58,590 nucleotides of DNA from Pseudorhodobacter sp. E13 (GTDB lineage Bacteria > Pseudomonadota > Alphaproteobacteria > Rhodobacterales > Rhodobacteraceae): positions 1-58,590 of the forward strand of contig NZ_RPEN01000145.1 of the NCBI RefSeq assembly GCF_003991405.1, given 5' to 3'. Under the pieces are notes generated by a model, which was not told the origin of the DNA, did no database searches, and saw only the letters and a list, made by a program, of their open reading frames with translations. Shown here one piece after another: positions 1 to 58,590 of the stretch. A program made the position numbers and the translations under genes. Numbering within the stretch: the first letter of the stretch is position 1; each line of letters starts with the position of its first letter.

Positions 1-110
1 GATCACTCCAAATGCCCCCAGCTGGTTCAAGCCGGGGCAAGGTTGCACATGGGTCAATTCTCAGTGACAATTTTGGCCGCTGCCGGGTCAATTCTCAGTG
101 GCAATCAACA
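1..110 (-). mobile_element. Terminal end of a probable IS21-family insertion sequence (partial)
   Basis: Two copies of a 21-bp sequence, 51-71 and 85-105 (GGGTCAATTCTCAGTG then ACAAT or GCAAT), lie 34 bp apart and differ at one base. Read on the minus strand the outer copy begins TGTTGATTGCCACTGAG at position 110. Multiple terminal repeats of this kind and TG/CA ends are typical of IS21-family elements. The last bases before the window edge, read on the minus strand, are GGAGTGATC, which looks like a ribosome binding site just before a start codon outside the window, presumably istA. The boundary at 110 is inferred from the TG end; the target duplication cannot be checked because the other end is not present. 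Confidence 0.55.
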
Positions 111-121
111 GTCATGGACGC

Positions 122-1102
122 TTATCCTTTCGTCTTGAAGGTGCGGGCGATGACCTCGCCCCAGGGATTTGTGGTGGCCGCCCGTCCGGGCTGGGCATGC
201 GCCGCGGTGATGTCAGGGGTTGCCTCGGCCTTTGCCGCCAGAAGACGGTTGCGGACATCGTCGAGGCCGGCGTCCTCCTCGAGGAAGCGCCCAGCCATCT
301 GAGGCTGACCGGCGAGCCTGCAGAGGTCGATAACTGCGCGTGCATGAGCGATTGCCTGGGCGCGGATGGCCGCAGCGTCGGCCATTGCGGGCTCACTTGC
401 AGCCATGGTTGGCGTTTCCGCAGCCGGGTGTTCGTAGTCAGGCAGGGTGTTGGCGTCTGCAACACCCTCGGTCTGCGGCTCCGTAGCCGCAGGCTCTTCT
501 GCTTCACTTGCCGCTTCCACCACTTCCGGGGGAGCCTTGCGAAACCGGGCAACATCGAAAGACGCCGCGAGTTTCACCGGCTCGGCGATGCGGTCGATGA
601 AGCCGAGATCCAGCGCGTCCTGGGCATCAAGCCAGGTCTCAGCCGCCATCAGGGCGGCGATTTCATCGTCGGCCTTGCCTGATTTCGCGGCATAGCCTTG
701 GATCAGGCTGCCCTTCACCTTGTCGAGCGCCTCGGCCGTTGACCGCATATCCTCGGCCGTGCCCATGACCAGCCCCGAGGGGTCATGGATCATCAGGAAG
801 GCGTTTTCAGGCATGACGATGGTGTCACCCGCCATGGCGATGTAGCTTGCCGCCGAGGCCGCGATGCCATCAATCCAGACGGTGATGTCGCCCGCGTGGC
901 GCTTCAGCGCGTTGTAAATGGCGACCGCGTCAAAGACCGATCCGCCGGGGCTGTTGAGGCGGAGATCGATCGCGGCATCATCGGGCAGCGCACCGAGTTC
1001 GGCCAGAAAGCCCTTTGCCGTGACGCCGTAGGCGCCGATTTCGTCATAGATCAGCACTTCCGTGCCCGAGGTGCGGGCACGGATCGTGTACCAGGATTTC
1101 AT
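122..1102 (-). CDS. Phage head maturation protease, ClpP-like (S14/S49 type)
   Basis: This 326-residue protein has the ClpP/crotonase-like core of prohead proteases: LRLNSPGGSVFDAVAIYNAL, then GIAASAASYIAMAG with the nucleophile serine context, then MIHDPSGLVMG carrying the histidine. The C-terminal third is Ala/Glu-rich and variable, as in lambda C-like proteases where it overlaps a scaffold region. The start at 1102 is chosen over the longer frame because AGGAG sits 7 bases upstream and the gene then follows the portal gene without overlap. It should act in procapsid maturation. It is the last head gene seen: the major capsid genes expected next are replaced by the probable IS21 end 11 bp beyond the stop. 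Confidence 0.9.
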   Translation of the reverse strand: MKSWYTIRARTSGTEVLIYDEIGAYGVTAKGFLAELGALPDDAAIDLRLNSPGGSVFDAVAIYNALKRHAGDITVWIDGIAASAASYIAMAGDTIVMPENAFLMIHDPSGLVMGTAEDMRSTAEALDKVKGSLIQGYAAKSGKADDEIAALMAAETWLDAQDALDLGFIDRIAEPVKLAASFDVARFRKAPPEVVEAASEAEEPAATEPQTEGVADANTLPDYEHPAAETPTMAASEPAMADAAAIRAQAIAHARAVIDLCRLAGQPQMAGRFLEEDAGLDDVRNRLLAAKAEATPDITAAHAQPGRAATTNPWGEVIARTFKTKG

Positions 1103-1106
1103 GGGA

Positions 1107-2615
1107 TCACTCCTGTTGTAGGTCGGGGCCCGCGCTACTGTCGGACGGTCCGTCACTCGAATTTGGGTCGGGCTCTTGGACGGGCGTTGCCCTTGCCCCC
1201 TGCGTTTCGCCGGGGCTGGCGCGATAGGTCAGGCCCAGATCGGCCGCGCGTTGTGCGTCGGATGCGTTTTCGCGATCGACCTCTTCGATGTCGTAGCCGG
1301 TGGCCTCGACGACTTTGCGCCGGGACGTCAGACCCGCTTCCATTGCCAGGACCTGCGCCTGGATGTCTTTGAGCGGATCGACCCAATCCCACCGTGGCGG
1401 GATCCATTGCACCGGCCGCGCGATGACAGGATCAGCATTGAGCGCGCCCGAGAGCACGGCCGTTTCCACCCATCGCCGCCAAATGGGTCGGCACAGTTGG
1501 TGCGCCATGACCCCGTGCTGCAACTGGCCAATGCGGCGGCGGAACTCGACCAGTTCGGCCCGAAGGCTCGAATAGTTCGCCTGCCGAACGTCGCCGGTGA
1601 CGAGGTGATACGGCAGCCCCAGCGAGGCCGAGACCGCAAGCAGCGTACGGTACTGGAAGGCCTCATAACCCCCACCGACATCGGCCGGGCTCGAGAACTT
1701 CACATCCTCGCCTGGCAGCAGCACCTGCATCGTTCCGGGCTCAAGGCTCGAAATGGCGGCCCCGTCGAGATCAGCTGCCCCTTCACCCATCATCGGGTCT
1801 TCGGGGGCCGTTTTGGTGATGAAGCCCGCGAACATCGCCGCGGTCTTTTTGCGGTCGAGTTCAGCGTCGTCATATTGATCGAGCAGGAAGAGCCGCACCA
1901 TGGCAGGTGCCACATGCGGGAGGCCCCGGATCTGACCCGCATCGATGGGACGGTAGATGTGCAGCACTTCCTCAGCCGGCACGCGGACGGTGTCAGGAAC
2001 GGCCAACCGTTGATCCGTACTGTCCCCCGGATGGCGGCGGCGGAAGTGATAGGCCACCCGCCGCCCGATCAGGTCAAACTCGATACCGCAGCGAATGCGG
2101 TTGCCGTTTGGATCCGTTTCCGTTTTCTCAAAGGGCAGCATCTCGGATTGCAGAAGCTGCAATTGTAGGGGAACCAGTAGCCCGTCTTCCGCCCGTCTCG
2201 GCCGAAGGCGAACGAAGCACTCGCCCGCCACAAACATCTCGCGTGCGACCATGGCCTGCAGGCCGTAGAAGTCGGTCAGACCATCGGCGTCCGCCTCGTC
2301 TGTCCATGCGAGCCAGAGTTTCTGGACCTGGTCTCGTAGAGCCGCATTCGTAATGAGTGAGGACGGCTTGATACCGTCCCCAACAAGGTTAGCCGCAAAG
2401 GCCTCGCAGGCATTGGCGGCATAGCCGTTGGTCACCACCAGTTCGCGCGATCGCGCCAGCAGTTTGGGTCCGCCAGAAGCGACCAGGGCGTTGATGTTCT
2501 CGAGCGGTGGGTTCCAGCCTCGCAAGCGGCGCTTGGCCATCGCGCCTTCAAGCCGGGCGCGCATGGCTTCAGGGCCGCCAGGCTTGGGGCGGCGAAACAG
2601 GTCGAACATCCCCAT
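1107..2615 (-). CDS. Phage portal protein, lambda gpB family
   Basis: This 502-residue protein has the N-terminal FDLFRRPKPGG start and the conserved stretches LARSRELVVTNGYAANACEA, GECFVRLRPR and VLHIYRPIDAGQIRGLPHVAP of lambda-family portals. Family length is about 500-530, so the gene is full length. Portals form the dodecameric ring at the capsid vertex through which terminase pumps DNA. The gene sits 5 bp after the gpW-like gene and 4 bp before the protease start, so it belongs to one leftward packaging/head operon. Confidence 0.93.
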   Translation of the reverse strand: MGMFDLFRRPKPGGPEAMRARLEGAMAKRRLRGWNPPLENINALVASGGPKLLARSRELVVTNGYAANACEAFAANLVGDGIKPSSLITNAALRDQVQKLWLAWTDEADADGLTDFYGLQAMVAREMFVAGECFVRLRPRRAEDGLLVPLQLQLLQSEMLPFEKTETDPNGNRIRCGIEFDLIGRRVAYHFRRRHPGDSTDQRLAVPDTVRVPAEEVLHIYRPIDAGQIRGLPHVAPAMVRLFLLDQYDDAELDRKKTAAMFAGFITKTAPEDPMMGEGAADLDGAAISSLEPGTMQVLLPGEDVKFSSPADVGGGYEAFQYRTLLAVSASLGLPYHLVTGDVRQANYSSLRAELVEFRRRIGQLQHGVMAHQLCRPIWRRWVETAVLSGALNADPVIARPVQWIPPRWDWVDPLKDIQAQVLAMEAGLTSRRKVVEATGYDIEEVDRENASDAQRAADLGLTYRASPGETQGARATPVQEPDPNSSDGPSDSSAGPDLQQE

Positions 2616-2620
2616 CTCTT

Positions 2621-2836
2621 TCAGAGCCCCTTGGCCGTTGTCACGCGCACCTGCCGCACAATTCGCCGCCCCTCAGCCGCTGCGATGTCGCGATCTAGCG
2701 CTTCGATAGCCCGGTCGATCTCGGCAAGGCTGCGATAGTCCACCGTCTTGCCATCGTAGCTGACCCGTGCCACGCCCGAGGCGCGCTGTGCCGCAAGGGC
2801 TTCACGCCGGGCGCGAAGGTCCGTGATTGATGCCAT
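2621..2836 (-). CDS. Head-tail joining protein, gpW-like
   Basis: This 71-residue protein is helical at both ends, with a central SYDGKTVDYRSLAEIDRAI segment. That pattern, the size and the place between large terminase and portal match the lambda gpW family (phage head-tail joining protein), which sits under the portal to stabilise packaged DNA. The gene lies 5 bp ahead of the portal gene. The call rests on length, motif and position together. Confidence 0.8.
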   Translation of the reverse strand: MASITDLRARREALAAQRASGVARVSYDGKTVDYRSLAEIDRAIEALDRDIAAAEGRRIVRQVRVTTAKGL

Positions 2837-2883
2837 GATGCCCGCCCTCTATCGTGACGCTGCGTCTGCAGCCGGAGGCTTTC

Positions 2884-3228
2884 GTGTCAGAACCAACCGT
2901 CTCGCCAGCGACCGTTGCGATTCCATCCGAGTGCTGCGTTGATGGCGATGGCGGGGCCGGTTTCGTCTATGTGCTCGGCAGCGCCACCGCGCGTGGTTAT
3001 CGAACCTATGTGGGCTGGACCCTCAATCTTGAGCGGCGCCTCGACCAACACAATTCTGGCAAAGGCGCAAAGTCGACGCGCGGGCACTTGTGGTGCCTGA
3101 TCTATGCCGAGCGATTGCCAGACCGCATCGAGGCGATGCGCCGGGAATGGCATCTCAAGCATGATCGCCCCTTGCGCCGGCGCTTGGCCCTGTCGGCGCA
3201 AGGCATTGGTCCTGATCACTCCATGTAA
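2884..3228 (+). CDS. GIY-YIG nuclease-family protein, encoded against the packaging operon
   Basis: A GTG start at 2884 has GGAGG five bases upstream, which is better than the GTG at 2854. The 114-residue protein carries FVYVLGSATARGYRTYVGWT as the GIY-YIG element, then NLERRLDQHNSGKGAKST with the expected Arg, and a later EAMRREWHLK segment with the Glu. This resembles the small UPF0213/SLX1-like GIY-YIG proteins. It sits alone on the plus strand between the gpW-like gene and the large terminase and overlaps the terminase 3' end by 13 bp. The substrate is unknown. A homing-type or packaging-associated nuclease are both possible. Confidence 0.8.
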   Translation: MSEPTVSPATVAIPSECCVDGDGGAGFVYVLGSATARGYRTYVGWTLNLERRLDQHNSGKGAKSTRGHLWCLIYAERLPDRIEAMRREWHLKHDRPLRRRLALSAQGIGPDHSM

Positions 3229-5189
3229 CTCGACCGCACGCTCCTGCGCCGGGGCGCAGGTTTGAACCTTGATGCGACAGTACGAGCTGCGGATGTGACG
3301 GCCGTGACCACCGCAAGTTGCCGTTCCAATTCCTCCCACCGAGCGTCCGACCAGCGGTCGGCACCGAGGATCCATGCGGCGGCCCGAGCATAGACCCTGC
3401 AGTCCAGGGCCTCGTTGCGTTCGCGGAGCTTTTGCCATTCGAGCTTGGCAAAGCCGCGCTTGTTCTTGACCGTGACCAACTGCTCGGCCGTCAGTTGCTT
3501 CAGCCATTCGGCATCGACCCAGCCCGGCAGATGAAGAAAGCCGGGAGGAAACCGCTCCCCATCCGCCGGGCTGGTGACCTCCGGCGGATCAAGCCGCAGG
3601 AAGCGATAGGTCTCGGCCTTGAATGTCGATGTTGCCACGGTCCAAAGCCGTGCACCGCGGCGCAGACGTTTGCCCGCGATCGTCGCATCGACAAACGTCG
3701 GCCCCGTCACAGGGCTTGCCCTATTGAAGCCCTCAAGACCTTTGATCGGCGCGACCTGGCCAAAACCCACCTGTCTTGCCCAAGCGTAAACGGCCGCCGT
3801 TTCATAGCCCGTATCGATCGCCAGCCGCGCGATGGTCATCGGCGTACCGCTGGCGTGAGCCCAAGCCCGGCCAAGAAGGTCCGAGAGCTTCTGCCAGCAC
3901 GCCGGATCGCCCGGGCCGCCCTCGATGACGATGTGATCGATGAGCCAGCTTTGCAGGCCCTTACCCCATGCCCAAACATCAACCTCGATCCGGTCTTTCT
4001 GGACGTCGACCCCGGCAGTCAGGAACAACCCGCCCGCCGGCACCGTGCCTGCACGCCAATCTTCCTTTAGACCCTGCAGGCGCTGCCAGTCCGGCGCCTC
4101 GCCACTTTCCATCCAGGTCTCGCCGAGGGAGGTGTTGATGAAGGTCTTCATCGTCTCGTCCCCACCGGCGCGCGCCGATAGAAACGCCTTGGCCATGGCC
4201 TCAAGCCGCACCCAGGGCGAATAGATCTCGTTCAGATGGAAGCCTGCCGTCCCATTGAAGGGTGCCTCCGCGATCCAGCGGCCCTTGGAGATCGCGGCCC
4301 AGCGGGTCTCATCCTTCCACGCGACGTCGCAGTCGGCGCAGTGGTAGCGCGCGGTTTCGGGGCGATGGCTGCCGTTCTCGTCCTTGTCCCATTTCACCTG
4401 TCCCCAGGTCAGCAACTGTTCTGCGCCACACGCCGGGCACGGCACCCAATACCGACGCTGGTCGCTCTCCTCGAATGCCGCCTCGATCCTGCTGGCGCCC
4501 TTGTTCGTCGGCGTCGAGACCAGCACGATCTTGCGGTTCCAGAACGTCACCGTCCGCTTCTTCGCGAGGTTGACCGGGTCGCCCTCAGCCCCTGCGCTGA
4601 ACGGATAGCGATCGACCTCATCGCACAAGAGCAGCCGGATCGGGCGGCTCGCCAGCCCCGAAGGCGCATTGGCCCCCACTATAGTCAGATGCCCGCCCGG
4701 AAACCGCTTGTGCAGGATCTTGTTGTTGCCGTCCCGCGAACGCGGATCAGCGATCTTGCCCTGAAGGCAAGGCGTATCGCGTGCCATCGGCGAGAAGCGG
4801 TCCTTCGACCAGGTTTCCGCATCCCGCTCGGTGGGCATCACCACCATGATCGGCGCCGGGTCGTGATCAATATGGTAGCCGACCATATTGAGGATCGACT
4901 CACTTTTCCCGATTTGGCTGCTCGACATGATCACGACGGTTTCGGCCGCCGGATCCGAGATCGCATCCATGATCCCGCGCTGGTATTCGGCGCGGCTCGT
5001 GCGCCACTGGCCCGGCTCGGCGCTGGCTTCAGAACTCAGCCGCCGGTTCTGGTCTGCCCAATCGCTGATCGTCAGGTCCGGCGGCGGCTTCAGAACCGCT
5101 AGGGCCTTCACCACCGTCCGCTTCAGGATCGGCGAGCCCGTCAATCTCAGGGTCAGTTTCGATTTCAATGTCTGGCTCTGCGAGATCAT
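3216..5189 (-). CDS. Phage terminase large subunit, lambda gpA family
   Basis: This 657-residue protein is the packaging ATPase/nuclease. The Walker A-like loop SSSQIGKSE is at residues 89-97 and Walker B LLLCDEVD at about 187-193. A zinc-ribbon-like CPACG...CADC insert lies near residues 250-290. The C-terminal nuclease domain begins at LTAGVDVQKDRIEVDVWAWG. Length matches lambda gpA (641). The ATG at 5189 has GAGG upstream but makes the gene overlap the small terminase gene by 161 bp. A later start is possible, although the N-terminal segment reads like the family. Confidence 0.93.
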   Translation of the reverse strand: MISQSQTLKSKLTLRLTGSPILKRTVVKALAVLKPPPDLTISDWADQNRRLSSEASAEPGQWRTSRAEYQRGIMDAISDPAAETVVIMSSSQIGKSESILNMVGYHIDHDPAPIMVVMPTERDAETWSKDRFSPMARDTPCLQGKIADPRSRDGNNKILHKRFPGGHLTIVGANAPSGLASRPIRLLLCDEVDRYPFSAGAEGDPVNLAKKRTVTFWNRKIVLVSTPTNKGASRIEAAFEESDQRRYWVPCPACGAEQLLTWGQVKWDKDENGSHRPETARYHCADCDVAWKDETRWAAISKGRWIAEAPFNGTAGFHLNEIYSPWVRLEAMAKAFLSARAGGDETMKTFINTSLGETWMESGEAPDWQRLQGLKEDWRAGTVPAGGLFLTAGVDVQKDRIEVDVWAWGKGLQSWLIDHIVIEGGPGDPACWQKLSDLLGRAWAHASGTPMTIARLAIDTGYETAAVYAWARQVGFGQVAPIKGLEGFNRASPVTGPTFVDATIAGKRLRRGARLWTVATSTFKAETYRFLRLDPPEVTSPADGERFPPGFLHLPGWVDAEWLKQLTAEQLVTVKNKRGFAKLEWQKLRERNEALDCRVYARAAAWILGADRWSDARWEELERQLAVVTAVTSAARTVASRFKPAPRRRSVRSSYME

Positions 5190-5625
5190 CGAGCACCTCG
5201 CGGATGGCCGAACGGATCAGGTTCCGGGTGTCTCCGACGGTTGATTGTTCAAAAGCTTGCGGCACCAGCCGGTCAGGAAGGCCCAGAAGCCGGGTGCGCA
5301 GAAGGGCCAGCACCGCGATCCAGGCCTCCTCGACTTGGTCCGCAGGGATCAGAGCGGCGCGCTTTTCTTCGGCCTCCATTTCGGCGAGATCGGCGCGCGC
5401 GCGGATGAAGCGTGCCCGTTCCGCCGCATAATCCGGCGCACCGGCCTGGGCCCTCGCCGCTTGGTCGCGCAGATAGCGCACGTAACCGCGCACCGAGCCC
5501 ACCAGATCGTAATGCCCACGCTCGGCCTTCGGGATCACCCCCTCGCGGCTGAGTTGTTGCACGCGTCGTTCCGAAAGATCGAGGAGACGCGCAATCACAC
5601 CGATGGGTTGGCTTGCGGACGCCAT
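5029..5625 (-). CDS. Phage terminase small subunit, Nu1-like
   Basis: This 198-residue protein begins with a winged-helix DNA-binding segment, IGVIARLLDLSERRVQQLSR (residues 8-27), followed by a long charged helix (residues 65-95) and an acidic tail rich in Asp, Glu and Gly. The N-terminal HTH and the position directly upstream of the gpA-like gene identify it as the Nu1-type DNA-recognition subunit. The acidic tail is encoded in the stretch that overlaps the large terminase frame by 161 bp, so its length depends on where the large subunit really starts. Confidence 0.85.
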   Translation of the reverse strand: MASASQPIGVIARLLDLSERRVQQLSREGVIPKAERGHYDLVGSVRGYVRYLRDQAARAQAGAPDYAAERARFIRARADLAEMEAEEKRAALIPADQVEEAWIAVLALLRTRLLGLPDRLVPQAFEQSTVGDTRNLIRSAIREVLDDLAEPDIEIETDPEIDGLADPEADGGEGPSGSEAAAGPDDQRLGRPEPAAEF

Positions 5626-5749
5626 CTGATGATCGAAGATCCCCGATTAAAGCCATGTTATTGCTTCGATTATACTGGATAGATCACCCCGACAGAGCGA
5701 ACCTGACCTTAACGCGACGCAACCCGCGACGCGCAAAAGGAGGCTTAGG

Positions 5750-5992
5750 ATGCCAACTGCCTTTTCTGTCGGACCGTCCGTTCTCCACCGGGTGCGCGAA
5801 GAATATCTCGCGCAGTTCGGGGTGCCTTGCGAGGCGACGGTTCGCGACATCGCGGTATTTTGGAAAGCCGCCTTGGAACGCGCAGCCGTCGCTTCGCCCA
5901 AGGGGCTGGCCGGTCCCCTCGCGGCAGAGGTTTACGCCGACACGGTGCAGATGGTGTTCGAAAACCGCGGATATCGTGACCGCACGTCCTGA
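5750..5992 (+). CDS. Small phage protein of unknown function (80 aa)
   Basis: A clean ATG follows AAAAGGAGG, a strong ribosome binding site. The 80-residue product has a helical character (PSVLHRVREEYLAQFGV...) and no motif I recognise. It heads a three-gene rightward set (5750-6508) of small proteins lying against the direction of the late genes. Position between the packaging genes and the methyltransferase suggests an accessory gene, but no function is claimed. Confidence 0.7.
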   Translation: MPTAFSVGPSVLHRVREEYLAQFGVPCEATVRDIAVFWKAALERAAVASPKGLAGPLAAEVYADTVQMVFENRGYRDRTS

Positions 5993-6044
5993 ACAACTCA
6001 CCCCGTATGAACGCCCAAAACCTCTAAAGAAAGAAGGCCCACGA

Positions 6045-6284
6045 ATGCTCGAACCCACGCACGATAATGCCCGCTGCAATCGGGACGCCGCTTTGTGCGC
6101 CTTTCTGACCCGCAAGGTCGAGTTCGACAGCATGCTCGCCCGCCTTCAATCCCTGAGCGCCGAGCATTTCGACATCACGCCCGACGAGGTGCACTGGGGC
6201 CATGTCGGCACGCTGACGCATTACGCCGATGGACTGAAGTGCATCATCAACGCGGCCTTCCGCGAAGGCGAGCACAAGGAGTGA
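6045..6284 (+). CDS. Small phage protein of unknown function (79 aa)
   Basis: The ATG at 6045 has AGAAGG just upstream; the frame is open further 5' but that part overlaps the preceding gene and has no translation signal. The 79-residue product contains RDAALCAFLTRKVEFDSMLARL, two predicted helices and HFDITPDEVHWGHVGTL. I recognise no family. It ends 5 bp before the next ATG, so the two are probably translated together. Confidence 0.7.
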   Translation: MLEPTHDNARCNRDAALCAFLTRKVEFDSMLARLQSLSAEHFDITPDEVHWGHVGTLTHYADGLKCIINAAFREGEHKE

Positions 6285-6289
6285 AACCG

Positions 6290-6508
6290 ATGGAAACCAC
6301 CAGCATTCGGCTCACCATCCGGAACCTGCCCGACCATTTTGACCGCACCCGCATTTCCGCTATTCTCGACGAGATCGAACTGGCCCTGCTGGAGGAGCGC
6401 GACATTCACTGCAGCACCTCAGCCGACAGTTTCACAATCACGATTGTGGTGCCAACTCTCCAACTGGTGGATGTGGCGACCTGCTTGAAAGGCATTGGCC
6501 TGATCTAA
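6290..6508 (+). CDS. Small phage protein of unknown function (72 aa)
   Basis: The ATG at 6290 is preceded by AAGGAG. The product of 72 residues alternates strands and one helix (SIRLTIRNLPDHFDRTRISAI at the start, then FTITIVVPTLQLVDVATCL), a ferredoxin-like beta-alpha-beta look. There is no recognisable family. Its 3' end overlaps the 3' end of the leftward gene at 6505 by 4 bp, so the two transcripts converge. Confidence 0.65.
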   Translation: METTSIRLTIRNLPDHFDRTRISAILDEIELALLEERDIHCSTSADSFTITIVVPTLQLVDVATCLKGIGLI

Positions 6509-6732
6509 ACTCGCGCACCCGCAACCCGGATGGCCTCGAAGAGCCGACGCAGCAAGAATGATCTTGCCAGGCTTACGATTGTGAAAACCCCGCCCATGGC
6601 AAGGTTTTGACCCAAGGTCGTCTGCAGTCCGAACACAGGAAAGATCAGGATCTGCGTCACGACGGCGACGCCATAGCCGACGATCACGTTGGCGAAGGAC
6701 TCGGCTAGCGACATGAGGCGGGACTGCTTCAT
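6505..6732 (-). CDS. Small two-helix membrane protein, DUF7220-like
   Basis: This 75-residue protein has two hydrophobic segments (about residues 13-33 and 42-58) and a basic C-terminus LLRRLFEAIRVAG. The start MKQSRLMSLAESFANVIVGYG is like small phage membrane proteins grouped as DUF7220. The gene overlaps the upstream methyltransferase stop by 4 bp (ATGA), so translation is coupled. Function unknown. Confidence 0.7.
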   Translation of the reverse strand: MKQSRLMSLAESFANVIVGYGVAVVTQILIFPVFGLQTTLGQNLAMGGVFTIVSLARSFLLRRLFEAIRVAGARV

Positions 6733-7961
6733 GCGGCCTCAAGTTCCGCCTTCAGCGCCTCGAAGGTGGTGTCGCTGCCCTCAAGCACGGCCTGTTTGCC
6801 GGTGAACTTCTGCCAACGTGCAACTGCTACATCGACGTAAGCCGGATTCAGTTCGATGCCGTAGCAGACCCGTCCAGTCGTCTCGGCCGCGATCAGCGTC
6901 GTCCCTGATCCCATGAATGGTTCGTAGACGGCCTGCCCGGGGCTCGAGTTGTTCAGGATCGGCCGGCGCATGCACTCGACCGGCTTCTGAGTGCCATGCA
7001 CGGTTTTCTCGTCCTGATCCTTGTTGGCAATTTGCCAGAGCGTCGTCTGCTTGCGGTCCCCGGCCCAGTGGCCCTTGCCGGACTTGCGAACAGCATACCA
7101 AGCGGGCTCATGTTGCCAGTGGTAATCACCCCGGCTCAGGACAAGCCGATCCTTGGCCCAGATGATTTGGGACCGGATCGTGAAGCCCGCCGCCTCGAGG
7201 CTTTCGGCAACCGTGGCGGCATGCAGCGCCCCGTGCCAGACATACGCGACATCGCCGGGGAAGAGCGCCCAGGCCTCGCGCCAATCGGCACGATCATCAT
7301 TCAGCACCTTGCCGGTGCGCTTGGTCTTGGCCGCACCTGCCTGATTGCGCCAGTTGGGATCGTATTCCACGCCATAGGGCGGATCGGTCACCATCAGCAG
7401 CGGTTTGACCGTGCCAAGGAGCCTCTCAACATCCGTAGCGACAGTGCTGTCGCCGCAGAGCAGCCGGTGGTTGCCGAGGATCCAGAGATCGCCGGGACGG
7501 CTGATCGGATCCTCGGGGGTTTCAGGGATATCGTCCTCGCCTTCCTGCGGACCGTTGCCTTCCTCGAGGCTCGACATCAGCGCGTTCAGCTCATCCTCGG
7601 TGAAGCCAGTCAGCCCGAGGTCAAAATCCGCCTCGAGCAGGTCGGCCAGTTCAAGGTTCAAAAGGTCCTTGTCCCACTCGGCGTTCTCGCTGGAGCGGTT
7701 ATCCATGATCCGGAAAGCACGCGCTTGGCTGACCGTCAGCCCTTTCGCAACATGCACAGGCGCGGTCTTGAAGCCGAGCTTGCGGGCCGCTTCCAATCGC
7801 GTGTGCCCGGCCAGCACAACCATCGCCTCGTCGACGACGATGGGCTGCCGCCAGCCGAATTCCTGGATCGATGCCGCGACCGTCGCAATCGCCTGCTCGT
7901 TGCGCCGCGGGTTGCGCGCATAGGGAATGATCTGCTCAAGCGGCAGGTCGACCACGTCCAT
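6729..7961 (-). CDS. ParB-domain / DNA methyltransferase fusion (beta-class, DPPY)
   Basis: This 410-residue protein joins an N-terminal ParB/sulfiredoxin-type nuclease-like domain (residues 5-95; VLAGHTRLEAARKLG at 49-63) to a DNA N4/N6-methyltransferase. The catalytic motif DPPYGVEY is at 193-200 and the AdoMet motif FMGSGTT at 349-355. The order catalytic then AdoMet motif fits the beta class. Such fusions are common in phages and are thought to protect phage DNA from host restriction. No partner endonuclease is next to it, so it looks like an orphan. An AAGGA ribosome site precedes the ATG, and a strong inverted repeat lies in its leader. Confidence 0.9.
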   Translation of the reverse strand: MDVVDLPLEQIIPYARNPRRNEQAIATVAASIQEFGWRQPIVVDEAMVVLAGHTRLEAARKLGFKTAPVHVAKGLTVSQARAFRIMDNRSSENAEWDKDLLNLELADLLEADFDLGLTGFTEDELNALMSSLEEGNGPQEGEDDIPETPEDPISRPGDLWILGNHRLLCGDSTVATDVERLLGTVKPLLMVTDPPYGVEYDPNWRNQAGAAKTKRTGKVLNDDRADWREAWALFPGDVAYVWHGALHAATVAESLEAAGFTIRSQIIWAKDRLVLSRGDYHWQHEPAWYAVRKSGKGHWAGDRKQTTLWQIANKDQDEKTVHGTQKPVECMRRPILNNSSPGQAVYEPFMGSGTTLIAAETTGRVCYGIELNPAYVDVAVARWQKFTGKQAVLEGSDTTFEALKAELEAA

Positions 7962-7986
7962 GGTGATGTCCTTGAGGATGCACTCG

Positions 7987-8018
7987 AACCGAAATGGGGT
8001 CGGATCCCCGTTTCGGTT
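7987..8018. promoter_or_regulatory. Inverted repeat in the methyltransferase leader
   Basis: AACCGAAA-T-GGGG and CCCC-G-TTTCGGTT form 13-base arms around a 6-base loop, with only a T/G opposition that still pairs as wobble in RNA. It starts 26 bases upstream of the methyltransferase ATG. It could be a protein operator or an RNA hairpin in the 5' leader; the sequence does not decide which. The remaining leader to 8209 holds a second small hairpin (TTCGCTT..AAGCGAA near 8067) and nothing else I can name. Confidence 0.6.
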
Positions 8019-8209
8019 CAGGCGGGTTGTGTCAGGCCGTCAGGTCTTTGTTTTCTTGGGGTTCGCTTCAAAGCGAAGCGAAACGGGTATTTTTGGGGGT
8101 GTCACTGGGAAAGCCTCGGGCCTCGCCCCCCCGAATACAGTCACGAACAGGAGGGACCCGTAAAAAACCTAGATGTCATCTGCACTTAGAAAGATCGAGC
8201 CAACTTTGT

Positions 8210-8575
8210 TTACAAAGATGCGCGCCCTGCTTTCCAAGCGTTAAACACTCCAAAGCCCGAAATGACTGTTACGAGAAGCAAAGGAAAAGTAAGTTCATAA
8301 ATCAGCGGAAAAACGACGTAAAACACACCCAGAGCAATGTGAATTAGGAAAAGGGCTATCGACCATTTGCGTGCTTTTGCGGAAAGTTTCTGGACAGACC
8401 TAGCGCACCACAGGATGAGGCTGCCCCACAACACAATCGCGATCGGATTTTGCAGCTCTCCGACGACGATGCTGATGTATATGAGCCAAGCCAAGGCAAC
8501 TACATAAAAACCGAGCACAGCGTAAAGACTGTAGGCGGTGCGCTTATAGTAAACCTGAGCTTGCGGGCTGACCAT
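8210..8575 (-). CDS. Four-helix integral membrane protein of unknown function
   Basis: The ATG at 8575 opens a 121-residue protein (a TTG at 8617 would add 14 residues). Four hydrophobic stretches alternate with short basic loops (RSVQKLSAKARK in the middle), so it is probably a four-pass inner membrane protein. Its codons and surroundings (about 8160-8830) are clearly richer in A and T than the rest of the prophage. Together with isolation from the neighbours, this suggests a recently acquired accessory gene (moron). I recognise no family. Confidence 0.65.
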   Translation of the reverse strand: MVSPQAQVYYKRTAYSLYAVLGFYVVALAWLIYISIVVGELQNPIAIVLWGSLILWCARSVQKLSAKARKWSIALFLIHIALGVFYVVFPLIYELTFPLLLVTVISGFGVFNAWKAGRASL

Positions 8576-8732
8576 TTTTTCTTTTTCCGTCCATCTAGGC
8601 TGCAGGAGTTGTGCCAATCTTCTTGCAGTTTATGCCAGAGCAGTAGGTTGGATGCCAGCCTGCAAAGAACAGATCAACTGTATCGTCTATGCGATGGTCC
8701 AGACGCAGATGGCCGTCGTCACGTACAAAAAC

Positions 8733-8764
8733 GGGGAGAGACGTCTTCTCGACGCACTCTCCCC
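8733..8764. repeat. Inverted repeat, possible terminator
   Basis: GGGGAGAG (8733-8740) and CTCTCCCC (8757-8764) are perfect 8-base arms with a 16-base spacer. It lies in the gap between the membrane protein and the DUF6362 gene. It may end the leftward transcript coming from 9.4 kb or act as an operator; no clear U-tract follows on either strand. Confidence 0.45.
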
Positions 8765-8810
8765 ATCATGCCTTTCAGATAGCATGGATTTGTTGCAAAC
8801 GTCGAAAGGA

Positions 8811-8828
8811 AAAGTGTTGCAACACTTT
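8811..8828. promoter_or_regulatory. Perfect 18-bp palindrome
   Basis: AAAGTGTTGCAACACTTT is self-complementary over 18 bp and overlaps the stop codon (8827-8829) of the DUF6362 gene. A perfect palindrome without loop suits a dimeric DNA-binding protein better than a transcription terminator. A related GTTGCAAAC is found 20 bases away at 8792. Confidence 0.55.
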
Positions 8829-9213
8829 ATGCAACTGCAGCATTTAGCCGGGCTGCTATCTTGGTCAGCGCAAGCTTGTGCTGCCGCCAAGCCGTGCTGC
8901 GATCGACGCCCAATTCGTAGGTGATATCTTTCCAGGAGCGACGGGCTGCCCGCCACCAGATCAGACGACGTTCGTCCTCGCCGATCCACAGTACCCAGTC
9001 GAAGGTCTGCTCGAGGCGTGTAATGGCACTGGTCGAAGGCCAGACCCGCATAGGCTCAGGTTCCATCGCAAGGATCTCCTTTTCCGACCGCACGATCTGC
9101 GGCCAAGCGTTGAAGTATCCCTGCACCTTTACCGGCGGCAGCTTGCGTAGGGTGCGGAATGCTTCCTCGAAGTGATCCGCAACATCCTCGGCGGTCCAGA
9201 TGCGATCAGCCAT
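8827..9213 (-). CDS. DUF6362-like phage protein with C-terminal HTH
   Basis: Starting at the ATG at 9213, the 128-residue protein begins MADRIWTAEDVADHFEEAF and ends with a helix-turn-helix-like stretch, RSWKDITYELGVDRSTAWRQ, in which the spacing fits a DNA-binding HTH. The overall sequence resembles the phage family DUF6362. It overlaps the preceding 66-residue gene by 8 bp, and the two are part of the leftward set 8827-9939. A DNA-binding or packaging role is plausible but unproven. Confidence 0.75.
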   Translation of the reverse strand: MADRIWTAEDVADHFEEAFRTLRKLPPVKVQGYFNAWPQIVRSEKEILAMEPEPMRVWPSTSAITRLEQTFDWVLWIGEDERRLIWWRAARRSWKDITYELGVDRSTAWRQHKLALTKIAARLNAAVA

Positions 9214-9406
9214 GGCGCATCTCCCCACCGACTGTGCGTTTTCCATAAAGCTTTGCGCCAAGCTGTTCGACCAACGCACGCTCCGGCCAGGTCAGTCGTT
9301 GGTCGTTGACGCTAACCGCCAGTAAGCCCTGTTCGTGCCAACCTTCGCGCTTCACCTGTTCCGGATCCCGGCGCTGGCCGCCGTAGCCTTTTGGGTAGAG
9401 CCTCAT
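9206..9406 (-). CDS. Small phage protein of unknown function (66 aa)
   Basis: This 66-residue basic protein begins MRLYPKGYGGQRRDPEQVKR and contains VNDQRLTWPERALVEQLGAK. It overlaps the upstream resolvase gene by 4 bp (ATGA) and the downstream gene by 8 bp, which supports it as a translated member of the leftward operon. No family recognised. Confidence 0.65.
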   Translation of the reverse strand: MRLYPKGYGGQRRDPEQVKREGWHEQGLLAVSVNDQRLTWPERALVEQLGAKLYGKRTVGGEMRHG

Positions 9407-9939
9407 GCTGCACCTACCTGGTTCTCCAGAGCCCAGTGCAGGATGGCGATCGCGTCAGCCTCGTTGTCGTCCGCCGGACTGTAACCCCGCGCGCGGGCCG
9501 CGGCGATCATTGCCTGCTTGGGTGCATTGCCGTGGCCTGTGGCATGGCGCTTGATCGTGCCGACCGGCACGCCTTCGTAAGGAATGCCACGCAATTCACC
9601 CCACGCGGTCAGTGAGGCCATCAGGCCCCCATAAACGTGGGCTGCGTCTGTTCCGGCATGACGGCGGACCTCTTCAAACCAAATGGCTGAAATCGGACCG
9701 GACAGCCGGTCGAGTTCCGTCAGCCAGCTGGTGAAGCGCAGATAGCGCATCCCGCCGCCATCGTAGCGACCGGGCTTGAAGCTGGCCGTGCCTGTGGTGA
9801 TCAGGCCGTCGTGACCGGAGAGCGCCCATCCAGTGGTGGTGCCCAGATCAAGGGCCAGAGTTGTTCGGGCCGGCTGAAAGGGTGCCGGAGTTTTCAGGGT
9901 TGCGTCGGGATCGACCTTAGCGAGAGTCGGGTTAGCCAT
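9403..9939 (-). CDS. RuvC-like Holliday junction resolvase / RNase H-fold protein
   Basis: The ATG at 9939 follows AGGAGG and gives 178 residues. The RNase H-like fold is marked by ALDLGTTTGWAL (Asp31), IWFEEVRRH (Glu90) and ADDNEADAIAILHW (Asp158/Asp162), the acidic residues used by RuvC-type resolvases. HVYGGLMASLTAWGE between them is typical of phage RuvC-like proteins. It should resolve branched recombination or replication intermediates before packaging, and it accompanies a helicase, a RecB-like nuclease and a Sak4-like protein in the same block. Confidence 0.82.
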   Translation of the reverse strand: MANPTLAKVDPDATLKTPAPFQPARTTLALDLGTTTGWALSGHDGLITTGTASFKPGRYDGGGMRYLRFTSWLTELDRLSGPISAIWFEEVRRHAGTDAAHVYGGLMASLTAWGELRGIPYEGVPVGTIKRHATGHGNAPKQAMIAAARARGYSPADDNEADAIAILHWALENQVGAA

Positions 9940-10067
9940 GTGTGGCCTCCTCTTCTGGTTGGCTGCTCGGGTGGAAGGCGACGGCGGTTGATGCTTGGCG
10001 GTACCGGCCGCCGTCGTCGGATCAGATTGCAATCTGCACGACGTGGTGGACCCCGCGATTGGGCCTG

Positions 10068-10114
10068 ACGTACGGGAGGAGAGGCCAACCCCAGGGGGTG
10101 GCCTCCCCATACGT
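10068..10114. repeat. Long imperfect inverted repeat upstream of the resolvase
   Basis: ACGTACGGGAGG plus AGGCCAACCCC on the left pairs with GGGGGTGGCC plus TCCCCATACGT on the right around a 2-3 base centre, giving a nearly continuous stem of about 20 bp. It lies 130 bases upstream of the resolvase ATG. Its GC content suits a stable transcript hairpin. Function not determined. Confidence 0.5.
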
Positions 10115-10159
10115 AGTATAGGGGTTCAGCACCCAACTGTTCCGTGCCGGCCAACTTAC

Positions 10160-10296
10160 TGAAATCATTTAATAAAATGACTTCATGAAGTCTTCGGCTA
10201 TGACATAGGCGCCGAAGACATATCACACGGTAACCCATTGTTTTTGTTGAGTTCACACATGCCGATATCATATGAGTTAGGCCTCACTCATATGAC
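10160..10296. other. Cluster of palindromes in an AT-rich gap; candidate replication origin
   Basis: Three perfect inverted repeats occur within 120 bp: GACTTCATGAAGTC (10179-10192, 14 bp, no loop), GTCTTCGGC..GCCGAAGAC (10190-10198 and 10211-10219), and TCATATGAGT..ACTCATATGA (10268-10277 and 10286-10295). They are preceded by AT-rich TCATTTAATAAAATGA. The last one overlaps the 3' end of the primase-helicase gene. Placement next to the replication gene, AT-richness and stacked repeats are what a phage origin looks like; an operator/terminator set is the alternative. The gap 9940-10276 contains no gene. Confidence 0.4.
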
Positions 10297-12598
10297 ATGG
10301 GTCGTCTTCGGCCCCCTCTGGGTAGACCCAGACGGTAGGGTTTTCGACCTGCAGAGAAAGCCCAGACTGAGGGCATTTGAAGTGACTTGGCAGGACCGGA
10401 CGGGTCTCGGTAGTGACCTCCCCAGTGACCGGATCGACATGATCGACGGGCGTGCCGAACTGCATGCCTTCGACACAGAGATAGCCAAATCGCGACCGCG
10501 TCATGGGGTAACCAAACTCGGACGGATCGCGCAGGAATTTCACGAAACCTTTGGTCGCCAGCACGCTGAGGCGCTCGCGGATCGTGTGCTTGCTGCCTAG
10601 ACCGCTCTGGTTCTCGAAGCTCTCAGCGAACTGCGTTCCAGTGTAGAGGCGTTCGCTGGCGGCCTCATCCAACAATATGCCAAGGATGACGTCGTGCTTG
10701 CGCAGGCGTTCGGCATCGAAGCGTGCGCCCACTTCCTTCCGCACCAGGCGTTCGTTCATCGGGTTCAATTCGACCCATTCACCATTTACCTTGTCGATGA
10801 GCTTGCCTGGTAGCGCGGGGCCGTTCCTAAGTTCGATTTCTAGCCGACGTGCGCTGCTCTCCTCCTCCGGCCGATGCATAAGAAGCCCTGAGGTGTAGAA
10901 ACCCCGAAGCGCACTTGCGCCCGAGAGCGCAAGGAAAGGGTCTTCCTTCACCTGTGTCTTCGACGCTTTCCGGGTGTGGTGGGCGAGAATGATGCCGGCG
11001 TCCGGATTGACCGCCTCGCGCAGGGGCTCCACCCTGTCCCTCAGGAAGAACATCATGGCGGTGTTGTCGTTCTCACCGCCCCCCTCAGGGCCGCCATCGA
11101 AGATATTGCGGATCGGGTCGATGACGATGACGTCAGGCGGCGCCTCTGGAAAGGCGGCCCGGATAGCATCGGCCACACGGACGACGCCCTCTGCATCAAG
11201 CAGGATTTTCAGCTTTGGCGTGGCGATGAAGGTATCGCGCGCGGCGGTAATGACGGCGGCCGGCAAAGCTATCTGATGTATGCGTTCGCGCAGATAGTGA
11301 TACTGGATCTCGGCCTGCAGATAGAACACGCGCAGCGGTTGCGGCGGCGTGAAGCCGAGGAACGGCACGCCAGCCGCCATGTGCACGAGCCAGGAAATCA
11401 GGAAATCACTCTTGCCCACCTTGGGCGCGCCGCCCAGCACAAGAAGACCGCCAGGCGTCAGAACACGTGGCCCAATGATGTCCTCGGGCATCGGGCTGGT
11501 ATCATCCAGCAGTGCGCCGAGACTGAAGGCCGGCAATGGCCCGGCAGGTGTATCCGCACGGGGCAGTCGCAGGAGCGGTGGGCCGTTTCTTTTGACATGT
11601 AGCGCCCAGAGACGCTCGGACTCGGCCTGCAGTCGGTCCAGCGGCCAGGACGGGCGCAGCATGGCAGCGTTGTAGCCGCAGATGGCTTCCCAGCCTTCCA
11701 AAGGACCCAAGCGGCCTTCATGGACCAGACGAACATAATGACCGATAGCAGCGCTGGCGCCTTGAAAGCGTGACCAGTCGTCAGCAGCACCCTCGCGTAC
11801 AGGCCTCGTCAACACGGCCTCTAGTGCGGGTTTGGATGGCGCAGAAATGGTGTCGCTCGCAAAGCCCACACCGGGCAGTGGCGGCATTTCGGCGACCCGT
11901 TCGGCCAAATCCGAAAGCTCAATCTCGACGTCGCGATGTTCACGGATTTGCACGAGGCGCTGGTGCCCATGCTTATGATAGACTGTGCCCGGCACCCGGA
12001 TCGGCTGGTGCGCCGAGCGAAAATGGGTATCGCCGCCAACCTTCACGGCGATTTCGCCCCGCAGGCGGCACAGGGTGGCGAGGTCCTCGCCCTCCGCCGG
12101 CTCTGTCAGTTTCCACCACACATGGAGTTTTGCCGCCCCTTCAGGCGTACGGCCACCACTTTCAATTACGACGGTGGGCGTTCCTAGGTGGCGGGTAATA
12201 TGCTCGAGCTTGGCTGGAATGTCTCCAGCATCAAGGTCAACAATAATGGCCTGCATCTGCAGAACATCTGCGGCACGGGCCTGTCCCTGCTCGGCAACTG
12301 TGCCCGGGATAACATAGACAGCGGCGCCCTCGCGGTTTGCCCAGGCTGCGAAGGTTGCGAGTTTCTCGAGCGCGGTGTCGTCGGCGGAGATCCAGATGTT
12401 ATGCGGTTTGCCATCTCGGCCTTGCCCTTTGTCGACAAACCCCCTCAGCGGGATGAGCCCCTCACACCAGCTGTAAACAGTGTCGAGAAACACAGCGATC
12501 TGGTGAGGGTCAGGGTCGCAGCCGAAAGGGTTTTCGGACGGTGGGCCGTCGTTGAAGTCCATCCACGGGTTGAAATGCAGGATGCTGTCGTCGCTCAT
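10277..12598 (-). CDS. Phage replication protein: RepB-like primase fused to RepA-like helicase
   Basis: This 773-residue protein has three parts. Residues 30-215 form an archaeo-eukaryotic-type primase domain with the metal-binding DLD (121-123) and later AHQPIRVPGT (His197, Arg201). Residues about 375-560 form a RecA-fold helicase of the AAA_25/RepA type, with Walker A GGAPKVGKS (389-397), Walker B VIVIDPIRN (Asp494) and LAHHTRKAS. The C-terminal part looks like winged helix. Primase-helicase fusions prime and unwind at phage or plasmid origins. The gene overlaps the upstream nuclease gene by 4 bp. Confidence 0.88.
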   Translation of the reverse strand: MSDDSILHFNPWMDFNDGPPSENPFGCDPDPHQIAVFLDTVYSWCEGLIPLRGFVDKGQGRDGKPHNIWISADDTALEKLATFAAWANREGAAVYVIPGTVAEQGQARAADVLQMQAIIVDLDAGDIPAKLEHITRHLGTPTVVIESGGRTPEGAAKLHVWWKLTEPAEGEDLATLCRLRGEIAVKVGGDTHFRSAHQPIRVPGTVYHKHGHQRLVQIREHRDVEIELSDLAERVAEMPPLPGVGFASDTISAPSKPALEAVLTRPVREGAADDWSRFQGASAAIGHYVRLVHEGRLGPLEGWEAICGYNAAMLRPSWPLDRLQAESERLWALHVKRNGPPLLRLPRADTPAGPLPAFSLGALLDDTSPMPEDIIGPRVLTPGGLLVLGGAPKVGKSDFLISWLVHMAAGVPFLGFTPPQPLRVFYLQAEIQYHYLRERIHQIALPAAVITAARDTFIATPKLKILLDAEGVVRVADAIRAAFPEAPPDVIVIDPIRNIFDGGPEGGGENDNTAMMFFLRDRVEPLREAVNPDAGIILAHHTRKASKTQVKEDPFLALSGASALRGFYTSGLLMHRPEEESSARRLEIELRNGPALPGKLIDKVNGEWVELNPMNERLVRKEVGARFDAERLRKHDVILGILLDEAASERLYTGTQFAESFENQSGLGSKHTIRERLSVLATKGFVKFLRDPSEFGYPMTRSRFGYLCVEGMQFGTPVDHVDPVTGEVTTETRPVLPSHFKCPQSGLSLQVENPTVWVYPEGAEDDPCHMSEA

Positions 12599-13365
12599 AC
12601 GGGCAACCCCCAGCAGCGCTCAGACCACGGACAGAAGCGGCATTCGAAGAAGTCGGACGTGGTCACGATGCGAGGCAGCAACTCGCCCGCATCAGTCGCC
12701 TGCAGGATCCGCACGCCCCTGTCGGACATGCGCTGCGCGAGGTCGGCATCGAAAGGCACCAGTTCGTGGTGCAGTTCTGCTGTGTCCTTGTTGATCGCCG
12801 TGAAGAGCGCAGGCGCGGTGCTGATGCCGGGCACGCTCGTTTCCATGTAAGCCTGATAGACCGCGATCTGGGCGGCGTAGACCGGTTTCGACTTGGTCAC
12901 GCCGTCCTTGACGCAGGCCCGCCAGTTCTTCGCGTTCATGGTTTTGCATTCCCAGAGAGCGGGAACACCAAGCTCGAAGCCATCGGGGCCATCGGCAATG
13001 ATGCCATCGACATGGCCTCGAATGCGTCCGCCCGCGACCGAGAAGCCGAACTGACCACCATCAGGGCGATTGCCCTTGCGGGTAAAGAGATCAAACCCTG
13101 CCTGCCTCAGCCAGGCGACAGCGAGGTCTTCAAGGACATGTCCGATGGCAAAGATGCGCAGCGACTGGCCACTGAAGTCCTTGCCATCGTCCTTGTGTGT
13201 TGCCGTGAGTTCGAATTGCAGTGCGCGTTCGCAGGCATGACCGAGGCGGGACCCTCCAAGATAATCGCGGGGCGTCCGCGTGGCCTGATCGGCCGTTAGC
13301 GCGCTGTCCACAACTTCATTGACACGGTCGGCAAAGCTGGGCTTGTGGTTGAAGTCCAAGGTCAA
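12595..13365 (-). CDS. PD-(D/E)XK nuclease with a Cas4/AddB-like Fe-S cysteine set
   Basis: The 256-residue protein shows RecB-family nuclease motifs in order: GHVLEDLA (Glu79), GHVDGIIA (Asp120), LWECKTMN (Glu139, Lys141) and QIAVYQAYM (Gln166, Tyr170). Four cysteines bracket the nuclease core: Cys45 in GHACERALQF and Cys242, Cys245 and Cys251 in FECRFCPWSERC. That 1+3 spacing is the 4Fe-4S arrangement of Cas4, AddB and related nucleases. In this block it is the likely 5'-3' end-resecting exonuclease partner of the Sak4-like annealing protein. It overlaps both neighbours by 4 bp. Confidence 0.85.
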   Translation of the reverse strand: MTLDFNHKPSFADRVNEVVDSALTADQATRTPRDYLGGSRLGHACERALQFELTATHKDDGKDFSGQSLRIFAIGHVLEDLAVAWLRQAGFDLFTRKGNRPDGGQFGFSVAGGRIRGHVDGIIADGPDGFELGVPALWECKTMNAKNWRACVKDGVTKSKPVYAAQIAVYQAYMETSVPGISTAPALFTAINKDTAELHHELVPFDADLAQRMSDRGVRILQATDAGELLPRIVTTSDFFECRFCPWSERCWGLPV

Positions 13366-13772
13366 AATGGCACCTCCAGCTGGTTCGCCTTTGCGATGTC
13401 GGACATGGCTTCCCGGAAGCCTTCGACGGCTTCCTCGATCAGGGAGCGCACCTGGGCCTCAGAGAGATTGGCCAGCGATGTGCCCCAGCCGATCTCGTCC
13501 ATCAGCAGCGCCATGCGCTTCATGGTGGCTGTGATCGCGGCGCGTTCTTCTTCGGTGAGATCAACCATGGCGAAACGCTCCCTGGCCAATCGCGTCCAGA
13601 AGGACTGACATGGCATTGAGCAGAACCAGACCGATGGCCGGGGCCGTCTCGAACGGACCGGGTCGAACCAGCCAAAACCACGGGTGGGTTGCCGGCAGAC
13701 AGCACAGAGCGTCCCACGCGGGTGCCAGAGCCTGCGCCGTTCCTCGGTGCTGATGGGGGCAGAGAACGCCAT
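13362..13772 (-). CDS. DUF6511-like zinc-ribbon phage protein
   Basis: This 136-residue protein has a CAVC (residues 23-26) and FCSMPC (51-56) pair, which probably forms a zinc ribbon, followed by helical LTEEERAAITATMKRMA. It resembles the phage family DUF6511. It overlaps the nuclease gene by 4 bp and follows the helicase by 3 bp, so it is embedded in the recombination/replication operon. No function is known to me. Confidence 0.7.
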   Translation of the reverse strand: MAFSAPISTEERRRLWHPRGTLCAVCRQPTRGFGWFDPVRSRRPRPSVWFCSMPCQSFWTRLARERFAMVDLTEEERAAITATMKRMALLMDEIGWGTSLANLSEAQVRSLIEEAVEGFREAMSDIAKANQLEVPF

Positions 13773-13775
13773 GGA

Positions 13776-15470
13776 TCATGCCGCCCTCCGGGCCGGGGCT
13801 GCCGCGCTACTGATCAGCTGATTGATGCCCTGCTTGTTGAAGCCAAATGTCATGAGCGCCGAGGCGCGATAGCGCGTCAGGCCGAAGTCATGTCGGCATT
13901 CGGGTGGCAGGTATTTCAGTTGCTTTTCAGTCGGGGGCTGCCCCAGCCAGCCGCGCGTCTTGAAAGCGCTCTCATCGGTTTCGTGGGTGTTCAGCCAGTC
14001 ATCAGCCTGGGCAAGGCATACAGTGCGCTCGCCGATGCCAAGAAGATGCGGACGCACGCCCTTGGCCCCACCGATCGCGTACCAGACGCCATTCTTCCAG
14101 AAAATGCCCCCCCAGCCATTGAAGCCTGCAGCCATTAGCGCGTCGTCGTTTCCGAAGAGATCAACCCAGGCGAAGCTCGAGCGCTCCAGTAGGTCAATTT
14201 CAGTCATCATGAAGCCCGACAAAGGCGCTGCAGCGCTGCTTTCGCCGCCCCCCTCCTCCTCACGTGGGAAGGCCTCGCCGCAGAGCGGGCATTCCGTACA
14301 AGCGAGAGGAATCGCCGCCTCACAACAGGGACAGGTCTTGGTGGGCGCGTCGCCACCCTCTGTCCTGCCATCGAGATCGACGTCCTGTTCCAGTGTGCCG
14401 TGGATCAGGCTTGAGGTACCGAAATCCAGCACAACGCAGTCTGTCTTGAAGACGCCAGGGTGTTCCTCCGGGTCAACCGTGCGCAGTCCCCGGCCGACCA
14501 TCTGGATCATCGTGGACTTGTAGGAACTGGGGCGCAGCAGCACGACGCAGGAGGTGGGCGGGTGATCCCAACCTTCGGTCAGCACGGCCACATTCACGAT
14601 AACGCGGATGCTGCCCTCGGCGTAGTCGGCAAGGATCGCCTTGCGGGTCTCAGCCGCGAGGTCGCCGTGAATCAGCGCGGCGGAAACACCCGCCGCCCGG
14701 AATGCATCGGTAACGTGCTCGGCATGGGCGACGGTGGAGCAGAACACCACAGTCTGCCGGTCGCCCGCCTTCTCCTTCCAGTGACGGATCACTTCGTCGG
14801 TCACAGGGGCGCGGTCCATAATCCCCGCCACCTCAGCCATGTCAAAATCCGACATCGACTTGCGGACTGACCGCAGCTCGTCTTGCACGCCGACGTCGAT
14901 GACGAAGGTGCGCGGCAGCACGAGGTGGCCAGAGGCGATGAGCTCGCCCAGCCGCACCTGGTCGGCGACGTTGTCGAAGACCTCACGCAGTCCCTTCCTG
15001 TCGCCCCGGTTCGGTGTCGCCGTGACCCCGAAGATGCGGGCATCGGGATTGGCCTCGCGGACCCGGTCAATTATGCGGCGATAGCTGTCGGCAACGGCAT
15101 GATGGGCTTCGTCGATGACCAACAGATCAAGGCGCGGCATGTCGGCGAGGTTCGAGGCGCGTGCCAGGGTGGGAACCATCGCGAAGGCGACCTGTCCGCC
15201 CCAAGATTTCTCGCTCGCATCAATTACCGATGTGGCGACACCCGGCACTACGCGCTGGAACTTGGCGCGGTTCTGCGCAGTCAGCTCGTCACGATGCGCG
15301 AGCACGCAAGCCTTGGCACCGTCGCCGATCATCTCACCGGTAACTGCCGAGAGCATGACCGTTTTGCCCGCGCCGGTGGGCGCGACACCAAGTGTGTTGC
15401 CGCGGGCGGCGAGCGCAGCCAAGCTGCGATCGACGAATGTCTTTTGGCGGGGACGCAAACGCATGGCCAC
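13776..15470 (-). CDS. Superfamily 2 DEAD/DEAH-box DNA helicase
   Basis: This 564-residue protein has Walker A APTGAGKT (30-37), the DEAH box VIDEAHH (118-124), motif III GVTATP and a second RecA-like domain with MIQMVGRGLRT (motif VI). A four-cysteine zinc ribbon, CPCCEAAIPLACTECPLCG, lies near residue 385-405. This architecture matches the SSL2/UvsW-like phage helicases, which remodel forks and recombination intermediates. It heads the operon that continues to the DUF6511 protein, nuclease and primase-helicase. Confidence 0.9.
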   Translation of the reverse strand: MAMRLRPRQKTFVDRSLAALAARGNTLGVAPTGAGKTVMLSAVTGEMIGDGAKACVLAHRDELTAQNRAKFQRVVPGVATSVIDASEKSWGGQVAFAMVPTLARASNLADMPRLDLLVIDEAHHAVADSYRRIIDRVREANPDARIFGVTATPNRGDRKGLREVFDNVADQVRLGELIASGHLVLPRTFVIDVGVQDELRSVRKSMSDFDMAEVAGIMDRAPVTDEVIRHWKEKAGDRQTVVFCSTVAHAEHVTDAFRAAGVSAALIHGDLAAETRKAILADYAEGSIRVIVNVAVLTEGWDHPPTSCVVLLRPSSYKSTMIQMVGRGLRTVDPEEHPGVFKTDCVVLDFGTSSLIHGTLEQDVDLDGRTEGGDAPTKTCPCCEAAIPLACTECPLCGEAFPREEEGGGESSAAAPLSGFMMTEIDLLERSSFAWVDLFGNDDALMAAGFNGWGGIFWKNGVWYAIGGAKGVRPHLLGIGERTVCLAQADDWLNTHETDESAFKTRGWLGQPPTEKQLKYLPPECRHDFGLTRYRASALMTFGFNKQGINQLISSAAAPARRAA

Positions 15471-15476
15471 CCCCCC

Positions 15477-16100
15477 TTACTTCGCCCAGCTCGGCCGACC
15501 GGAATGACCGGGCGCGGAAGCGGGCTGGATGGTTTGGGGGGCACTGGCGAACTGCTGGGGCGCATAGCCCTGCGACAAGGCCACAGGCGTTTGAGGGTTT
15601 ACCGCACCCATCACCGCGGCATAGTCCCGATGATCCGGCGTCACGGCGGCGCGGATCTCGTTCTTGTCGTCGCCGTTTGTGTCCTGGCCGATGTCAATGC
15701 GGGCGACAAACTCAAGTCCATCAAGATCACCAAAGCCGTTGATCCGGCGGCGGAGCTGAGCTTCGGGAGAGTTGTCCTTGTCAGACACGCCGCGTGCAGA
15801 GTTCAGAATGCCCCGAACCAAGCCACGCCCCATATTGCCCCACTCCGGTCCCTTCGGGCTGTAGAGCCCGATCAGCGACCAAATCTTGCGACGGGCATAA
15901 AGGCCCTCAAGAACTGTGTATTCGGCATCGAGATAGACGGCGCCGGTCGTGGCGCGACGCGCCCATCCTCCAGTCCACCCCTGAGAGGCATCATCAAAGC
16001 CGCCGGGACGCAGGGTCAGGCGAACCTTGGCAATCGTGCCTTTCGGGATGACGTTGGTGTTCGATTGCGCCGAGTTGAAGTCGTTCCATGGTCCGGTCAT
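15477..16100 (-). CDS. Conserved phage protein of unknown function, possible ssDNA-binding partner
   Basis: The ATG at 16100 (MTGPWNDFNSAQ) gives 207 residues; the frame is open further upstream without translation signals. A beta-rich core (IPKGTIAKVRLTL, KIWSLIGLYSPKGPEWGNMG, EFVARIDIGQDTNGDDKNEI) is followed by a low-complexity Gln/Pro/Ala tail. A beta-rich core with a flexible tail next to a Sak4-like recombinase is what an SSB-type protein would look like, but no family motif proves this. A 34-bp element shared with another gene lies 47 bases upstream. Confidence 0.65.
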   Translation of the reverse strand: MTGPWNDFNSAQSNTNVIPKGTIAKVRLTLRPGGFDDASQGWTGGWARRATTGAVYLDAEYTVLEGLYARRKIWSLIGLYSPKGPEWGNMGRGLVRGILNSARGVSDKDNSPEAQLRRRINGFGDLDGLEFVARIDIGQDTNGDDKNEIRAAVTPDHRDYAAVMGAVNPQTPVALSQGYAPQQFASAPQTIQPASAPGHSGRPSWAK

Positions 16101-16146
16101 TGCGCGGCTCCGTGTGTGTTGATGGGGGACGCTCAGGGGCGTCGAA

Positions 16147-16180
16147 TGGGAAAAGCCAACCCGGAGCCCCGATCGGGACA
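16147..16180 (-). promoter_or_regulatory. Repeated leader element, copy 1
   Basis: TGGGAAAAGCC at one end and GATCGGGACA at the other are identical to the copy at 17341-17374, and the middle is partly conserved. Both copies lie about 46 bases upstream of a leftward start codon. This one serves the gene at 15477-16100. A shared promoter or protein-binding site is the simplest explanation. Confidence 0.55.
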
Positions 16181-16201
16181 CCGGGTGCCGCTGCAGGCTT
16201 T

Positions 16202-17071
16202 TCAGCCGCGGTCAGGCTCGTTCGAGGGATCGGCCGGGGTCACCACAGGCCATGCGAGCCGCGCAGAAGCCGGCCCGGACGGGCGCTGGATCTTTTCCAT
16301 AAGGCGGCCAAGATGCGGGGGTTCGACCAACTCAAGACGGCCTGAGCGGTCCTTGGCCGGAAACCCCCACATGTTCAGCGTCTGACAGACAAATGCCCGC
16401 TGCGGCTTGCCCTCTGCATCGGGGATGTCAGCCATAGTGACGACCTGATCGACGATGCCTGGCAGTTCGAGGCCGGTCTTGCTGCCGTCGATCTGCGGCT
16501 GGAAAACCTTGCGATTGAAGTCATCAAGCTTCTCGTCAAGGATTCCTACAAACCAGACATTTTTGCCGCGCGCGTGCTGCAGATGCGTGAGCCAGGCGAT
16601 CATTTCGCGGCCATGGAGCCCATAGGCACCGCGAATGTCGGCCTTGCCCGTTTTGTCCGAGAAAGCTTCCGGTTGCCCGCGACACCATTGAAAGCAGAGC
16701 CGGCCGGCCACGGTGATCGAGTCAATAAAGACGGTCTGATACTTTTCGATTACCGCGGAGTCGCCGTACCGGCTGCACACTTCCGCGAAATGCGCCTCGC
16801 TATAAGGCTGGTCGTCGCGAAGTGCGGGGTTTGGTCCACCGATGAACACCGCGAAATCGCGGCACTCCTTCCATGTGCGCGGCCTTAGCGTATCGATCTC
16901 CAAGCCTTCAACGGAAAGATCGCCAGCCTCCAGGTCCAGAAAAAGCGTGGTCTGGGCATGCAGGGTCCACAAAAGTGACGTTTTGCCGATACCAGACCGG
17001 CCGAAGATGACGCCCTTGATACCCTTGCGTTGCGCGAGTCGTTCATCGGCGCTGATGATCGGGAGGCTCAT
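16202..17071 (-). CDS. RecA-fold ATPase, Sak4-like (AAA_24) recombination protein
   Basis: This 289-residue protein has Walker A GRSGIGKTS (24-32), a FLDLEAGD strand, Walker B TVFIDSI (113-119) and the VWFVGILDEK segment of small RecA-like phage ATPases (AAA_24/Sak4). Such proteins promote single-strand annealing, usually with an exonuclease and an SSB, and both candidates are present here. The ATG overlaps the end of the upstream 75-residue gene by 4 bp. Confidence 0.82.
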   Translation of the reverse strand: MSLPIISADERLAQRKGIKGVIFGRSGIGKTSLLWTLHAQTTLFLDLEAGDLSVEGLEIDTLRPRTWKECRDFAVFIGGPNPALRDDQPYSEAHFAEVCSRYGDSAVIEKYQTVFIDSITVAGRLCFQWCRGQPEAFSDKTGKADIRGAYGLHGREMIAWLTHLQHARGKNVWFVGILDEKLDDFNRKVFQPQIDGSKTGLELPGIVDQVVTMADIPDAEGKPQRAFVCQTLNMWGFPAKDRSGRLELVEPPHLGRLMEKIQRPSGPASARLAWPVVTPADPSNEPDRG

Positions 17072-17295
17072 TTGCGCACTCCACTCATCAGCACTTCGTT
17101 TGTGCCCAGGTCCGTCCCCGCATATGCGGCTTCGCTGACGTAAATCGCCAGAAGCGGCGTACCGTCGGCATGGGTTCCCGCATCCTCGATCTGATAGTTG
17201 CGGTTGGGCTCGCAGACCTCTGTCAATTCCCAGCGGCGGTACAGCCCCGGGAGGCGGCGGTAGTTCTCAAGCGATAGATCGGCAGTCATGTTCAT
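17068..17295 (-). CDS. Small phage protein of unknown function (75 aa)
   Basis: A 75-residue acidic protein, MNMTADLSLENYRRLPGLYR onward, with a second in-frame ATG at codon 3. It overlaps the Sak4-like gene by 4 bp, so the two are translationally coupled. The copy 2 leader element sits 46 bases upstream. No family recognised. Confidence 0.65.
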   Translation of the reverse strand: MNMTADLSLENYRRLPGLYRRWELTEVCEPNRNYQIEDAGTHADGTPLLAIYVSEAAYAGTDLGTNEVLMSGVRK

Positions 17296-17340
17296 GCATG
17301 TCCACTTTCGGTTGGAGGGACGGCGCTCCAGGCGCTCAAG

Positions 17341-17374
17341 TGGGAAAAGCCGACGGCGGAGCCAGATCGGGACA
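17341..17374 (-). promoter_or_regulatory. Repeated leader element, copy 2
   Basis: This shares TGGGAAAAGCC and GATCGGGACA with the copy at 16147-16180 at the same distance (46 bases) from the start codon of the gene at 17068-17295. The equal position in two leaders argues for a regulatory role rather than a chance repeat. Confidence 0.55.
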
Positions 17375-17379
17375 TGCGC

Positions 17380-18102
17380 TCAGGGGATGTCTGCGAGGGC
17401 GTCGCGCAGTTTGCGAAGCGCACGTTGGTAGCGTTTGCGAGCAGCGGCCTCAGTCAGGCCCAGCTCAACACCAGCTTCGACTTGCGAATAGCCCTCGATG
17501 GCAACGCGGATCACCAGAAGCGCATCCGCGCCGAGCAGTTTATGCAGATGGCCAGGGAGAGCCGCGTCCTCGGGCAGCGATTGCAGTCCGAGTTCGTGGG
17601 CGGAGACTTCATCAGGCGCGATGTCGCCGCCAAGTTTAGCCCGCCCAGCTTCGCGGTTGCGTGCCCGGATCATATCCCGTTCGACGTTCCGCAAAACCGT
17701 GGCGGCAACCCAGTTGACGCGGCCCAGATCCAGGCTGCGCAAAACGTCAACGGTTCGCGCCAAGACGTCGGAGGCGATTTCATCGAGGGCGCCCAGCTTG
17801 CGCCAGATCGACCGCCGCCTGATTGCATCAAGCCCGGGCCAGAGCGCCAACAACAGGAACGTCAGCGCCGTATCGGCGGAAGGATCATCAGCTTGCGCCG
17901 CTTCAATCAATGCGACGAGGATACGGTTTTTCGCATCGCCGTCACACGTTTTGCGGTGCAACGCGTCAAGCAATGATGCTGGATCGCGGTAGGGTTTCAG
18001 CGAGGCCTGCGAACGCCGGATGGCATCGAAGCCACGCTGAAAACTGAACGTAGTAGAAGAAACCGTGAGCTGATCACGGATCTCGTGCCATGCGAGACAC
18101 AT
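17380..18102 (-). CDS. Phage sigma-70-like protein (region 4 HTH)
   Basis: This 240-residue protein ends in a sigma region 4-like helix-turn-helix: IEGYSQVEAGVELGLTEAAA followed by RKRYQRALRKLRDAL. The middle (IWRKLGALDEIASDVLARTV, VNWVAATVLRNVERDMIRAR) is helical and resembles a divergent region 2. It is longer than most ECF sigma factors because of an extra N-terminal 60 residues. It may redirect host RNA polymerase to phage promoters or act as an HTH activator. The start codon is immediately preceded by a perfect 10-bp inverted repeat. Confidence 0.7.
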   Translation of the reverse strand: MCLAWHEIRDQLTVSSTTFSFQRGFDAIRRSQASLKPYRDPASLLDALHRKTCDGDAKNRILVALIEAAQADDPSADTALTFLLLALWPGLDAIRRRSIWRKLGALDEIASDVLARTVDVLRSLDLGRVNWVAATVLRNVERDMIRARNREAGRAKLGGDIAPDEVSAHELGLQSLPEDAALPGHLHKLLGADALLVIRVAIEGYSQVEAGVELGLTEAAARKRYQRALRKLRDALADIP

Positions 18103-18131
18103 TGGACGCCTGCCTTACGGCCAGGCGTCCA
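18103..18131 (-). promoter_or_regulatory. Perfect inverted repeat touching the start codon of the sigma-like gene
   Basis: TGGACGCCTG (18103-18112) and CAGGCGTCCA (18122-18131) are perfect 10-base arms with a 9-base loop. In the mRNA the second arm ends at the base before AUG, and the only ribosome-site-like AAGG lies in the loop. This would restrict ribosome access, so translational control or autoregulation is likely. A DNA operator is the alternative. Confidence 0.65.
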
Positions 18132-18218
18132 GCGCCTTCTCGTGGCCAGGTCAGGACGTCATGCGTCTCTAGGTTTAGAGGGAATGTTCGGAGCTGCTGA
18201 GCGTCGGTAAGCGCGCGC

Positions 18219-18455
18219 CTAGCCGCTGTTGCGCAGGTTCAGCCGAGTGCAACCGGGACACCTTGCCGTCACCGGAAAGCTCGCAAAAAGCTCAAAGGGC
18301 TTACGAAGGATGTGCATTTGTCCACCCTTGGCCTTTCCAAGAAGTTTGCCGCAGTGATCGCACCGCCAATCGGCGTTGCTGGAAACTTCGGTAGTGTGAT
18401 GGCTATGGCGTTGGCCGCAGCCACTGCCCTTTCTGACTGTGTCGTCGAACATCAT
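18219..18455 (-). CDS. Com-like zinc-finger protein
   Basis: This 78-residue protein has CDHCGKLLGKAKGG (residues 32-45) and ARCPGCTRLN (65-74), the two CxxC knuckles and the GKLLxKA...RCPxC spacing of the Mu Com family. Com of phage Mu is an RNA-binding zinc protein that activates translation of the mom DNA-modification gene. Residues 1-30 are an extension not seen in Com. There is a DNA methyltransferase elsewhere in this prophage but no mom gene in the window. A general zinc-ribbon regulator is an equally good name. Confidence 0.65.
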   Translation of the reverse strand: MMFDDTVRKGSGCGQRHSHHTTEVSSNADWRCDHCGKLLGKAKGGQMHILRKPFELFASFPVTARCPGCTRLNLRNSG

Positions 18456-18559
18456 GATGTGCGCTCCTTTGGGCGTCTGTGGGCATGAGAGGATTGTTCG
18501 GAGCAGCGCTATTCGCGGCTCCGTGTCTTACTTCTCAAGTGGCTCAAGGCCTTTGAGGA

Positions 18560-19078
18560 TTAGGGAGTAGTTTCCGCTTTCACGCGGGCAGTCCGGCGCT
18601 TGCCACCGCCGGGCATGGCAGCAGCCTTGCGCTTTTTCTTTCGCTCCTCGCGTTCGGCGATGAAATCCGGCGCGATTTCAGCAAGGCGTTTCACGAGACC
18701 TGAGAGATCGTAGCGATTATTCTCCCGCCCCCCACTGTCGCCATAGTAGGCAACGCGGGTAAGAAGGCCACTTTGTTCCATCTCACTGATGTATCTCTGG
18801 ATCTGCCGCTCGCTGATCCCAAGGCGGTCCGAGAGCTCAGCTTTGCTCGGATAGGGCGCACGGCTCGCATCCCACCAGTGTTCTATGATTTGGAGAAGGA
18901 CCGCGAGTTGTGAGGGGTTTAGACCCAACCGCCGCTGCGCCCGCAACAAGAGCGAGGGGACCGGACAGTAACCGATCTTGGTGACTTTCAGTCCCCAACG
19001 GGCGGCGATAGACTTGGCACCCTTTCCGGGCTCGGCGTTAAGATCGCCACCACTATTTTCTTGATTCTGCTCGGCCAT
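18560..19078 (-). CDS. Winged-helix (HTH_36) phage regulatory/replication protein
   Basis: The ATG at 19078 follows AGGAGATCAC and gives 172 residues. Residues about 50-110 form a winged helix, NPSQLAVLLQIIEHWW, then KAELSDRLGISERQIQRYIS as the recognition part, of the HTH_36 replication-initiator/regulator kind. The C-terminus is very basic (EREERKKKRKAAA). As the first leftward gene from the divergent control region it is a good candidate for an early regulator or replication initiator. Confidence 0.8.
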   Translation of the reverse strand: MAEQNQENSGGDLNAEPGKGAKSIAARWGLKVTKIGYCPVPSLLLRAQRRLGLNPSQLAVLLQIIEHWWDASRAPYPSKAELSDRLGISERQIQRYISEMEQSGLLTRVAYYGDSGGRENNRYDLSGLVKRLAEIAPDFIAEREERKKKRKAAAMPGGGKRRTARVKAETTP

Positions 19079-19437
19079 TTGTGATCTCCTTTCGACAGAA
19101 CATGATGCGGCATTGGCCTGCGTGCAAGATGCCCCGCTATGGCCACTCATGACGCTAGGGTCATGTCATAGCTGACTATAGGGACTAGTCACTGGTGGCT
19201 CCTGAAGTAGCATGAATTTAGCTACATGAACCGTAAGTGAAATAAACAGTAGAATTGCCTATGGTCGGATATGACCAGTGGTGTTTAGCTGCAAAATTGT
19301 TTTTTTCGACTAGGGCCACCGGAACCTGGCGTCTTATCCAGGGAGCCGCCCGCGTTCGATGTCCCGTTTAGCAAGCACACTTGGCTTTCTCCCTTCGAAT
19401 GCTGCTCGCTTCGAGCGGCTGGGAGGCACAAACCGGA
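19079..19437. promoter_or_regulatory. Divergent control region with inverted repeats
   Basis: This 359-bp AT-richer gap separates leftward early genes from the rightward recombinase operon. It holds GTAGC..GCTAC (around 19207-19225), TGGTC..GACCA (19263-19277), and CACTGGT (19190) inverted against ACCAGTG (19274), plus GACTAGTC (19182). These are probable operator half-sites flanking promoters for both directions. I cannot assign -35/-10 boxes with confidence and I see no gene here. Confidence 0.5.
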
Positions 19438-19641
19438 ATGCGCAGACCCAATCCCCTGCACCCCGACCACATGACGGCGCATGAACGCCGCACCGAACTC
19501 TATGACCTGCTGGCCACGGCAGTGGTGCGCCTCAAGGAGCGCGAACGCGGCCATCTCTCCCGAAATACTGGAGACTGTTCCCTACACTTCCGCCCCGAAC
19601 AGAGCGGTACTGCGGGTCCAACTCGGAGGAGATCCGCATGA
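19438..19641 (+). CDS. Small conserved protein of the recombinase operon (67 aa)
   Basis: The ATG at 19438 is preceded by GGGAGG. The 67-residue product starts MRRPNPLHPDHMTAHERRTE and contains LATAVVRLKER. Short proteins with this NPLHPDHMT..ERR signature commonly precede the DUF2924/recombinase pair in alphaproteobacterial elements. It overlaps the next ATG by 4 bp. Function unknown, possibly a recombination accessory factor. Confidence 0.75.
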   Translation: MRRPNPLHPDHMTAHERRTELYDLLATAVVRLKERERGHLSRNTGDCSLHFRPEQSGTAGPTRRRSA

Positions 19642-20093
19642 CGACACACGAACCCATCCTGGCGCGACTGGCAGCCCTAAAAAACATGACCGTCAACGAG
19701 CTGAAGGCTGAATGGCAGGCACTGTTTGATGCGCCCGCCCCGAACAACAGCCGCACGTTCCTAGAAAGCCGTTTGGCTTATCGAATCCAGGAACTGACCT
19801 ATGGCGGCCCGGACAAGCAAACGCGACGGCTTCTGGACTTACTTGCCGACGAGGTCGAGGGCACACTGACGCGTAAGGCACAGATTGCCGATCCCCGTAA
19901 CCCCGTGGTGGGCACCAAGCTCATCCGCGAATGGGATGGCATCGCCCACACCGTGACCGTGCTGAAAGAGGGCTTTGAATGGGGTGGCCAGCGCTACAAG
20001 TCGCTGTCCGCCGTGGCACGCGCCATCACCGGCACCCGCTGGAACGGCTATCGCTTCTTTGGGCTGCGAGAGCGGAAACGGGGTGAGGCATGA
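19638..20093 (+). CDS. DUF2924 domain protein
   Basis: This 151-residue protein has the DUF2924 signature: LAALKNMTVNELKAEWQALF, LAYRIQELTYGG, then IREWDGIAHTVTVLKEGFEW and SLSAVARAITGTRWNGYRFF. The family is found almost only beside serine recombinases in phages and integrated elements, and is assumed to assist recombination or bind DNA. It overlaps both neighbours by 4 bp, so the four-gene set is a tight operon. Confidence 0.9.
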   Translation: MTTHEPILARLAALKNMTVNELKAEWQALFDAPAPNNSRTFLESRLAYRIQELTYGGPDKQTRRLLDLLADEVEGTLTRKAQIADPRNPVVGTKLIREWDGIAHTVTVLKEGFEWGGQRYKSLSAVARAITGTRWNGYRFFGLRERKRGEA

Positions 20094-21412
20094 AGGAACA
20101 TGTGACAAAGCCCGCCCGCCGCCTGCGCTGCGCCATTTACACCCGCAAGTCGAGCGAGGAAGGACTCGAGCAGGAGTTCAACAGCCTGCATGCCCAACGG
20201 GAAGCCTGCGAGGCTTACATCGCCAGCCAGAAGTCAGAGGGATGGGCGCTGGTTCGCGATCAATATGACGATGGCGGCATCTCAGGTGGCACATTGGAGC
20301 GCCCTGGGCTGAAGCAGCTTCTGGCCGACATCGAGGACGGCCTCGTGGACGTGGTTGTCGTCTACAAAATCGACCGTCTGTCGCGCTCTCTGATGGACTT
20401 TTCTAAGCTGGTGGAGGTCTTTGACCGCAACGGGGTTACCTTCGTCTCGGTCACGCAAAGCTTCAATACCACAACATCCATGGGCCGATTGACCCTGAAT
20501 ATTCTGCTAAGTTTTGCACAATTCGAACGTGAGGTCACTGCCGAGCGCATTCGCGACAAGGTGAAGGCCTCGCGCATGAAGGGCATGTGGATGGGGGGCT
20601 ATGTGCCTCTCGGCTATGATGTCGTCGACCGCAAGCTGGTCGTTAACGAAGAGGAAGCCGCCAAGGTCCGCATGGTGTTTGAGCGTTTTGTTGAGGTAGG
20701 CTCTGCCACCGTTCTGGCCCGCGAACTGCGCAACGATGGGTTCCGCAGCAAACAAGGCGCGCTGATCGATAAGGGCTACCTCTATCGACTGCTGAACAAC
20801 CGGGTCTATCGCGGAGAAGCCGTTCACAAAGGCAAGGCATACGCCGGAGAACATAAGGCCATCATCGACACTCGCCTTTGGGAGCAGGTGCATGACATCA
20901 TGGGTGAAAGCCCCCGAAAGCGGGCAAACAACACTCGGACGCAAACGTCCGCATTGTTGAAGGGACTTCTCTTCACTGCAACGGGTGCGGCCATGACGCC
21001 GTCCAGCACCAAGAAGGGTACCCGAAGATATCGTTACTATGTGTCGATGGATCTTCTGAAGAACCGGGAGACGCCCGAGGATGGCATTCCTCGCCGCCTC
21101 CCTGCAGATACTGCCGAGGCGGCGGTGGTTGCCGAAATCCGCAGGGTGCTGCGCACACCAGAAACCGCAGCCAACGTCATCTCTGCCTTGGGCCGGGATG
21201 ACATTCCGGAGGCTGATGTAATCGCGGCCCTCAGGGACTTTCCAGAGCTGTGGACACAGCTTTTCCCAGCTGAACAGGCGCGTATCATTCAGTTGCTTGT
21301 ACGGCGCGTCACAGTGACCGCAGAAGGGCTCGTCATCGACCTGCGTACTGACGGCATCGCGGGCGTCATGCGCGAAATGATGACCCCACGACAGCTTGAG
21401 GCGGCAGAGTAA
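20090..21412 (+). CDS. Serine recombinase (putative integrase)
   Basis: This 440-residue protein has a resolvase catalytic domain with CAIYTRKSSEEG (nucleophile Ser21), the YKIDRLSRSLMDF arginine motif and AERIRDKVKAS at the helix E boundary. A Recombinase domain follows (VPLGYDVVDRKLVVNEEEA). The zinc-ribbon region that normally reads CxxCG is LFTATGAAMTPSSTKKGTRR and has no cysteines, so the C-terminal part does not bind zinc in the usual way. It probably integrates and excises the element. Confidence 0.9.
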   Translation: MKEHVTKPARRLRCAIYTRKSSEEGLEQEFNSLHAQREACEAYIASQKSEGWALVRDQYDDGGISGGTLERPGLKQLLADIEDGLVDVVVVYKIDRLSRSLMDFSKLVEVFDRNGVTFVSVTQSFNTTTSMGRLTLNILLSFAQFEREVTAERIRDKVKASRMKGMWMGGYVPLGYDVVDRKLVVNEEEAAKVRMVFERFVEVGSATVLARELRNDGFRSKQGALIDKGYLYRLLNNRVYRGEAVHKGKAYAGEHKAIIDTRLWEQVHDIMGESPRKRANNTRTQTSALLKGLLFTATGAAMTPSSTKKGTRRYRYYVSMDLLKNRETPEDGIPRRLPADTAEAAVVAEIRRVLRTPETAANVISALGRDDIPEADVIAALRDFPELWTQLFPAEQARIIQLLVRRVTVTAEGLVIDLRTDGIAGVMREMMTPRQLEAAE

Positions 21413-21825
21413 TGAGCGCGTTCGACACCATTCAGGTCTTCGTGCCGCTCAAGATCCGCAGGAAAAACGGGCGGCCGAAGATCATGCCGCCAGCGGATTA
21501 CCTGCCCAGCCACGATCAAGCGCAAGACCCGCATATTCTGCGCGCCATCGGCCGCGCTTGGGCATGGCGGCGGCGCATGGAGGCTGGCGAGTTCGGCACT
21601 GTCCGCGACCTGGCAAACGCCGTGAACCTTGCGGAGCGCCATATCAGTCGGCAGCTTCGCCTTGCATATCTTGCGCCAGAGGTGCTGAAACGGCTGATCT
21701 TCAAGCGGGAGCTCATGTCAGCGACCGTGATGCAACTGGTGGATTGCACATCGTTGCCGTGGCACGAACAGGCAGCGATTGTGTTCGGCGAAGCTTCCGA
21801 CGCGTCAAGACATGACCAAGGCTAG
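21412..21825 (+). CDS. HTH protein of the recombinase operon
   Basis: This 137-residue basic protein has FVPLKIRRKNGRPKIMPP at the N-terminus and a helix-turn-helix-like TVRDLANAVNLAERHISRQL (residues 63-82), followed by LAYLAPEVLKRLIFK as in ParB/KorB-like HTH modules. It starts on the last base of the recombinase stop codon. It may be a recombination directionality or accessory DNA-binding factor; that role is inferred from position only. Confidence 0.75.
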   Translation: MSAFDTIQVFVPLKIRRKNGRPKIMPPADYLPSHDQAQDPHILRAIGRAWAWRRRMEAGEFGTVRDLANAVNLAERHISRQLRLAYLAPEVLKRLIFKRELMSATVMQLVDCTSLPWHEQAAIVFGEASDASRHDQG

Positions 21826-21857
21826 ATTTCCTTTGGCTTATCGGCCACGTTCGGCCC

Positions 21858-22862
21858 ATGAGCACAAACCTGACCTTTCAACAGCTTGAGACCTACATCC
21901 GTGACCAGATGCGGATGTCGCATGTGTACCAGCCGGTCATGCTTCAGGTTCTGCTGGAAAAGGGCGGCACCGCATCGACCGAGGATATTGCAAAGGCTCT
22001 GCTGAGCTACGATCGCTCGCAGGTCGAGTATTATGAAATCCGCACCAAGAACATGGTCGGCAAAGTCCTCACGCAAAATGGCTTGATCCAGCCGATCAAG
22101 GATGGGCGGCGGATTGTCGGATACAGGTTGGCCAGCAACGAACTGTCCAACCACGAGGTCACCGCGCTCGTCGACCTATGCCAGCAACGCCTGTCCGGGT
22201 ACGTTGACCAACGTGGAGATGGAATTTGGGGGCACCGCGGGCTTTCGGATGGCTATGTCCCCGGTTCAGTACGCTATGAGGTGCTGAAGCGTGCCAAGCA
22301 CCGCTGTGAGCTATGTGGGGCCCACGAAGAACAGGCAGCCCTGCATGTCGACCATATCGTGCCGCGCGCCAAAGGCGGCAGCGACGATTTGAGCAATTTT
22401 CAAACGCTCTGCGTCACATGCAACACGAACAAGCGTGACAGGGACGACACCGATTTCCGTGACGTTCTGACCTCCTACGGCGTCAGAGACGAAGCCTGCC
22501 TGTTTTGCAGGATCGATCCCGACAGGGTCGTCGCCGAAAACGAGCTCTGCTACGCGATCCGCGATGGATTTCCGGTTACCCCATTGCATACGTTGGTCAT
22601 CCCAAAGCGGCACGTGGCCGATTACTTTGACCTCTACCAGCCCGAATTGAACGCGATGCAATCAATGCTCGGGGCACAACGCGAACAAATCCTCGCGGCA
22701 GATCCCACTGTCACAGGCTTCAATGTCGGCATCAACGCAGGCGCTGAGGCCGGCCAGACCATCTTCCATGTCCATGTCCACCTCATCCCGCGCAGGAAGG
22801 GCGACGTCGCTGACCCCCGAGGTGGCGTTCGTGGGGTGATTCCAGACAGGCAAAAGTATTAG
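21858..22862 (+). CDS. Winged-helix / HNH nuclease / HIT-domain fusion protein
   Basis: This 334-residue protein has three segments. Residues 26-92 look like a winged helix (VLLEKGGTASTEDIAKALLS). Residues 138-195 are an HNH nuclease: zinc pairs CELC (150-153) and CVTC (185-188) around HVDHIVPRAKGG (His163, Asp165, His166) and Asn191. Residues 212-325 are a HIT domain with a zinc-type CLFC (214-217), His244, and the histidine triad HVHVH (304-308). HIT proteins hydrolyse or transfer nucleotidyl groups. A DNA nuclease joined to a nucleotide hydrolase fits a defence effector, but this is inference. The GIY-YIG gene begins 2 bp later. Confidence 0.85.
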   Translation: MSTNLTFQQLETYIRDQMRMSHVYQPVMLQVLLEKGGTASTEDIAKALLSYDRSQVEYYEIRTKNMVGKVLTQNGLIQPIKDGRRIVGYRLASNELSNHEVTALVDLCQQRLSGYVDQRGDGIWGHRGLSDGYVPGSVRYEVLKRAKHRCELCGAHEEQAALHVDHIVPRAKGGSDDLSNFQTLCVTCNTNKRDRDDTDFRDVLTSYGVRDEACLFCRIDPDRVVAENELCYAIRDGFPVTPLHTLVIPKRHVADYFDLYQPELNAMQSMLGAQREQILAADPTVTGFNVGINAGAEAGQTIFHVHVHLIPRRKGDVADPRGGVRGVIPDRQKY

Positions 22863-22863
22863 G

Positions 22864-23319
22864 ATGAGCAGAGATCGGTTTTCCCCGCGGTTTCGTTTTG
22901 CGTCTTGGCCCAACCTTAGCGTGCCCGCGGTTGCCGCAGGTGTTTATGCAATTTGGAGGGACGACGAACTCATCTATTGCGGCATGTCTGGGCGAGAGAT
23001 CGACAGCAAGGGAAAGGCCGCGCCCAAGAGGTACGGACTAGTAACCCGCCTCAATAGTCATGCAAGCGGTAGGCTGTCTGGCGACCAGTTCTGTGTCTAC
23101 GTGGCGAACCGGTTCGTTATACCCTCGCTCAAAGCGGACGAACTTTCACTGTTCGCAAGCGGCGCGCTGACGCTGGATGCACGCACAAAGACATTCATCC
23201 ACGACCACCTCGATTATGCCTATGCATTGGTCGAAACGTCAGCAGACGCCTACGAGTTAGAACGTGCTGCACGCCGCGGTGCAGTCTTCGGCGTAAAGCC
23301 TTATCTCAATCCCCTCTGA
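22864..23319 (+). CDS. GIY-YIG nuclease-family protein paired with the HNH-HIT gene
   Basis: This 151-residue protein shows GVYAIW (26-31) and LIYCGMSG (36-43) as the GIY-YIG strands, LVTRLNSHASGR with Arg62, and AYELERAARRG with Glu131/Glu133 near the C-terminus. The ending FGVKPYLNP is typical of stand-alone GIY-YIG proteins. It starts one base after the HNH-HIT stop codon, so the two are co-translated. A function in DNA cleavage is likely and the target unknown. Confidence 0.8.
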   Translation: MSRDRFSPRFRFASWPNLSVPAVAAGVYAIWRDDELIYCGMSGREIDSKGKAAPKRYGLVTRLNSHASGRLSGDQFCVYVANRFVIPSLKADELSLFASGALTLDARTKTFIHDHLDYAYALVETSADAYELERAARRGAVFGVKPYLNPL

Positions 23320-23565
23320 TGCGGCCAAGGCGAGCGCCCTGTGACCGACCCAAGCATTCGCATCGTTTTGTGGTATCAGTCACGTTTTCGAAAAGGGCGG
23401 GCGTGTTTAATCTGCAAGTCACTGCAGATATTCATCTTTTCTAAAGCGTCCCATTGCAGGGCTGGGGCGCTCGTTTAGAGACAAACTGCGTTTGGAGACC
23501 AATTCTTTGTGGTTTCGCAGTCTCTATGGGGCGGCCTGTCAGCGTAAACCCCTTTGAAACCAAAA
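23320..23565. other. Non-coding junction between the nuclease pair and tRNA-Ser
   Basis: No gene is visible. The stretch holds a perfect TTTTCGAAAA palindrome near 23384 and, at about 23476-23527, AGAGACAAACTGCG facing CGCAGTCTCT across a 26-base spacer, with GGAGACCAA inside. This may be a structured RNA, or the right end (attachment site) of the element; no second copy is present in the window to test that. Confidence 0.4.
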
Positions 23566-23590
23566 CAAAAAAGGCCCCCGCAAGGGCCCA
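23566..23590 (-). terminator. Rho-independent terminator of tRNA-Ser
   Basis: On the minus strand GGGCCCTTGCGGGGGCC is followed by TTTTTTG. The stem of GGCCC with GGGCC and a T run of six fits an intrinsic terminator 24 bases after the tRNA 3' end. Confidence 0.8.
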
Positions 23591-23613
23591 TCAACAGTTT
23601 CGGCAAGTGTAGG

Positions 23614-23703
23614 TGGCGGAGGCGGTGGGATTCGAACCCACGGTACGGTCTCCCGTACGCTCAGTTAGCAACCGAGTGCTTTCGGCCTCTCAGCCACGCC
23701 TCC
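23614..23703 (-). tRNA. tRNA-Ser (anticodon GCT)
   Basis: The acceptor arms GGAGGCG and CGCCTCC pair, followed by discriminator G and encoded CCA. The anticodon loop is TTGCTAA in a CTCGG/TGAG-type stem, so the anticodon is GCT (serine AGC/AGT). A long variable arm (GCGTACGGGAGACCGTAC) and GGTTCGAATCC T-arm confirm class II tRNA-Ser. It marks the start of clear host sequence and lies 294 bp after the last prophage-side gene. Confidence 0.95.
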
Positions 23704-23765
23704 GACGATGCCCATTTAACAACGCCGCGCCCTCTGGGCAAGGGTGAAAACACGCGCGGGCTGAA

Positions 23766-24209
23766 TTACGCGGGCAAACGCCCCTCCAGCACATAGCGCA
23801 AAATCTGCGCCACCTGCTCGGGGCGTTCCACCACCGCCAAGGCCGCCGCATCCACCTCTTTCAGCGCATGCTGATGCTCGGCCCCGTGCATCACAATCAG
23901 CGATTTACCCATCGCTGCCGCCTGTCCCGCGTCAAAGGCCGCATTCCACTGCTTGTATTTGTCGCCAAAGCGAACCACCACCACATCCGCCGCCGCCAGA
24001 TCCCTGCGCGTGCGGATCGCGTTCAGCTTGGCGCCCTTGTGGTCATTCCAGAACTTGTCGGCCTCCGCCCCCATGATCGCCACCCCGCAATCATCCGAGG
24101 CGGCATGGTCCGTCACCGGCCCGGTGAACACCACATCCAACCCCTCGCAGCCCGCAGCCACCTCGGCCCGCCAATCGGAATGAATTTCCCCCGCCAGATA
24201 AACCTTCAT
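23766..24209 (-). CDS. ytoQ: YtoQ family protein
   Basis: This 147-residue protein begins MKVYLAGEIHSDWRAEVAAG and contains VVFTGPVTDHAASDDCG, ADKFWNDHKGAKLNAIRTR and DVVVVRFGDKYKQWNAAFDA, the conserved YtoQ pattern (a nucleoside 2-deoxyribosyltransferase-like fold). The second ATG is chosen because GGAGG is then 5 bases upstream. The biological role of YtoQ is not established. Confidence 0.9.
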   Translation of the reverse strand: MKVYLAGEIHSDWRAEVAAGCEGLDVVFTGPVTDHAASDDCGVAIMGAEADKFWNDHKGAKLNAIRTRRDLAAADVVVVRFGDKYKQWNAAFDAGQAAAMGKSLIVMHGAEHQHALKEVDAAALAVVERPEQVAQILRYVLEGRLPA

Positions 24210-24392
24210 CATCCCCTCCGCCTTTGCGCGACCTTAACAGCCCCCGCGCCCCGGGCCAACCAGCGACTGCTCGCTGTTTGAAGAAGTGTCAACAAACAAC
24301 CGGCCAGCCCAATGTCACCTGCGCCAAAAACACGTGCCCCCGCATAACTGACCACGCTACCCATTGCGAAAGACCCTTTAAGGCAATGCATA

Positions 24393-25622
24393 ATGAGTGA
24401 TCTTTGGACATGGGCAAACGACAACAGCGGCGGGCTGGCATTGCTGGGTGTTGCATTCCCGCTGCTGATCTTGGCAATCGGCTTTCTAGCCAGCCACTTT
24501 CGCGCCGTCCCTACCGAGAAAATGCTGCGCGATCCGGCCTCATGGTCCGCTCTTGCGCAGACCTACCAAAGCAGCGGCAGTGATGCTTATTTCCAGTCAC
24601 TGGATCGCGTCTTGGGCTTTGCCAACCGCTGGTATGGCGAACGCCTTTTGTCTTGGCGTGCTTATGGCACCTGCTTAACCCTCGCCTTTGTTTACCCGCT
24701 GCTGGCCTTGCTGATCGGTTGGGGCCTGTTCAACATTTGGGCACCAGCCGGAATTTCGATTTTTCGCGATACTGGTTCGGGGTTTGAACGCGCATTGCGC
24801 TTGGTGCTGTTTGCCGCAGGGGCTGCCACAGCCTTGAATATTGTTAAAAACGAAGAAAGTTTTTCGCAGTTTGTGGTTAATAAGCTTTTCAAACCGCTTG
24901 ACGATCCCAACACCCGGCCCAGTTTTCTATCGAAGGTGGGCCGGGTGTTGGTTGAAGTTCTTGCCTTTGCCTTTGCCTTTGCCTTTGCCGTTGTCGCTGC
25001 CGTTGCCGTTGCCGTTGCCTTTGCCGTTGTCGCTGCCGATATTGACGCGGCTTTGATGATCTTTCTCCTCTACGTCCTCCTTCCCGTCCTGAACGCTGCG
25101 GCCGACCTGCTGTCACTCGCCATCACCCGCTTTTTTCTGGCAAGGGTTCTTGCGCAAAGGCCCGTCGTCTGGATCATCCTCGCCCAAATGCTGCTGGATC
25201 TGGCTTTGGCAGCGTGTTGCTTGCTGTTGCTTCTCGCTGCCCTTGTCGGCGCGCTAGAGATATGGTCCGCCCTTAGCCCCGCCACCGCTCCGCTTGACTG
25301 GCGCGCCTTTTGGGCCAGCATCCACGCCGATCCAAAGCAAGGCATCACCCTTTACTTGATGGCCGCTACGACATTGGTCCCGACGCTTGTGCACCTGATC
25401 GCAGGTTTGGGGGCTGTCTGGACGCAAAAGTCACGGCTACTGCACCCAGTCGCCGCGAAACTTGCGGCGCAGCCCGTCACAAAACCGTTTGCGGAAATTG
25501 AGATTGACCAAATGCTTCGCACCATCGGTCGGGCCACGCTTTGGGGCTATGCCCGCGCGAGTGTTGCAGTCATCCTGCCCACAGCCATTTTGTTGTGGAT
25601 TGCTTACTCCCTCATAATCTAA
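24393..25622 (+). CDS. Multi-pass membrane protein with an internal hexapeptide-type repeat
   Basis: This 409-residue protein has about seven to eight hydrophobic segments: near residues 14-34, 89-110, 125-146, 188-218, 222-245, 255-290, 315-345 and 383-408. Segment 188-218 is pure Ala/Val/Phe, encoded by GCCTTT/GCCGTT hexamers. The loop FRAVPTEKMLRDPASW is cytoplasmic-looking. I recognise no family; it resembles hypothetical proteobacterial membrane proteins that carry similar AFAFAVAV helices. Stand-alone gene. Confidence 0.75.
   Translation: MSDLWTWANDNSGGLALLGVAFPLLILAIGFLASHFRAVPTEKMLRDPASWSALAQTYQSSGSDAYFQSLDRVLGFANRWYGERLLSWRAYGTCLTLAFVYPLLALLIGWGLFNIWAPAGISIFRDTGSGFERALRLVLFAAGAATALNIVKNEESFSQFVVNKLFKPLDDPNTRPSFLSKVGRVLVEVLAFAFAFAFAVVAAVAVAVAFAVVAADIDAALMIFLLYVLLPVLNAAADLLSLAITRFFLARVLAQRPVVWIILAQMLLDLALAACCLLLLLAALVGALEIWSALSPATAPLDWRAFWASIHADPKQGITLYLMAATTLVPTLVHLIAGLGAVWTQKSRLLHPVAAKLAAQPVTKPFAEIEIDQMLRTIGRATLWGYARASVAVILPTAILLWIAYSLII
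24961..25037 (+). repeat. Hexanucleotide repeat tract inside the membrane protein gene
   Basis: About twelve consecutive 6-base units alternate GCCTTT, GCCGTT and variants (GTCGCT). Each unit is two codons (Ala-Phe or Ala-Val), so gain or loss of a unit keeps frame and lengthens or shortens the transmembrane helix. Confidence 0.85.
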
Positions 25623-25627
25623 ATCCA

Positions 25628-25650
25628 GTAAGGTGGGGGTGCACCCCACC
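25628..25650. repeat. Palindromic intergenic repeat, diverged copy of the GTAGGGTGGGTG type
   Basis: GTAAGGTGGGGGTGCACCCCACC is a palindromic sequence that resembles the exact 22-bp repeat at 28363-28384 and 58527-58548, with several differences. It lies between the membrane protein gene and ychF. Confidence 0.5.
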
Positions 25651-25684
25651 ACCCCAAATCACCCCGACTCCCCCCAACAGAACA

Positions 25685-25725
25685 TAAAAACGCGGCCACA
25701 CCGCTTGTGCGACCGCGTTAAAATT
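25685..25725. terminator. Bidirectional terminator between convergent genes
   Basis: AACGCGG (25689-25695) pairs with CCGCGTT (25713-25719), with CACA/TGTG continuing inside. A runs on the left and TTAAAATT on the right allow termination of both the membrane protein transcript and the leftward ychF transcript. Confidence 0.7.
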
Positions 25726-25810
25726 CGGTTAAAATAAATCCCGTTACCTTTGGTTTTCAGTGCCTTAGAATATGAATCGCGCGCGATTCATACCTGCGGA
25801 GCATCACTGG

Positions 25811-26908
25811 TCAGCCGGAAAACAGGAAGTGCAGCACGTCGCCGTCTTTCACCAGATAGGTCTTGCCTTCCACCCGGAATTTGCCCGCTTCCTTGGCCCC
25901 GGCCTCGCCGTTTCCGGCGATATAATCGTCATAGCCAACGGTTTCAGCGCGGATGAAGCCCTTCTCAAAATCGCCATGAATGACCCCCGCCGCCTGCGGG
26001 GCCAGCGTGCCTTTCGGGATCGTCCAGGCCCGCGCTTCCTTGGGGCCGACGGTGAAATAGGTTTGCAGGCCCAAAAGCTGGTAACCCGCCCGAATAAGGC
26101 GATCCAGCCCCGCTTCTTCCAGCCCCATTTCCTCCAGAAACATCGCGGCTTCATCGGCGGCAAGCTGGCTGATTTCTTCCTCAATCCGGGCCGAGATCAC
26201 GACCATGCCCGCGCCTTGCTTGGCCGCCATTTCCGCCACGCGGGCGGATTGGGAATTGCCGTTCGCCGCCGAAGATTCCTCGACATTGCACACGAACAGC
26301 ACGGGCTTGGAGGTCAGCAGTTGCAGCAGCTTCCAGTTCCGCTTGTCATCCTCGGCCACCTCGACCGACCGCGCGGGCTTGCCATCCTCCAGCACCTTTT
26401 GCGCCATCTGAAGCAGCCGCACCTGATCGCCCGCATCCTTGTCGCCGCCTTTGATCTTGCGGGCCAAGTTCGCCAAACGCCGCTCAATCGATTCCAGATC
26501 GGCCAGCATCAGTTCGGTTTCAATCGTCTCGGCATCGGCCACGGGGTCGATCTTGCCCTCGACATGGGTGATGTCATCATCTTCAAAGCAGCGCAGAACA
26601 TGGGCAATCGCGTCACATTCGCGGATATTGGCCAGAAACTGGTTGCCCAACCCCTCCCCCTTGGAGGCCCCGCGCACAAGCCCCGCGATATCGACAAAGG
26701 TCATCCGTGTGGGAATGATCTGCTTGGAGCCTGCAATCGCCGCCAGCTTTTCCAGCCGCGCATCTGGCACCGCCACATCGCCGACATTCGGCTCAATCGT
26801 GCAGAACGGAAAGTTCGCCGCCTGCGCCGCCGCCGTGCGGGTCAGCGCGTTGAAAAGGGTAGACTTGCCCACATTCGGCAGCCCGACGATCCCCATGCGA
26901 AATCCCAT
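25811..26908 (-). CDS. ychF: Ribosome-binding ATPase YchF (Obg-family)
   Basis: The ATG at 26908 follows GGAGAGAAGAG and yields 365 residues, the normal YchF length. It shows G1 GLPNVGKST, FPFCTIEPNVG in the switch region, DIAGLVRGASKGEGLGNQFL (G3) and the C-terminal TGS domain ending AKEAGKFRVEGKTYLVKDGD. The NKxD motif is altered, as expected for this ATP-preferring GTPase-family member. It binds ribosomes and affects stress responses. Confidence 0.96.
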   Translation of the reverse strand: MGFRMGIVGLPNVGKSTLFNALTRTAAAQAANFPFCTIEPNVGDVAVPDARLEKLAAIAGSKQIIPTRMTFVDIAGLVRGASKGEGLGNQFLANIRECDAIAHVLRCFEDDDITHVEGKIDPVADAETIETELMLADLESIERRLANLARKIKGGDKDAGDQVRLLQMAQKVLEDGKPARSVEVAEDDKRNWKLLQLLTSKPVLFVCNVEESSAANGNSQSARVAEMAAKQGAGMVVISARIEEEISQLAADEAAMFLEEMGLEEAGLDRLIRAGYQLLGLQTYFTVGPKEARAWTIPKGTLAPQAAGVIHGDFEKGFIRAETVGYDDYIAGNGEAGAKEAGKFRVEGKTYLVKDGDVLHFLFSG

Positions 26909-27023
26909 GCTCTTCTCTCCATCCGGTTTCCCGGCCCTCATAGGCCAAAACCCCTGCAATCCGCAAGCAGGACGCTTTGCGCAGCCGGCCGGCTGTGCCA
27001 TGCTGCGGGCAGGAGGATTTGAG

Positions 27024-27431
27024 ATGAGCTTTACACCCTATCTGCATTTTCAAGGCAATTGCGCCGAGGCGATGGCATTTTATGCCGAGGTTTTCGGCGG
27101 CAAGCTGACGATCCGCCGCTATAGCGAGATGCCGGACGCGCCGCCCGAACTGGCCAAAAGCCCGCTGGTGATGAATGCGCTTTTGATGGCGTCGATGGGC
27201 ATGATGATGGCCTCGGACTACCCGCCCGGCACCGAAGGGGCACCGCAAGCCTCGGTCACCGTCAGCCATTTTGAACCCGATGCCCCGGCGGCCAAAGCGG
27301 TGTTTGATCGGCTGATGCAAGGCGGAGAGGAAATCATGGCCTTCGCCCCCACCTTCTGGTCGCCCGGTTTCGGCATGGGCAAGGACCGTTTCGGCACGCA
27401 TTGGATGATCTCGGTCCCCGGCGCGATGTGA
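27024..27431 (+). CDS. VOC-fold protein, PhnB-like
   Basis: The ATG at 27024 has AGGAGG upstream. The 135-residue product reads as a glyoxalase/bleomycin-resistance (VOC) PhnB-type protein: LHFQGNCAEAMAFYAEVFGG, MNALLMASMGMMMASDYPPG, TFWSPGFGMGKDRFGTHWMI. Many family members have no known substrate. Stand-alone gene between ychF and trpA. Confidence 0.88.
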   Translation: MSFTPYLHFQGNCAEAMAFYAEVFGGKLTIRRYSEMPDAPPELAKSPLVMNALLMASMGMMMASDYPPGTEGAPQASVTVSHFEPDAPAAKAVFDRLMQGGEEIMAFAPTFWSPGFGMGKDRFGTHWMISVPGAM

Positions 27432-27524
27432 AACGCGGCCTGCGGCGGCCCAAAACCACGTGAGGCATTGATTTCCGCGCCTCGTTTCGGCAAACCGGGC
27501 GGTGACATTTATAAGGACGCCACG

Positions 27525-28316
27525 ATGACCCGGATTGACCAGAAATTTGCCGCCCTGAAGGCTTCGGGCAAGAAGGCATTCGTTTCCTATATCATGGCGG
27601 GCGACCCGGATGTGGAAACCTCGCTTGCGGTGATGAAGGGCCTGCCGGGGGCGGGGGTGGATATCATCGAGATTGGTCTGCCCTTCACCGACCCGATGGC
27701 GGATGGCCCGACGATCCAGCTTGCCGGTCAGCGCGCGCTGGAAGGCGGCATGACGCTGGACAAGACGCTGGCCATGGTGACCGACTTCCGCAAGGGCGAT
27801 GATACGACCCCGATCGTGATGATGGGTTATTACAACCCGATCTACAGCCGGGGGGTGGATCTGTTCCTGTCCCAAGCCAAAGCGGCCGGAATTGATGGGC
27901 TGATCATCGTCGACCTGCCGCCCGAGGAAGATGACGAACTATGTATCCCAGCGCAAAAGGCAGGGCTCAATTTCATCCGTTTGGCCACGCCGACCACCGA
28001 TGACAAGCGCTTGCCGAAGGTGCTGCAAAACACCAGCGGTTTTGTCTATTACGTCTCGATCACCGGGATCACAGGGGCGGCGGCGCCCGAGGCGGCGGAT
28101 GTCGCCCCCGAAGTGGCCCGGATCAAGGCCAGGACGGACCTGCCGGTCATCGTCGGCTTTGGCATCACCACGCCCGAGGCCGCCGAGGCGATTGCCGGGA
28201 TCGCGGATGGTTGCGTTGTCGGCTCTGCCATCGTGAAAGACATTGGCGAGGGTAAACCCGTGGCCGAGGTGCTGGCCCGTGTGGCGGCCCTTGCCGCTGG
28301 CGCGCATCGCGGTTGA
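27525..28316 (+). CDS. trpA: Tryptophan synthase alpha chain
   Basis: This 263-residue protein has the canonical [20 protein letters not shown] (with the catalytic Glu and Asp), [24 protein letters not shown] and [12 protein letters not shown] motifs. It releases indole from indole-3-glycerol phosphate and passes it to TrpB. trpB and trpF lie 13-16 kb away on the other strand, so the trp genes are split in this genome. Confidence 0.97.
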
Positions 28317-28362
28317 TCCGGGGTCTGCCTTCGGGGTCTGTTTCCGGCTTCCATTTCCGGGC

Positions 28363-28384
28363 GTAGGGTGGGTGGCAACCCACC
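28363..28384. repeat. Dispersed 22-bp palindromic repeat
   Basis: GTAGGGTGGGTGGCAACCCACC occurs here and, exactly inverted, at 58527-58548; a third copy with two changes is at 58558-58579. GGTGGGT..ACCCACC gives it a short stem. It sits just downstream of trpA. Confidence 0.85.
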
Positions 28385-28417
28385 GCCCCCGCCCCCCTTT
28401 TAGCGAAAGTCTCTGTC

Positions 28418-28705
28418 ATGGTTCTGACCATTCTTGCCCAAATACAGGCTGTCCCCGGCAAAGAGGACGCGCTGATCGCGGAAATGCACAAGCTGATCGC
28501 CGCGACCCGGCAAGAGGCGGGCTGCCTGCAATATGATATGCACCGCGACAATGACAAACCCGGCTTTTTCATGTTTTACGAAAACTGGGAAACCCGCGAT
28601 TTATGGTTGGACCACATGAAAGCGCCACATTTGGCGGCCTATAACGCGGCCACCAAAGGCTGGATCGAAAGCCTGACCTTGAACGAGATGACGCGGGTCG
28701 GCTGA
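28418..28705 (+). CDS. Antibiotic biosynthesis monooxygenase-domain protein (putative quinol monooxygenase)
   Basis: This 95-residue protein has the ABM fold signature: LTILAQIQAVPGKEDALIAE, QEAGCLQYDMHRDNDKPGFF and YENWETRDLWLDHMKAPHL. Similar to YgiN-like quinol monooxygenases, which form dimers without a cofactor. The substrate here is unknown. Confidence 0.85.
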   Translation: MVLTILAQIQAVPGKEDALIAEMHKLIAATRQEAGCLQYDMHRDNDKPGFFMFYENWETRDLWLDHMKAPHLAAYNAATKGWIESLTLNEMTRVG

Positions 28706-28729
28706 TCCGCGCAGAACCATAGGGCCACC

Positions 28730-30094
28730 ATGACCACCCTTATCGCCGGGATAGAGACTGACCACCTGCGCCACTTTGCAACCCGCGAAGCCACCCGCTT
28801 TGCCACCAGCCGCCCCAATACGCAACATGCGCTGAACATGGGCGAAGGGGCGTTTCTGGCCGGGGTGCCGATGCATTGGATGCGGGATTGGCCGATGCCC
28901 TTTCCGCTGCTGGTCGAAAGCGCCAAGGGCGCGCGGATCACCGATGTGGATGGCTTTGGTCTGGATGATTTCTGCCTTGGCGATACCGGTAGCCTGTTCG
29001 GCCATTCCCCCGAGCCGGTGGCCAAGGCGGTGGCGCGGCAGGCCAAGTCAGGGCTGACCTATATGCTGCCCAGCCTTGATGCGCTGGAAGCCGGGCGCTT
29101 GCTGACCAAGCGTTTTGGCAATTTCCGCTGGCAGATCGCGACGACCGCCTCCGACGCCAATCGCTGCGCCATCCGGGTGGCGCGTGCGGTGACGGGGCGG
29201 CCAAAGATTCTGGTGTTCAACGGCTGTTATCATGGCACGGTCGAGGATGTGATGGTCACGCTGGAGGGTGACAAGACCGTGACGCGCGCAGGCATGGTCG
29301 GGCAGGTGGCGGACCCCGCGGCCCATGCGGTGGTAGTGGAGTTCAACGACCTCCCGGCGCTGCAAGCGGCTTTGGCCGAAGGCGATGTGGCCGCCGTTCT
29401 GGCCGAGCCGGTGATGACCAATTGCTGCATGGTGCTGCCAGACCCGAACTTCTGGCGCACGGTGCGCACGGCTTGCGATGCGGCAGGCACGCTGTTGATC
29501 ATGGATGAAACCCATACCGTTTCCAGCGGGCTGGGGGGCTGGGCCAAGGGCAACGGATTGCGGGCCGATATGTTTGTGATCGGCAAATCCATTGCCGGGG
29601 GCGTGGCCTGTGCGGCCTGGGGCCTTGCGCCCGATCTGGCCCGCCGCTTTGCCGATTACGATGCCGGTCGCGTGCCGGGCCATTCGGGCATGGGCACCAC
29701 CCTGTCGGGCAACCCGCTGCAATTTGCCGCCCTGCGCGCCAATCTGGGCGAAGTGATGACCCGCAAATCCTATGACCATATGGAAAAGCTGGCCGCCCGG
29801 CTGGAAGCGGGCTTGACGACCGCGATCAATGCGGTGCGAGCACCGTGGCATGTGGTGCGCGTTGGTGCGCGGGTGGAGTTTATCTGCGCCCCCGGCCCCT
29901 TGCGCAATGGCACCGAGGCGATGGAGGCGCATTGCCCCGCTGTGGAACGCGCCGTGCATCTGGCGCTGGTGAACCGTGGTTGTCTGATTGCGCCCTTTCA
30001 CAACATGATGCTGATCAGCCCCGCCACCAAAAAGCGGCAGGTGGACAGGTTGATCGCGGCCTTTTCCGAGGTGTTGGACAGTTTGTTCTCATAG
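28730..30094 (+). CDS. Class III PLP-dependent aminotransferase
   Basis: This 454-residue protein of the glutamate-1-semialdehyde aminomutase/omega-aminotransferase family shows GHSPEPVAKAVARQAKSG, ILVFNGCYHGTVEDVMV, LLIMDETHTVSSG (PLP-ring Asp) and FVIGKSIAGGVACAAW, in which Lys is the Schiff-base residue. It does not read like HemL itself (the substrate loop differs). The glutamine-synthetase-like ligase and hydroxyacid oxidase that follow in the same direction suggest amine or amino-acid catabolism. Confidence 0.85.
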   Translation: MTTLIAGIETDHLRHFATREATRFATSRPNTQHALNMGEGAFLAGVPMHWMRDWPMPFPLLVESAKGARITDVDGFGLDDFCLGDTGSLFGHSPEPVAKAVARQAKSGLTYMLPSLDALEAGRLLTKRFGNFRWQIATTASDANRCAIRVARAVTGRPKILVFNGCYHGTVEDVMVTLEGDKTVTRAGMVGQVADPAAHAVVVEFNDLPALQAALAEGDVAAVLAEPVMTNCCMVLPDPNFWRTVRTACDAAGTLLIMDETHTVSSGLGGWAKGNGLRADMFVIGKSIAGGVACAAWGLAPDLARRFADYDAGRVPGHSGMGTTLSGNPLQFAALRANLGEVMTRKSYDHMEKLAARLEAGLTTAINAVRAPWHVVRVGARVEFICAPGPLRNGTEAMEAHCPAVERAVHLALVNRGCLIAPFHNMMLISPATKKRQVDRLIAAFSEVLDSLFS

Positions 30095-30113
30095 GGGTAT
30101 GGGCGGCAGGCGC

Positions 30114-30164
30114 AGGGGGGCTTTGCCCCCCTGACCCCCCAAGGTATTTGGACCAAGATGAAAG
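30114..30164 (+). repeat. Dispersed ~50-bp repeat (GGTATTTGGNCCAAGATGAA type), full copy
   Basis: It consists of AGGGGGGCTTTGCCCCCCTGA hairpin-like sequence, a C6 run and GGTATTTGGACCAAGATGAA. A diverged full copy is at 51465-51519 and core copies are at 42961-42980 and 55077-55097. Confidence 0.8.
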
Positions 30165-30202
30165 AAGGGCGGCTTGCGGCCCCCATGCGAAGGATGGAAG
30201 CG

Positions 30203-31594
30203 ATGAGCGTTGATGTAAGCCCCTCGGGGTCGGGCGTGGCCGAGGCGGAGGCCTTTCTGGCGGCGCATCCGGAGATTGAGGCGATTGATCTGGTGTTGCA
30301 TGACGCCAATGGGATTGGCCGTGGCAAGATTATCCGGCGGCATGAATTGCTGGGCTTTTACAAATCCGGGCGGCATTTGCCGATTTCCATTCTGGGATTG
30401 GATATTTGTGGTGAGGATGTGCATGAGACGGGTTTGATCTGGGATCAGGGGGATGGCGATCTGCGGGCCTGGCCGGTGCCGGGCACGCTGGTGCCATTGC
30501 ATGGCACCAAGCCCGCGCGCGCCGAAGTGCTGATGAGCATGTATGATCTGAGCGGCAAGCCGATGACTTCGGACCCGCGCCACGCTTTGCAGCGGCAGGT
30601 GGATGCGTTGGCCGCCGAAGGCTTGCGGCCGGCAGGGGCGTTTGAGTTAGAGTTCTTTTTGCTGGCCAATGATCGCGGCCCTGATGGCCGGGTGCAACCT
30701 GCGCGCGATGTGTTGGACGGACGGGCGAGTGCCAAGACCGAAGTCTATTCGGTGGACCATCTGCATGGCATGTTGCCCTTGTTTTCCGATATTTACGCCG
30801 GGGCGGCGGCGGCGGGGATCAAGGCCGAGACGATGATCTCCGAATACGCGCCGGGGCAGTATGAGCTGACCTTGCATTACCGCGAGGATGTGATGCAGGC
30901 CGCCGATGATCTGATGCGGCTTAAGCGGATCGTGCGGGCGCAGGCGCGCGCGCATGGGGTGACAGCCTGTTTCATGGCCAAACCGGTGGAGCAATATGCA
31001 GGCTCTGGCATGCATTTTCATGTGTCGATGCTGGATAAATCCGGGCGCAACGTGTTTGTCGAAGCGGTTGAGGGCGAATGGTCGCCCACCATTCTGCATG
31101 CGATTGGCGGGCTGCGGGCGACGATGGCAGAGTCCATGCTGGTTTTTGCCCCGCATGCCAATTCATGGCGGCGGTTCGTTGGGCAATCCTATGCGCCGGT
31201 CAGCCCGTCTTGGGGGGTGAACAACCGCTCTGTCGCTTTGCGGATTCCGGCAGGCGACATCAAGGCGCGGCGGATTGAGCATCGCCCGGCGGGGGTGGAT
31301 GCCAACCCCTATCTGGTTGCCGCCACTGTCTTGGCTGGTATTCGCGCGGGGCTTGCGCATCGCGTCGATCCGGGGCCGGAAACCACGGGCAACGGCTATG
31401 ACGGGGCCGAGGCGGGGGATATGCCGGTCGATTGGCGCGGCGCGATTGAGGCAGCGCGTGAGTCGCGCTTCCTGCGGGATGCCTTGGGCGAGGATATGCA
31501 CCGCACTTTTGTCGCCATCAAAGCGGCCGAATATGCGCGGGTGGCGCAGACCATTTCGGACGTGGATTACGACCTGTATCTGCATAGCGTGTAA
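30203..31594 (+). CDS. Glutamine synthetase-family ligase (gamma-glutamylpolyamine synthetase-like)
   Basis: The ATG at 30203 has AAGGATGG upstream; earlier in-frame ATGs lie in the dispersed repeat. The 463-residue protein is GS-fold: VLHDANGIGRGKIIRRHEL, FELEFFLL (metal Glu pair), GQYELTLHYREDVMQAAD, GSGMHFHVSML and NPYLVAATVLAGIRAGL. N-terminal and catalytic details fit PuuA/GlnT-type enzymes, which join glutamate to an amine, better than GlnA. It follows the class III aminotransferase. Confidence 0.85.
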   Translation: MSVDVSPSGSGVAEAEAFLAAHPEIEAIDLVLHDANGIGRGKIIRRHELLGFYKSGRHLPISILGLDICGEDVHETGLIWDQGDGDLRAWPVPGTLVPLHGTKPARAEVLMSMYDLSGKPMTSDPRHALQRQVDALAAEGLRPAGAFELEFFLLANDRGPDGRVQPARDVLDGRASAKTEVYSVDHLHGMLPLFSDIYAGAAAAGIKAETMISEYAPGQYELTLHYREDVMQAADDLMRLKRIVRAQARAHGVTACFMAKPVEQYAGSGMHFHVSMLDKSGRNVFVEAVEGEWSPTILHAIGGLRATMAESMLVFAPHANSWRRFVGQSYAPVSPSWGVNNRSVALRIPAGDIKARRIEHRPAGVDANPYLVAATVLAGIRAGLAHRVDPGPETTGNGYDGAEAGDMPVDWRGAIEAARESRFLRDALGEDMHRTFVAIKAAEYARVAQTISDVDYDLYLHSV

Positions 31595-31687
31595 CCTGCG
31601 CGCGCATTTGGGGGCTTGCTGCCAAGACAGTTGCCTTGGGCTGTGAATATTGGTAAGGAAAACTTACCACACCCAACGGAGGCCCCC

Positions 31688-32854
31688 ATGCCCGTGATTA
31701 CCTGTATCGACGACCTCAAGCGGCTGCACAAAAAGCGGACGCCAAAGATGTTTTACGATTATGCGGAAAGCGGCAGCTATACCGAGCAGACCTTTCGCGA
31801 GAACACATCGGATTTCGCGCAACTGCGGCTTCGCCAGAAGGTCGCGGTGGATATGTCGGGGCGCAGCACGGCCAGTGAGATGATTGGCGAAAAGGTGGCG
31901 ATGCCGGTCGCCTTGGCCCCGGTTGGGCTGACGGGGATGCAGCACGCCGACGGCGAGATTCTGGCGGCGAAAGCGGCAGAAAAGATGGGCGTGCCCTTTA
32001 CCCTGTCGACCATGAGCATCTGTTCGATCGAGGATGTGGCCGAACACACCACCAAGCCGTTCTGGTTTCAGGTTTACACCTTGAAAGACGATGATTTCAT
32101 GAACCGTTTGTTCGAACGGGCGCGGGCGGCGAACTGTTCAGCCATCGTGATCACGGTCGATTTGCAGATCATGGGGCAGCGGCACAAGGATTTGAAAAAC
32201 GGCTTGTCCGCGCCGCCGAAACTTACCCCCGCTTCCATCGCGAATATGATGACCAAGGTGCCATGGGGGCTGGAGATGCTGCAAACCAAGCGGCGGTTCT
32301 TTGGCAATATCGTGGGCCATGCCAAAGGGGTTTCGGACCCCTCCAGCCTGTCATCCTGGACCGCCGAGGCCTTTGACGAGAGCCTGGATTGGAAGCGGAT
32401 TGCCAAGTTCAAGGAAATGTGGGGCGGCAAAGTGATCCTGAAAGGCGTGATGGATGCCGAGGATGCCCGCAATGCGCTGGCCGTGGGGGCCGATGCGATT
32501 GTGGTGTCCAACCATGGCGGGCGGCAGTTGGATGGCGCGCTTTCGTCGATCCGGGCGTTGCCGGGCATTGTCGATGCGGTCGGAGACAAGATCGAGGTGC
32601 ATATGGACAGCGGCATCCGGTCGGGTCAGGATGTGCTGAAGGCACTGTCGCTGGGGGCGAAGGGCACCTATATCGGGCGCGCCTTTGTCAATGGTTTGGG
32701 CGCGATGGGTGAGGCCGGCGTGACCAAGGCACTGGAGGTGATCCAGAAAGAGTTGATCACGACGATGGGGCTGGTGGGCGAACGGTCGATCAGTGACCTT
32801 GGGCGGCACAACCTGTTGATCCCCAAAGGGTTTGAAGGCGACTGGGTGGAATAA
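31688..32854 (+). CDS. lldD: FMN-dependent alpha-hydroxyacid dehydrogenase (lactate dehydrogenase LldD-like)
   Basis: The ATG at 31688 gives 388 residues. Motifs: FYDYAESGSYTEQTFRENT, MPVALAPVGLTGMQHADGE, WFQVYTLKD, VILKGVMDAEDARNALAVGA and VVSNHGGRQLDGALSSIRAL (His-Gly-Gly-Arg catalytic/FMN site), then HMDSGIRSGQDVLKAL. This is the L-lactate/glycolate/mandelate oxidase family. L-lactate is the most likely substrate, but the neighbours (aminotransferase and ligase) could supply another 2-hydroxyacid. Confidence 0.85.
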   Translation: MPVITCIDDLKRLHKKRTPKMFYDYAESGSYTEQTFRENTSDFAQLRLRQKVAVDMSGRSTASEMIGEKVAMPVALAPVGLTGMQHADGEILAAKAAEKMGVPFTLSTMSICSIEDVAEHTTKPFWFQVYTLKDDDFMNRLFERARAANCSAIVITVDLQIMGQRHKDLKNGLSAPPKLTPASIANMMTKVPWGLEMLQTKRRFFGNIVGHAKGVSDPSSLSSWTAEAFDESLDWKRIAKFKEMWGGKVILKGVMDAEDARNALAVGADAIVVSNHGGRQLDGALSSIRALPGIVDAVGDKIEVHMDSGIRSGQDVLKALSLGAKGTYIGRAFVNGLGAMGEAGVTKALEVIQKELITTMGLVGERSISDLGRHNLLIPKGFEGDWVE

Positions 32855-32867
32855 CCCCACCCCGTGA

Positions 32868-34025
32868 TTATCCCGCTTTGCGCAGCAGCGGGGCCAGCGC
32901 CACCACCGCCAGCAATGCCACGGCGGTAAAGCCAAACGCCGCCCGCAGCCCAAAGCTGGCGGCGATAAAGCCGATCATCGGCGGGCCGAAGAAATAGCCG
33001 AAATAGCCCAGCAGCGTGGCCCGTGCCACAGCGCGCGCCCGTGCCTCGGGCGGCGCCATTTGCCCGACCAGCGTAAAGGCGGTCGGGGCCACGACCGACG
33101 CGCCAATACCCAGAACGATAAACCCGGCATAGGCCATCGCCGGGTTTACAGCCAAAGCCGCAATCATCGCGCCCAAGCCTGCCACCACCGCGCCCGCGGT
33201 CATCAGGCGCTGCGGGCTGATCCGTGCAATCACGCCTTGGCCTGCCAGCCGCGCCACCGCCATGGTCAGTGCCATCGCCGCAGGCCCCAGCGCCCCTTGG
33301 GCCGGGCTGCCGCCCAGCGTTTGTTCGACATGCAGCGCAGACCAGCTTTCGGCGGCATTCTCGGACAAAAAGGCGATCAGCACGATAGCGCCGCCAATCA
33401 CTGCCACGCGGCCCAAACCAGCGGCGTTTGCGTCCTTGGGTTTGGCCAGCCCGTCTATCCGGCCATCCGCCTCATACGAGGCCAGCCCCAGCGCCAGCGC
33501 CAGAAGGGCGGCGACCAGCATCACCTGCCCCGGCCCCCAAGCGGCGGCCCGCAAACCGCCGCTGATCAACGCCGATCCGGCATAGCCCAGCGAATAAGCG
33601 GCGTGGCACAGGTTCATCAGCGAATGGCCGCGCGCGTTTTCCATCGCGGCCACGCGCGCATTCATCAGCACATCCAGCGTTCCCGTTGTCGCCCCGCACA
33701 GCGCCATCGCTGCGGCAAAGGCCACAAGCATCAACCCACCCGCAACGGGGGCCTGCCCCGGCAGCATGAAGGCCAAAGCCATCGCCAGACTGGCAAGCGG
33801 CAAGGCAAACCGCCCCAGCGCCACACCCGTGGCAGGGGCCAACAGCATCGCCAGAACCGCCGCGATTGGCGCACCAAGGATCAGCAGGCCCAAGCCCGCT
33901 TCATCCACGCCCAACATGGTCTTGATATCCGGCAAGGTTGCGGCATAGCTGCCCCACAGCACGCCCATCGCCGCAAAACTTGCCAGCGCCGGACGGCTGG
34001 CGACAAGGGTGGCCGGGAAGGACAT
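32868..34025 (-). CDS. Major facilitator superfamily transporter
   Basis: This 385-residue protein has about twelve hydrophobic segments with MNARVAAMENARGHSLMNLC between TM4 and TM5, as in YbjJ/FucP-like small MFS carriers. It is encoded toward the lldD-like gene with 13 bp between the stops, so transcription converges. Substrate cannot be told from the sequence. Confidence 0.85.
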   Translation of the reverse strand: MSFPATLVASRPALASFAAMGVLWGSYAATLPDIKTMLGVDEAGLGLLILGAPIAAVLAMLLAPATGVALGRFALPLASLAMALAFMLPGQAPVAGGLMLVAFAAAMALCGATTGTLDVLMNARVAAMENARGHSLMNLCHAAYSLGYAGSALISGGLRAAAWGPGQVMLVAALLALALGLASYEADGRIDGLAKPKDANAAGLGRVAVIGGAIVLIAFLSENAAESWSALHVEQTLGGSPAQGALGPAAMALTMAVARLAGQGVIARISPQRLMTAGAVVAGLGAMIAALAVNPAMAYAGFIVLGIGASVVAPTAFTLVGQMAPPEARARAVARATLLGYFGYFFGPPMIGFIAASFGLRAAFGFTAVALLAVVALAPLLRKAG

Positions 34026-34212
34026 ATCACGCTCCAGATCGCTGCTGTGGTCCTAGCGCCGATGCCAAAGGGCGGCAAGACCTGCTTTTTGCCACGATTC
34101 CCCGGCGATCCGGCGCGATTTCACCTTTCCCCTGCGGTGATTCCCCGCTATAGCCCCCCCGTCGCACCGCACACCCTTGGAGGGCGGTGGGCTTAACATA
34201 TGGAGAATTACA

Positions 34213-34842
34213 ATGGCAAAAGAGATCCCGGATCTTGTAGCCGAGGTTCGCGCGGGGACAGGCAAGGGGGCCGCCCGCCAAGCTCGTCGTGATCAATTGG
34301 TACCCGGTGTTGTTTATGGTGACGGCAAAGAGCCGCTGGCCATCAGCATGAAGTATAACTACCTCATCAAGCACCTGAAAGCTGGCCGCTTCTTGTCCAC
34401 GCTGTTCAACCTCAAGGTTGAAGGCGAAAAGGACGTGCGCGTTATCTGCCGTGACGTTCAGCGTCACGTTGTAAAGGATACACCTTTGCATGTGGATTTC
34501 ATGCGTCTGCGCGCCAACAGCCGGATCAACCTGTTCATCCACGTGACCTTTGAAAACCACGAAAAAGCACCGGGCCTGAAAAAGGGCGGCACGCTGGTTG
34601 TGGTGCGCAACGAGGTTGAATTGGAAGTGAATGCGTCCAACATCCCGGACCATATCACCGTTGATCTGACCGGCTTGAACGTGGGTGACGTTATCCACAT
34701 CAACGACATCACGTTGCCGAACGGCGCCAAGCCGACCATCGACCGGAACTTCGTGATCGCCAACATCTCGGCCCCGTCCAGCCTGCGTTCGTCGGGTGAC
34801 GACGAAGCCGAAGACAGCGCCGAAGAAGGCGAAGAAGAATAA
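34213..34842 (+). CDS. rplY: 50S ribosomal protein L25/Ctc
   Basis: The ATG at 34213 (GGAGAATTACA upstream) gives 209 residues. The N-terminal L25 domain ([37 protein letters not shown]) binds 5S rRNA. A long beta-rich Ctc (TL5) C-terminal domain follows, ending in an acidic tail ([14 protein letters not shown]). This long form is normal in alphaproteobacteria. Followed by a strong terminator, then pth. Confidence 0.95.
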
Positions 34843-34867
34843 TCTGACCCATAGGGTGAGGTTTGAA

Positions 34868-34899
34868 AACGCGGCGGCCTCTGGCCTGCCGCGTTTTTT
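34868..34899 (+). terminator. Rho-independent terminator after rplY
   Basis: AACGCGGCGGCC..GGCCTGCCGCGTT forms a stem of about 12 bp with a TCT loop and is followed by TTTTTTC, a textbook intrinsic terminator 26 bases after the rplY stop. Confidence 0.9.
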
Positions 34900-34957
34900 C
34901 ATTTTGATACGGCGCGGCGGGTGATATCCAGACGCCAAAGGCAAAAGGGCGCATGTG

Positions 34958-35665
34958 ATGAAACTGTTTGTGGGCTTGGGCAATCCCGGTGCGAAATATG
35001 CAGGGAACCGGCATAATATCGGCTTCATGGCGCTGGACCGGATCGCCGCCGACCATGGCTTTGGCCCCTGGAAAAAGGCGTTCAAGGGGCTGGCCACCGA
35101 TGGCCGGCTGGGGGCAGAACGGGTGCTGCTGTTGAAGCCCGAAACCTTCATGAATCTGTCGGGTGAGGCGGTGCAAGCTGCGATGACCTTTCACAAGATC
35201 ACCCCCGCCGATGTGATCGTGTTTCATGATGAGCTGGACCTCGCCCCCGGCAAGATGCGCCAGAAGCAAGGCGGCGGCCATGCGGGCCATAACGGCCTGC
35301 GGTCCATCCATGCCCATATCGGCGAGGCCTATGGCCGCGTGCGGCTGGGCATCGGGCATCCCGGCCATAAGGACGCGGTTGCCAATTATGTTCTGCATGA
35401 TTTTGCCAAGGCCGATCAGGACTGGCTTGATGACCTGCTGCGCGGGCTGTCGGACGGCGCGCCTTATCTGGCCGCAGGCGATGGCGCGAAGTTTTCCAAT
35501 GCGGTGGCCCTGCGCACCGCCCCGCCGCGCCCGTCAACTGGCCAGCAAACCGACCAACAGACAGGCAAGGACAAGCCCGCAGACGCCGTGAAACCCGCCC
35601 CCGTAGCAGAGCAGGCACCCGACAGCCGCAGCATGCTGCAAAAACTCGCGGACCGGTTCAAGTGA
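34958..35665 (+). CDS. pth: Peptidyl-tRNA hydrolase
   Basis: This 235-residue protein has KLFVGLGNPGAKYAGNRHNI (catalytic His in NRHNIG), KPETFMNLSGEAVQAA, FHDELDLAPGKMR and GGGHAGHNGLRSIHAH. Pth normally has about 190 residues; here residues ~190-235 form an extra Gln/Pro/Ala/Lys-rich tail ending SMLQKLADRFK. It recycles tRNA from drop-off peptidyl-tRNAs. Pairing with rplY is a common arrangement. Confidence 0.95.
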   Translation: MKLFVGLGNPGAKYAGNRHNIGFMALDRIAADHGFGPWKKAFKGLATDGRLGAERVLLLKPETFMNLSGEAVQAAMTFHKITPADVIVFHDELDLAPGKMRQKQGGGHAGHNGLRSIHAHIGEAYGRVRLGIGHPGHKDAVANYVLHDFAKADQDWLDDLLRGLSDGAPYLAAGDGAKFSNAVALRTAPPRPSTGQQTDQQTGKDKPADAVKPAPVAEQAPDSRSMLQKLADRFK

Positions 35666-36699
35666 GCGCCCGCGTCCGCGACAGTTTTCGCACGCAAGCC
35701 GATGCCTGTGCCGCCCTCGGCTCTCCCTTTACCGCGCGATTGCTGCGCCTGCTGGCCGAAGGGCTGGAACCCGGCACAGCGGTTGCCGACCGGGTGTTGG
35801 GCTGGGTGGGGGAGCCTTCTGCCCGCGGTGATGCGCTGGGGTTGCGGCTGGCGGGGGGCCTGCATGCTTTGGCCTTGCAGGGGCGGCCGATTGCGCTGCA
35901 AAGCCTCTATGCCGACCCCGCGCGCTATACCGATATCGAGATGCTGGCCGTTTTGCTGGACAGCCTTGATGCAGAACCCGATCACCTGCTGACATGGCTG
36001 GACAGCGCGCCGCAAACCAATGAGGTGCGCCGCTCTGCCGCGTTGATCGCCGCCGGGCATTGGCTGGCGGCGCAGTATGGCCTGCCCATGGCGCTGTCGG
36101 AACTGGGGGCGAGCGCGGGGTTGAACCTGAACTGGGACCATTATGTGCTGGATATTGGCGCGTGCTTTGGCGACCCGTCCAGCCCGCTGCGCCTGACGCC
36201 GGACTGGCGCGGGGATGTGCCGCCCCGCAGCCAGCCTGTGGTGGTGGCACGCCGCGCCGTCGATCTGAACCCACTGGATGTGACCGCCGACGGCTTGCGC
36301 ATCCGCTCTTACATCTGGGCTGACCAGCCGCATCGCATGGCACTGACCCAAACCGCGATAGATCTGGCGCAGGGTATCACGGTAGAGCGCGGCGATGCCG
36401 TGGCATGGTTGGAAACCCGGCTGGCAAGCCCGATGCCGGGGCGCTTGCACCTGATTTATCATACCGTAGCCTGGCAGTATTTCCCCGCAGCCCTTCAAGC
36501 GCGGGGCGAGGCGCTGCTGCAAGCCGCAGGCGCGCGGGCCACGGATGCCGCCCCCTTGGCGCATCTGTCGATGGAAAGTGACGGGCAAGAGCCAGGGGCG
36601 GCACTGGTGCTGCGGCTGTGGCCGGGCAATCGGGTTATCGCCTTGGGGCGCGTGGATTTCCATGGCCGCTGGGTGGATTGGCAAGCCCCCGCCGCCTGA
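35662..36699 (+). CDS. DUF2332 family protein
   Basis: This 345-residue protein starts with a GTG overlapping the pth stop by 4 bp. It has the DUF2332 pattern: FRTQADACAALGSPFTARLL, TNEVRRSAALIAAGHWLA, LSELGASAGLNLNWDHY and YHTVAWQYFPAALQARGEAL. The ELGASAGLNL stretch resembles an AdoMet-binding glycine motif, but the biochemical role of the family is not known. Confidence 0.85.
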   Translation: MSARVRDSFRTQADACAALGSPFTARLLRLLAEGLEPGTAVADRVLGWVGEPSARGDALGLRLAGGLHALALQGRPIALQSLYADPARYTDIEMLAVLLDSLDAEPDHLLTWLDSAPQTNEVRRSAALIAAGHWLAAQYGLPMALSELGASAGLNLNWDHYVLDIGACFGDPSSPLRLTPDWRGDVPPRSQPVVVARRAVDLNPLDVTADGLRIRSYIWADQPHRMALTQTAIDLAQGITVERGDAVAWLETRLASPMPGRLHLIYHTVAWQYFPAALQARGEALLQAAGARATDAAPLAHLSMESDGQEPGAALVLRLWPGNRVIALGRVDFHGRWVDWQAPAA

Positions 36700-36806
36700 T
36701 CCCGTCCCCTGACCCCGCCGCCTTGACGTAACGTCCACACCCAAGCCCAGCCTTGCGCCACGCCCGCGCCTGTGGTCCCCTTTCGCAAAGACCAACGGGG
36801 GAACCA

Positions 36807-37958
36807 ATGCGCAAAATCGGCAAATTCCTTGGCGTGCTGCTGCTGATCATCGCCGCAGTCGCGATCTGGAAACGAGAGGAGATTGGCCGGCTGCAAGCGG
36901 TGCTTGGCCTGTTCAAACCCGAACAGATTGTCCAGAATTTCAGCCATATGGACGCGGCGTTCCTGACCCGCAGCATCGCGGTGGCCCCGCCTGTCATGCC
37001 CCTGCCGCAGGGCGCCCCCATGCCCGCCATTGATGGGCTGGAGGCTTGGCAAGAGGCGCGCAGCGTCACCGCAATGGTCGTTTTGCACGACGGCGCGCTG
37101 GTGGCCGAGACTTACCGCCTTGGCACCGGCCCCGATGACAAGCGCATTTCGTGGTCGGTCGCCAAAAGCTATCTGTCGGCGCTATTTGGCATCGTGCAGG
37201 CCGAAGGGGCCATTCAGTCGCTGGATGATCTGGTGACGCAATATGTGCCGGGACTGGTCGGCACCGCTTATGACGGGGTGACAGTGCGCGATGTGCTGAC
37301 CATGCAATCGGGGGTGAAATTCAACGAAGATTACCTCGATTTCTGGAGCGATATCAACAAAATGGGCCGCGTGCTGGCGCTGGGACAATCCATGGATGGC
37401 TTTGCCGCTGGCCTGACCGAACGCGAACGCGCGCCGGGGGAGGTATGGCAATATGTCTCGATCGACACGCATGTGATCGGCATGGTGATCCGGGGTGCCA
37501 CCGGGCGCGGCATTGTGGACCTGATGCAGGAAAAGCTGATCGGCCCGATGGGGCTGGAGGCCGCCTCCTATTACGTCACCGATGGTCTGGGCGAACCCTT
37601 CGTGCTGGGCGGGCTGAACCTGATCACACGGGATTATGCGCGGATGGGGCAGTTGTTTCTGGACATGGGGCGGCGCGGCAATACCCAGATCGTGCCCGAA
37701 CTCTGGGTCAATCTTTCCACCGCACCGCAGGCCAATACGGCTGATGGCGCGATTGGCTATGGCTATCAATGGTGGGTGCCGCAAGGGGCAGAGCCGGGCG
37801 AATTTCTGGCGCGCGGGATCTATGGGCAGTATATTTACGTCAATCGTGCCACAGGCGTGGTGATCGCGGTGAATTCGGCGGATCGGGGCTTTCGCGAACC
37901 GGGTGCCTATGAAAGCAATATCGCGATGTTTCGCAAAATCGCCTCGGCCTATCGCTAG
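36807..37958 (+). CDS. Membrane-anchored serine hydrolase, beta-lactamase class C family
   Basis: The ATG at 36807 gives 383 residues with an N-terminal anchor (residues 4-20, GKFLGVLLLIIAAVAIW). The catalytic SxxK is SVAK (117-120), with YVSID (Tyr-x-Ser) further on and a VLTMQSGVKFNEDY segment typical of the EstB/6-aminohexanoate-dimer hydrolase group. Substrate unknown; esterase or amidase more likely than beta-lactam resistance. Confidence 0.85.
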   Translation: MRKIGKFLGVLLLIIAAVAIWKREEIGRLQAVLGLFKPEQIVQNFSHMDAAFLTRSIAVAPPVMPLPQGAPMPAIDGLEAWQEARSVTAMVVLHDGALVAETYRLGTGPDDKRISWSVAKSYLSALFGIVQAEGAIQSLDDLVTQYVPGLVGTAYDGVTVRDVLTMQSGVKFNEDYLDFWSDINKMGRVLALGQSMDGFAAGLTERERAPGEVWQYVSIDTHVIGMVIRGATGRGIVDLMQEKLIGPMGLEAASYYVTDGLGEPFVLGGLNLITRDYARMGQLFLDMGRRGNTQIVPELWVNLSTAPQANTADGAIGYGYQWWVPQGAEPGEFLARGIYGQYIYVNRATGVVIAVNSADRGFREPGAYESNIAMFRKIASAYR

Positions 37959-37991
37959 GCCTGCACCGAACCAGACGAAAGGACGAACCGG

Positions 37992-38369
37992 ATGACTGAC
38001 GCCAAAGCCGCCTCGATCAATGTATTGGGCACTGCGCTGGAGGGTTGCTCCTCTACGCCGCTGACCGGGTTCTTCCGCAACGGCTGCTGCGATACCGGCC
38101 CCGCCGATCACGGGGCCCATACGGTATGCGCGGTGATGACGGCAGAGTTTCTGGCCCTGTCGAAATATCTGGGCAATGACCTTTCGACCCCCCGTCCCGA
38201 ATACGGCTTTGCCGGGTTGAAACCGGGGGATCGCTGGTGCCTTTGCGCCGGGCGCTTTTTGCAAGCGCATGATGAAGGGGCTGCGCCAAAGGTCAATCTG
38301 GCCGCCACCCATATCCGCACACTGGATATCGTTCCGCTGGATATCTTGCAGCGCCACGCCTTGCCGTAA
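37992..38369 (+). CDS. DUF2237 family protein
   Basis: This 125-residue protein matches DUF2237: NVLGTALEGCSSTPLTGFFR, GCCDTGPADHGAHTVCAVMT, FLALSKYLGNDLSTPRPEYG, GDRWCLCAGRFLQAHDEGAA. The conserved cysteines and WCLCAxR segment suggest a metal or redox site; function unknown. Confidence 0.88.
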   Translation: MTDAKAASINVLGTALEGCSSTPLTGFFRNGCCDTGPADHGAHTVCAVMTAEFLALSKYLGNDLSTPRPEYGFAGLKPGDRWCLCAGRFLQAHDEGAAPKVNLAATHIRTLDIVPLDILQRHALP

Positions 38370-38381
38370 CAGGGCCGCGCG

Positions 38382-39074
38382 ATGATCCGGGCGCTTTGCA
38401 TCACGATCAGCCTTCTGGCCGCAGGGCCGCTTCACGCCGAGGAGGTGAAGGTGGCGGATATTCCCGGCGACCTGATCACGCAATCCATCGCAGGCATCAG
38501 CGCAACCAACGGCATCGACGCGCTTTATGCCGCTTGCCCCGCTGATATCTATGCCAGCCAGACCAGCCTGTGGCGCAAGCTGCTGCGCGGCGACAGTTCA
38601 ATCACCTATGCCTTCTGCAAGGAAAATTTCGGGCGGTGCCAAAGCCTGTGCCTTCAAGAAGATGACGCGCGCGCCTGCACCCATATGGCCCGCGTGCTGG
38701 AGTTTCGGGACGAGGAGGGCGCGCGCGTCGCATCACGCAAGACCTATGCTTTGGCCTGCGCCTTGGGGCGGGCGGGCGGCTGCACCAATCGCGGCGCGGG
38801 GTTGCGAAACCGCACGGTCGCAGGGGACCCGATGCAAAGCGGTGATGTGGCTCTGGTGCCTTGCCTCTTTCGCAGCTTCGAACAGGCCTGTGCCGAAGGC
38901 GATAGCTGGGGCTGCGCCATGTCGGGCCAGACCTATCAATTGGGCGAAGGTGTTTCCGCCGATCCGGCACAGGCGAAACGGTTGTTCCTGCAAGCCTGCG
39001 ACCTGGCCTCCAGCCCCAAATTTGCCGCCTGCGTTTTCGCCCAAGACAAGCTGAAGGCCATGGCGGCAGACTAA
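38382..39074 (+). CDS. Exported cysteine-rich Sel1-like repeat protein
   Basis: This 230-residue protein has a signal peptide (MIRALCITISLLAAGPLHA, cleavage near residue 19). The mature part contains many cysteines in Sel1/TPR-like helices: ACTHMARVLEFRDEEGARVA, CAEGDSWGCAMSGQTYQLGE and KRLFLQACDLASSPKFAACV. Similar to HcpA-like disulfide-bridged Sel1 proteins. It follows the DUF2237 gene by 12 bp. Confidence 0.75.
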   Translation: MIRALCITISLLAAGPLHAEEVKVADIPGDLITQSIAGISATNGIDALYAACPADIYASQTSLWRKLLRGDSSITYAFCKENFGRCQSLCLQEDDARACTHMARVLEFRDEEGARVASRKTYALACALGRAGGCTNRGAGLRNRTVAGDPMQSGDVALVPCLFRSFEQACAEGDSWGCAMSGQTYQLGEGVSADPAQAKRLFLQACDLASSPKFAACVFAQDKLKAMAAD

Positions 39075-39130
39075 CCCCTGCGACAGCAAGGCGCTTGCCC
39101 TGATGCCCGCCACGGCCTAACCCTTGATGC

Positions 39131-39529
39131 ATGAGCTTGGCACGTTTTCCCATCACCCCGGATCAGATCGACCTTGTGGTCGAACGCTTTTACGCGCGGG
39201 TGCGGGCGCATCCGATGCTGGGCGCGGTCTTTGCGGTGCATATCAAGGATTGGCCCACGCATGAGGCCAAGATCGCCCGGTTCTGGCGCAACGCCATTCT
39301 GTTTGAACGCGGCTATGACGGCAATCCGATGCAGGTGCATCAGGCCGCAGGCAATGTGCGCCCCGGCATGTTTGACGCATGGCTGGCGCAGTTTGATGCC
39401 ACCTTGGCCGAAACATTGCCCGAAGACACCGCGCAGCAATGGTCTGCCCTTGCGCACCGCATCGGGCGCGGGCTGCGGATGGGGCTTGCCAATCACGGTA
39501 TTTCGAACGGGCCTCCGATCTTGCGCTAA
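39131..39529 (+). CDS. Group III truncated haemoglobin
   Basis: This 132-residue protein reads as a group III 2/2 globin: ITPDQIDLVVERFYARVRAH, FAVHIKDWPTHEAKIARFW and GNPMQVHQAAGNVRPGMF, where His in QVHQ is the proximal haem ligand. The family binds O2 or NO. It is expected in the cytoplasm. Confidence 0.9.
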   Translation: MSLARFPITPDQIDLVVERFYARVRAHPMLGAVFAVHIKDWPTHEAKIARFWRNAILFERGYDGNPMQVHQAAGNVRPGMFDAWLAQFDATLAETLPEDTAQQWSALAHRIGRGLRMGLANHGISNGPPILR

Positions 39530-39535
39530 GGGCGG

Positions 39536-40057
39536 TCAGGCCGCGTCCTTTGGCACATCGGCGGGTCGTATTTTCGAATCCTCTGCCATCAGATCTTCGA
39601 TGAATAGCGACAACAGTTGCGGCCGCCCGCCAACGCCCGCCTTGCGGTAAATCGCATTGGTCTGCGCCTTGATCGTGCCTTCGCTGGTGCCGCGCAGTGC
39701 CGCGATTTCCATGGTGGACATTCCTTTGATGGCGAACAGGGCAACGTCACGCTCTGCCGGGGTCAAGGCCCATTCGGCGAACCGTTCTTCCAACAGGGCC
39801 ATGAAGGCACCCGATGCCCGCCGAAGTTTCTCTTCGGCGCGACGGCGCTGCACCAAGGACGTTCGCAGCGCCCAAGCCCCCAGCACAAGCCCCAGAACCA
39901 AGCCTGTGGCGGCCCCGATCTCCAGCAACTCGCGCAACTCCCAGGCCAAGGGCTTGGAACGCAATCCAAATAGAGACGACAAAATATCCGAGACGAAAAA
40001 AATCGCGCAAGCGGCCTGAACCGCGAAAATGATGAAAAGTGTGAGACGTTCTTTCAC
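39536..40057 (-). CDS. Membrane-anchored LuxR-type HTH regulator
   Basis: This 173-residue protein has two N-terminal transmembrane segments (residues 6-29 and 44-63), a charged linker helix, and a C-terminal LuxR/GerE HTH: WALTPAERDVALFAIKGMST and MEIAALRGTSEGTIKAQTNA. Membrane-anchored small LuxR proteins of this layout occur beside PepSY/Asp-rich secreted proteins, as here, and could regulate the two genes that follow. Confidence 0.85.
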   Translation of the reverse strand: MKERLTLFIIFAVQAACAIFFVSDILSSLFGLRSKPLAWELRELLEIGAATGLVLGLVLGAWALRTSLVQRRRAEEKLRRASGAFMALLEERFAEWALTPAERDVALFAIKGMSTMEIAALRGTSEGTIKAQTNAIYRKAGVGGRPQLLSLFIEDLMAEDSKIRPADVPKDAA

Positions 40058-40078
40058 GTGTCCTGCCTCGCTGTGCGG

Positions 40079-40510
40079 TCAGTCGTCGTCGTCATCATCA
40101 TCGCCGCCCCCGTCACCCTTGCCGGATTTGTCATCGCGGTCTTCGTGATCGTCGTCGTCGTCGTCGTCGTCGTCGTCTTTGTCGTCGTGATCATCATCGT
40201 CATCCCCCGATGCGCCACCATTCGAAAGAACGCCGCCCGATGACCCGCCACCAGAACCCGCGGCCTCTGCGATCCACAAGTCACGCAGTATTTCGTTCGT
40301 TCTTGGGTTCAGAATGATCTCTCGGCGGCCACCGTTGCCGACAGCCACAATACGCGTGCGCCCCAGAAACGTGCGGCCAACCGTGATCCGCTTGAACCCA
40401 CGCCGTTTTAGTTGCGCGACCACATTGTCGGCAAGGCTATCGGCAAGCGCCGGCATCGCTGCGGACAGCAGCGCGACGACACCAAGCCCAAGAAGTTTCC
40501 GTCGGTTCAT
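40079..40510 (-). CDS. Exported protein with an Asp-rich tail (paralogue A)
   Basis: This 143-residue protein starts with a signal peptide (KLLGLGVVALLSAAMPALA). Residues 24-80 form a small PepSY-like domain (LADNVVAQLKRRGFKRITVG, EIILNPRTNEILRD). The rest is Gly/Ser then almost pure Asp with His, Lys and Arg, a probable Ca2+ or metal-binding tail. It shares design with the protein at 40628-41146 and lies between it and the LuxR-type gene. Confidence 0.75.
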   Translation of the reverse strand: MNRRKLLGLGVVALLSAAMPALADSLADNVVAQLKRRGFKRITVGRTFLGRTRIVAVGNGGRREIILNPRTNEILRDLWIAEAAGSGGGSSGGVLSNGGASGDDDDDHDDKDDDDDDDDDDHEDRDDKSGKGDGGGDDDDDDD

Positions 40511-40583
40511 TTCCGGCCCTTTCGGTCAGCACCTGTGCTGCACCACGTCTCGCGCAGCTTGCCATCTGGATGCCACGCCAATC

Positions 40584-40602
40584 GCCCCGGCAAGGCCGGG
40601 GC
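40584..40602. terminator. GC hairpin between the Asp-rich protein genes
   Basis: GCCCCGGC (40584-40591) pairs with GCCGGGGC (40595-40602) around a 3-base loop. It is after the stop of the upstream Asp-rich gene on the minus strand. No T run follows, so partial termination or mRNA stabilisation is more likely than complete termination. Confidence 0.45.
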
Positions 40603-40627
40603 GTCGCAAAGTCAACTGTCGTCGCGA

Positions 40628-41146
40628 TCAATCGTCATCGCCGTCGTCACTATCATGATCGTCCGACCCGCCATGATCGTCGTCGTGATCATCGCCCGCA
40701 TCGTGGTCGCTGTCATCATCGGAATCAGAGGCGTCGCCCCCGTCCCGATCATCACTGCGGTCACTGTCTTTGTCATCGTCATCGTTGCGGTCAGCGGTGC
40801 TGTTGTCATCATCATCGCTGCTGCTGATGTCGCGCCCACCGTCCGCGACCCGGACAAAATCGCGGTCGCGCGTGCGGATGCTGACACCGGGCCGGGTGTT
40901 TTCACCGCTGTCGACCATGTAGCTTTCGCTTTTGAGAACATTGCCCGTGGCGCTGTCGACGATCCGTTCGATCTTGTTGGTGCCGCGAATGGCCTCCACC
41001 TTGATCTGGGTGGGCCCGACACGCACCTCGACGCGGGTATACCCTTCAGCTTGCAGGTCCGTCACAATCTCGTCTGCGGTGATTGCATATGCCATTTGCC
41101 CCGCAAGAACGGCGCCCAACGTCAGGGCCAAAACACGTTTCATCAT
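40628..41146 (-). CDS. Exported PepSY-like protein with an Asp-rich tail (paralogue B)
   Basis: This 172-residue protein has a signal peptide (RVLALTLGAVLAGQMAYA). Residues 23-95 form a PepSY-like domain: ITADEIVTDLQAEGYTRVEV, IKVEAIRGTNKIERIVDSAT, NVLKSESYMVDSGENTRPGV. Residues 100-172 are mostly Asp, Ser, His and Gly. It is likely periplasmic or surface, binding divalent cations. GGAG lies upstream of the double ATG. Confidence 0.78.
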   Translation of the reverse strand: MMKRVLALTLGAVLAGQMAYAITADEIVTDLQAEGYTRVEVRVGPTQIKVEAIRGTNKIERIVDSATGNVLKSESYMVDSGENTRPGVSIRTRDRDFVRVADGGRDISSSDDDDNSTADRNDDDDKDSDRSDDRDGGDASDSDDDSDHDAGDDHDDDHGGSDDHDSDDGDDD

Positions 41147-41369
41147 GTCTTCGTCTCCTCTTTCTGTCCGACCCTCGACCCATCATGTCGGCGGCAAGGT
41201 CGCTGTGATTAAGACGCCATTAGCGGCGACACCCACACAAAGGCAGCGTTTGGCACAGAGGTATATTTCCCCGAAGTTTAGAGGCGGCGCTATCGGCTTT
41301 GGGTTTGTGGGCATAAACTTCGGTTTAGAACGCCGCCCAAGGCCCGTTGGATAGGTTGAGATCATGAAA

Positions 41370-41399
41370 AAGCCCGCACCGTTGGCGCGGTGCGGGCCT
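41370..41399 (-). terminator. Rho-independent terminator after trpB
   Basis: On the minus strand GCCCGCACCG and CGGTGCGGGC form a perfect 10-bp stem with a 6-base loop and are followed by TTTTTC. It ends the trpB transcript 37 bases after the stop. Confidence 0.9.
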
Positions 41400-41435
41400 G
41401 AAACCGACGGATCGGCATTTGGTTTATGTCTGACC

Positions 41436-42668
41436 TCAGATCTTCATGTCAAAGCCAAGGTGCTTGGCGACGGTAAAGATGTCCTTGTCACCACGTCCGC
41501 ACATGTTCATCACGATGATATGGTCGGCAGGCAGGGTCGGCGCGATCTTCATCACATGGGCCAGCGCGTGGCTGGGTTCCAGCGCCGGGATGATGCCTTC
41601 CAAGGCGCAGGAAAGCTGGAACGCCTCCAGCGCCTCTTTGTCGGTGATCGAGACATATTGCGCGCGGCCCGTGTCATGCAGCCAGGCATGTTCCGGCCCG
41701 ATGCCGGGGTAATCCAGCCCCGCGCTGATCGAGAAGCCTTCGAGGATCTGCCCGTCATTGTCTTGCAGCAGATAGGTGCGGTTGCCATGCAGCACGCCGG
41801 GCCGACCCCCGGTCAGCGAGGCGCAATGCTCCATCCGGTCATCCACGCCTTTGCCGCCAGCCTCGACCCCGATGATGTTTACCGATGGATCATCAAGGAA
41901 GGGATAGAACAGACCCATCGCGTTGGACCCGCCACCAATGGCTGCGATCACGGTATCCGGCAGGCGGCCATCGCCTTCCTGCTCGGCCAGTTGCCAGCGG
42001 GTTTCCTTGCCGATGATCGATTGGAAATCGCGCACCATCGCCGGGTAAGGCGCTGGGCCAGCCACGGTGCCGATGCAATAAAACGTATCGCGCACATTGG
42101 TGACCCAATCGCGCAGCGCGTCATTCATGGCGTCTTTCAGCGTGCCGCGACCCGATGTCACCGGCACCACCTCGGCCCCCAGAAGCCGCATGCGGAACAC
42201 GTTGGGGGCTTGGCGTTCGACATCATGCGCGCCCATATAGACCACGCATTTCAACCCGAACTTGGCGCATACCGTGGCCGTGGCCACGCCATGCTGCCCG
42301 GCACCGGTTTCCGCGATGATGCGGGTCTTGCCCATGCGGCGCGCCAGGATGATCTGGCCCAGCACGTTGTTGATCTTATGCGCGCCGGTGTGGTTCAACT
42401 CATCCCGCTTGAGGTAGATTTTGGCACCGCCCAGATGTTTGGTCAGGCGTTCGGCATAATACAGCGGGCTGGGGCGGCCGACGTAATGCTTCCACAGATC
42501 GTCCATCTCGGCCCAGAAGCTTGGGTCGGTCTTGGCAAATTCATACCGCTCTTCCAGTTCCAGAATCAGCGGCATCAGGGTTTCGGAGACAAAGCGCCCG
42601 CCGAAAATGCCGAAACGCCCGGCTTCGTCCGGGCCGGTCATGTAGCTGTTCAATCCGTCTTCGGCCAT
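41436..42668 (-). CDS. trpB: Tryptophan synthase beta chain
   Basis: The ATG at 42668 gives 410 residues, normal for TrpB. Motifs: [40 protein letters not shown] (Lys in HKIN holds PLP), [20 protein letters not shown] and [13 protein letters not shown] (phosphate-binding glycines). Converts indole and serine to tryptophan. The 62-residue membrane protein gene lies immediately upstream (1-bp gap). Confidence 0.97.
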
Positions 42669-42669
42669 G

Positions 42670-42861
42670 TCACTGCCCCCCGTTTGATCTTGTGATGCGG
42701 CGCCAGAACATTGGCCCCGTGAAAAACCCAATAAAGCCACCGATGGCGAAAAGCAAAGCCGCACCCAAGGGGCCGCCCATGCCAAAGCCCAGAAGCCCCG
42801 AAAGGCTGCCAAGCGCCAGAAGGCCGCAAAGACGGATCGCCAAGCTGATGATGCGTGCCAT
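42670..42861 (-). CDS. Small glycine-rich membrane protein (63 aa)
   Basis: The ATG at 42861 follows AAAGGCACAAC and gives 63 residues: [20 protein letters not shown], then two hydrophobic, Gly-rich segments ([20 protein letters not shown]) ending in FWRRITRS. It looks like a two-helix inner membrane protein. It is directly ahead of trpB, so probably co-transcribed. No function known. Confidence 0.6.
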
Positions 42862-42960
42862 GTTGTGCCTTTTGCTGCGCCGGTTCAAAGGATGATCTAG
42901 CGCAGCCGAAGCGGGTTGAAAACCTTTTGCGTGGGTTTGCATGGGTCACGGCGGAATTTA

Positions 42961-42980
42961 GGTATTTGGGCCAAGATGAA
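42961..42980 (+). repeat. Dispersed GGTATTTGGNCCAAGATGAA repeat, core copy
   Basis: GGTATTTGGGCCAAGATGAA matches the core of the repeat at 30145-30164 with one change. It lies in the 159-bp gap between the GNAT gene and the small membrane gene, and the gap has no other recognisable feature. Confidence 0.75.
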
Positions 42981-43020
42981 GGGGGGCGGCGCGCGCAAAT
43001 TTTAGATAAATGCGCGTGAT

Positions 43021-43467
43021 TTAGTCGAGGCGTTTCTTGAAGCCGATATGCGAGGCGGTGAAGCCTGCGCGGGTGTAAAAGCGATGCGCGCCTTCACGGC
43101 TTTGGTCAGCGGTGAGTTGCAGCAAGGTGCAGCCCGCGTGACGGGCGCGCATTTCGGCATCGCGCATCATTGCGGCCCCCACCCCTTCGGAGCGAAGTTT
43201 CGCAGCCACGCGCACCGATTCGATCTGGGCGCGGCGGGTGGCGCGCAGCGAGAGGCCGGTGATGAAGGTAAGTTGATAGGTGGCCACGACGCGGCCATCT
43301 GCCTCCCCCACGATCAGGCTGTTGCCATATTCATAGGACATGGCGTCGAAGGCCGCATAGTAAGGCGTCATATCATCGCTTTCGCGGGTGGCCCCCAGCG
43401 CATCCTCGGCCAAGAGGGCGACGATGGCGGGCACATCCGTGCGCAGGGCTTCGCGCCAGCGGATCAT
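43021..43467 (-). CDS. GNAT-family N-acetyltransferase
   Basis: This 148-residue protein has the GNAT fold: [40 protein letters not shown], and the acetyl-CoA loop [20 protein letters not shown] with [20 protein letters not shown]. It overlaps the trpF stop by 4 bp. Acceptor substrate unknown. Confidence 0.88.
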
Positions 43468-44105
43468 GCGGTTGCCGCCGTGACGAAAGCGGCCATCAAG
43501 GCTGCGTCTTTGACGCCCGGCGCGGTTTCGACGCCCGAGGCAACATCAACCTGACGCGCGCCGGTCAGTCGGATCGCCTCGGCCACATTTGCAGGGGTCA
43601 GCCCACCTGCCAGCATCCAAGGCTTCAGCCATTTGCGCCCCACCAGCAAGCGCCAGTCAAAGCTGATGCCATTGCCGCCGGGCAGCACAGCGCCTTTGGG
43701 TGGTTTGGCGTCGATCATCAACTGGTCGGCGGCCAGCGAATAGTCCATCAAGCCGGCCAGATCGCTTTCATCGGCCACGCCCAGCACCTTCATCACCGGC
43801 AGGCCATAGCGGCTGCGCAGTTCGGCCACGCGGTCCGGCGTTTCATGGCCGTGCAGTTGCAACATATCCAGCGGCACCGCGTCCACGATCGCGTCAAGCG
43901 CGGCATCTTCGGCGTTCACGGTCAGCGCGACCTTGGCAAGGCCGGGCGGCGCGGCGAAGGCCACCTCGCGCGCTTGGTCCAGTGTCAGAAACCGGGGGGA
44001 TTTGGGAAAGAAGTTCAGCCCCGCATAATGGGCCCCGGCTGCGACCACAGCCGCAACATCGGCCGCAGAGCGCAGCCCGCAAATCTTGACGCGAATATCT
44101 GCCAT
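43464..44105 (-). CDS. trpF: Phosphoribosylanthranilate isomerase
   Basis: This 213-residue TIM-barrel protein has [20 protein letters not shown] (catalytic Cys in KICG), [36 protein letters not shown] and [20 protein letters not shown]. It isomerises PRA to CdRP. It is downstream of ihfB and lapA and upstream of the GNAT gene in one leftward operon. Confidence 0.95.
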
Positions 44106-44108
44106 GGG

Positions 44109-44471
44109 TCAGCCCGCTTTGGCGGGGCGGTCCAGCAATGCGAGAACGTCATCCTTCTGGCCGGGGTTGCTGCGACGCAGCTCTTCCAGCTCCCGCTCCA
44201 GCCTTGCGACTTCACGCGCGCGGCTGCTGGCCGTGGCCCGGATACGGTGTTCGCGGAACCATTCCCAGACAAAGCCGATCATCAGACCAACGATGATGCT
44301 GCCGAAAATCACCAGATACAGCGGCAGCGACAGCGCATAGTTGAAATCGGCAAAGGCGGCGATATCTGCGGGCAAGGCATTCAGCGTGACATGCCCGCGA
44401 TTGGCAATCGCCACCGTCAGCAAAACAACCGCCAAACCGGCGAGAAACAGATACCGCAGATACCGGATCAT
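44109..44471 (-). CDS. lapA: LapA-domain membrane protein
   Basis: This 120-residue protein has two TM segments (RYLRYLFLAGLAVVLLTVAI and LPLYLVIFGSIIVGLMIGFV) with NRGHVTLNALP between, then a basic coiled-coil C-terminus (ASSRAREVARLERELEELRR). This is the LapA (lipopolysaccharide assembly A) domain, which in gammaproteobacteria works with LapB. Its place between ihfB and trpF is conserved in related bacteria. Confidence 0.88.
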   Translation of the reverse strand: MIRYLRYLFLAGLAVVLLTVAIANRGHVTLNALPADIAAFADFNYALSLPLYLVIFGSIIVGLMIGFVWEWFREHRIRATASSRAREVARLERELEELRRSNPGQKDDVLALLDRPAKAG

Positions 44472-44478
44472 AGGGGCC

Positions 44479-44760
44479 TTACCTTCCGTTCAATCGGTCG
44501 CGCAGCAGCTTGCCGGTTTTGAAGAAGGGGACTTTCTTGTCCTCTACCTGCACCGATTCACCCGTGCGCGGGTTTCGCCCGGTTCTGGCATCCCGAGACT
44601 TCACGGAAAACGCGCCAAAACCGCGCAGTTCAACCCGGTCGCCGCGCGACAAGGCTTCAATAATCTCTTCGAAAACCGTGTTGACGATACGCTCTACATG
44701 GCGCTGCGTCAGATGCGGGTTTTCATCCGCGATCTTTTGGATCAATTCCGAACGGATCAT
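44479..44760 (-). CDS. ihfB: Integration host factor beta subunit
   Basis: This 93-residue protein starts [20 protein letters not shown] and has [40 protein letters not shown] (the DNA-inserting arm with Arg-Asn-Pro) of HU/IHF proteins. The length and second-subunit sequence fit IhfB. It bends DNA and is a well-known host factor for phage integration and packaging. Confidence 0.96.
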
Positions 44761-44887
44761 CCGTCTTCCCCCTGGTGATACAGACGGTCTTTGCGCCGCC
44801 GTTTTTTTATCCTCTGACTATAGGGAAAAATCGCCCTCTGACAAATAGGAAAACCAAGCAAGTCCGTGCAAAGACGCACATAAGTAA

Positions 44888-44913
44888 GGGGCCCCACCTT
44901 TCGGCAGGGCCCC
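44888..44913 (-). terminator. Putative terminator or hairpin after rpsA
   Basis: GGGGCCC(C)ACC and GGC(A)GGGCCCC form a 7-10 bp GC-rich stem 35 bases after the rpsA stop. On the minus strand it is followed only by TTACTT, so termination may be partial. The 187-bp gap to ihfB holds nothing else clear. Confidence 0.55.
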
Positions 44914-44947
44914 AAAACCATCATTTATCAACTGGATCAACGCTAGA

Positions 44948-46630
44948 TCAGTTTTTGTCGCCTTTCAGCGCTGCACCCAGAATGTCGCCCAAAGAGGCGC
45001 CCGAATCGGACGAACCGTATTGTTCCACGGCTTCTTTCTCTTCGGCGATCTCGCGTGCCTTGATCGACAGACCCATGCGGCGGGTCTTGGGGTCGATGTT
45101 GGTGACGCGCACGTCGATCTTGTCGCCAACGCCGAAACGCTCGGGGCGCTGGTCGGCACGGTCACGCGACAGGTCGGACCGACGGATGAACGACTTCTGG
45201 CCGTTGTAATCCACTTCGATGCCGCCTTCTTCGATCGCGGTCACTTCGACCGTGATGATGGAGCCGCGCTTCACGCCGTCAACCGCATCGGTGAAGGTGT
45301 CTTCACCAAGGGCTTTGACCGAGAGGGAGATACGCTCTTTTTCAACGTCCACTTCGGTAACAGCGGCCTGAACCGTGTCGCCTTTGCGGTAGTTCTGGAT
45401 CGCATCTTCGCCGCGCTGGTCCCAGGACAGGTCGGACAGGTGAACCATGCCGTCGATGTCGTTTTCCAGACCGACGAACAGACCGAATTCGGTGATGTTC
45501 TTGACTTCACCTTCGATGTTCGTGCCAACCGGATGGGTTTCGGCAAAGACTTCCCACGGGTTGCGCTGGGTCTGCTTGAGGCCCAGGGAAACGCGGCGCT
45601 TGGCGCTGTCGATTTCAAGAACCATGACGTCGACTTCCTGGCTGGTGGAAACGATCTTGCCGGGGTGCACGTTTTTCTTGGTCCAGGACATCTCGGAGAC
45701 GTGAACCAGACCTTCAACACCGGCTTCCAGCTCTACGAATGCGCCGTAATCGGTGATGTTGGTGACGCGGCCCTTGTGAACCGTGCCAATGGCGTATTGC
45801 GTTTCAACCGCATCCCACGGATCCGACTGCAACTGCTTCATGCCAAGGCTGATGCGGTGCGTGTCTTTGTTGATCTTGATAACCTGAACCTTGACGGTTT
45901 CACCGATTGTCAGAATCTCGGACGGGTGGTTGACGCGGCGCCATGCCATGTCGGTGACGTGCAGCAGGCCATCAACGCCGCCCAGATCAACGAACGCACC
46001 GTATTCGGTGATGTTCTTGACCACGCCGTCAACGGTTTGGCCTTCGGTCAGGTTGCCGATAACTTCTGCACGCTGCTCCGCACGCGATTCTTCAAGGATG
46101 GCGCGACGCGACACAACGATGTTGCCACGACGGCGATCCATTTTCAGAATCTGGAACGGCTGCTTCATACCCATCAACGGGCCAGCGTCACGCACGGGGC
46201 GCACGTCAACCTGGCTGCCCGGCAAGAACGCAACAGCGCCGCCCAGATCAACGGTAAAGCCGCCTTTGACGCGGCCAAAGATGGCGCCGTCAACACGGGT
46301 TTCATCGGCATAGGCGCGCTCCAGACGGTCCCATGCTTCTTCGCGCTTGGCCTTATCGCGCGAGATTTGTGCTTCGCCACGTGCGTTTTCCACACGGTCG
46401 AGGAACACTTCGACTTCGTCGCCGACCTTGATGTCTGCGGTGCCGCCGATATCAGCAAATTCTTTCAGATCAACGCGGCCTTCCATTTTGTAGCCGACGT
46501 CGATGATGGCCTGGCCCGCTTCAATCGCGATAACCTTGCCTTTGACAACAGACCCTTCCTGAGGGGTGTCAATTTCGAGGCTCTCTGCCAAGAGTGCTTC
46601 GAATTCTTCCATAGAGTTCATAGTAGCCAT
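44948..46630 (-). CDS. rpsA: 30S ribosomal protein S1
   Basis: This 560-residue protein has six S1 domains, visible as repeated GQxxxGxVxxIxxYGAFVDLGG-type blocks such as GVVKNITEYGAFVDLGGVDG and GRVTNITDYGAFVELEAGVE. Length matches alphaproteobacterial S1. It binds mRNA on the 30S subunit. cmk is usually adjacent; here three unrelated genes separate them. Confidence 0.97.
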   Translation of the reverse strand: MATMNSMEEFEALLAESLEIDTPQEGSVVKGKVIAIEAGQAIIDVGYKMEGRVDLKEFADIGGTADIKVGDEVEVFLDRVENARGEAQISRDKAKREEAWDRLERAYADETRVDGAIFGRVKGGFTVDLGGAVAFLPGSQVDVRPVRDAGPLMGMKQPFQILKMDRRRGNIVVSRRAILEESRAEQRAEVIGNLTEGQTVDGVVKNITEYGAFVDLGGVDGLLHVTDMAWRRVNHPSEILTIGETVKVQVIKINKDTHRISLGMKQLQSDPWDAVETQYAIGTVHKGRVTNITDYGAFVELEAGVEGLVHVSEMSWTKKNVHPGKIVSTSQEVDVMVLEIDSAKRRVSLGLKQTQRNPWEVFAETHPVGTNIEGEVKNITEFGLFVGLENDIDGMVHLSDLSWDQRGEDAIQNYRKGDTVQAAVTEVDVEKERISLSVKALGEDTFTDAVDGVKRGSIITVEVTAIEEGGIEVDYNGQKSFIRRSDLSRDRADQRPERFGVGDKIDVRVTNIDPKTRRMGLSIKAREIAEEKEAVEQYGSSDSGASLGDILGAALKGDKN

Positions 46631-46927
46631 TAAAATCAGTTTCCTTTTCGTCTTTTTTCACTGGCCTTGCGGTTGTCTCCGCCGGTCTTTGGATGGGGCC
46701 TTTGCGGAAAACCAAAAGCGCGCCGGAATGCGGCACGCGTCAGAATCCCCCTTGGGTTGGGCGCTCTATAGGCCGTTTGGCCCTTGCTGGCAAGGGAAAG
46801 GCGCAAGCCGCCACGCCCCAGCGGCACAGGGCAAAGACAAAGCGTCAGACGGCGGCGGCGCAAAACAAAATTGACTCCCCGATCATCCGGGGGGCAAGCT
46901 TCACTGTGTCAAAGTAGGAGGTTTTTC

Positions 46928-47794
46928 ATGTCACTATTGCTTCTTGGCCTATTGGGCGCTGCCATTCTTGGGACTGTCGTGTTTGATGTTTTCGGCAAGG
47001 ATGACAGCAACGACACCGATACCGATCCCACACCCGTCGAAGAACCGGGCGAAGCCCTTCACTTTGACGGGTCCGGCACGCTAGAGGGAACCGAAGGCGA
47101 CGATACGCTTGCTGCGGGCCAAGACCCTGATTTGGCACCAGAAACCATCAACCTGTTTGGTGGTGACGATACCGCGACAATCGACGTTCCCTTCGACATC
47201 ACGGTCAATGGCGGCGCAGGTGATGACACCCTGACCAGCACCAATGTCGGCAACACGCTTAACGGCGGCGATGGCGATGACCGGCTTTCGGGGATCGACG
47301 CGACCAGCATGTATGGCGGGGCGGGCAATGACCACATCACCTTTGACAGCGATGTAGAGTTGAACGATTCGGTGGCCCGGATCGACGGTGGCGCTGGTGA
47401 CGACCGTATCGAGGTTTTCGCGGATGCGGGTGTGAACACGGCAGATCGTGGCGGCGCCTTTATCACGGGGGGCAGCGGGTCTGACGAATTCAATGTCGTG
47501 CTTGATTTGCAAAACAGTCAGGATGACGCGCAGATTTTGGACACGCAGATCGCCCGCATCGGCGACTTTGACCCGAATGAAGACAGCCTGCGCATTGAAA
47601 TCGAGCGCAATGACGCAACCGCCGACCGGGGCGTGGTGGTAGAGCTTGAACAGACCGAAGTGGATGGAACCTACACATCACAAATCACCCTGACCTTCGC
47701 CGAAACCGCAGCGGCGACAGAGGCGGTGGCAACCCTGACCGTCCTGAGCGACGGGCCTTTCGGCCTTGCCGATATTCAGCTTGTCGGGGTCTGA
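46928..47794 (+). CDS. RTX-like calcium-binding protein with N-terminal anchor
   Basis: The ATG at 46928 follows TAGGAGG and gives 288 residues. An N-terminal hydrophobic segment (SLLLLGLLGAAILGTVVFDV) is followed by an acidic linker. Residues 70-180 contain degenerate RTX nonapeptides: GGDDTATID, GGAGDDTLT, GGDGDDRLS, GGAGNDHIT, GGAGDDRIE. Probably exported and Ca2+-binding. It divides rpsA from cmk and is on the opposite strand. The 297-bp gap upstream contains a TTGACT and small hairpin (CCCCGAT..ATCCGGGG) near 46870, a possible promoter. Confidence 0.85.
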   Translation: MSLLLLGLLGAAILGTVVFDVFGKDDSNDTDTDPTPVEEPGEALHFDGSGTLEGTEGDDTLAAGQDPDLAPETINLFGGDDTATIDVPFDITVNGGAGDDTLTSTNVGNTLNGGDGDDRLSGIDATSMYGGAGNDHITFDSDVELNDSVARIDGGAGDDRIEVFADAGVNTADRGGAFITGGSGSDEFNVVLDLQNSQDDAQILDTQIARIGDFDPNEDSLRIEIERNDATADRGVVVELEQTEVDGTYTSQITLTFAETAAATEAVATLTVLSDGPFGLADIQLVGV

Positions 47795-47823
47795 TCTGGC
47801 AGCCAGCCCCAAGGCGTAGACGG

Positions 47824-47876
47824 CCCCGCATTGCCTGTGGGGCAGGGGCACACGGCCCGATCTTTCAGGCCGTGTG
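47824..47876. terminator. Two hairpins between convergent genes
   Basis: GCCCCGCA..GTGGGGC (47824-47843) and CACACGGCC..GGCCGTGTG (47849-47876, perfect 9-bp arms) lie between the RTX-like gene and the nitroreductase stop. A shared terminator region is likely, although T runs are weak. Confidence 0.55.
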
Positions 47877-47892
47877 CTTGCCGGTTTTGGGT

Positions 47893-48525
47893 TTACTCGA
47901 CCACGGTCACAAATTCATCCATCGGGCGGCGCACCTTTTTCGCCCCCTTCAGCCAATCGCCTTCGGCCGCGCGATAGCCCACGGGCAGAATGGCCACGGT
48001 TTTCAAACCGCGCTTGGCAAGGCCCAGCAATTCGTCGAATTTCTCGGGGTCAAAGCCTTCCATCGGGGTAGCGTCCACCTCCTCAAAGGCGGCGGCGGTA
48101 ACGGCAAGCCCCAGCCCGATATAGGCCTGACGCGCGGCATGTTCGAAATTCGTGCGCGCGTCACGCGGCAGATACATGCCTTTCAAACGGTCATAATAGC
48201 CGGACAGCGTGTCCGATTTCATGCCACGCACGGATTCTGTCAGCTTCAACACGCTGTCGATCCGGTCCTCGGTGTAATTGTCCCATGCGGCGAATACCAA
48301 AACGGCTGTGCTGTCCGTCACCTGCGTCTGACCGAAGGCCGCCTCTTGCAGCTTGGCGCGCAACTCGGGGTTTTTCACCACGATCACCTCAAACGGCTGC
48401 AACCCGCTGGAGGTGGGCGCAAGCCGCACCGCCTCCAGAATCCGGTCCAGCTTGTCCTGCGGCACCTTTTTCGACGGGTCCATTTTCTTGGTGGCATAGC
48501 GCCAGTTCATACGCTCTTGCAGCAT
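47893..48525 (-). CDS. Nitroreductase-family FMN oxidoreductase (NfsB-like)
   Basis: The ATG at 48525 (GGAAAAGGAAAC upstream) gives 210 residues. RYATKKMDPSKKVPQDKLDR, EAVRLAPTSSGLQPFEVIVV, and VTAAAFEEVDATPMEGFDPE match NfsB/YdgI-type nitroreductases that reduce quinones or nitro compounds with NAD(P)H. Physiological substrate unknown. Confidence 0.88.
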   Translation of the reverse strand: MLQERMNWRYATKKMDPSKKVPQDKLDRILEAVRLAPTSSGLQPFEVIVVKNPELRAKLQEAAFGQTQVTDSTAVLVFAAWDNYTEDRIDSVLKLTESVRGMKSDTLSGYYDRLKGMYLPRDARTNFEHAARQAYIGLGLAVTAAAFEEVDATPMEGFDPEKFDELLGLAKRGLKTVAILPVGYRAAEGDWLKGAKKVRRPMDEFVTVVE

Positions 48526-48657
48526 AGTCGTTTCCTTTTCCGGCACAGCAATGCGCCTGTTGTTCTTGCCTGTCACAGCTATGGCGTTGCTGATGTGCGT
48601 TAAAGACAGTTTTGCGCATAACATCTGTGCGAAAATCGCATAACGGCTTGGCGGCGC

Positions 48658-49197
48658 TTACTTCAGCGCGGCGGTCACGGCCCCTACAATTTCATCCGAC
48701 ATTGGCCGCTTGTTCGAGGGCCAAGTGCCTGCAATCGCGCCGTTCCGGTCAATCAGCACCTTGTTGAAATTCCAGCGCGGCACAAAACCTGCCTCGGCCT
48801 TCAGCCATTGATAAACCGGATGCGCGGCAGAGCCTTTGACCGGGGTGATATCGGTCATCGGCAGGGTCAGGTTGTAATTGATCTGGCAGAATTCAGCGAC
48901 CTCGGCGGCGCTGTCCAGCTCTTGCCGGAAATCATCCGAAGGCACGGCAAGCACCACCAAACCCTGATCGCGATAAGTATCATACAGCGCCTGCAACGCC
49001 TCATACTGCGGGGTGAAGCCGCAAAGCGAGGCGGTGTTGACCAAAAGGATCGGCTGGCCCGCCCAATCGGCAAGCGAAAGCGTGCCGCCGTCGATGGATT
49101 GAAACGGCGCGTCGGGCGGGGCGGCAAAGGCGGCACCCGTCAGCGCAACAGTCAGGGCGGCGGCTGTCAAGGCGGCGGGCAGGGTTGGTTTGGTCAT
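48658..49197 (-). CDS. Exported glutathione peroxidase-family protein
   Basis: The ATG at 49197 gives 179 residues with a signal peptide (ALTAAALTVALTGAAFA). The GPx motif LLVNTASLCGFTPQYEALQA carries Cys59 as peroxidatic residue, and WNFNKVLIDRNGAIAGTWP holds the conserved Trp/Asn. Periplasmic thiol peroxidases of this kind probably use thioredoxin-type donors instead of glutathione. Confidence 0.88.
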   Translation of the reverse strand: MTKPTLPAALTAAALTVALTGAAFAAPPDAPFQSIDGGTLSLADWAGQPILLVNTASLCGFTPQYEALQALYDTYRDQGLVVLAVPSDDFRQELDSAAEVAEFCQINYNLTLPMTDITPVKGSAAHPVYQWLKAEAGFVPRWNFNKVLIDRNGAIAGTWPSNKRPMSDEIVGAVTAALK

Positions 49198-49257
49198 GCG
49201 ATCCTCCATCACTTTGGGGGTTATACGCAGGGCCACGGCCTTCGGTTTGAAAATAGC

Positions 49258-49857
49258 TTAGGCCAGACGCGCGGAAATCAGTGCAAGGGCTTTGGCAATC
49301 GCCTGCTCGACAGACATTTCCGACGTGTCCAGCGTTACCGCATCCGGTGCGGGTTTCAACGGCGCATCGGCGCGGTTCATATCGCGGTCATCACGGTCGC
49401 GCACTTGGGCCAGAACATCGGCAAGGCTTTCGGGGGCGGCATCGCCCCCCAGTTCCAGCCAGCGGCGGCGCGCGCGGATTTCCGGGCTGGCGGTGACGTA
49501 AATCTTCACCTCGGCATCGGGGCAGATCACCGTGCCGATATCGCGCCCGTCCAGCACGGCACCGCCATCGCGGCGGGCAAAATCACGCTGAAACGCGGTC
49601 AGCGCGGCGCGCACCTCTGGCAAGGCGGCAACGCGGCTGGCGGCTTGGCCGGCCTCAAGGCTGCGCAGGTCGTCGCGCGCCAGATCGTGGGGCGACAGGC
49701 TGCGCGCAGCCGCGACCGGATCACCACCTTTTGCGCCAACCGCCCGATACAAAAGCCCGGTATCCAGATGCGCAAAGCCGAAATGCTGCGCCACCGCGCG
49801 GCTGATCGTGCCTTTTCCGGCAGCGGCAGGCCCATCAATGGCAACGGTGAATTTCAT
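49258..49857 (-). CDS. cmk: Cytidylate kinase
   Basis: This 199-residue protein has the P-loop [52 protein letters not shown] and RRRWLELGG. It phosphorylates CMP/dCMP. Ahead of rpsA in many genomes; here separated by the glutathione peroxidase, nitroreductase and RTX genes. Confidence 0.95.
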
Positions 49858-49932
49858 AGCGGGCCTTTCACAGCTTGTATTCGCGCGGCCCCGCTTTACC
49901 CTGAAGCGATACCCTTGTCATCGGAGTAACCC

Positions 49933-51534
49933 GTGCGCCTTGTTCTGATCAACCCACCGCATCGCTCTATCGGCAGCCGTGTGCCGGGGGAGTTGCTGCC
50001 CCCGCTTGGGCTGCTGGCCATCGGCGGCCCCTTGATCGACGCAGGCCATGCGGTGCGGCTGATCAATGCCGATATGGCGCCGACGCCCCTGCCCGAGATC
50101 GTGGCGGCGCTTGGCCACGGCAGTGGCGCGCCGGATGCGGTGCTGATCGGGCATTCCGGGTCTACCTCGGCGCATCCGGTCGTGTTGAACCTGACCGCGC
50201 AGATCCGCGCGGCCTATCCTTCGGTAACGATCATCTATGGCGGGGTTTTTCCCAGCTATCACTGGCAGGATGTGCTGCGCGAGGCCCCGCAGATCGACTA
50301 TATCGTGCGCGGCGAAGGCGAGGTGACAGCCCCGGCCCTGATCGCGGCACTTGAAGCAGGCGATGTGGCGCAGGTGGCAGGGATTGCCTTCCGCCGCGAC
50401 GGTGTGGCCGTTGCGACGCGGCCTGCCACCATGCTTGCCGATCTGGACTCCGTGCGGATCGGGTGGGAGCTGATCGACCATGCCGATTACAGCTATTGGG
50501 GTGGCAAGCGCGCCGTCATCATGCAGTTTTCGCGCGGCTGCCCGCATCTGTGCACCTATTGCGGCCAGCGCGGATTCTGGAGCAAGTGGCGCCACCGCGA
50601 CCCGGTAAAATTCGCCGCCGAAATCGCGCGGCTGGTGCGCGAGGACGGGGTGGAGCTGATCAACCTTGCCGATGAAAACCCCACCTCCTCCCGGCGCGCG
50701 TGGAAAGCGTTTCTGGAGGCGATGGTGGCCGAAGGGGTGCAGGTTCAGATTATCGGGTCCACCCGCGCCGATGACATCGTGCGCGATGCCGATCTGTTGC
50801 CGCTGTATAAAAAAGCCGGTTGCTTGCGGTTCCTGCTGGGGTTGGAAGGCACGGATGAGGCCACGCTGACCACGGTGAAAAAGGGCGGCACGCGGGCAAA
50901 GGATGCCCAGGCCATCCAGTTATTGCGCGCGCATGGCATGATCGGGCTGTGCACCTTTGCCGTCGGGTTTGAGGAGGAAACCGACCGCGATTACTGGCGC
51001 CTCTTGCGGCATTTGCTGCGCTATGATCCCGATCAGGTGATGTCGGTCTATGCCACCCCGCACCGTTGGACGCCGTTTCATGGCCAATCCGCGCATCGCC
51101 GCGTGGTGCAAACCGATTTGCGGCTGTGGGACTATAAACATCAAGTGCTGGAAACCCCGCGCGTGCCGGCGTGGCGGGTGTTTCTTTGGGTCAAGCTGAT
51201 CGAGGCGGTGTTGCAACTGCGCCCCCGCGCGCTCTGGCGGATATGGCGACAGCCTGACGCGGAACTGCGCCACGCCCAGCGCTGGTATACGGCGATGGGG
51301 CGCGGGGTGTGGTTGCGCGAATGGCGGGATTTTGTGCTGTTCCGCGCCCGCGCCGGTATCACCGTGGCAGAGTTCTGGGGGGCGGAGCAACTGCCCGAAA
51401 ACGCGCTGGACCGTGTTTCGCGCCCGCCACGCAAAGAGGCCCGTAAAGAGGATTGTGGCAAGGCTGGGGGGCTTCACGCCCCCCAGACCCCCCGTGGGAT
51501 ATTTGTGCCGAAAAGAAAGCCGGAGGAGGTATAG
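49933..51534 (+). CDS. B12-binding radical SAM protein (BchE-like family)
   Basis: This 533-residue protein has an N-terminal B12-binding-like domain (PPLGLLAIGGPLIDAGHAVR, VTIIYGGVFPSYHW, DYIVRGEGE) and a radical SAM domain with CPHLCTYCGQRGFW, the CxxxCxxC cluster motif, at about residues 200-215. The C-terminal half resembles the anaerobic Mg-protoporphyrin monomethyl ester cyclase family, but no other bacteriochlorophyll gene is nearby, so substrate is open. The last ~23 codons are derived from a dispersed repeat. Confidence 0.82.
   Translation: MRLVLINPPHRSIGSRVPGELLPPLGLLAIGGPLIDAGHAVRLINADMAPTPLPEIVAALGHGSGAPDAVLIGHSGSTSAHPVVLNLTAQIRAAYPSVTIIYGGVFPSYHWQDVLREAPQIDYIVRGEGEVTAPALIAALEAGDVAQVAGIAFRRDGVAVATRPATMLADLDSVRIGWELIDHADYSYWGGKRAVIMQFSRGCPHLCTYCGQRGFWSKWRHRDPVKFAAEIARLVREDGVELINLADENPTSSRRAWKAFLEAMVAEGVQVQIIGSTRADDIVRDADLLPLYKKAGCLRFLLGLEGTDEATLTTVKKGGTRAKDAQAIQLLRAHGMIGLCTFAVGFEEETDRDYWRLLRHLLRYDPDQVMSVYATPHRWTPFHGQSAHRRVVQTDLRLWDYKHQVLETPRVPAWRVFLWVKLIEAVLQLRPRALWRIWRQPDAELRHAQRWYTAMGRGVWLREWRDFVLFRARAGITVAEFWGAEQLPENALDRVSRPPRKEARKEDCGKAGGLHAPQTPRGIFVPKRKPEEV
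51465..51519 (+). repeat. Dispersed GGTATTTGGNCCAAGATGAA repeat, diverged full copy inside a CDS end
   Basis: GGGGGGCTTCACGCCCCCCAGA, CCCCCC and GATATTTGTGCCGAAAAGAA line up with the copy at 30114-30164. Here the repeat is translated as the last part of the radical SAM protein, ending at the stop at 51532-51534. Confidence 0.7.
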
Positions 51535-51540
51535 CCGCCG

Positions 51541-52647
51541 CTAGCCGTCCAAGGCGGCCTTGATCGCGGCCCAAAGCGGTTCCACTGGTTCAACGCCCAC
51601 TGACAGGCGGATGAAGCCGGGGGCCACCGGATCGCCCCAGCGCGCGCGGCGTTCGCCGGCGCTATGGGTGCCGCCGAAGCTGGTGGTCTGGGTGATATAG
51701 GGACAGGCGGAGAGGAACGCCTCGGCCTGTTCGGCGCTGGCGAGTTCGAACCCGATCAGAAAGCCGAAACCTGCCATTTGTCGTTTGGCAATTGCATGCG
51801 AGGGATCGCCCGGCAGGCCCGGATAGCGCAGGTTTTGAACCGTCGGATGGTCGGCCAGCCGTTCCGCGATGATCTGGGCGCTGGCGCACATGCGTTCCAG
51901 CCGCACCTCCAGCGTTTCAATGCCGCGATGCAGGAGCCATGCCTCGAACGCGCCGGGGGTGGCGCCTGACAATTTACGCCAGTTGCGCACCCGCGCGGCA
52001 AGGTCGACATCGCGGGTCGCGACATGGCCGAACAGGATATCGGAATGCCCCCCCGGTGCTTTGGTATCGGCGGCCACCACCATATCCGCGCCCAAATCCA
52101 AGGGGCGCTGCAACAGCGGTGTCATGGTGGTGTTATCGACAATCAGCAGACCGCCCGCCGTGCGCACCCGCTGCGCGATCAGTGAAATATCGCAGCAATC
52201 AAGGCCCGGGTTCGACGGGGTTTCAATAAAGACCACAGCCCCGCCCGACACATCGGCCACTTCAATTCCGGCGGTGGGCACTTCGATCACCTCGACGCCG
52301 TATGCGGCCAGAAATTCCGCCGAAAGGACACGGGTGACGTAATAGCCATCGGCCGGGATGATCAGCTTTTTGCGATCTGTCAGCGTGGCGAAAAGGGCTG
52401 CCGAAATCGCCGCCATGCCAGAGGGGAAGGCCACACAGGGCGCATCCTCCAGAATACCCAACTGCGCCTCAACCGCGTCCCATGTGGGCATCGACATGCG
52501 GCCATAGACATGGCTCGCCCCTTCCACCTCGGGCAGGTGGTATGTGGTGGCCGAAACGATGGGCGGGGCGACGGGTGCGCCTTTTTCCAACGCGCCTGCG
52601 CGGTGATGCAGCAGTTTGGCGAAACGCTCTTTGCCCTGCGCGTCCAT
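51541..52647 (-). CDS. Cys/Met metabolism PLP enzyme (cystathionine gamma-synthase/lyase type)
   Basis: This 368-residue protein has PPIVSATTYHLPEVEGASHV, AFPSGMAAISAALFATLTDR, VVFIETPSNPGLDCCDISLI, LLIVDNTTMTPLLQRPLDLG and ADTKAPGGHSDILFG with the PLP lysine. This is the transsulfuration family, close to cystathionine beta-lyases by the absence of family-specific C-gamma-synthase features. The exact reaction is not fixed by sequence. Confidence 0.85.
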   Translation of the reverse strand: MDAQGKERFAKLLHHRAGALEKGAPVAPPIVSATTYHLPEVEGASHVYGRMSMPTWDAVEAQLGILEDAPCVAFPSGMAAISAALFATLTDRKKLIIPADGYYVTRVLSAEFLAAYGVEVIEVPTAGIEVADVSGGAVVFIETPSNPGLDCCDISLIAQRVRTAGGLLIVDNTTMTPLLQRPLDLGADMVVAADTKAPGGHSDILFGHVATRDVDLAARVRNWRKLSGATPGAFEAWLLHRGIETLEVRLERMCASAQIIAERLADHPTVQNLRYPGLPGDPSHAIAKRQMAGFGFLIGFELASAEQAEAFLSACPYITQTTSFGGTHSAGERRARWGDPVAPGFIRLSVGVEPVEPLWAAIKAALDG

Positions 52648-52650
52648 GGC

Positions 52651-53994
52651 TTACCCCCGCACCAACATGGCACCAAGGCCCGTCATCAAGCCTTCGAACA
52701 GCGGGAAGGAGGTGGCAATCGGGCTGGCATCATCTACCGTGATCGGCTTTTGGCTCGCCATGCCCGCGACAAGAAAGGACATGGCGATGCGGTGGTCGAT
52801 ATGGGTGGCGCAAGTTGCGCCACCGGGCATATTGCCGGGGCCCATACCATGCACGATCAGCGTGTCTTCATCCTCTTCCACGGTCACGCCGCAGGCCTCC
52901 AGCCCGCGCGCCATGGCGTCGATCCGGTCGGATTCCTTGACCCGCAATTCCTTGACCCCGCGCATCACGGTCTTGCCCGTGGCATTGGCCGCTACCACCG
53001 ACAGGATCGGGTATTCGTCAATCATCGACGGCGCGCGCTCGGGCGGCACCTCGATGCCTTTGAGCGTGGAATAGCGCACCCGCAGATCGGCCACTGGCTC
53101 TCCGCCTTCCTCGCGCGGGTTTTCAAAGGTGATATCTGCGCCCATCTCGACCAAAGTGGTGTAAATGCCGTTGCGCGTCAGGTTCTGGCTGACGCCGGGC
53201 ACGAAAATATCCGACCCTTCGACGATCAGCGCCGCACAAACCGGAAAGGCGGCCGAGGATGGATCGCGCGGCACGGCAACCACCTGCGGGCGCAGCTCTG
53301 GCTGGCCGGTCAGGGTGATCACATTGCCCTCTGCCGTTTTCTCCACCTGCACTTGCGCGCCAAACCCTGCCAGCATGCGCTCGGTATGGTCGCGCGTGGC
53401 TTCGGGTTCGACCACCACGGTTTGCCCCGGCACATTCAACCCTGCCAAAAGCACCGCCGATTTCACCTGCGCCGAGGCGACGGGCAGCGTATAGCGCACC
53501 GGAACGGGGTGCGCCGCGCCCACCACCGTCATCGGCAAGCGTCCGCCTTTGCGGCCATAGGCCTGCGCCCCGAACAGCGCGAGCGGGTCCGTCACCCGCC
53601 CCATCGGGCGCTTGCGCAAGGATGCATCGCCGGTGAAGGTCGCGCTCATGGCGGTGGTGGCCATGCAGCCCATGATCAGGCGCACACCAGTGCCGGAATT
53701 GCCGCAATCAATCACCGCCTCAGGCTCTCGGAAGCCGCCGACGCCGACGCCATGCACCGACCAGTTGCCGCGGCCATGCTGCACCACATCGGCCCCAAAG
53801 GCGCGCATGGCGCTGGCTGTATCCAGCACATCCTGCCCTTCCAAAAGCCCGGTGATCTTGGTTTCCCCCACCGCCATCGCCCCGAAAATCAGCGCCCGGT
53901 GGCTGATGGATTTATCGCCCGGCACATCGGCCCGGCCACGCAAAGGGCCGGATTTCGTGGCGGTCATCACTTGGGCTTCACCATGGCCTGACAT
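52651..53994 (-). CDS. aroA: 3-phosphoshikimate 1-carboxyvinyltransferase (EPSP synthase, class II type)
   Basis: The ATG at 53994 follows AGGAGAAG and gives 447 residues. Motifs: [71 protein letters not shown] and [20 protein letters not shown]. The overall sequence follows the Agrobacterium CP4-like class II group. In the N-S-G-T loop the residue equivalent to the CP4 Ala100 position is Gly, as in glyphosate-sensitive enzymes. It makes EPSP for aromatic amino acids. Confidence 0.95.
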
Positions 53995-54091
53995 CGTCTT
54001 CTCCTGCAAAGGGTCGCGGGTTTGATAGCGCAAGCTTTCGGGGGCGTCCATGGGGCCTTGCATCCGCAAGGCGGCGGGCTATCGTCTGGCT

Positions 54092-55069
54092 ATGGCACGA
54101 ACCCCCTATTACCACGGCCCGATCAGCGACCATTTTGATGGGCAACGGTTTTTCAACCCCAAGGGGGCCGCCCCGCGCGGGTTTTCGGACCTGCTGAAAT
54201 GGCAGCTCAACGGGCAACGCGCCCGCTGGCCGCAATCGGTGCCCGTGACAGCCGGCAAACCCGCCGCCCGCGTCGCGGACATGACGATCACCATGGTCGG
54301 CCACGCCACCTTGCTGATCCAGACTGCCGGAATGAACCTGCTGACCGATCCGGTCTGGTCACAGCGCGCCAGCCCGCTGGCCTTCCTTGGCCCCAAGCGG
54401 GTCGCACCCCCCGGCATCGCCTTCGACGATCTGCCAAAGATCGACGCGGTGCTGCTCAGCCATAACCATTACGACCACCTCGACCTTGCCACGCTGGCCC
54501 GCCTGCACCAAAGCCACGCACCCCATATCATCACCCCCTTGGGCAATGACCGCGTGATCCATGCCGCGCTGCCACAGGCCAAGGTAACCACCCGCGACTG
54601 GGGGCAAAGCCTGGCGCTTGGCCCGCTGACCGTGCATTTCGAACCCTGCCACCACTGGTCTGCCCGTGGCGCGCGCGATCGGTCAATGGCGCTTTGGGCG
54701 GCCTTCGTGGTCGCGGGGCCGCGCGGCAAGATCCTGCATATCGGCGACACCGGCTTTGACAGTGGCCGCCCCTACCGCGACCTGCCCGCCAAACATGGCC
54801 GCATCCGCGCAGCCATCCTGCCCATCGGCGCCTATGAACCCCGCTGGTTCATGCGCGACCAACACCAAAACCCCGAGGAGGCCGCGCGCGGCTTCCTTCT
54901 GTCGGGTGCAGATTATGCCATCGGCCACCATTGGGGCACCTTCCAGTTGACGGATGAGGCGCGCGACGCACCGCTGGCGGCACTCGCAACCGCGCTCAAA
55001 TCCCACCAGATTCCCGAAACCCGCTTCCGCGCCCTGCCTCCGGGCGAAGCATGGGCCATCCCGGACTGA
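54092..55069 (+). CDS. Metallo-beta-lactamase-fold hydrolase (NAPE-PLD/UlaG-like)
   Basis: The ATG at 54092 gives 325 residues. The HNHYDHLD metal motif (about residues 128-135), MTITMVGHATLLIQTAGMNL at the N-terminus, FEPCHHWSARG and GHHWGTFQLTDE match the NAPE-PLD-like MBL group. In bacteria, these hydrolyse phosphodiester-type lipids or unknown esters. Confidence 0.88.
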   Translation: MARTPYYHGPISDHFDGQRFFNPKGAAPRGFSDLLKWQLNGQRARWPQSVPVTAGKPAARVADMTITMVGHATLLIQTAGMNLLTDPVWSQRASPLAFLGPKRVAPPGIAFDDLPKIDAVLLSHNHYDHLDLATLARLHQSHAPHIITPLGNDRVIHAALPQAKVTTRDWGQSLALGPLTVHFEPCHHWSARGARDRSMALWAAFVVAGPRGKILHIGDTGFDSGRPYRDLPAKHGRIRAAILPIGAYEPRWFMRDQHQNPEEAARGFLLSGADYAIGHHWGTFQLTDEARDAPLAALATALKSHQIPETRFRALPPGEAWAIPD

Positions 55070-55076
55070 CCGCTGA

Positions 55077-55097
55077 TTTCATCTTGGCAAAAATACC
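55077..55097 (-). repeat. Dispersed GGTATTTGGNCCAAGATGAA repeat, inverted core copy
   Basis: TTTCATCTTGGCAAAAATACC is the complement of GGTATTTTTGCCAAGATGAAA, the same core as at 30145-30164 and 42961-42980. It is downstream of the MBL hydrolase. Confidence 0.75.
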
Positions 55098-55121
55098 TGC
55101 CACCATCGGCCACAAACGCTG

Positions 55122-55658
55122 TCAGGGAAGGATATGCACCTCCGTGCCAATCGGCACATGATTCCAGATCTCGCGCATCTCGGCATCGGTCAGCGCCATG
55201 CACCCCGCTGTCCAATCACCGGGGATCACGGCCCCATCGGGCAAGGCATTGGGCTGACCGTGGAAAAAGATATCGCCGCCGGGGTCATAGCCTGCTTTGG
55301 CCGCACGGGCGATATCTTCGGGGCGGGGGTAATTGATGCCCAGCGACAGATGATAGGCGCTGCCCGCATTGCGACGATCAATCTTGAACAGCCCTTCGGG
55401 CGTGCGCCCATCGCCTTGCCGCTCTTTGTCGCCCAAAGGCGCAAAGCCAAGGGCAATCCGATACTCCCGCACCAGCGCGCCGTCTTGAAACAACATCATC
55501 CGCCGCGCGGCTTTCTGCACCACGATCCGCTCTACCGCGCCCACAAGCGGCGGCAAGTCTGGCACGGGTGGCGGCGGGCGCATCACGATCAGCACAGCCA
55601 CAGCCGCGATGACCACGGCCAACACCAGAGCTGAAAACAGGCCCGCCAACCGCCTCAT
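55122..55658 (-). CDS. L,D-transpeptidase (YkuD) family exported protein
   Basis: The ATG at 55658 gives 178 residues with a hydrophobic anchor/signal (LAGLFSALVLAVVIAAVAVL). The YkuD core has LGFAPLGDKERQGDGRTPEG, YHLSLGINYPRPEDIARA, FHGQPNALPDGA and the catalytic cysteine in DWTAGCMALTDAEM. The GCMALT form resembles YafK/DpaA-type and not the classical SHGCVR. It acts on peptidoglycan cross-links or protein-peptidoglycan links. It overlaps the PatB gene by 4 bp. Confidence 0.85.
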   Translation of the reverse strand: MRRLAGLFSALVLAVVIAAVAVLIVMRPPPPVPDLPPLVGAVERIVVQKAARRMMLFQDGALVREYRIALGFAPLGDKERQGDGRTPEGLFKIDRRNAGSAYHLSLGINYPRPEDIARAAKAGYDPGGDIFFHGQPNALPDGAVIPGDWTAGCMALTDAEMREIWNHVPIGTEVHILP

Positions 55659-56839
55659 TGCAAATCGGAAAACGCCGCTTTCAGCCGTGCCACAGCCTCG
55701 ACCACCCGCGCGCGCGGGGTGGCGATATTGAAGCGCAACCAATGCTCGCCACCTTTGCCAAAGGTCGGCCCATGGTTCGCCGCAATCTTCGCACCTTTCT
55801 GCACCCGTTCGGTAAATTCTGCCCGGTCCATCCCGGTGCCGGAAAAATCAACCCATGCCAGATAGGTCGCTTCCAGCGGCATCGACCGCAAACCGGGAAC
55901 AGCGTTCACCCCTTCGTCAAAAATGCGCTTGTTTTCGGCCAGATAGGCCATCAGCGCTTCCAGCCATTCGGCCCCCTCGGGGCTATAGGCCGCCGTTGCC
56001 ATGAACAGCCCGAAAGAGTTGGGCGAGATGCCAAGCCCCCCCATCACCGCCGCAAATTTCGCGCGCAAGCCTGCGTCGGGGATGATGACATTGCCGATAT
56101 GGCTGCCTGCGATGTTGAAGGTCTTGGTCGTCGCCGTCATCATCACCAGACGATCCGCAATCTCAGGCGCAGCCAAGGGCATCACGGTATGTTTCTGGCC
56201 GGGATACACAAGGTCATGGTGGATTTCGTCCGATACCACGACCAGATCATGGCGCTTGGCAAACTCTGCCACACCGCGCAATTCCTCCACGCTCCACACC
56301 TGCCCGCCGGGGTTATGCGGCGAACACAGGATCAGCATCCGCTCTGCCCCGGTCATCTGGGCGTCCCAAGCGTCAAAATCCATGACGTGCCGACCATCCA
56401 CCACCGGCAACTGGCACTCTACCACCTTGCGCCCCGCCGCCGCGATAACCCGCGCGAAAGCATGGTAAACCGGCGTCATCAACACCACGCCATCACCCGG
56501 CGCGGTAAAGGCCTGCACACACAGGCCCGTGCCATTCACCAAGCCATGCGTGGTAAAGATTGCACCCGCATCGACATCCCAACCATGCCGGGTTTTCATC
56601 CACCACTGGATCGCGGCCAGATAGGCACTGTCATCGCCGAAATAACCATAGACCCCATGCGCGGCCATCCCCTCCAATGCCTTTTGCACACAGGCTGGCG
56701 GGCGGAAATCCATATCGGCCACCCACATCGAAATGCCATCCTCGGGCGACACACCATATAGCTTTTCCATCGCATCCCATTTCACCGAATGCGTGCCGAC
56801 GCGGTTGATCTCTTCGTCAAAATTCACCGAGAAAGTCAT
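55655..56839 (-). CDS. PatB/MalY-type PLP-dependent aminotransferase/C-S lyase
   Basis: This 394-residue protein has HSVKWDAMEKLYGVSPEDGI, SMWVADMDFRPPACVQKALE, ILCSPHNPGGQVWSVEELRG, VVSDEIHHDLVYPGQKHTVM and TATTKTFNIAGSHIGN (PLP Lys) as in MalY/PatB cystathionine beta-lyases. It has fold-type I aminotransferase form but normally catalyses beta-elimination. Upstream 197 bp are non-coding. Confidence 0.9.
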   Translation of the reverse strand: MTFSVNFDEEINRVGTHSVKWDAMEKLYGVSPEDGISMWVADMDFRPPACVQKALEGMAAHGVYGYFGDDSAYLAAIQWWMKTRHGWDVDAGAIFTTHGLVNGTGLCVQAFTAPGDGVVLMTPVYHAFARVIAAAGRKVVECQLPVVDGRHVMDFDAWDAQMTGAERMLILCSPHNPGGQVWSVEELRGVAEFAKRHDLVVVSDEIHHDLVYPGQKHTVMPLAAPEIADRLVMMTATTKTFNIAGSHIGNVIIPDAGLRAKFAAVMGGLGISPNSFGLFMATAAYSPEGAEWLEALMAYLAENKRIFDEGVNAVPGLRSMPLEATYLAWVDFSGTGMDRAEFTERVQKGAKIAANHGPTFGKGGEHWLRFNIATPRARVVEAVARLKAAFSDLQ

Positions 56840-57036
56840 GGGCCATCCTTGCGCTGTTTTACCCTACCCTAACCAAGCAACCCGCGCCCTTCCAGACCGG
56901 GAATGTGCCCCATACAATCGCACTACAATCACTCCGGCCTGAATTTGCACCCAAAACGCGCCCGCGATCAGAAATCCGGCACCGTCGCCCTTGCTCAGGA
57001 TTGCACCATTCCCCTGCATCGCTTACATCAACGCCC

Positions 57037-57558
57037 ATGATACGCCCGATCCTGATCCATCCCGACCCTCGCCTCAAAAAGACCTGCTCTCCCGTAGAAC
57101 AGGTCTCGACCGAGATTGGCCAACTGGCCGAAGACATGCTGGCCACCATGTATGATGCCCCCGGCATCGGGCTGGCCGCACCGCAGGTCGGCGTGATGAG
57201 CCGCCTTCTGGTGATGGATTGCGTGAAAGACCCGGCAAAGGCCCCGCGCCCGCTGGTGCTTATCAACCCCAGCATCACATGGTCCTCCGAAGATGTCTCG
57301 ATCTATGACGAAGGCTGCCTGTCTATCCCCGACCAATATGCCGAAGTGACCCGCCCCGCCAAAGTGCGGGTGGAATGGATGGGGCTGGATGGCAAAACCA
57401 CCGAAGAAGAATTCGAAGGCCTCTGGGCCACCTGCGTGCAGCATGAAATCGACCATCTGAACGGCAAGCTGTTCATTGATTACCTTGGCCCGCTGAAACG
57501 CCAGATGATCACCCGCAAGATGGAAAAGCTGAAACGCGAACTGGCGCGGCGCGGCTGA
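57037..57558 (+). CDS. def: Peptide deformylase (first of three)
   Basis: The ATG at 57037 gives 173 residues. All three catalytic motifs are intact: GIGLAAPQVG (43-52), EGCLSIP (92-98, metal ligand Cys94), QHEIDHLNG (135-143, His136-Glu137-His140). Removes formyl from nascent proteins. The next gene begins on the last base of its stop codon. Confidence 0.96.
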   Translation: MIRPILIHPDPRLKKTCSPVEQVSTEIGQLAEDMLATMYDAPGIGLAAPQVGVMSRLLVMDCVKDPAKAPRPLVLINPSITWSSEDVSIYDEGCLSIPDQYAEVTRPAKVRVEWMGLDGKTTEEEFEGLWATCVQHEIDHLNGKLFIDYLGPLKRQMITRKMEKLKRELARRG

Positions 57559-58034
57559 TGGCGCGGCACCCGATCCTGCTGTTGCCCGATGCCCGTTTGC
57601 GGCAGCGCTGCGAACCTGTCACCCGCTTTGACGCGGATCTTGAACAACTGGCCGATGACATGCTGGAAACCATGTATGCCGCACCGGGCCGGGGGCTGGC
57701 TGGCCCGCAAATCGGGGTCATGCAACGTATCTTTGTCATGGATGTCGGCTGGAAAGAGGGGCGGCCCAGCCCGCTTGTCTGCATCAACCCCGTCATCCGC
57801 GACAGCATCGGCACCGCCGTCAACGCGGAAGGCTGCCTCTCCATCCCCGACCGCCCGGTGCGCATTGAACGCGCCGCCACCATCCGGCTGGCATGGCAAG
57901 ACCTTGCGGGCCGCGATTGCGAAGGCTTCTTCGAAGGCTTTGCCAGTGTCTGCGCCCAGCATGAACGCGACCATCTCGATGGTATCCTGTGCATTGATTA
58001 CCCCAACCTCCCCGAGCCGGAAAGCATCGTATGA
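57558..58034 (+). CDS. Peptide deformylase-like protein (second of three)
   Basis: This 158-residue protein has GRGLAGPQIG (44-53, Ala to Gly in motif 1), EGCLSIPD (91-98, Cys93) and QHERDHLDG (134-142, His135-Glu136-His139). Catalytic metal residues are present, so it may be active, but the C-terminal helix is shorter than in the first copy. Overlaps the next gene by 4 bp. Confidence 0.88.
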   Translation: MARHPILLLPDARLRQRCEPVTRFDADLEQLADDMLETMYAAPGRGLAGPQIGVMQRIFVMDVGWKEGRPSPLVCINPVIRDSIGTAVNAEGCLSIPDRPVRIERAATIRLAWQDLAGRDCEGFFEGFASVCAQHERDHLDGILCIDYPNLPEPESIV

Positions 58035-58525
58035 CCGCCCGCCGCTGCATCCCTTGGCCCGACAAGCGCCTGCAAACCCCCGCCGCCCCGGTCGAGGCGA
58101 TCACCGATGACATCCGCGCCATCTGGGCCGATATGGTCGACACGATGGAGGCGATGCCCGGCTATGGCCTTGCCGCCCCGCAAATCGGCGTGATGCTGCG
58201 GCTGGCCGTGGTTGATTGCTCTGCCGAACGGGGCAAAGCGGTGCTGATGGCCAACCCGCAAGTGCTCCACGCTTCGGCCCAGCCGCGCGACCATGATGAG
58301 GCCAGCCCCAACCTTCCCGGCGTTCACGCTAAGATCACTCGCCCCCGCGCGGTGACGGTGCGCTTTCTGAACGACAAGGGAGAGATGGAGGACCGCGATT
58401 TTGTGAACCTCTGGGCGACCTCGGTGCAGCATCAGATCGACCACCTGAACGGCAAGATGTATTTTGACCGGCTCAGCAAAATGAAACGCGACATGCTGCT
58501 GCGCAAGGCACGCAAGGCAAGCTAG
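58031..58525 (+). CDS. Peptide deformylase-like protein lacking catalytic residues (third of three)
   Basis: This 164-residue protein keeps GYGLAAPQIG (44-53), but motif 2 is EASPNLPG (90-97), with Ser instead of the metal-binding Cys, and motif 3 is QHQIDHLNG (133-141), with Gln instead of catalytic Glu. It is therefore probably a pseudoenzyme, perhaps regulatory or ribosome-binding. It is in a translationally coupled row with the two upstream copies. Confidence 0.85.
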   Translation: MTARRCIPWPDKRLQTPAAPVEAITDDIRAIWADMVDTMEAMPGYGLAAPQIGVMLRLAVVDCSAERGKAVLMANPQVLHASAQPRDHDEASPNLPGVHAKITRPRAVTVRFLNDKGEMEDRDFVNLWATSVQHQIDHLNGKMYFDRLSKMKRDMLLRKARKAS

Positions 58526-58526
58526 C

Positions 58527-58579
58527 GGTGGGTTGCCACCCACCCTACACCAAACCCGTAGGGTGGGTGTAAACCCACC
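58527..58579. repeat. Tandem inverted pair of the dispersed 22-bp repeat
   Basis: 58527-58548 is the exact inverse of the repeat at 28363-28384. 58558-58579 is a direct copy with two changes (GGCAA to TGTAA at its centre). They are 9 bases apart and can pair with each other. After them comes a C run at the window end. Confidence 0.85.
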
Positions 58580-58590
58580 ACCCCCCCCCC

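Follow-up and report, generated by a model that had tools for sequence, protein, structure and literature searches.

A 334-residue protein encoded in a prophage of Pseudorhodobacter sp. E13 is best read as one of a family of single-chain proteins, widely exchanged, in which a winged helix (wH), an HNH nuclease domain and a HIT domain follow one another. The window, as we call the whole 58,590-nucleotide stretch of DNA analyzed, carries the gene at 21858..22862 on the forward strand. The family probably represents a type of antiviral nuclease not described so far, because the slot that the gene occupies often holds antiviral genes in related prophages and because the fusions often adjoin other DNA-cutting enzymes. 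On balance, we lean towards a defence nuclease of the restriction type that acts alone, is probably modification-dependent and has an FHIT-like nucleotide-binding control domain, carried as prophage superinfection-exclusion cargo. The unit is the fusion and not a fixed pair of HNH-HIT and GIY proteins, since the partner nucleases change in kind and the window's GIY gene does not extend beyond a single prophage lineage.

The wH-HNH-HIT protein and its relatives

The initial annotation had described one chain joining a winged helix, an HNH nuclease and a HIT hydrolase, and the fusion proved to be real. The open reading frame held an HNH domain at residues 150-195 (22305..22442, +; Pfam, 1.3e-14) and a HIT domain at residues 221-314 (22518..22799, +; Pfam, 8.9e-22), both above the curated cut-offs and both conserved in related fusions. 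Pfam and the residue survey yielded a complete set of HNH catalytic and zinc residues (C150, C153, D165, H166, N180, C185, C188, N189 and K192), together with H244, Q300 and the HxHxH triad His304/306/308 of the HIT domain. The two residues named earlier as active-site positions were therefore right, His166 being the HNH histidine and His306 the middle of the triad. Within the window's lineage, dN/dS of the fusion was 0.03-0.19 over 15 pairs, several of them with saturated dS.

For the predicted winged helix (residues 24-91; 21927..22130, +), the AlphaFold2 model, built on a 45-row alignment, placed helices 24-34, 41-49 and 53-73 and strands 77-82 and 85-91 in a wH layout at a pLDDT of 78-89. 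A sequence comparison of this part with the PDB returned no match, which counted against the defence-nuclease reading. In the model (mean pLDDT 85), the wH part was followed by a long helix at 98-130, the HNH domain and the HIT domain, an arrangement that is uncertain because pTM was 0.53. Foldseek with the model gave HIT proteins in all 50 listed of 514 matches, and the wH fold was unmatched among these. The HNH part resembled IscB, Cas9 and phage HNH proteins. Also counted against the defence-nuclease reading was the PADLOC result, in which no model spanned the fusion and matches covered the HIT or the HNH part alone.

By sequence and by Foldseek, the HIT domain was nearest to FHIT and HIT-family hydrolases among the PDB matches listed. 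This bears on a role in DNA end-processing or repair, in which HIT would strip nucleotide adducts from DNA ends in the manner of aprataxin and HNH would trim them. Aprataxin-type HIT enzymes deadenylate DNA, a precedent for such a role; no aprataxin stood among the PDB matches listed, where FHIT and HIT-family hydrolases led, and the sparse, mobile occurrence of the fusion speaks against it as well. We regard end-processing as very improbable.

The family is sparse but widely spread, in bacteria and some archaea. A near full-length fusion was present in 5/148 genomes of the order, 3/289 of the class and 5/299 of the phylum, with the window's genome counted each time, and among 72,556 plasmids and 50,697 phages no record matched 80% of the fusion in a single place. 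Of 548 stretches confirmed across 84,980 species genomes, the best 80 were taken, so that the family has further members; the fusion was found in 71 of the 79 loci analyzed together (eight lacked it by the criterion used), giving at least 71 copies in at least 62 clusters at 85% identity. These 71 copies include L112, which has no HNH core, and copies apparently from one genome. Outside the 62-cluster set stood L033-L037, which belong to the window's lineage (represented by L189 besides the window), L004-L007, L045, L046 and L054-L057, which were replaced by longer stretches or lay on the same contig, and L047/L048, in which HNH was lost. Judged by record titles, the bacterial copies came from Pseudomonadota, Cyanobacteriota, Bacteroidota, Verrucomicrobiota, Nitrospirota, Chloroflexota and Fidelibacterota. 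Three further copies came from archaeal MAGs, L112 among them, and MAG binning may err in single cases.

A patchy distribution over phyla and a free-standing placement would also suit a homing-type mobile nuclease, an HNH gene that spreads itself into new sites with HIT as a passenger. The resemblance of the HNH part to IscB, Cas9 and phage HNH proteins agrees with this, as does the position near ParB-methyltransferase and terminase-like genes in L187 and a ParB-like gene in L148 (by eye). Conservation of the catalytic HIT domain, the existence of separate HIT and HNH gene pairs and a slot common to defence genes all argue against homing, which we consider quite unlikely.

Residue conservation was nearly complete. 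C150 was kept in all 71 copies, and C153, D165, H166, N180, C185, C188, N189 and K192 were kept in 70, the exception being a gap in L112. In the HIT domain, H244 was kept in 71/71 copies, Q300, H304 and H308 in each of the 68 copies that have letters there, and H306 in 67 of 68, with tyrosine in L103. The HNH core was absent from L047 and L112 while their HIT residues were intact, which was counted against the defence-nuclease reading; L048 likewise had no HNH core and retained the triad, with N289 changed and an early TGA. Loss of HNH with retention of HIT in these three copies speaks against HIT as a mere accessory. It favours a reading in which the HIT domain does the principal work, as a nucleotide hydrolase for phage or host, and HNH is secondary; phage records and viral contigs in which a HIT gene stands alone point the same way. 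That reading has to face HNH residues unchanged in 70/71 copies, and we give it little credence. In a separate observation, the fusion of L065 (9887-10879), which lies near an McrC gene, was truncated within its HIT domain at the start of a gene judged transposase-like by eye.

The prophage slot and the downstream GIY-YIG-type gene

The left part of the window was a prophage, with genes for a portal protein, large and small terminase subunits, a ParB-methyltransferase, a RuvC-like protein, a primase-helicase, a helicase, a Sak4-like protein and a Cas4-domain exonuclease. Its recombinase operon opened with a DUF2924 gene (19638..20093, +; Pfam), followed by a serine recombinase (20090..21412, +; Pfam Resolvase and Recombinase) and a 137-aa recombinase-associated gene (21412..21825, +; phrog_14161). 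The fusion began 32 bases after the latter and was followed by a GIY-YIG-type gene and, beyond these cargo genes, by a tRNA-Ser(gct) (23614..23703, -; ARAGORN), as expected from the earlier description of cargo between a recombinase operon and a tRNA. The element's other end falls outside the window; neither the exact attachment site nor a second copy of the attachment region was found, and the other matches to 23321-23770 in the same genome were partial and 70-83% identical. Farther on, at 24393-25622, lay a gene for a 409-aa protein, membrane-like by eye, that contains a low-complexity stretch of alternating Ala/Val/Phe and has no Pfam or NCBIfam match.

The slot itself was surveyed among viral loci carrying related recombinases: of 312, the best 80 were kept, 79 of these were examined (L036 was left out), and 42 of the 79 reached at least 700 bp beyond the recombinase. 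Of these 42 related prophage loci, 32 had a homologue of the 137-aa gene called next to the recombinase. Among the 37 clusters that the 42 loci formed, the slot held the fusion in four (one being the window's own sequence), PDC-S36 in 12, a PARIS-like AriA/AriB pair plus PDC-S36 in one, PDC-S21 in one, and other genes or nothing recognized in 19. The PADLOC labels were tested on one representative each: L252 for PDC-S36 (3.4e-132), L276 for AriA (2.3e-32) and AriB (3.8e-17), and L278 for PDC-S21 (2.2e-92). PARIS-like genes or PADLOC defence candidates thus filled the slot in 14/37 clusters, in line with the initial claim that the position is typical for defence genes, with the PDC-S36 loci being kin prophages and not independent events. 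A variable slot at the recombinase end is therefore common to the fusion and to known or candidate defence genes, as would be expected of defence cargo in a prophage. As an observation on the kin prophages, a 278-aa PDC-S36-type gene followed the recombinase at a constant 384 bp in 14 of 15 loci (L251, L252, L254-L257, L259-L261 and L263-L268).

The second cargo gene encodes a 151-aa protein (22864..23319, +) whose ATG at 22864 lies one base beyond the fusion's stop at 22860-22862, so the 1-bp gap noted earlier is correct. GIY-YIG nucleases carry the motif series GIY..YIG, R, E and N. The 151-aa protein showed G26-V-Y28, Y38-C-G40, R62, E133 and N149, and had no Pfam, PHROGs or PADLOC match; PF20815 was not found in the window's own genome. 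Its GIY identity was further indicated by L196, a 133-aa distant viral relative that aligned with its core (residues 24-66) at 47% and itself matched the GIY-YIG domain of UvrC in the PDB at 6.5e-5. An AlphaFold2 model on a four-row alignment reached a mean pLDDT of 35.5 and was set aside. Half of the ten pairs compared gave a dN/dS of 0.03-0.16, the other five being saturated.

The annotation had taken the two genes for one two-nuclease defence module, and the survey gave this part of it no support. The window's GIY gene was present in 2/148 genomes of the order, the window's own included, and in four viral contigs, of which one matched the window at 100% identity; it was absent from L037, where the fusion was 83% identical and other DNA stood in its place, and from L039. 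A class-level search with the GIY profile hit 2/240 genomes, the window's own and G285; G285 was rejected as a carrier and taken as false because the matched frame overlaps an ABC transporter gene. Other GIY-YIG genes followed the fusion in L183 (T5orf172, 10 bp) and L147 (GIY_YIG_2, -4 bp), and in L056, 415 bp downstream, one was recognized by motif only. When the window's GIY profile was aligned with the L147 protein by hhalign, the score was not significant (E 0.22, probability 0.3%), though the short aligned stretch covered the YIG region.

When the window's GIY gene, GIY_YIG_2 and T5orf172 served as queries, 4/62 clusters had a GIY gene within three genes of the fusion, two of these clusters (the window and L189) being the same element; the other partners were different nucleases, unrelated genes or none. 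Across the 62 clusters at 85% identity, the order genomes and the viral contigs, the pair was not conserved among distant fusions. A dedicated two-component defence system, in which the fusion and this GIY-YIG protein act together, is consequently unlikely, even with the 1-bp spacing, both genes intact and at low dN/dS where measurable, GIY-YIG genes of other kinds after the fusion in L183 and L147, and the pair kept in six listed records of one lineage (cluster C4, where L033 duplicates the window's sequence).

Nucleases beside the fusion and HIT in other arrangements

Tight neighbours, defined as same-strand genes within 60 bp of a fusion, numbered 34, and 31 of them were scanned with Pfam; the two of L189 (same element) and an overlapping frame in L039 were omitted, and for the window the 137-aa gene took the place of a spurious 139-aa frame. 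Nuclease or restriction families were found in 13/31: HNH_2 in three, HNH, SNase and PLD/ResIII in two each, and GIY_YIG_2, T5orf172/MUG113, McrBC and Exo_endo_phos in one each. Ten of the 13 were named individually and the other three by similarity. A neighbour in L069 gave an additional HNH_5 match below the cut-off, and the window's GIY gene an additional motif match. The remaining tight neighbours included a cupin, transporters, an integrase, a reverse transcriptase and small proteins without a match. As a control, 129 genes at least five genes away from a fusion were drawn and 115 scanned, the 14 omitted being frames that reached the locus end; among the first 25 of 155 families listed for these 115 genes, no nuclease family had two members and there was one EcoRII-C gene, an incomplete control that was counted against the defence-nuclease reading. 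The fusion's own HNH profile matched 3/98 adjacent genes on either strand versus 1/737 others (Fisher p 0.006), and it misses the HNH genes adjoining L082 and L091.

The proximity to defence genes anticipated by the annotation was seen in several individual loci. The partner in L089 was an EVE-HNH protein that matched VcaM4I (6yex) end to end (8.7e-71), the partner in L099 matched McrA (2.1e-19), that in L097 was a PLD-helicase matching PADLOC mREase_IV, a type IV enzyme (1.9e-227), McrC lay beside the fusion in L065 and L071, and a reverse-transcriptase (DRT) gene adjoined another fusion. Judged by these families, many partners (EVE-HNH, McrA-like, McrC and PLD-helicase) are of the modification-dependent kind. 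VcaM4I, the model for the EVE-HNH partners, prefers 5mC/5hmC DNA, according to the consulted part of PMC7897488. Searches with EVE-HNH, McrA-like, McrC, PLD-helicase, SNase and three GIY proteins as queries placed a recognized nuclease within three genes in 16/62 clusters (window and L189 counted apart), a tally and not an enrichment test, which is circular because the queries were picked from these neighbours. Adding L069, L076, L082, L091, L101 and L105 raised the count to 22/62. In the other 40 clusters no nuclease was recognized within three genes, part of the neighbours having been scanned and some flanks being short, and this was counted against the defence-nuclease reading. Copies among ordinary genes also spoke against it: L184 lay by an ABC transporter permease, L088 by a POT transporter, and L083 and L179 were placed there by eye. 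In L151 and L152, a 1051-aa gene on the opposite strand, Cas9-like by eye in L151, lay about 325 bp away from the fusion.

HIT was also met apart from the fusion, in 33 loci (24 from the genome scan and nine viral), three of which had no called HIT gene. In 7/24 genome-scan loci and 0/9 viral loci, HIT lay within 8 bp of a gene for a 333-342-aa protein with a C-terminal HNH (L131, L132, L137, L138, L141, L142 and L143); the HIT there was stand-alone, FHIT-like and of the same subfamily as the fusion's. In L061 (G608; 1-1923, -), HIT was fused to a PLD-nuclease/ResIII helicase in one open reading frame. The link between HIT and nucleases recurs in three arrangements, none of them obligate. A HIT tree of 104 rows and 126 columns intermixed fused and separate HITs, its starred branches forcing at least four changes of the fused label; it was poorly resolved, so one and several fusion events are not separable by that tree.

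The separate 340-aa HNH protein (HNH340), kin of a phrog_338-like protein in L132, was rejected as an obligate HIT partner, as 0/8 further HNH340 loci had HIT in the available flank. A class I methyltransferase stood beside it in 6/8 (L197, L198 and L200-L203, at -17 to +12 bp), and the HNH340 and class I SAM methyltransferase genes look like a separate module. Of these loci, L200/L201 look like near copies, L202/L204 share an upstream gene, and L204 ends inside HNH340. In L203, the pair was followed by a gene 50% identical to the GIY_YIG_2 protein of L147.

Proposed role and comparison with known systems

We infer DNA cleavage, a modified-DNA target, nucleotide gating and an antiviral effect for the fusion. 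The winged helix would bind, and perhaps read, the target DNA, probably modified DNA, and the HNH domain would cut it; DNA binding and cutting are assigned from the families to which the domains belong. Modified DNA is suggested as the target by the partner enzymes and, by analogy, by published wH-HNH enzymes (consulted parts of PMC11037411 and PMC10101028). The FHIT-like HIT domain may bind or hydrolyse a nucleotide, an ApnA-type dinucleotide or similar, and in this way gate or time the cut, presumably sensing or resetting through the nucleotide. In the window, the fusion would serve as superinfection-exclusion cargo of the prophage, and the GIY-YIG gene would be a separate, exchangeable partner nuclease.

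A more specific form of this role is a nucleotide-gated restriction nuclease: infection would raise a dinucleotide such as Ap4A or leave a nucleotide adduct on DNA, the FHIT-like domain would bind it and license HNH cutting, and slow hydrolysis would reset the system. We hold this possible but doubtful. If true, a single chain would unite sensor, timer and effector, the arrangement with HIT and a different HNH protein encoded separately would be a parallel form, and the operon would need no signal-making enzyme.

If the defence-nuclease reading is true, the fusions form a new family among prophage-carried restriction-type nucleases. In the literature searched (mostly open-access, and seen in part) for HNH-HIT, wH-HNH with HIT, and HIT in defence, no description of an HNH-HIT fusion was found, and the consulted parts of PMC13092281 and PMC12458937 speak of no HIT domain. 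HIT hydrolases are ancient nucleotide enzymes; ThsC of Thoeris II, one case beside defence genes, was the only HIT defence protein met in that literature (PMC8565338, in the part consulted). The conserved HNH-HIT fusion and the separate HIT/HNH pair tie HIT directly to a nuclease, so that mutating single residues in one small protein can test its role.

A close likeness is to the wH-HNH and PUA/SRA-wH-HNH modification-dependent endonucleases (SruGXI, HtuIII, HhiV4I/HHPV4I), in which wH precedes HNH, an order predicted for the fusion too, in one free-standing chain that is also virus-borne. The likeness is one of predicted domain layout, and the consulted parts of PMC11037411 and PMC10101028 mention no HIT domain in those enzymes, whereas the window's protein has one. 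With FHIT and HIT-family dinucleotide hydrolases, the fusion has in common the HIT fold, the triad and the upstream His and Gln, and its model matched FHIT chains; unlike in those hydrolases, its HIT is fused to wH-HNH. The HIT protein ThsC of Thoeris type II is likewise defence-associated (PMC8565338, as far as consulted), and the fusion matched PADLOC ThsC2 at 2.3e-8; unlike in Thoeris type II, no TIR (ThsB) or ThsA match occurred among the window proteins scanned (eight by Pfam, six by PADLOC). GIY-YIG nucleases are used in defence by CMoRE (PMC12923530) and the wH-GIY-YIG enzymes (PMC11037411), in the parts of both sources consulted, and the window's 151-aa GIY protein is comparable to these by nuclease type. 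PtuB of Septu, an HNH effector, gave weak PADLOC matches to the fusion's HNH part (best 1.1e-5). Cap5-type proteins are HNH effectors as well. Unlike PtuB and Cap5-type systems, which the fusion resembles in its HNH effector, the neighbours scanned gave no ATPase or cyclase match.
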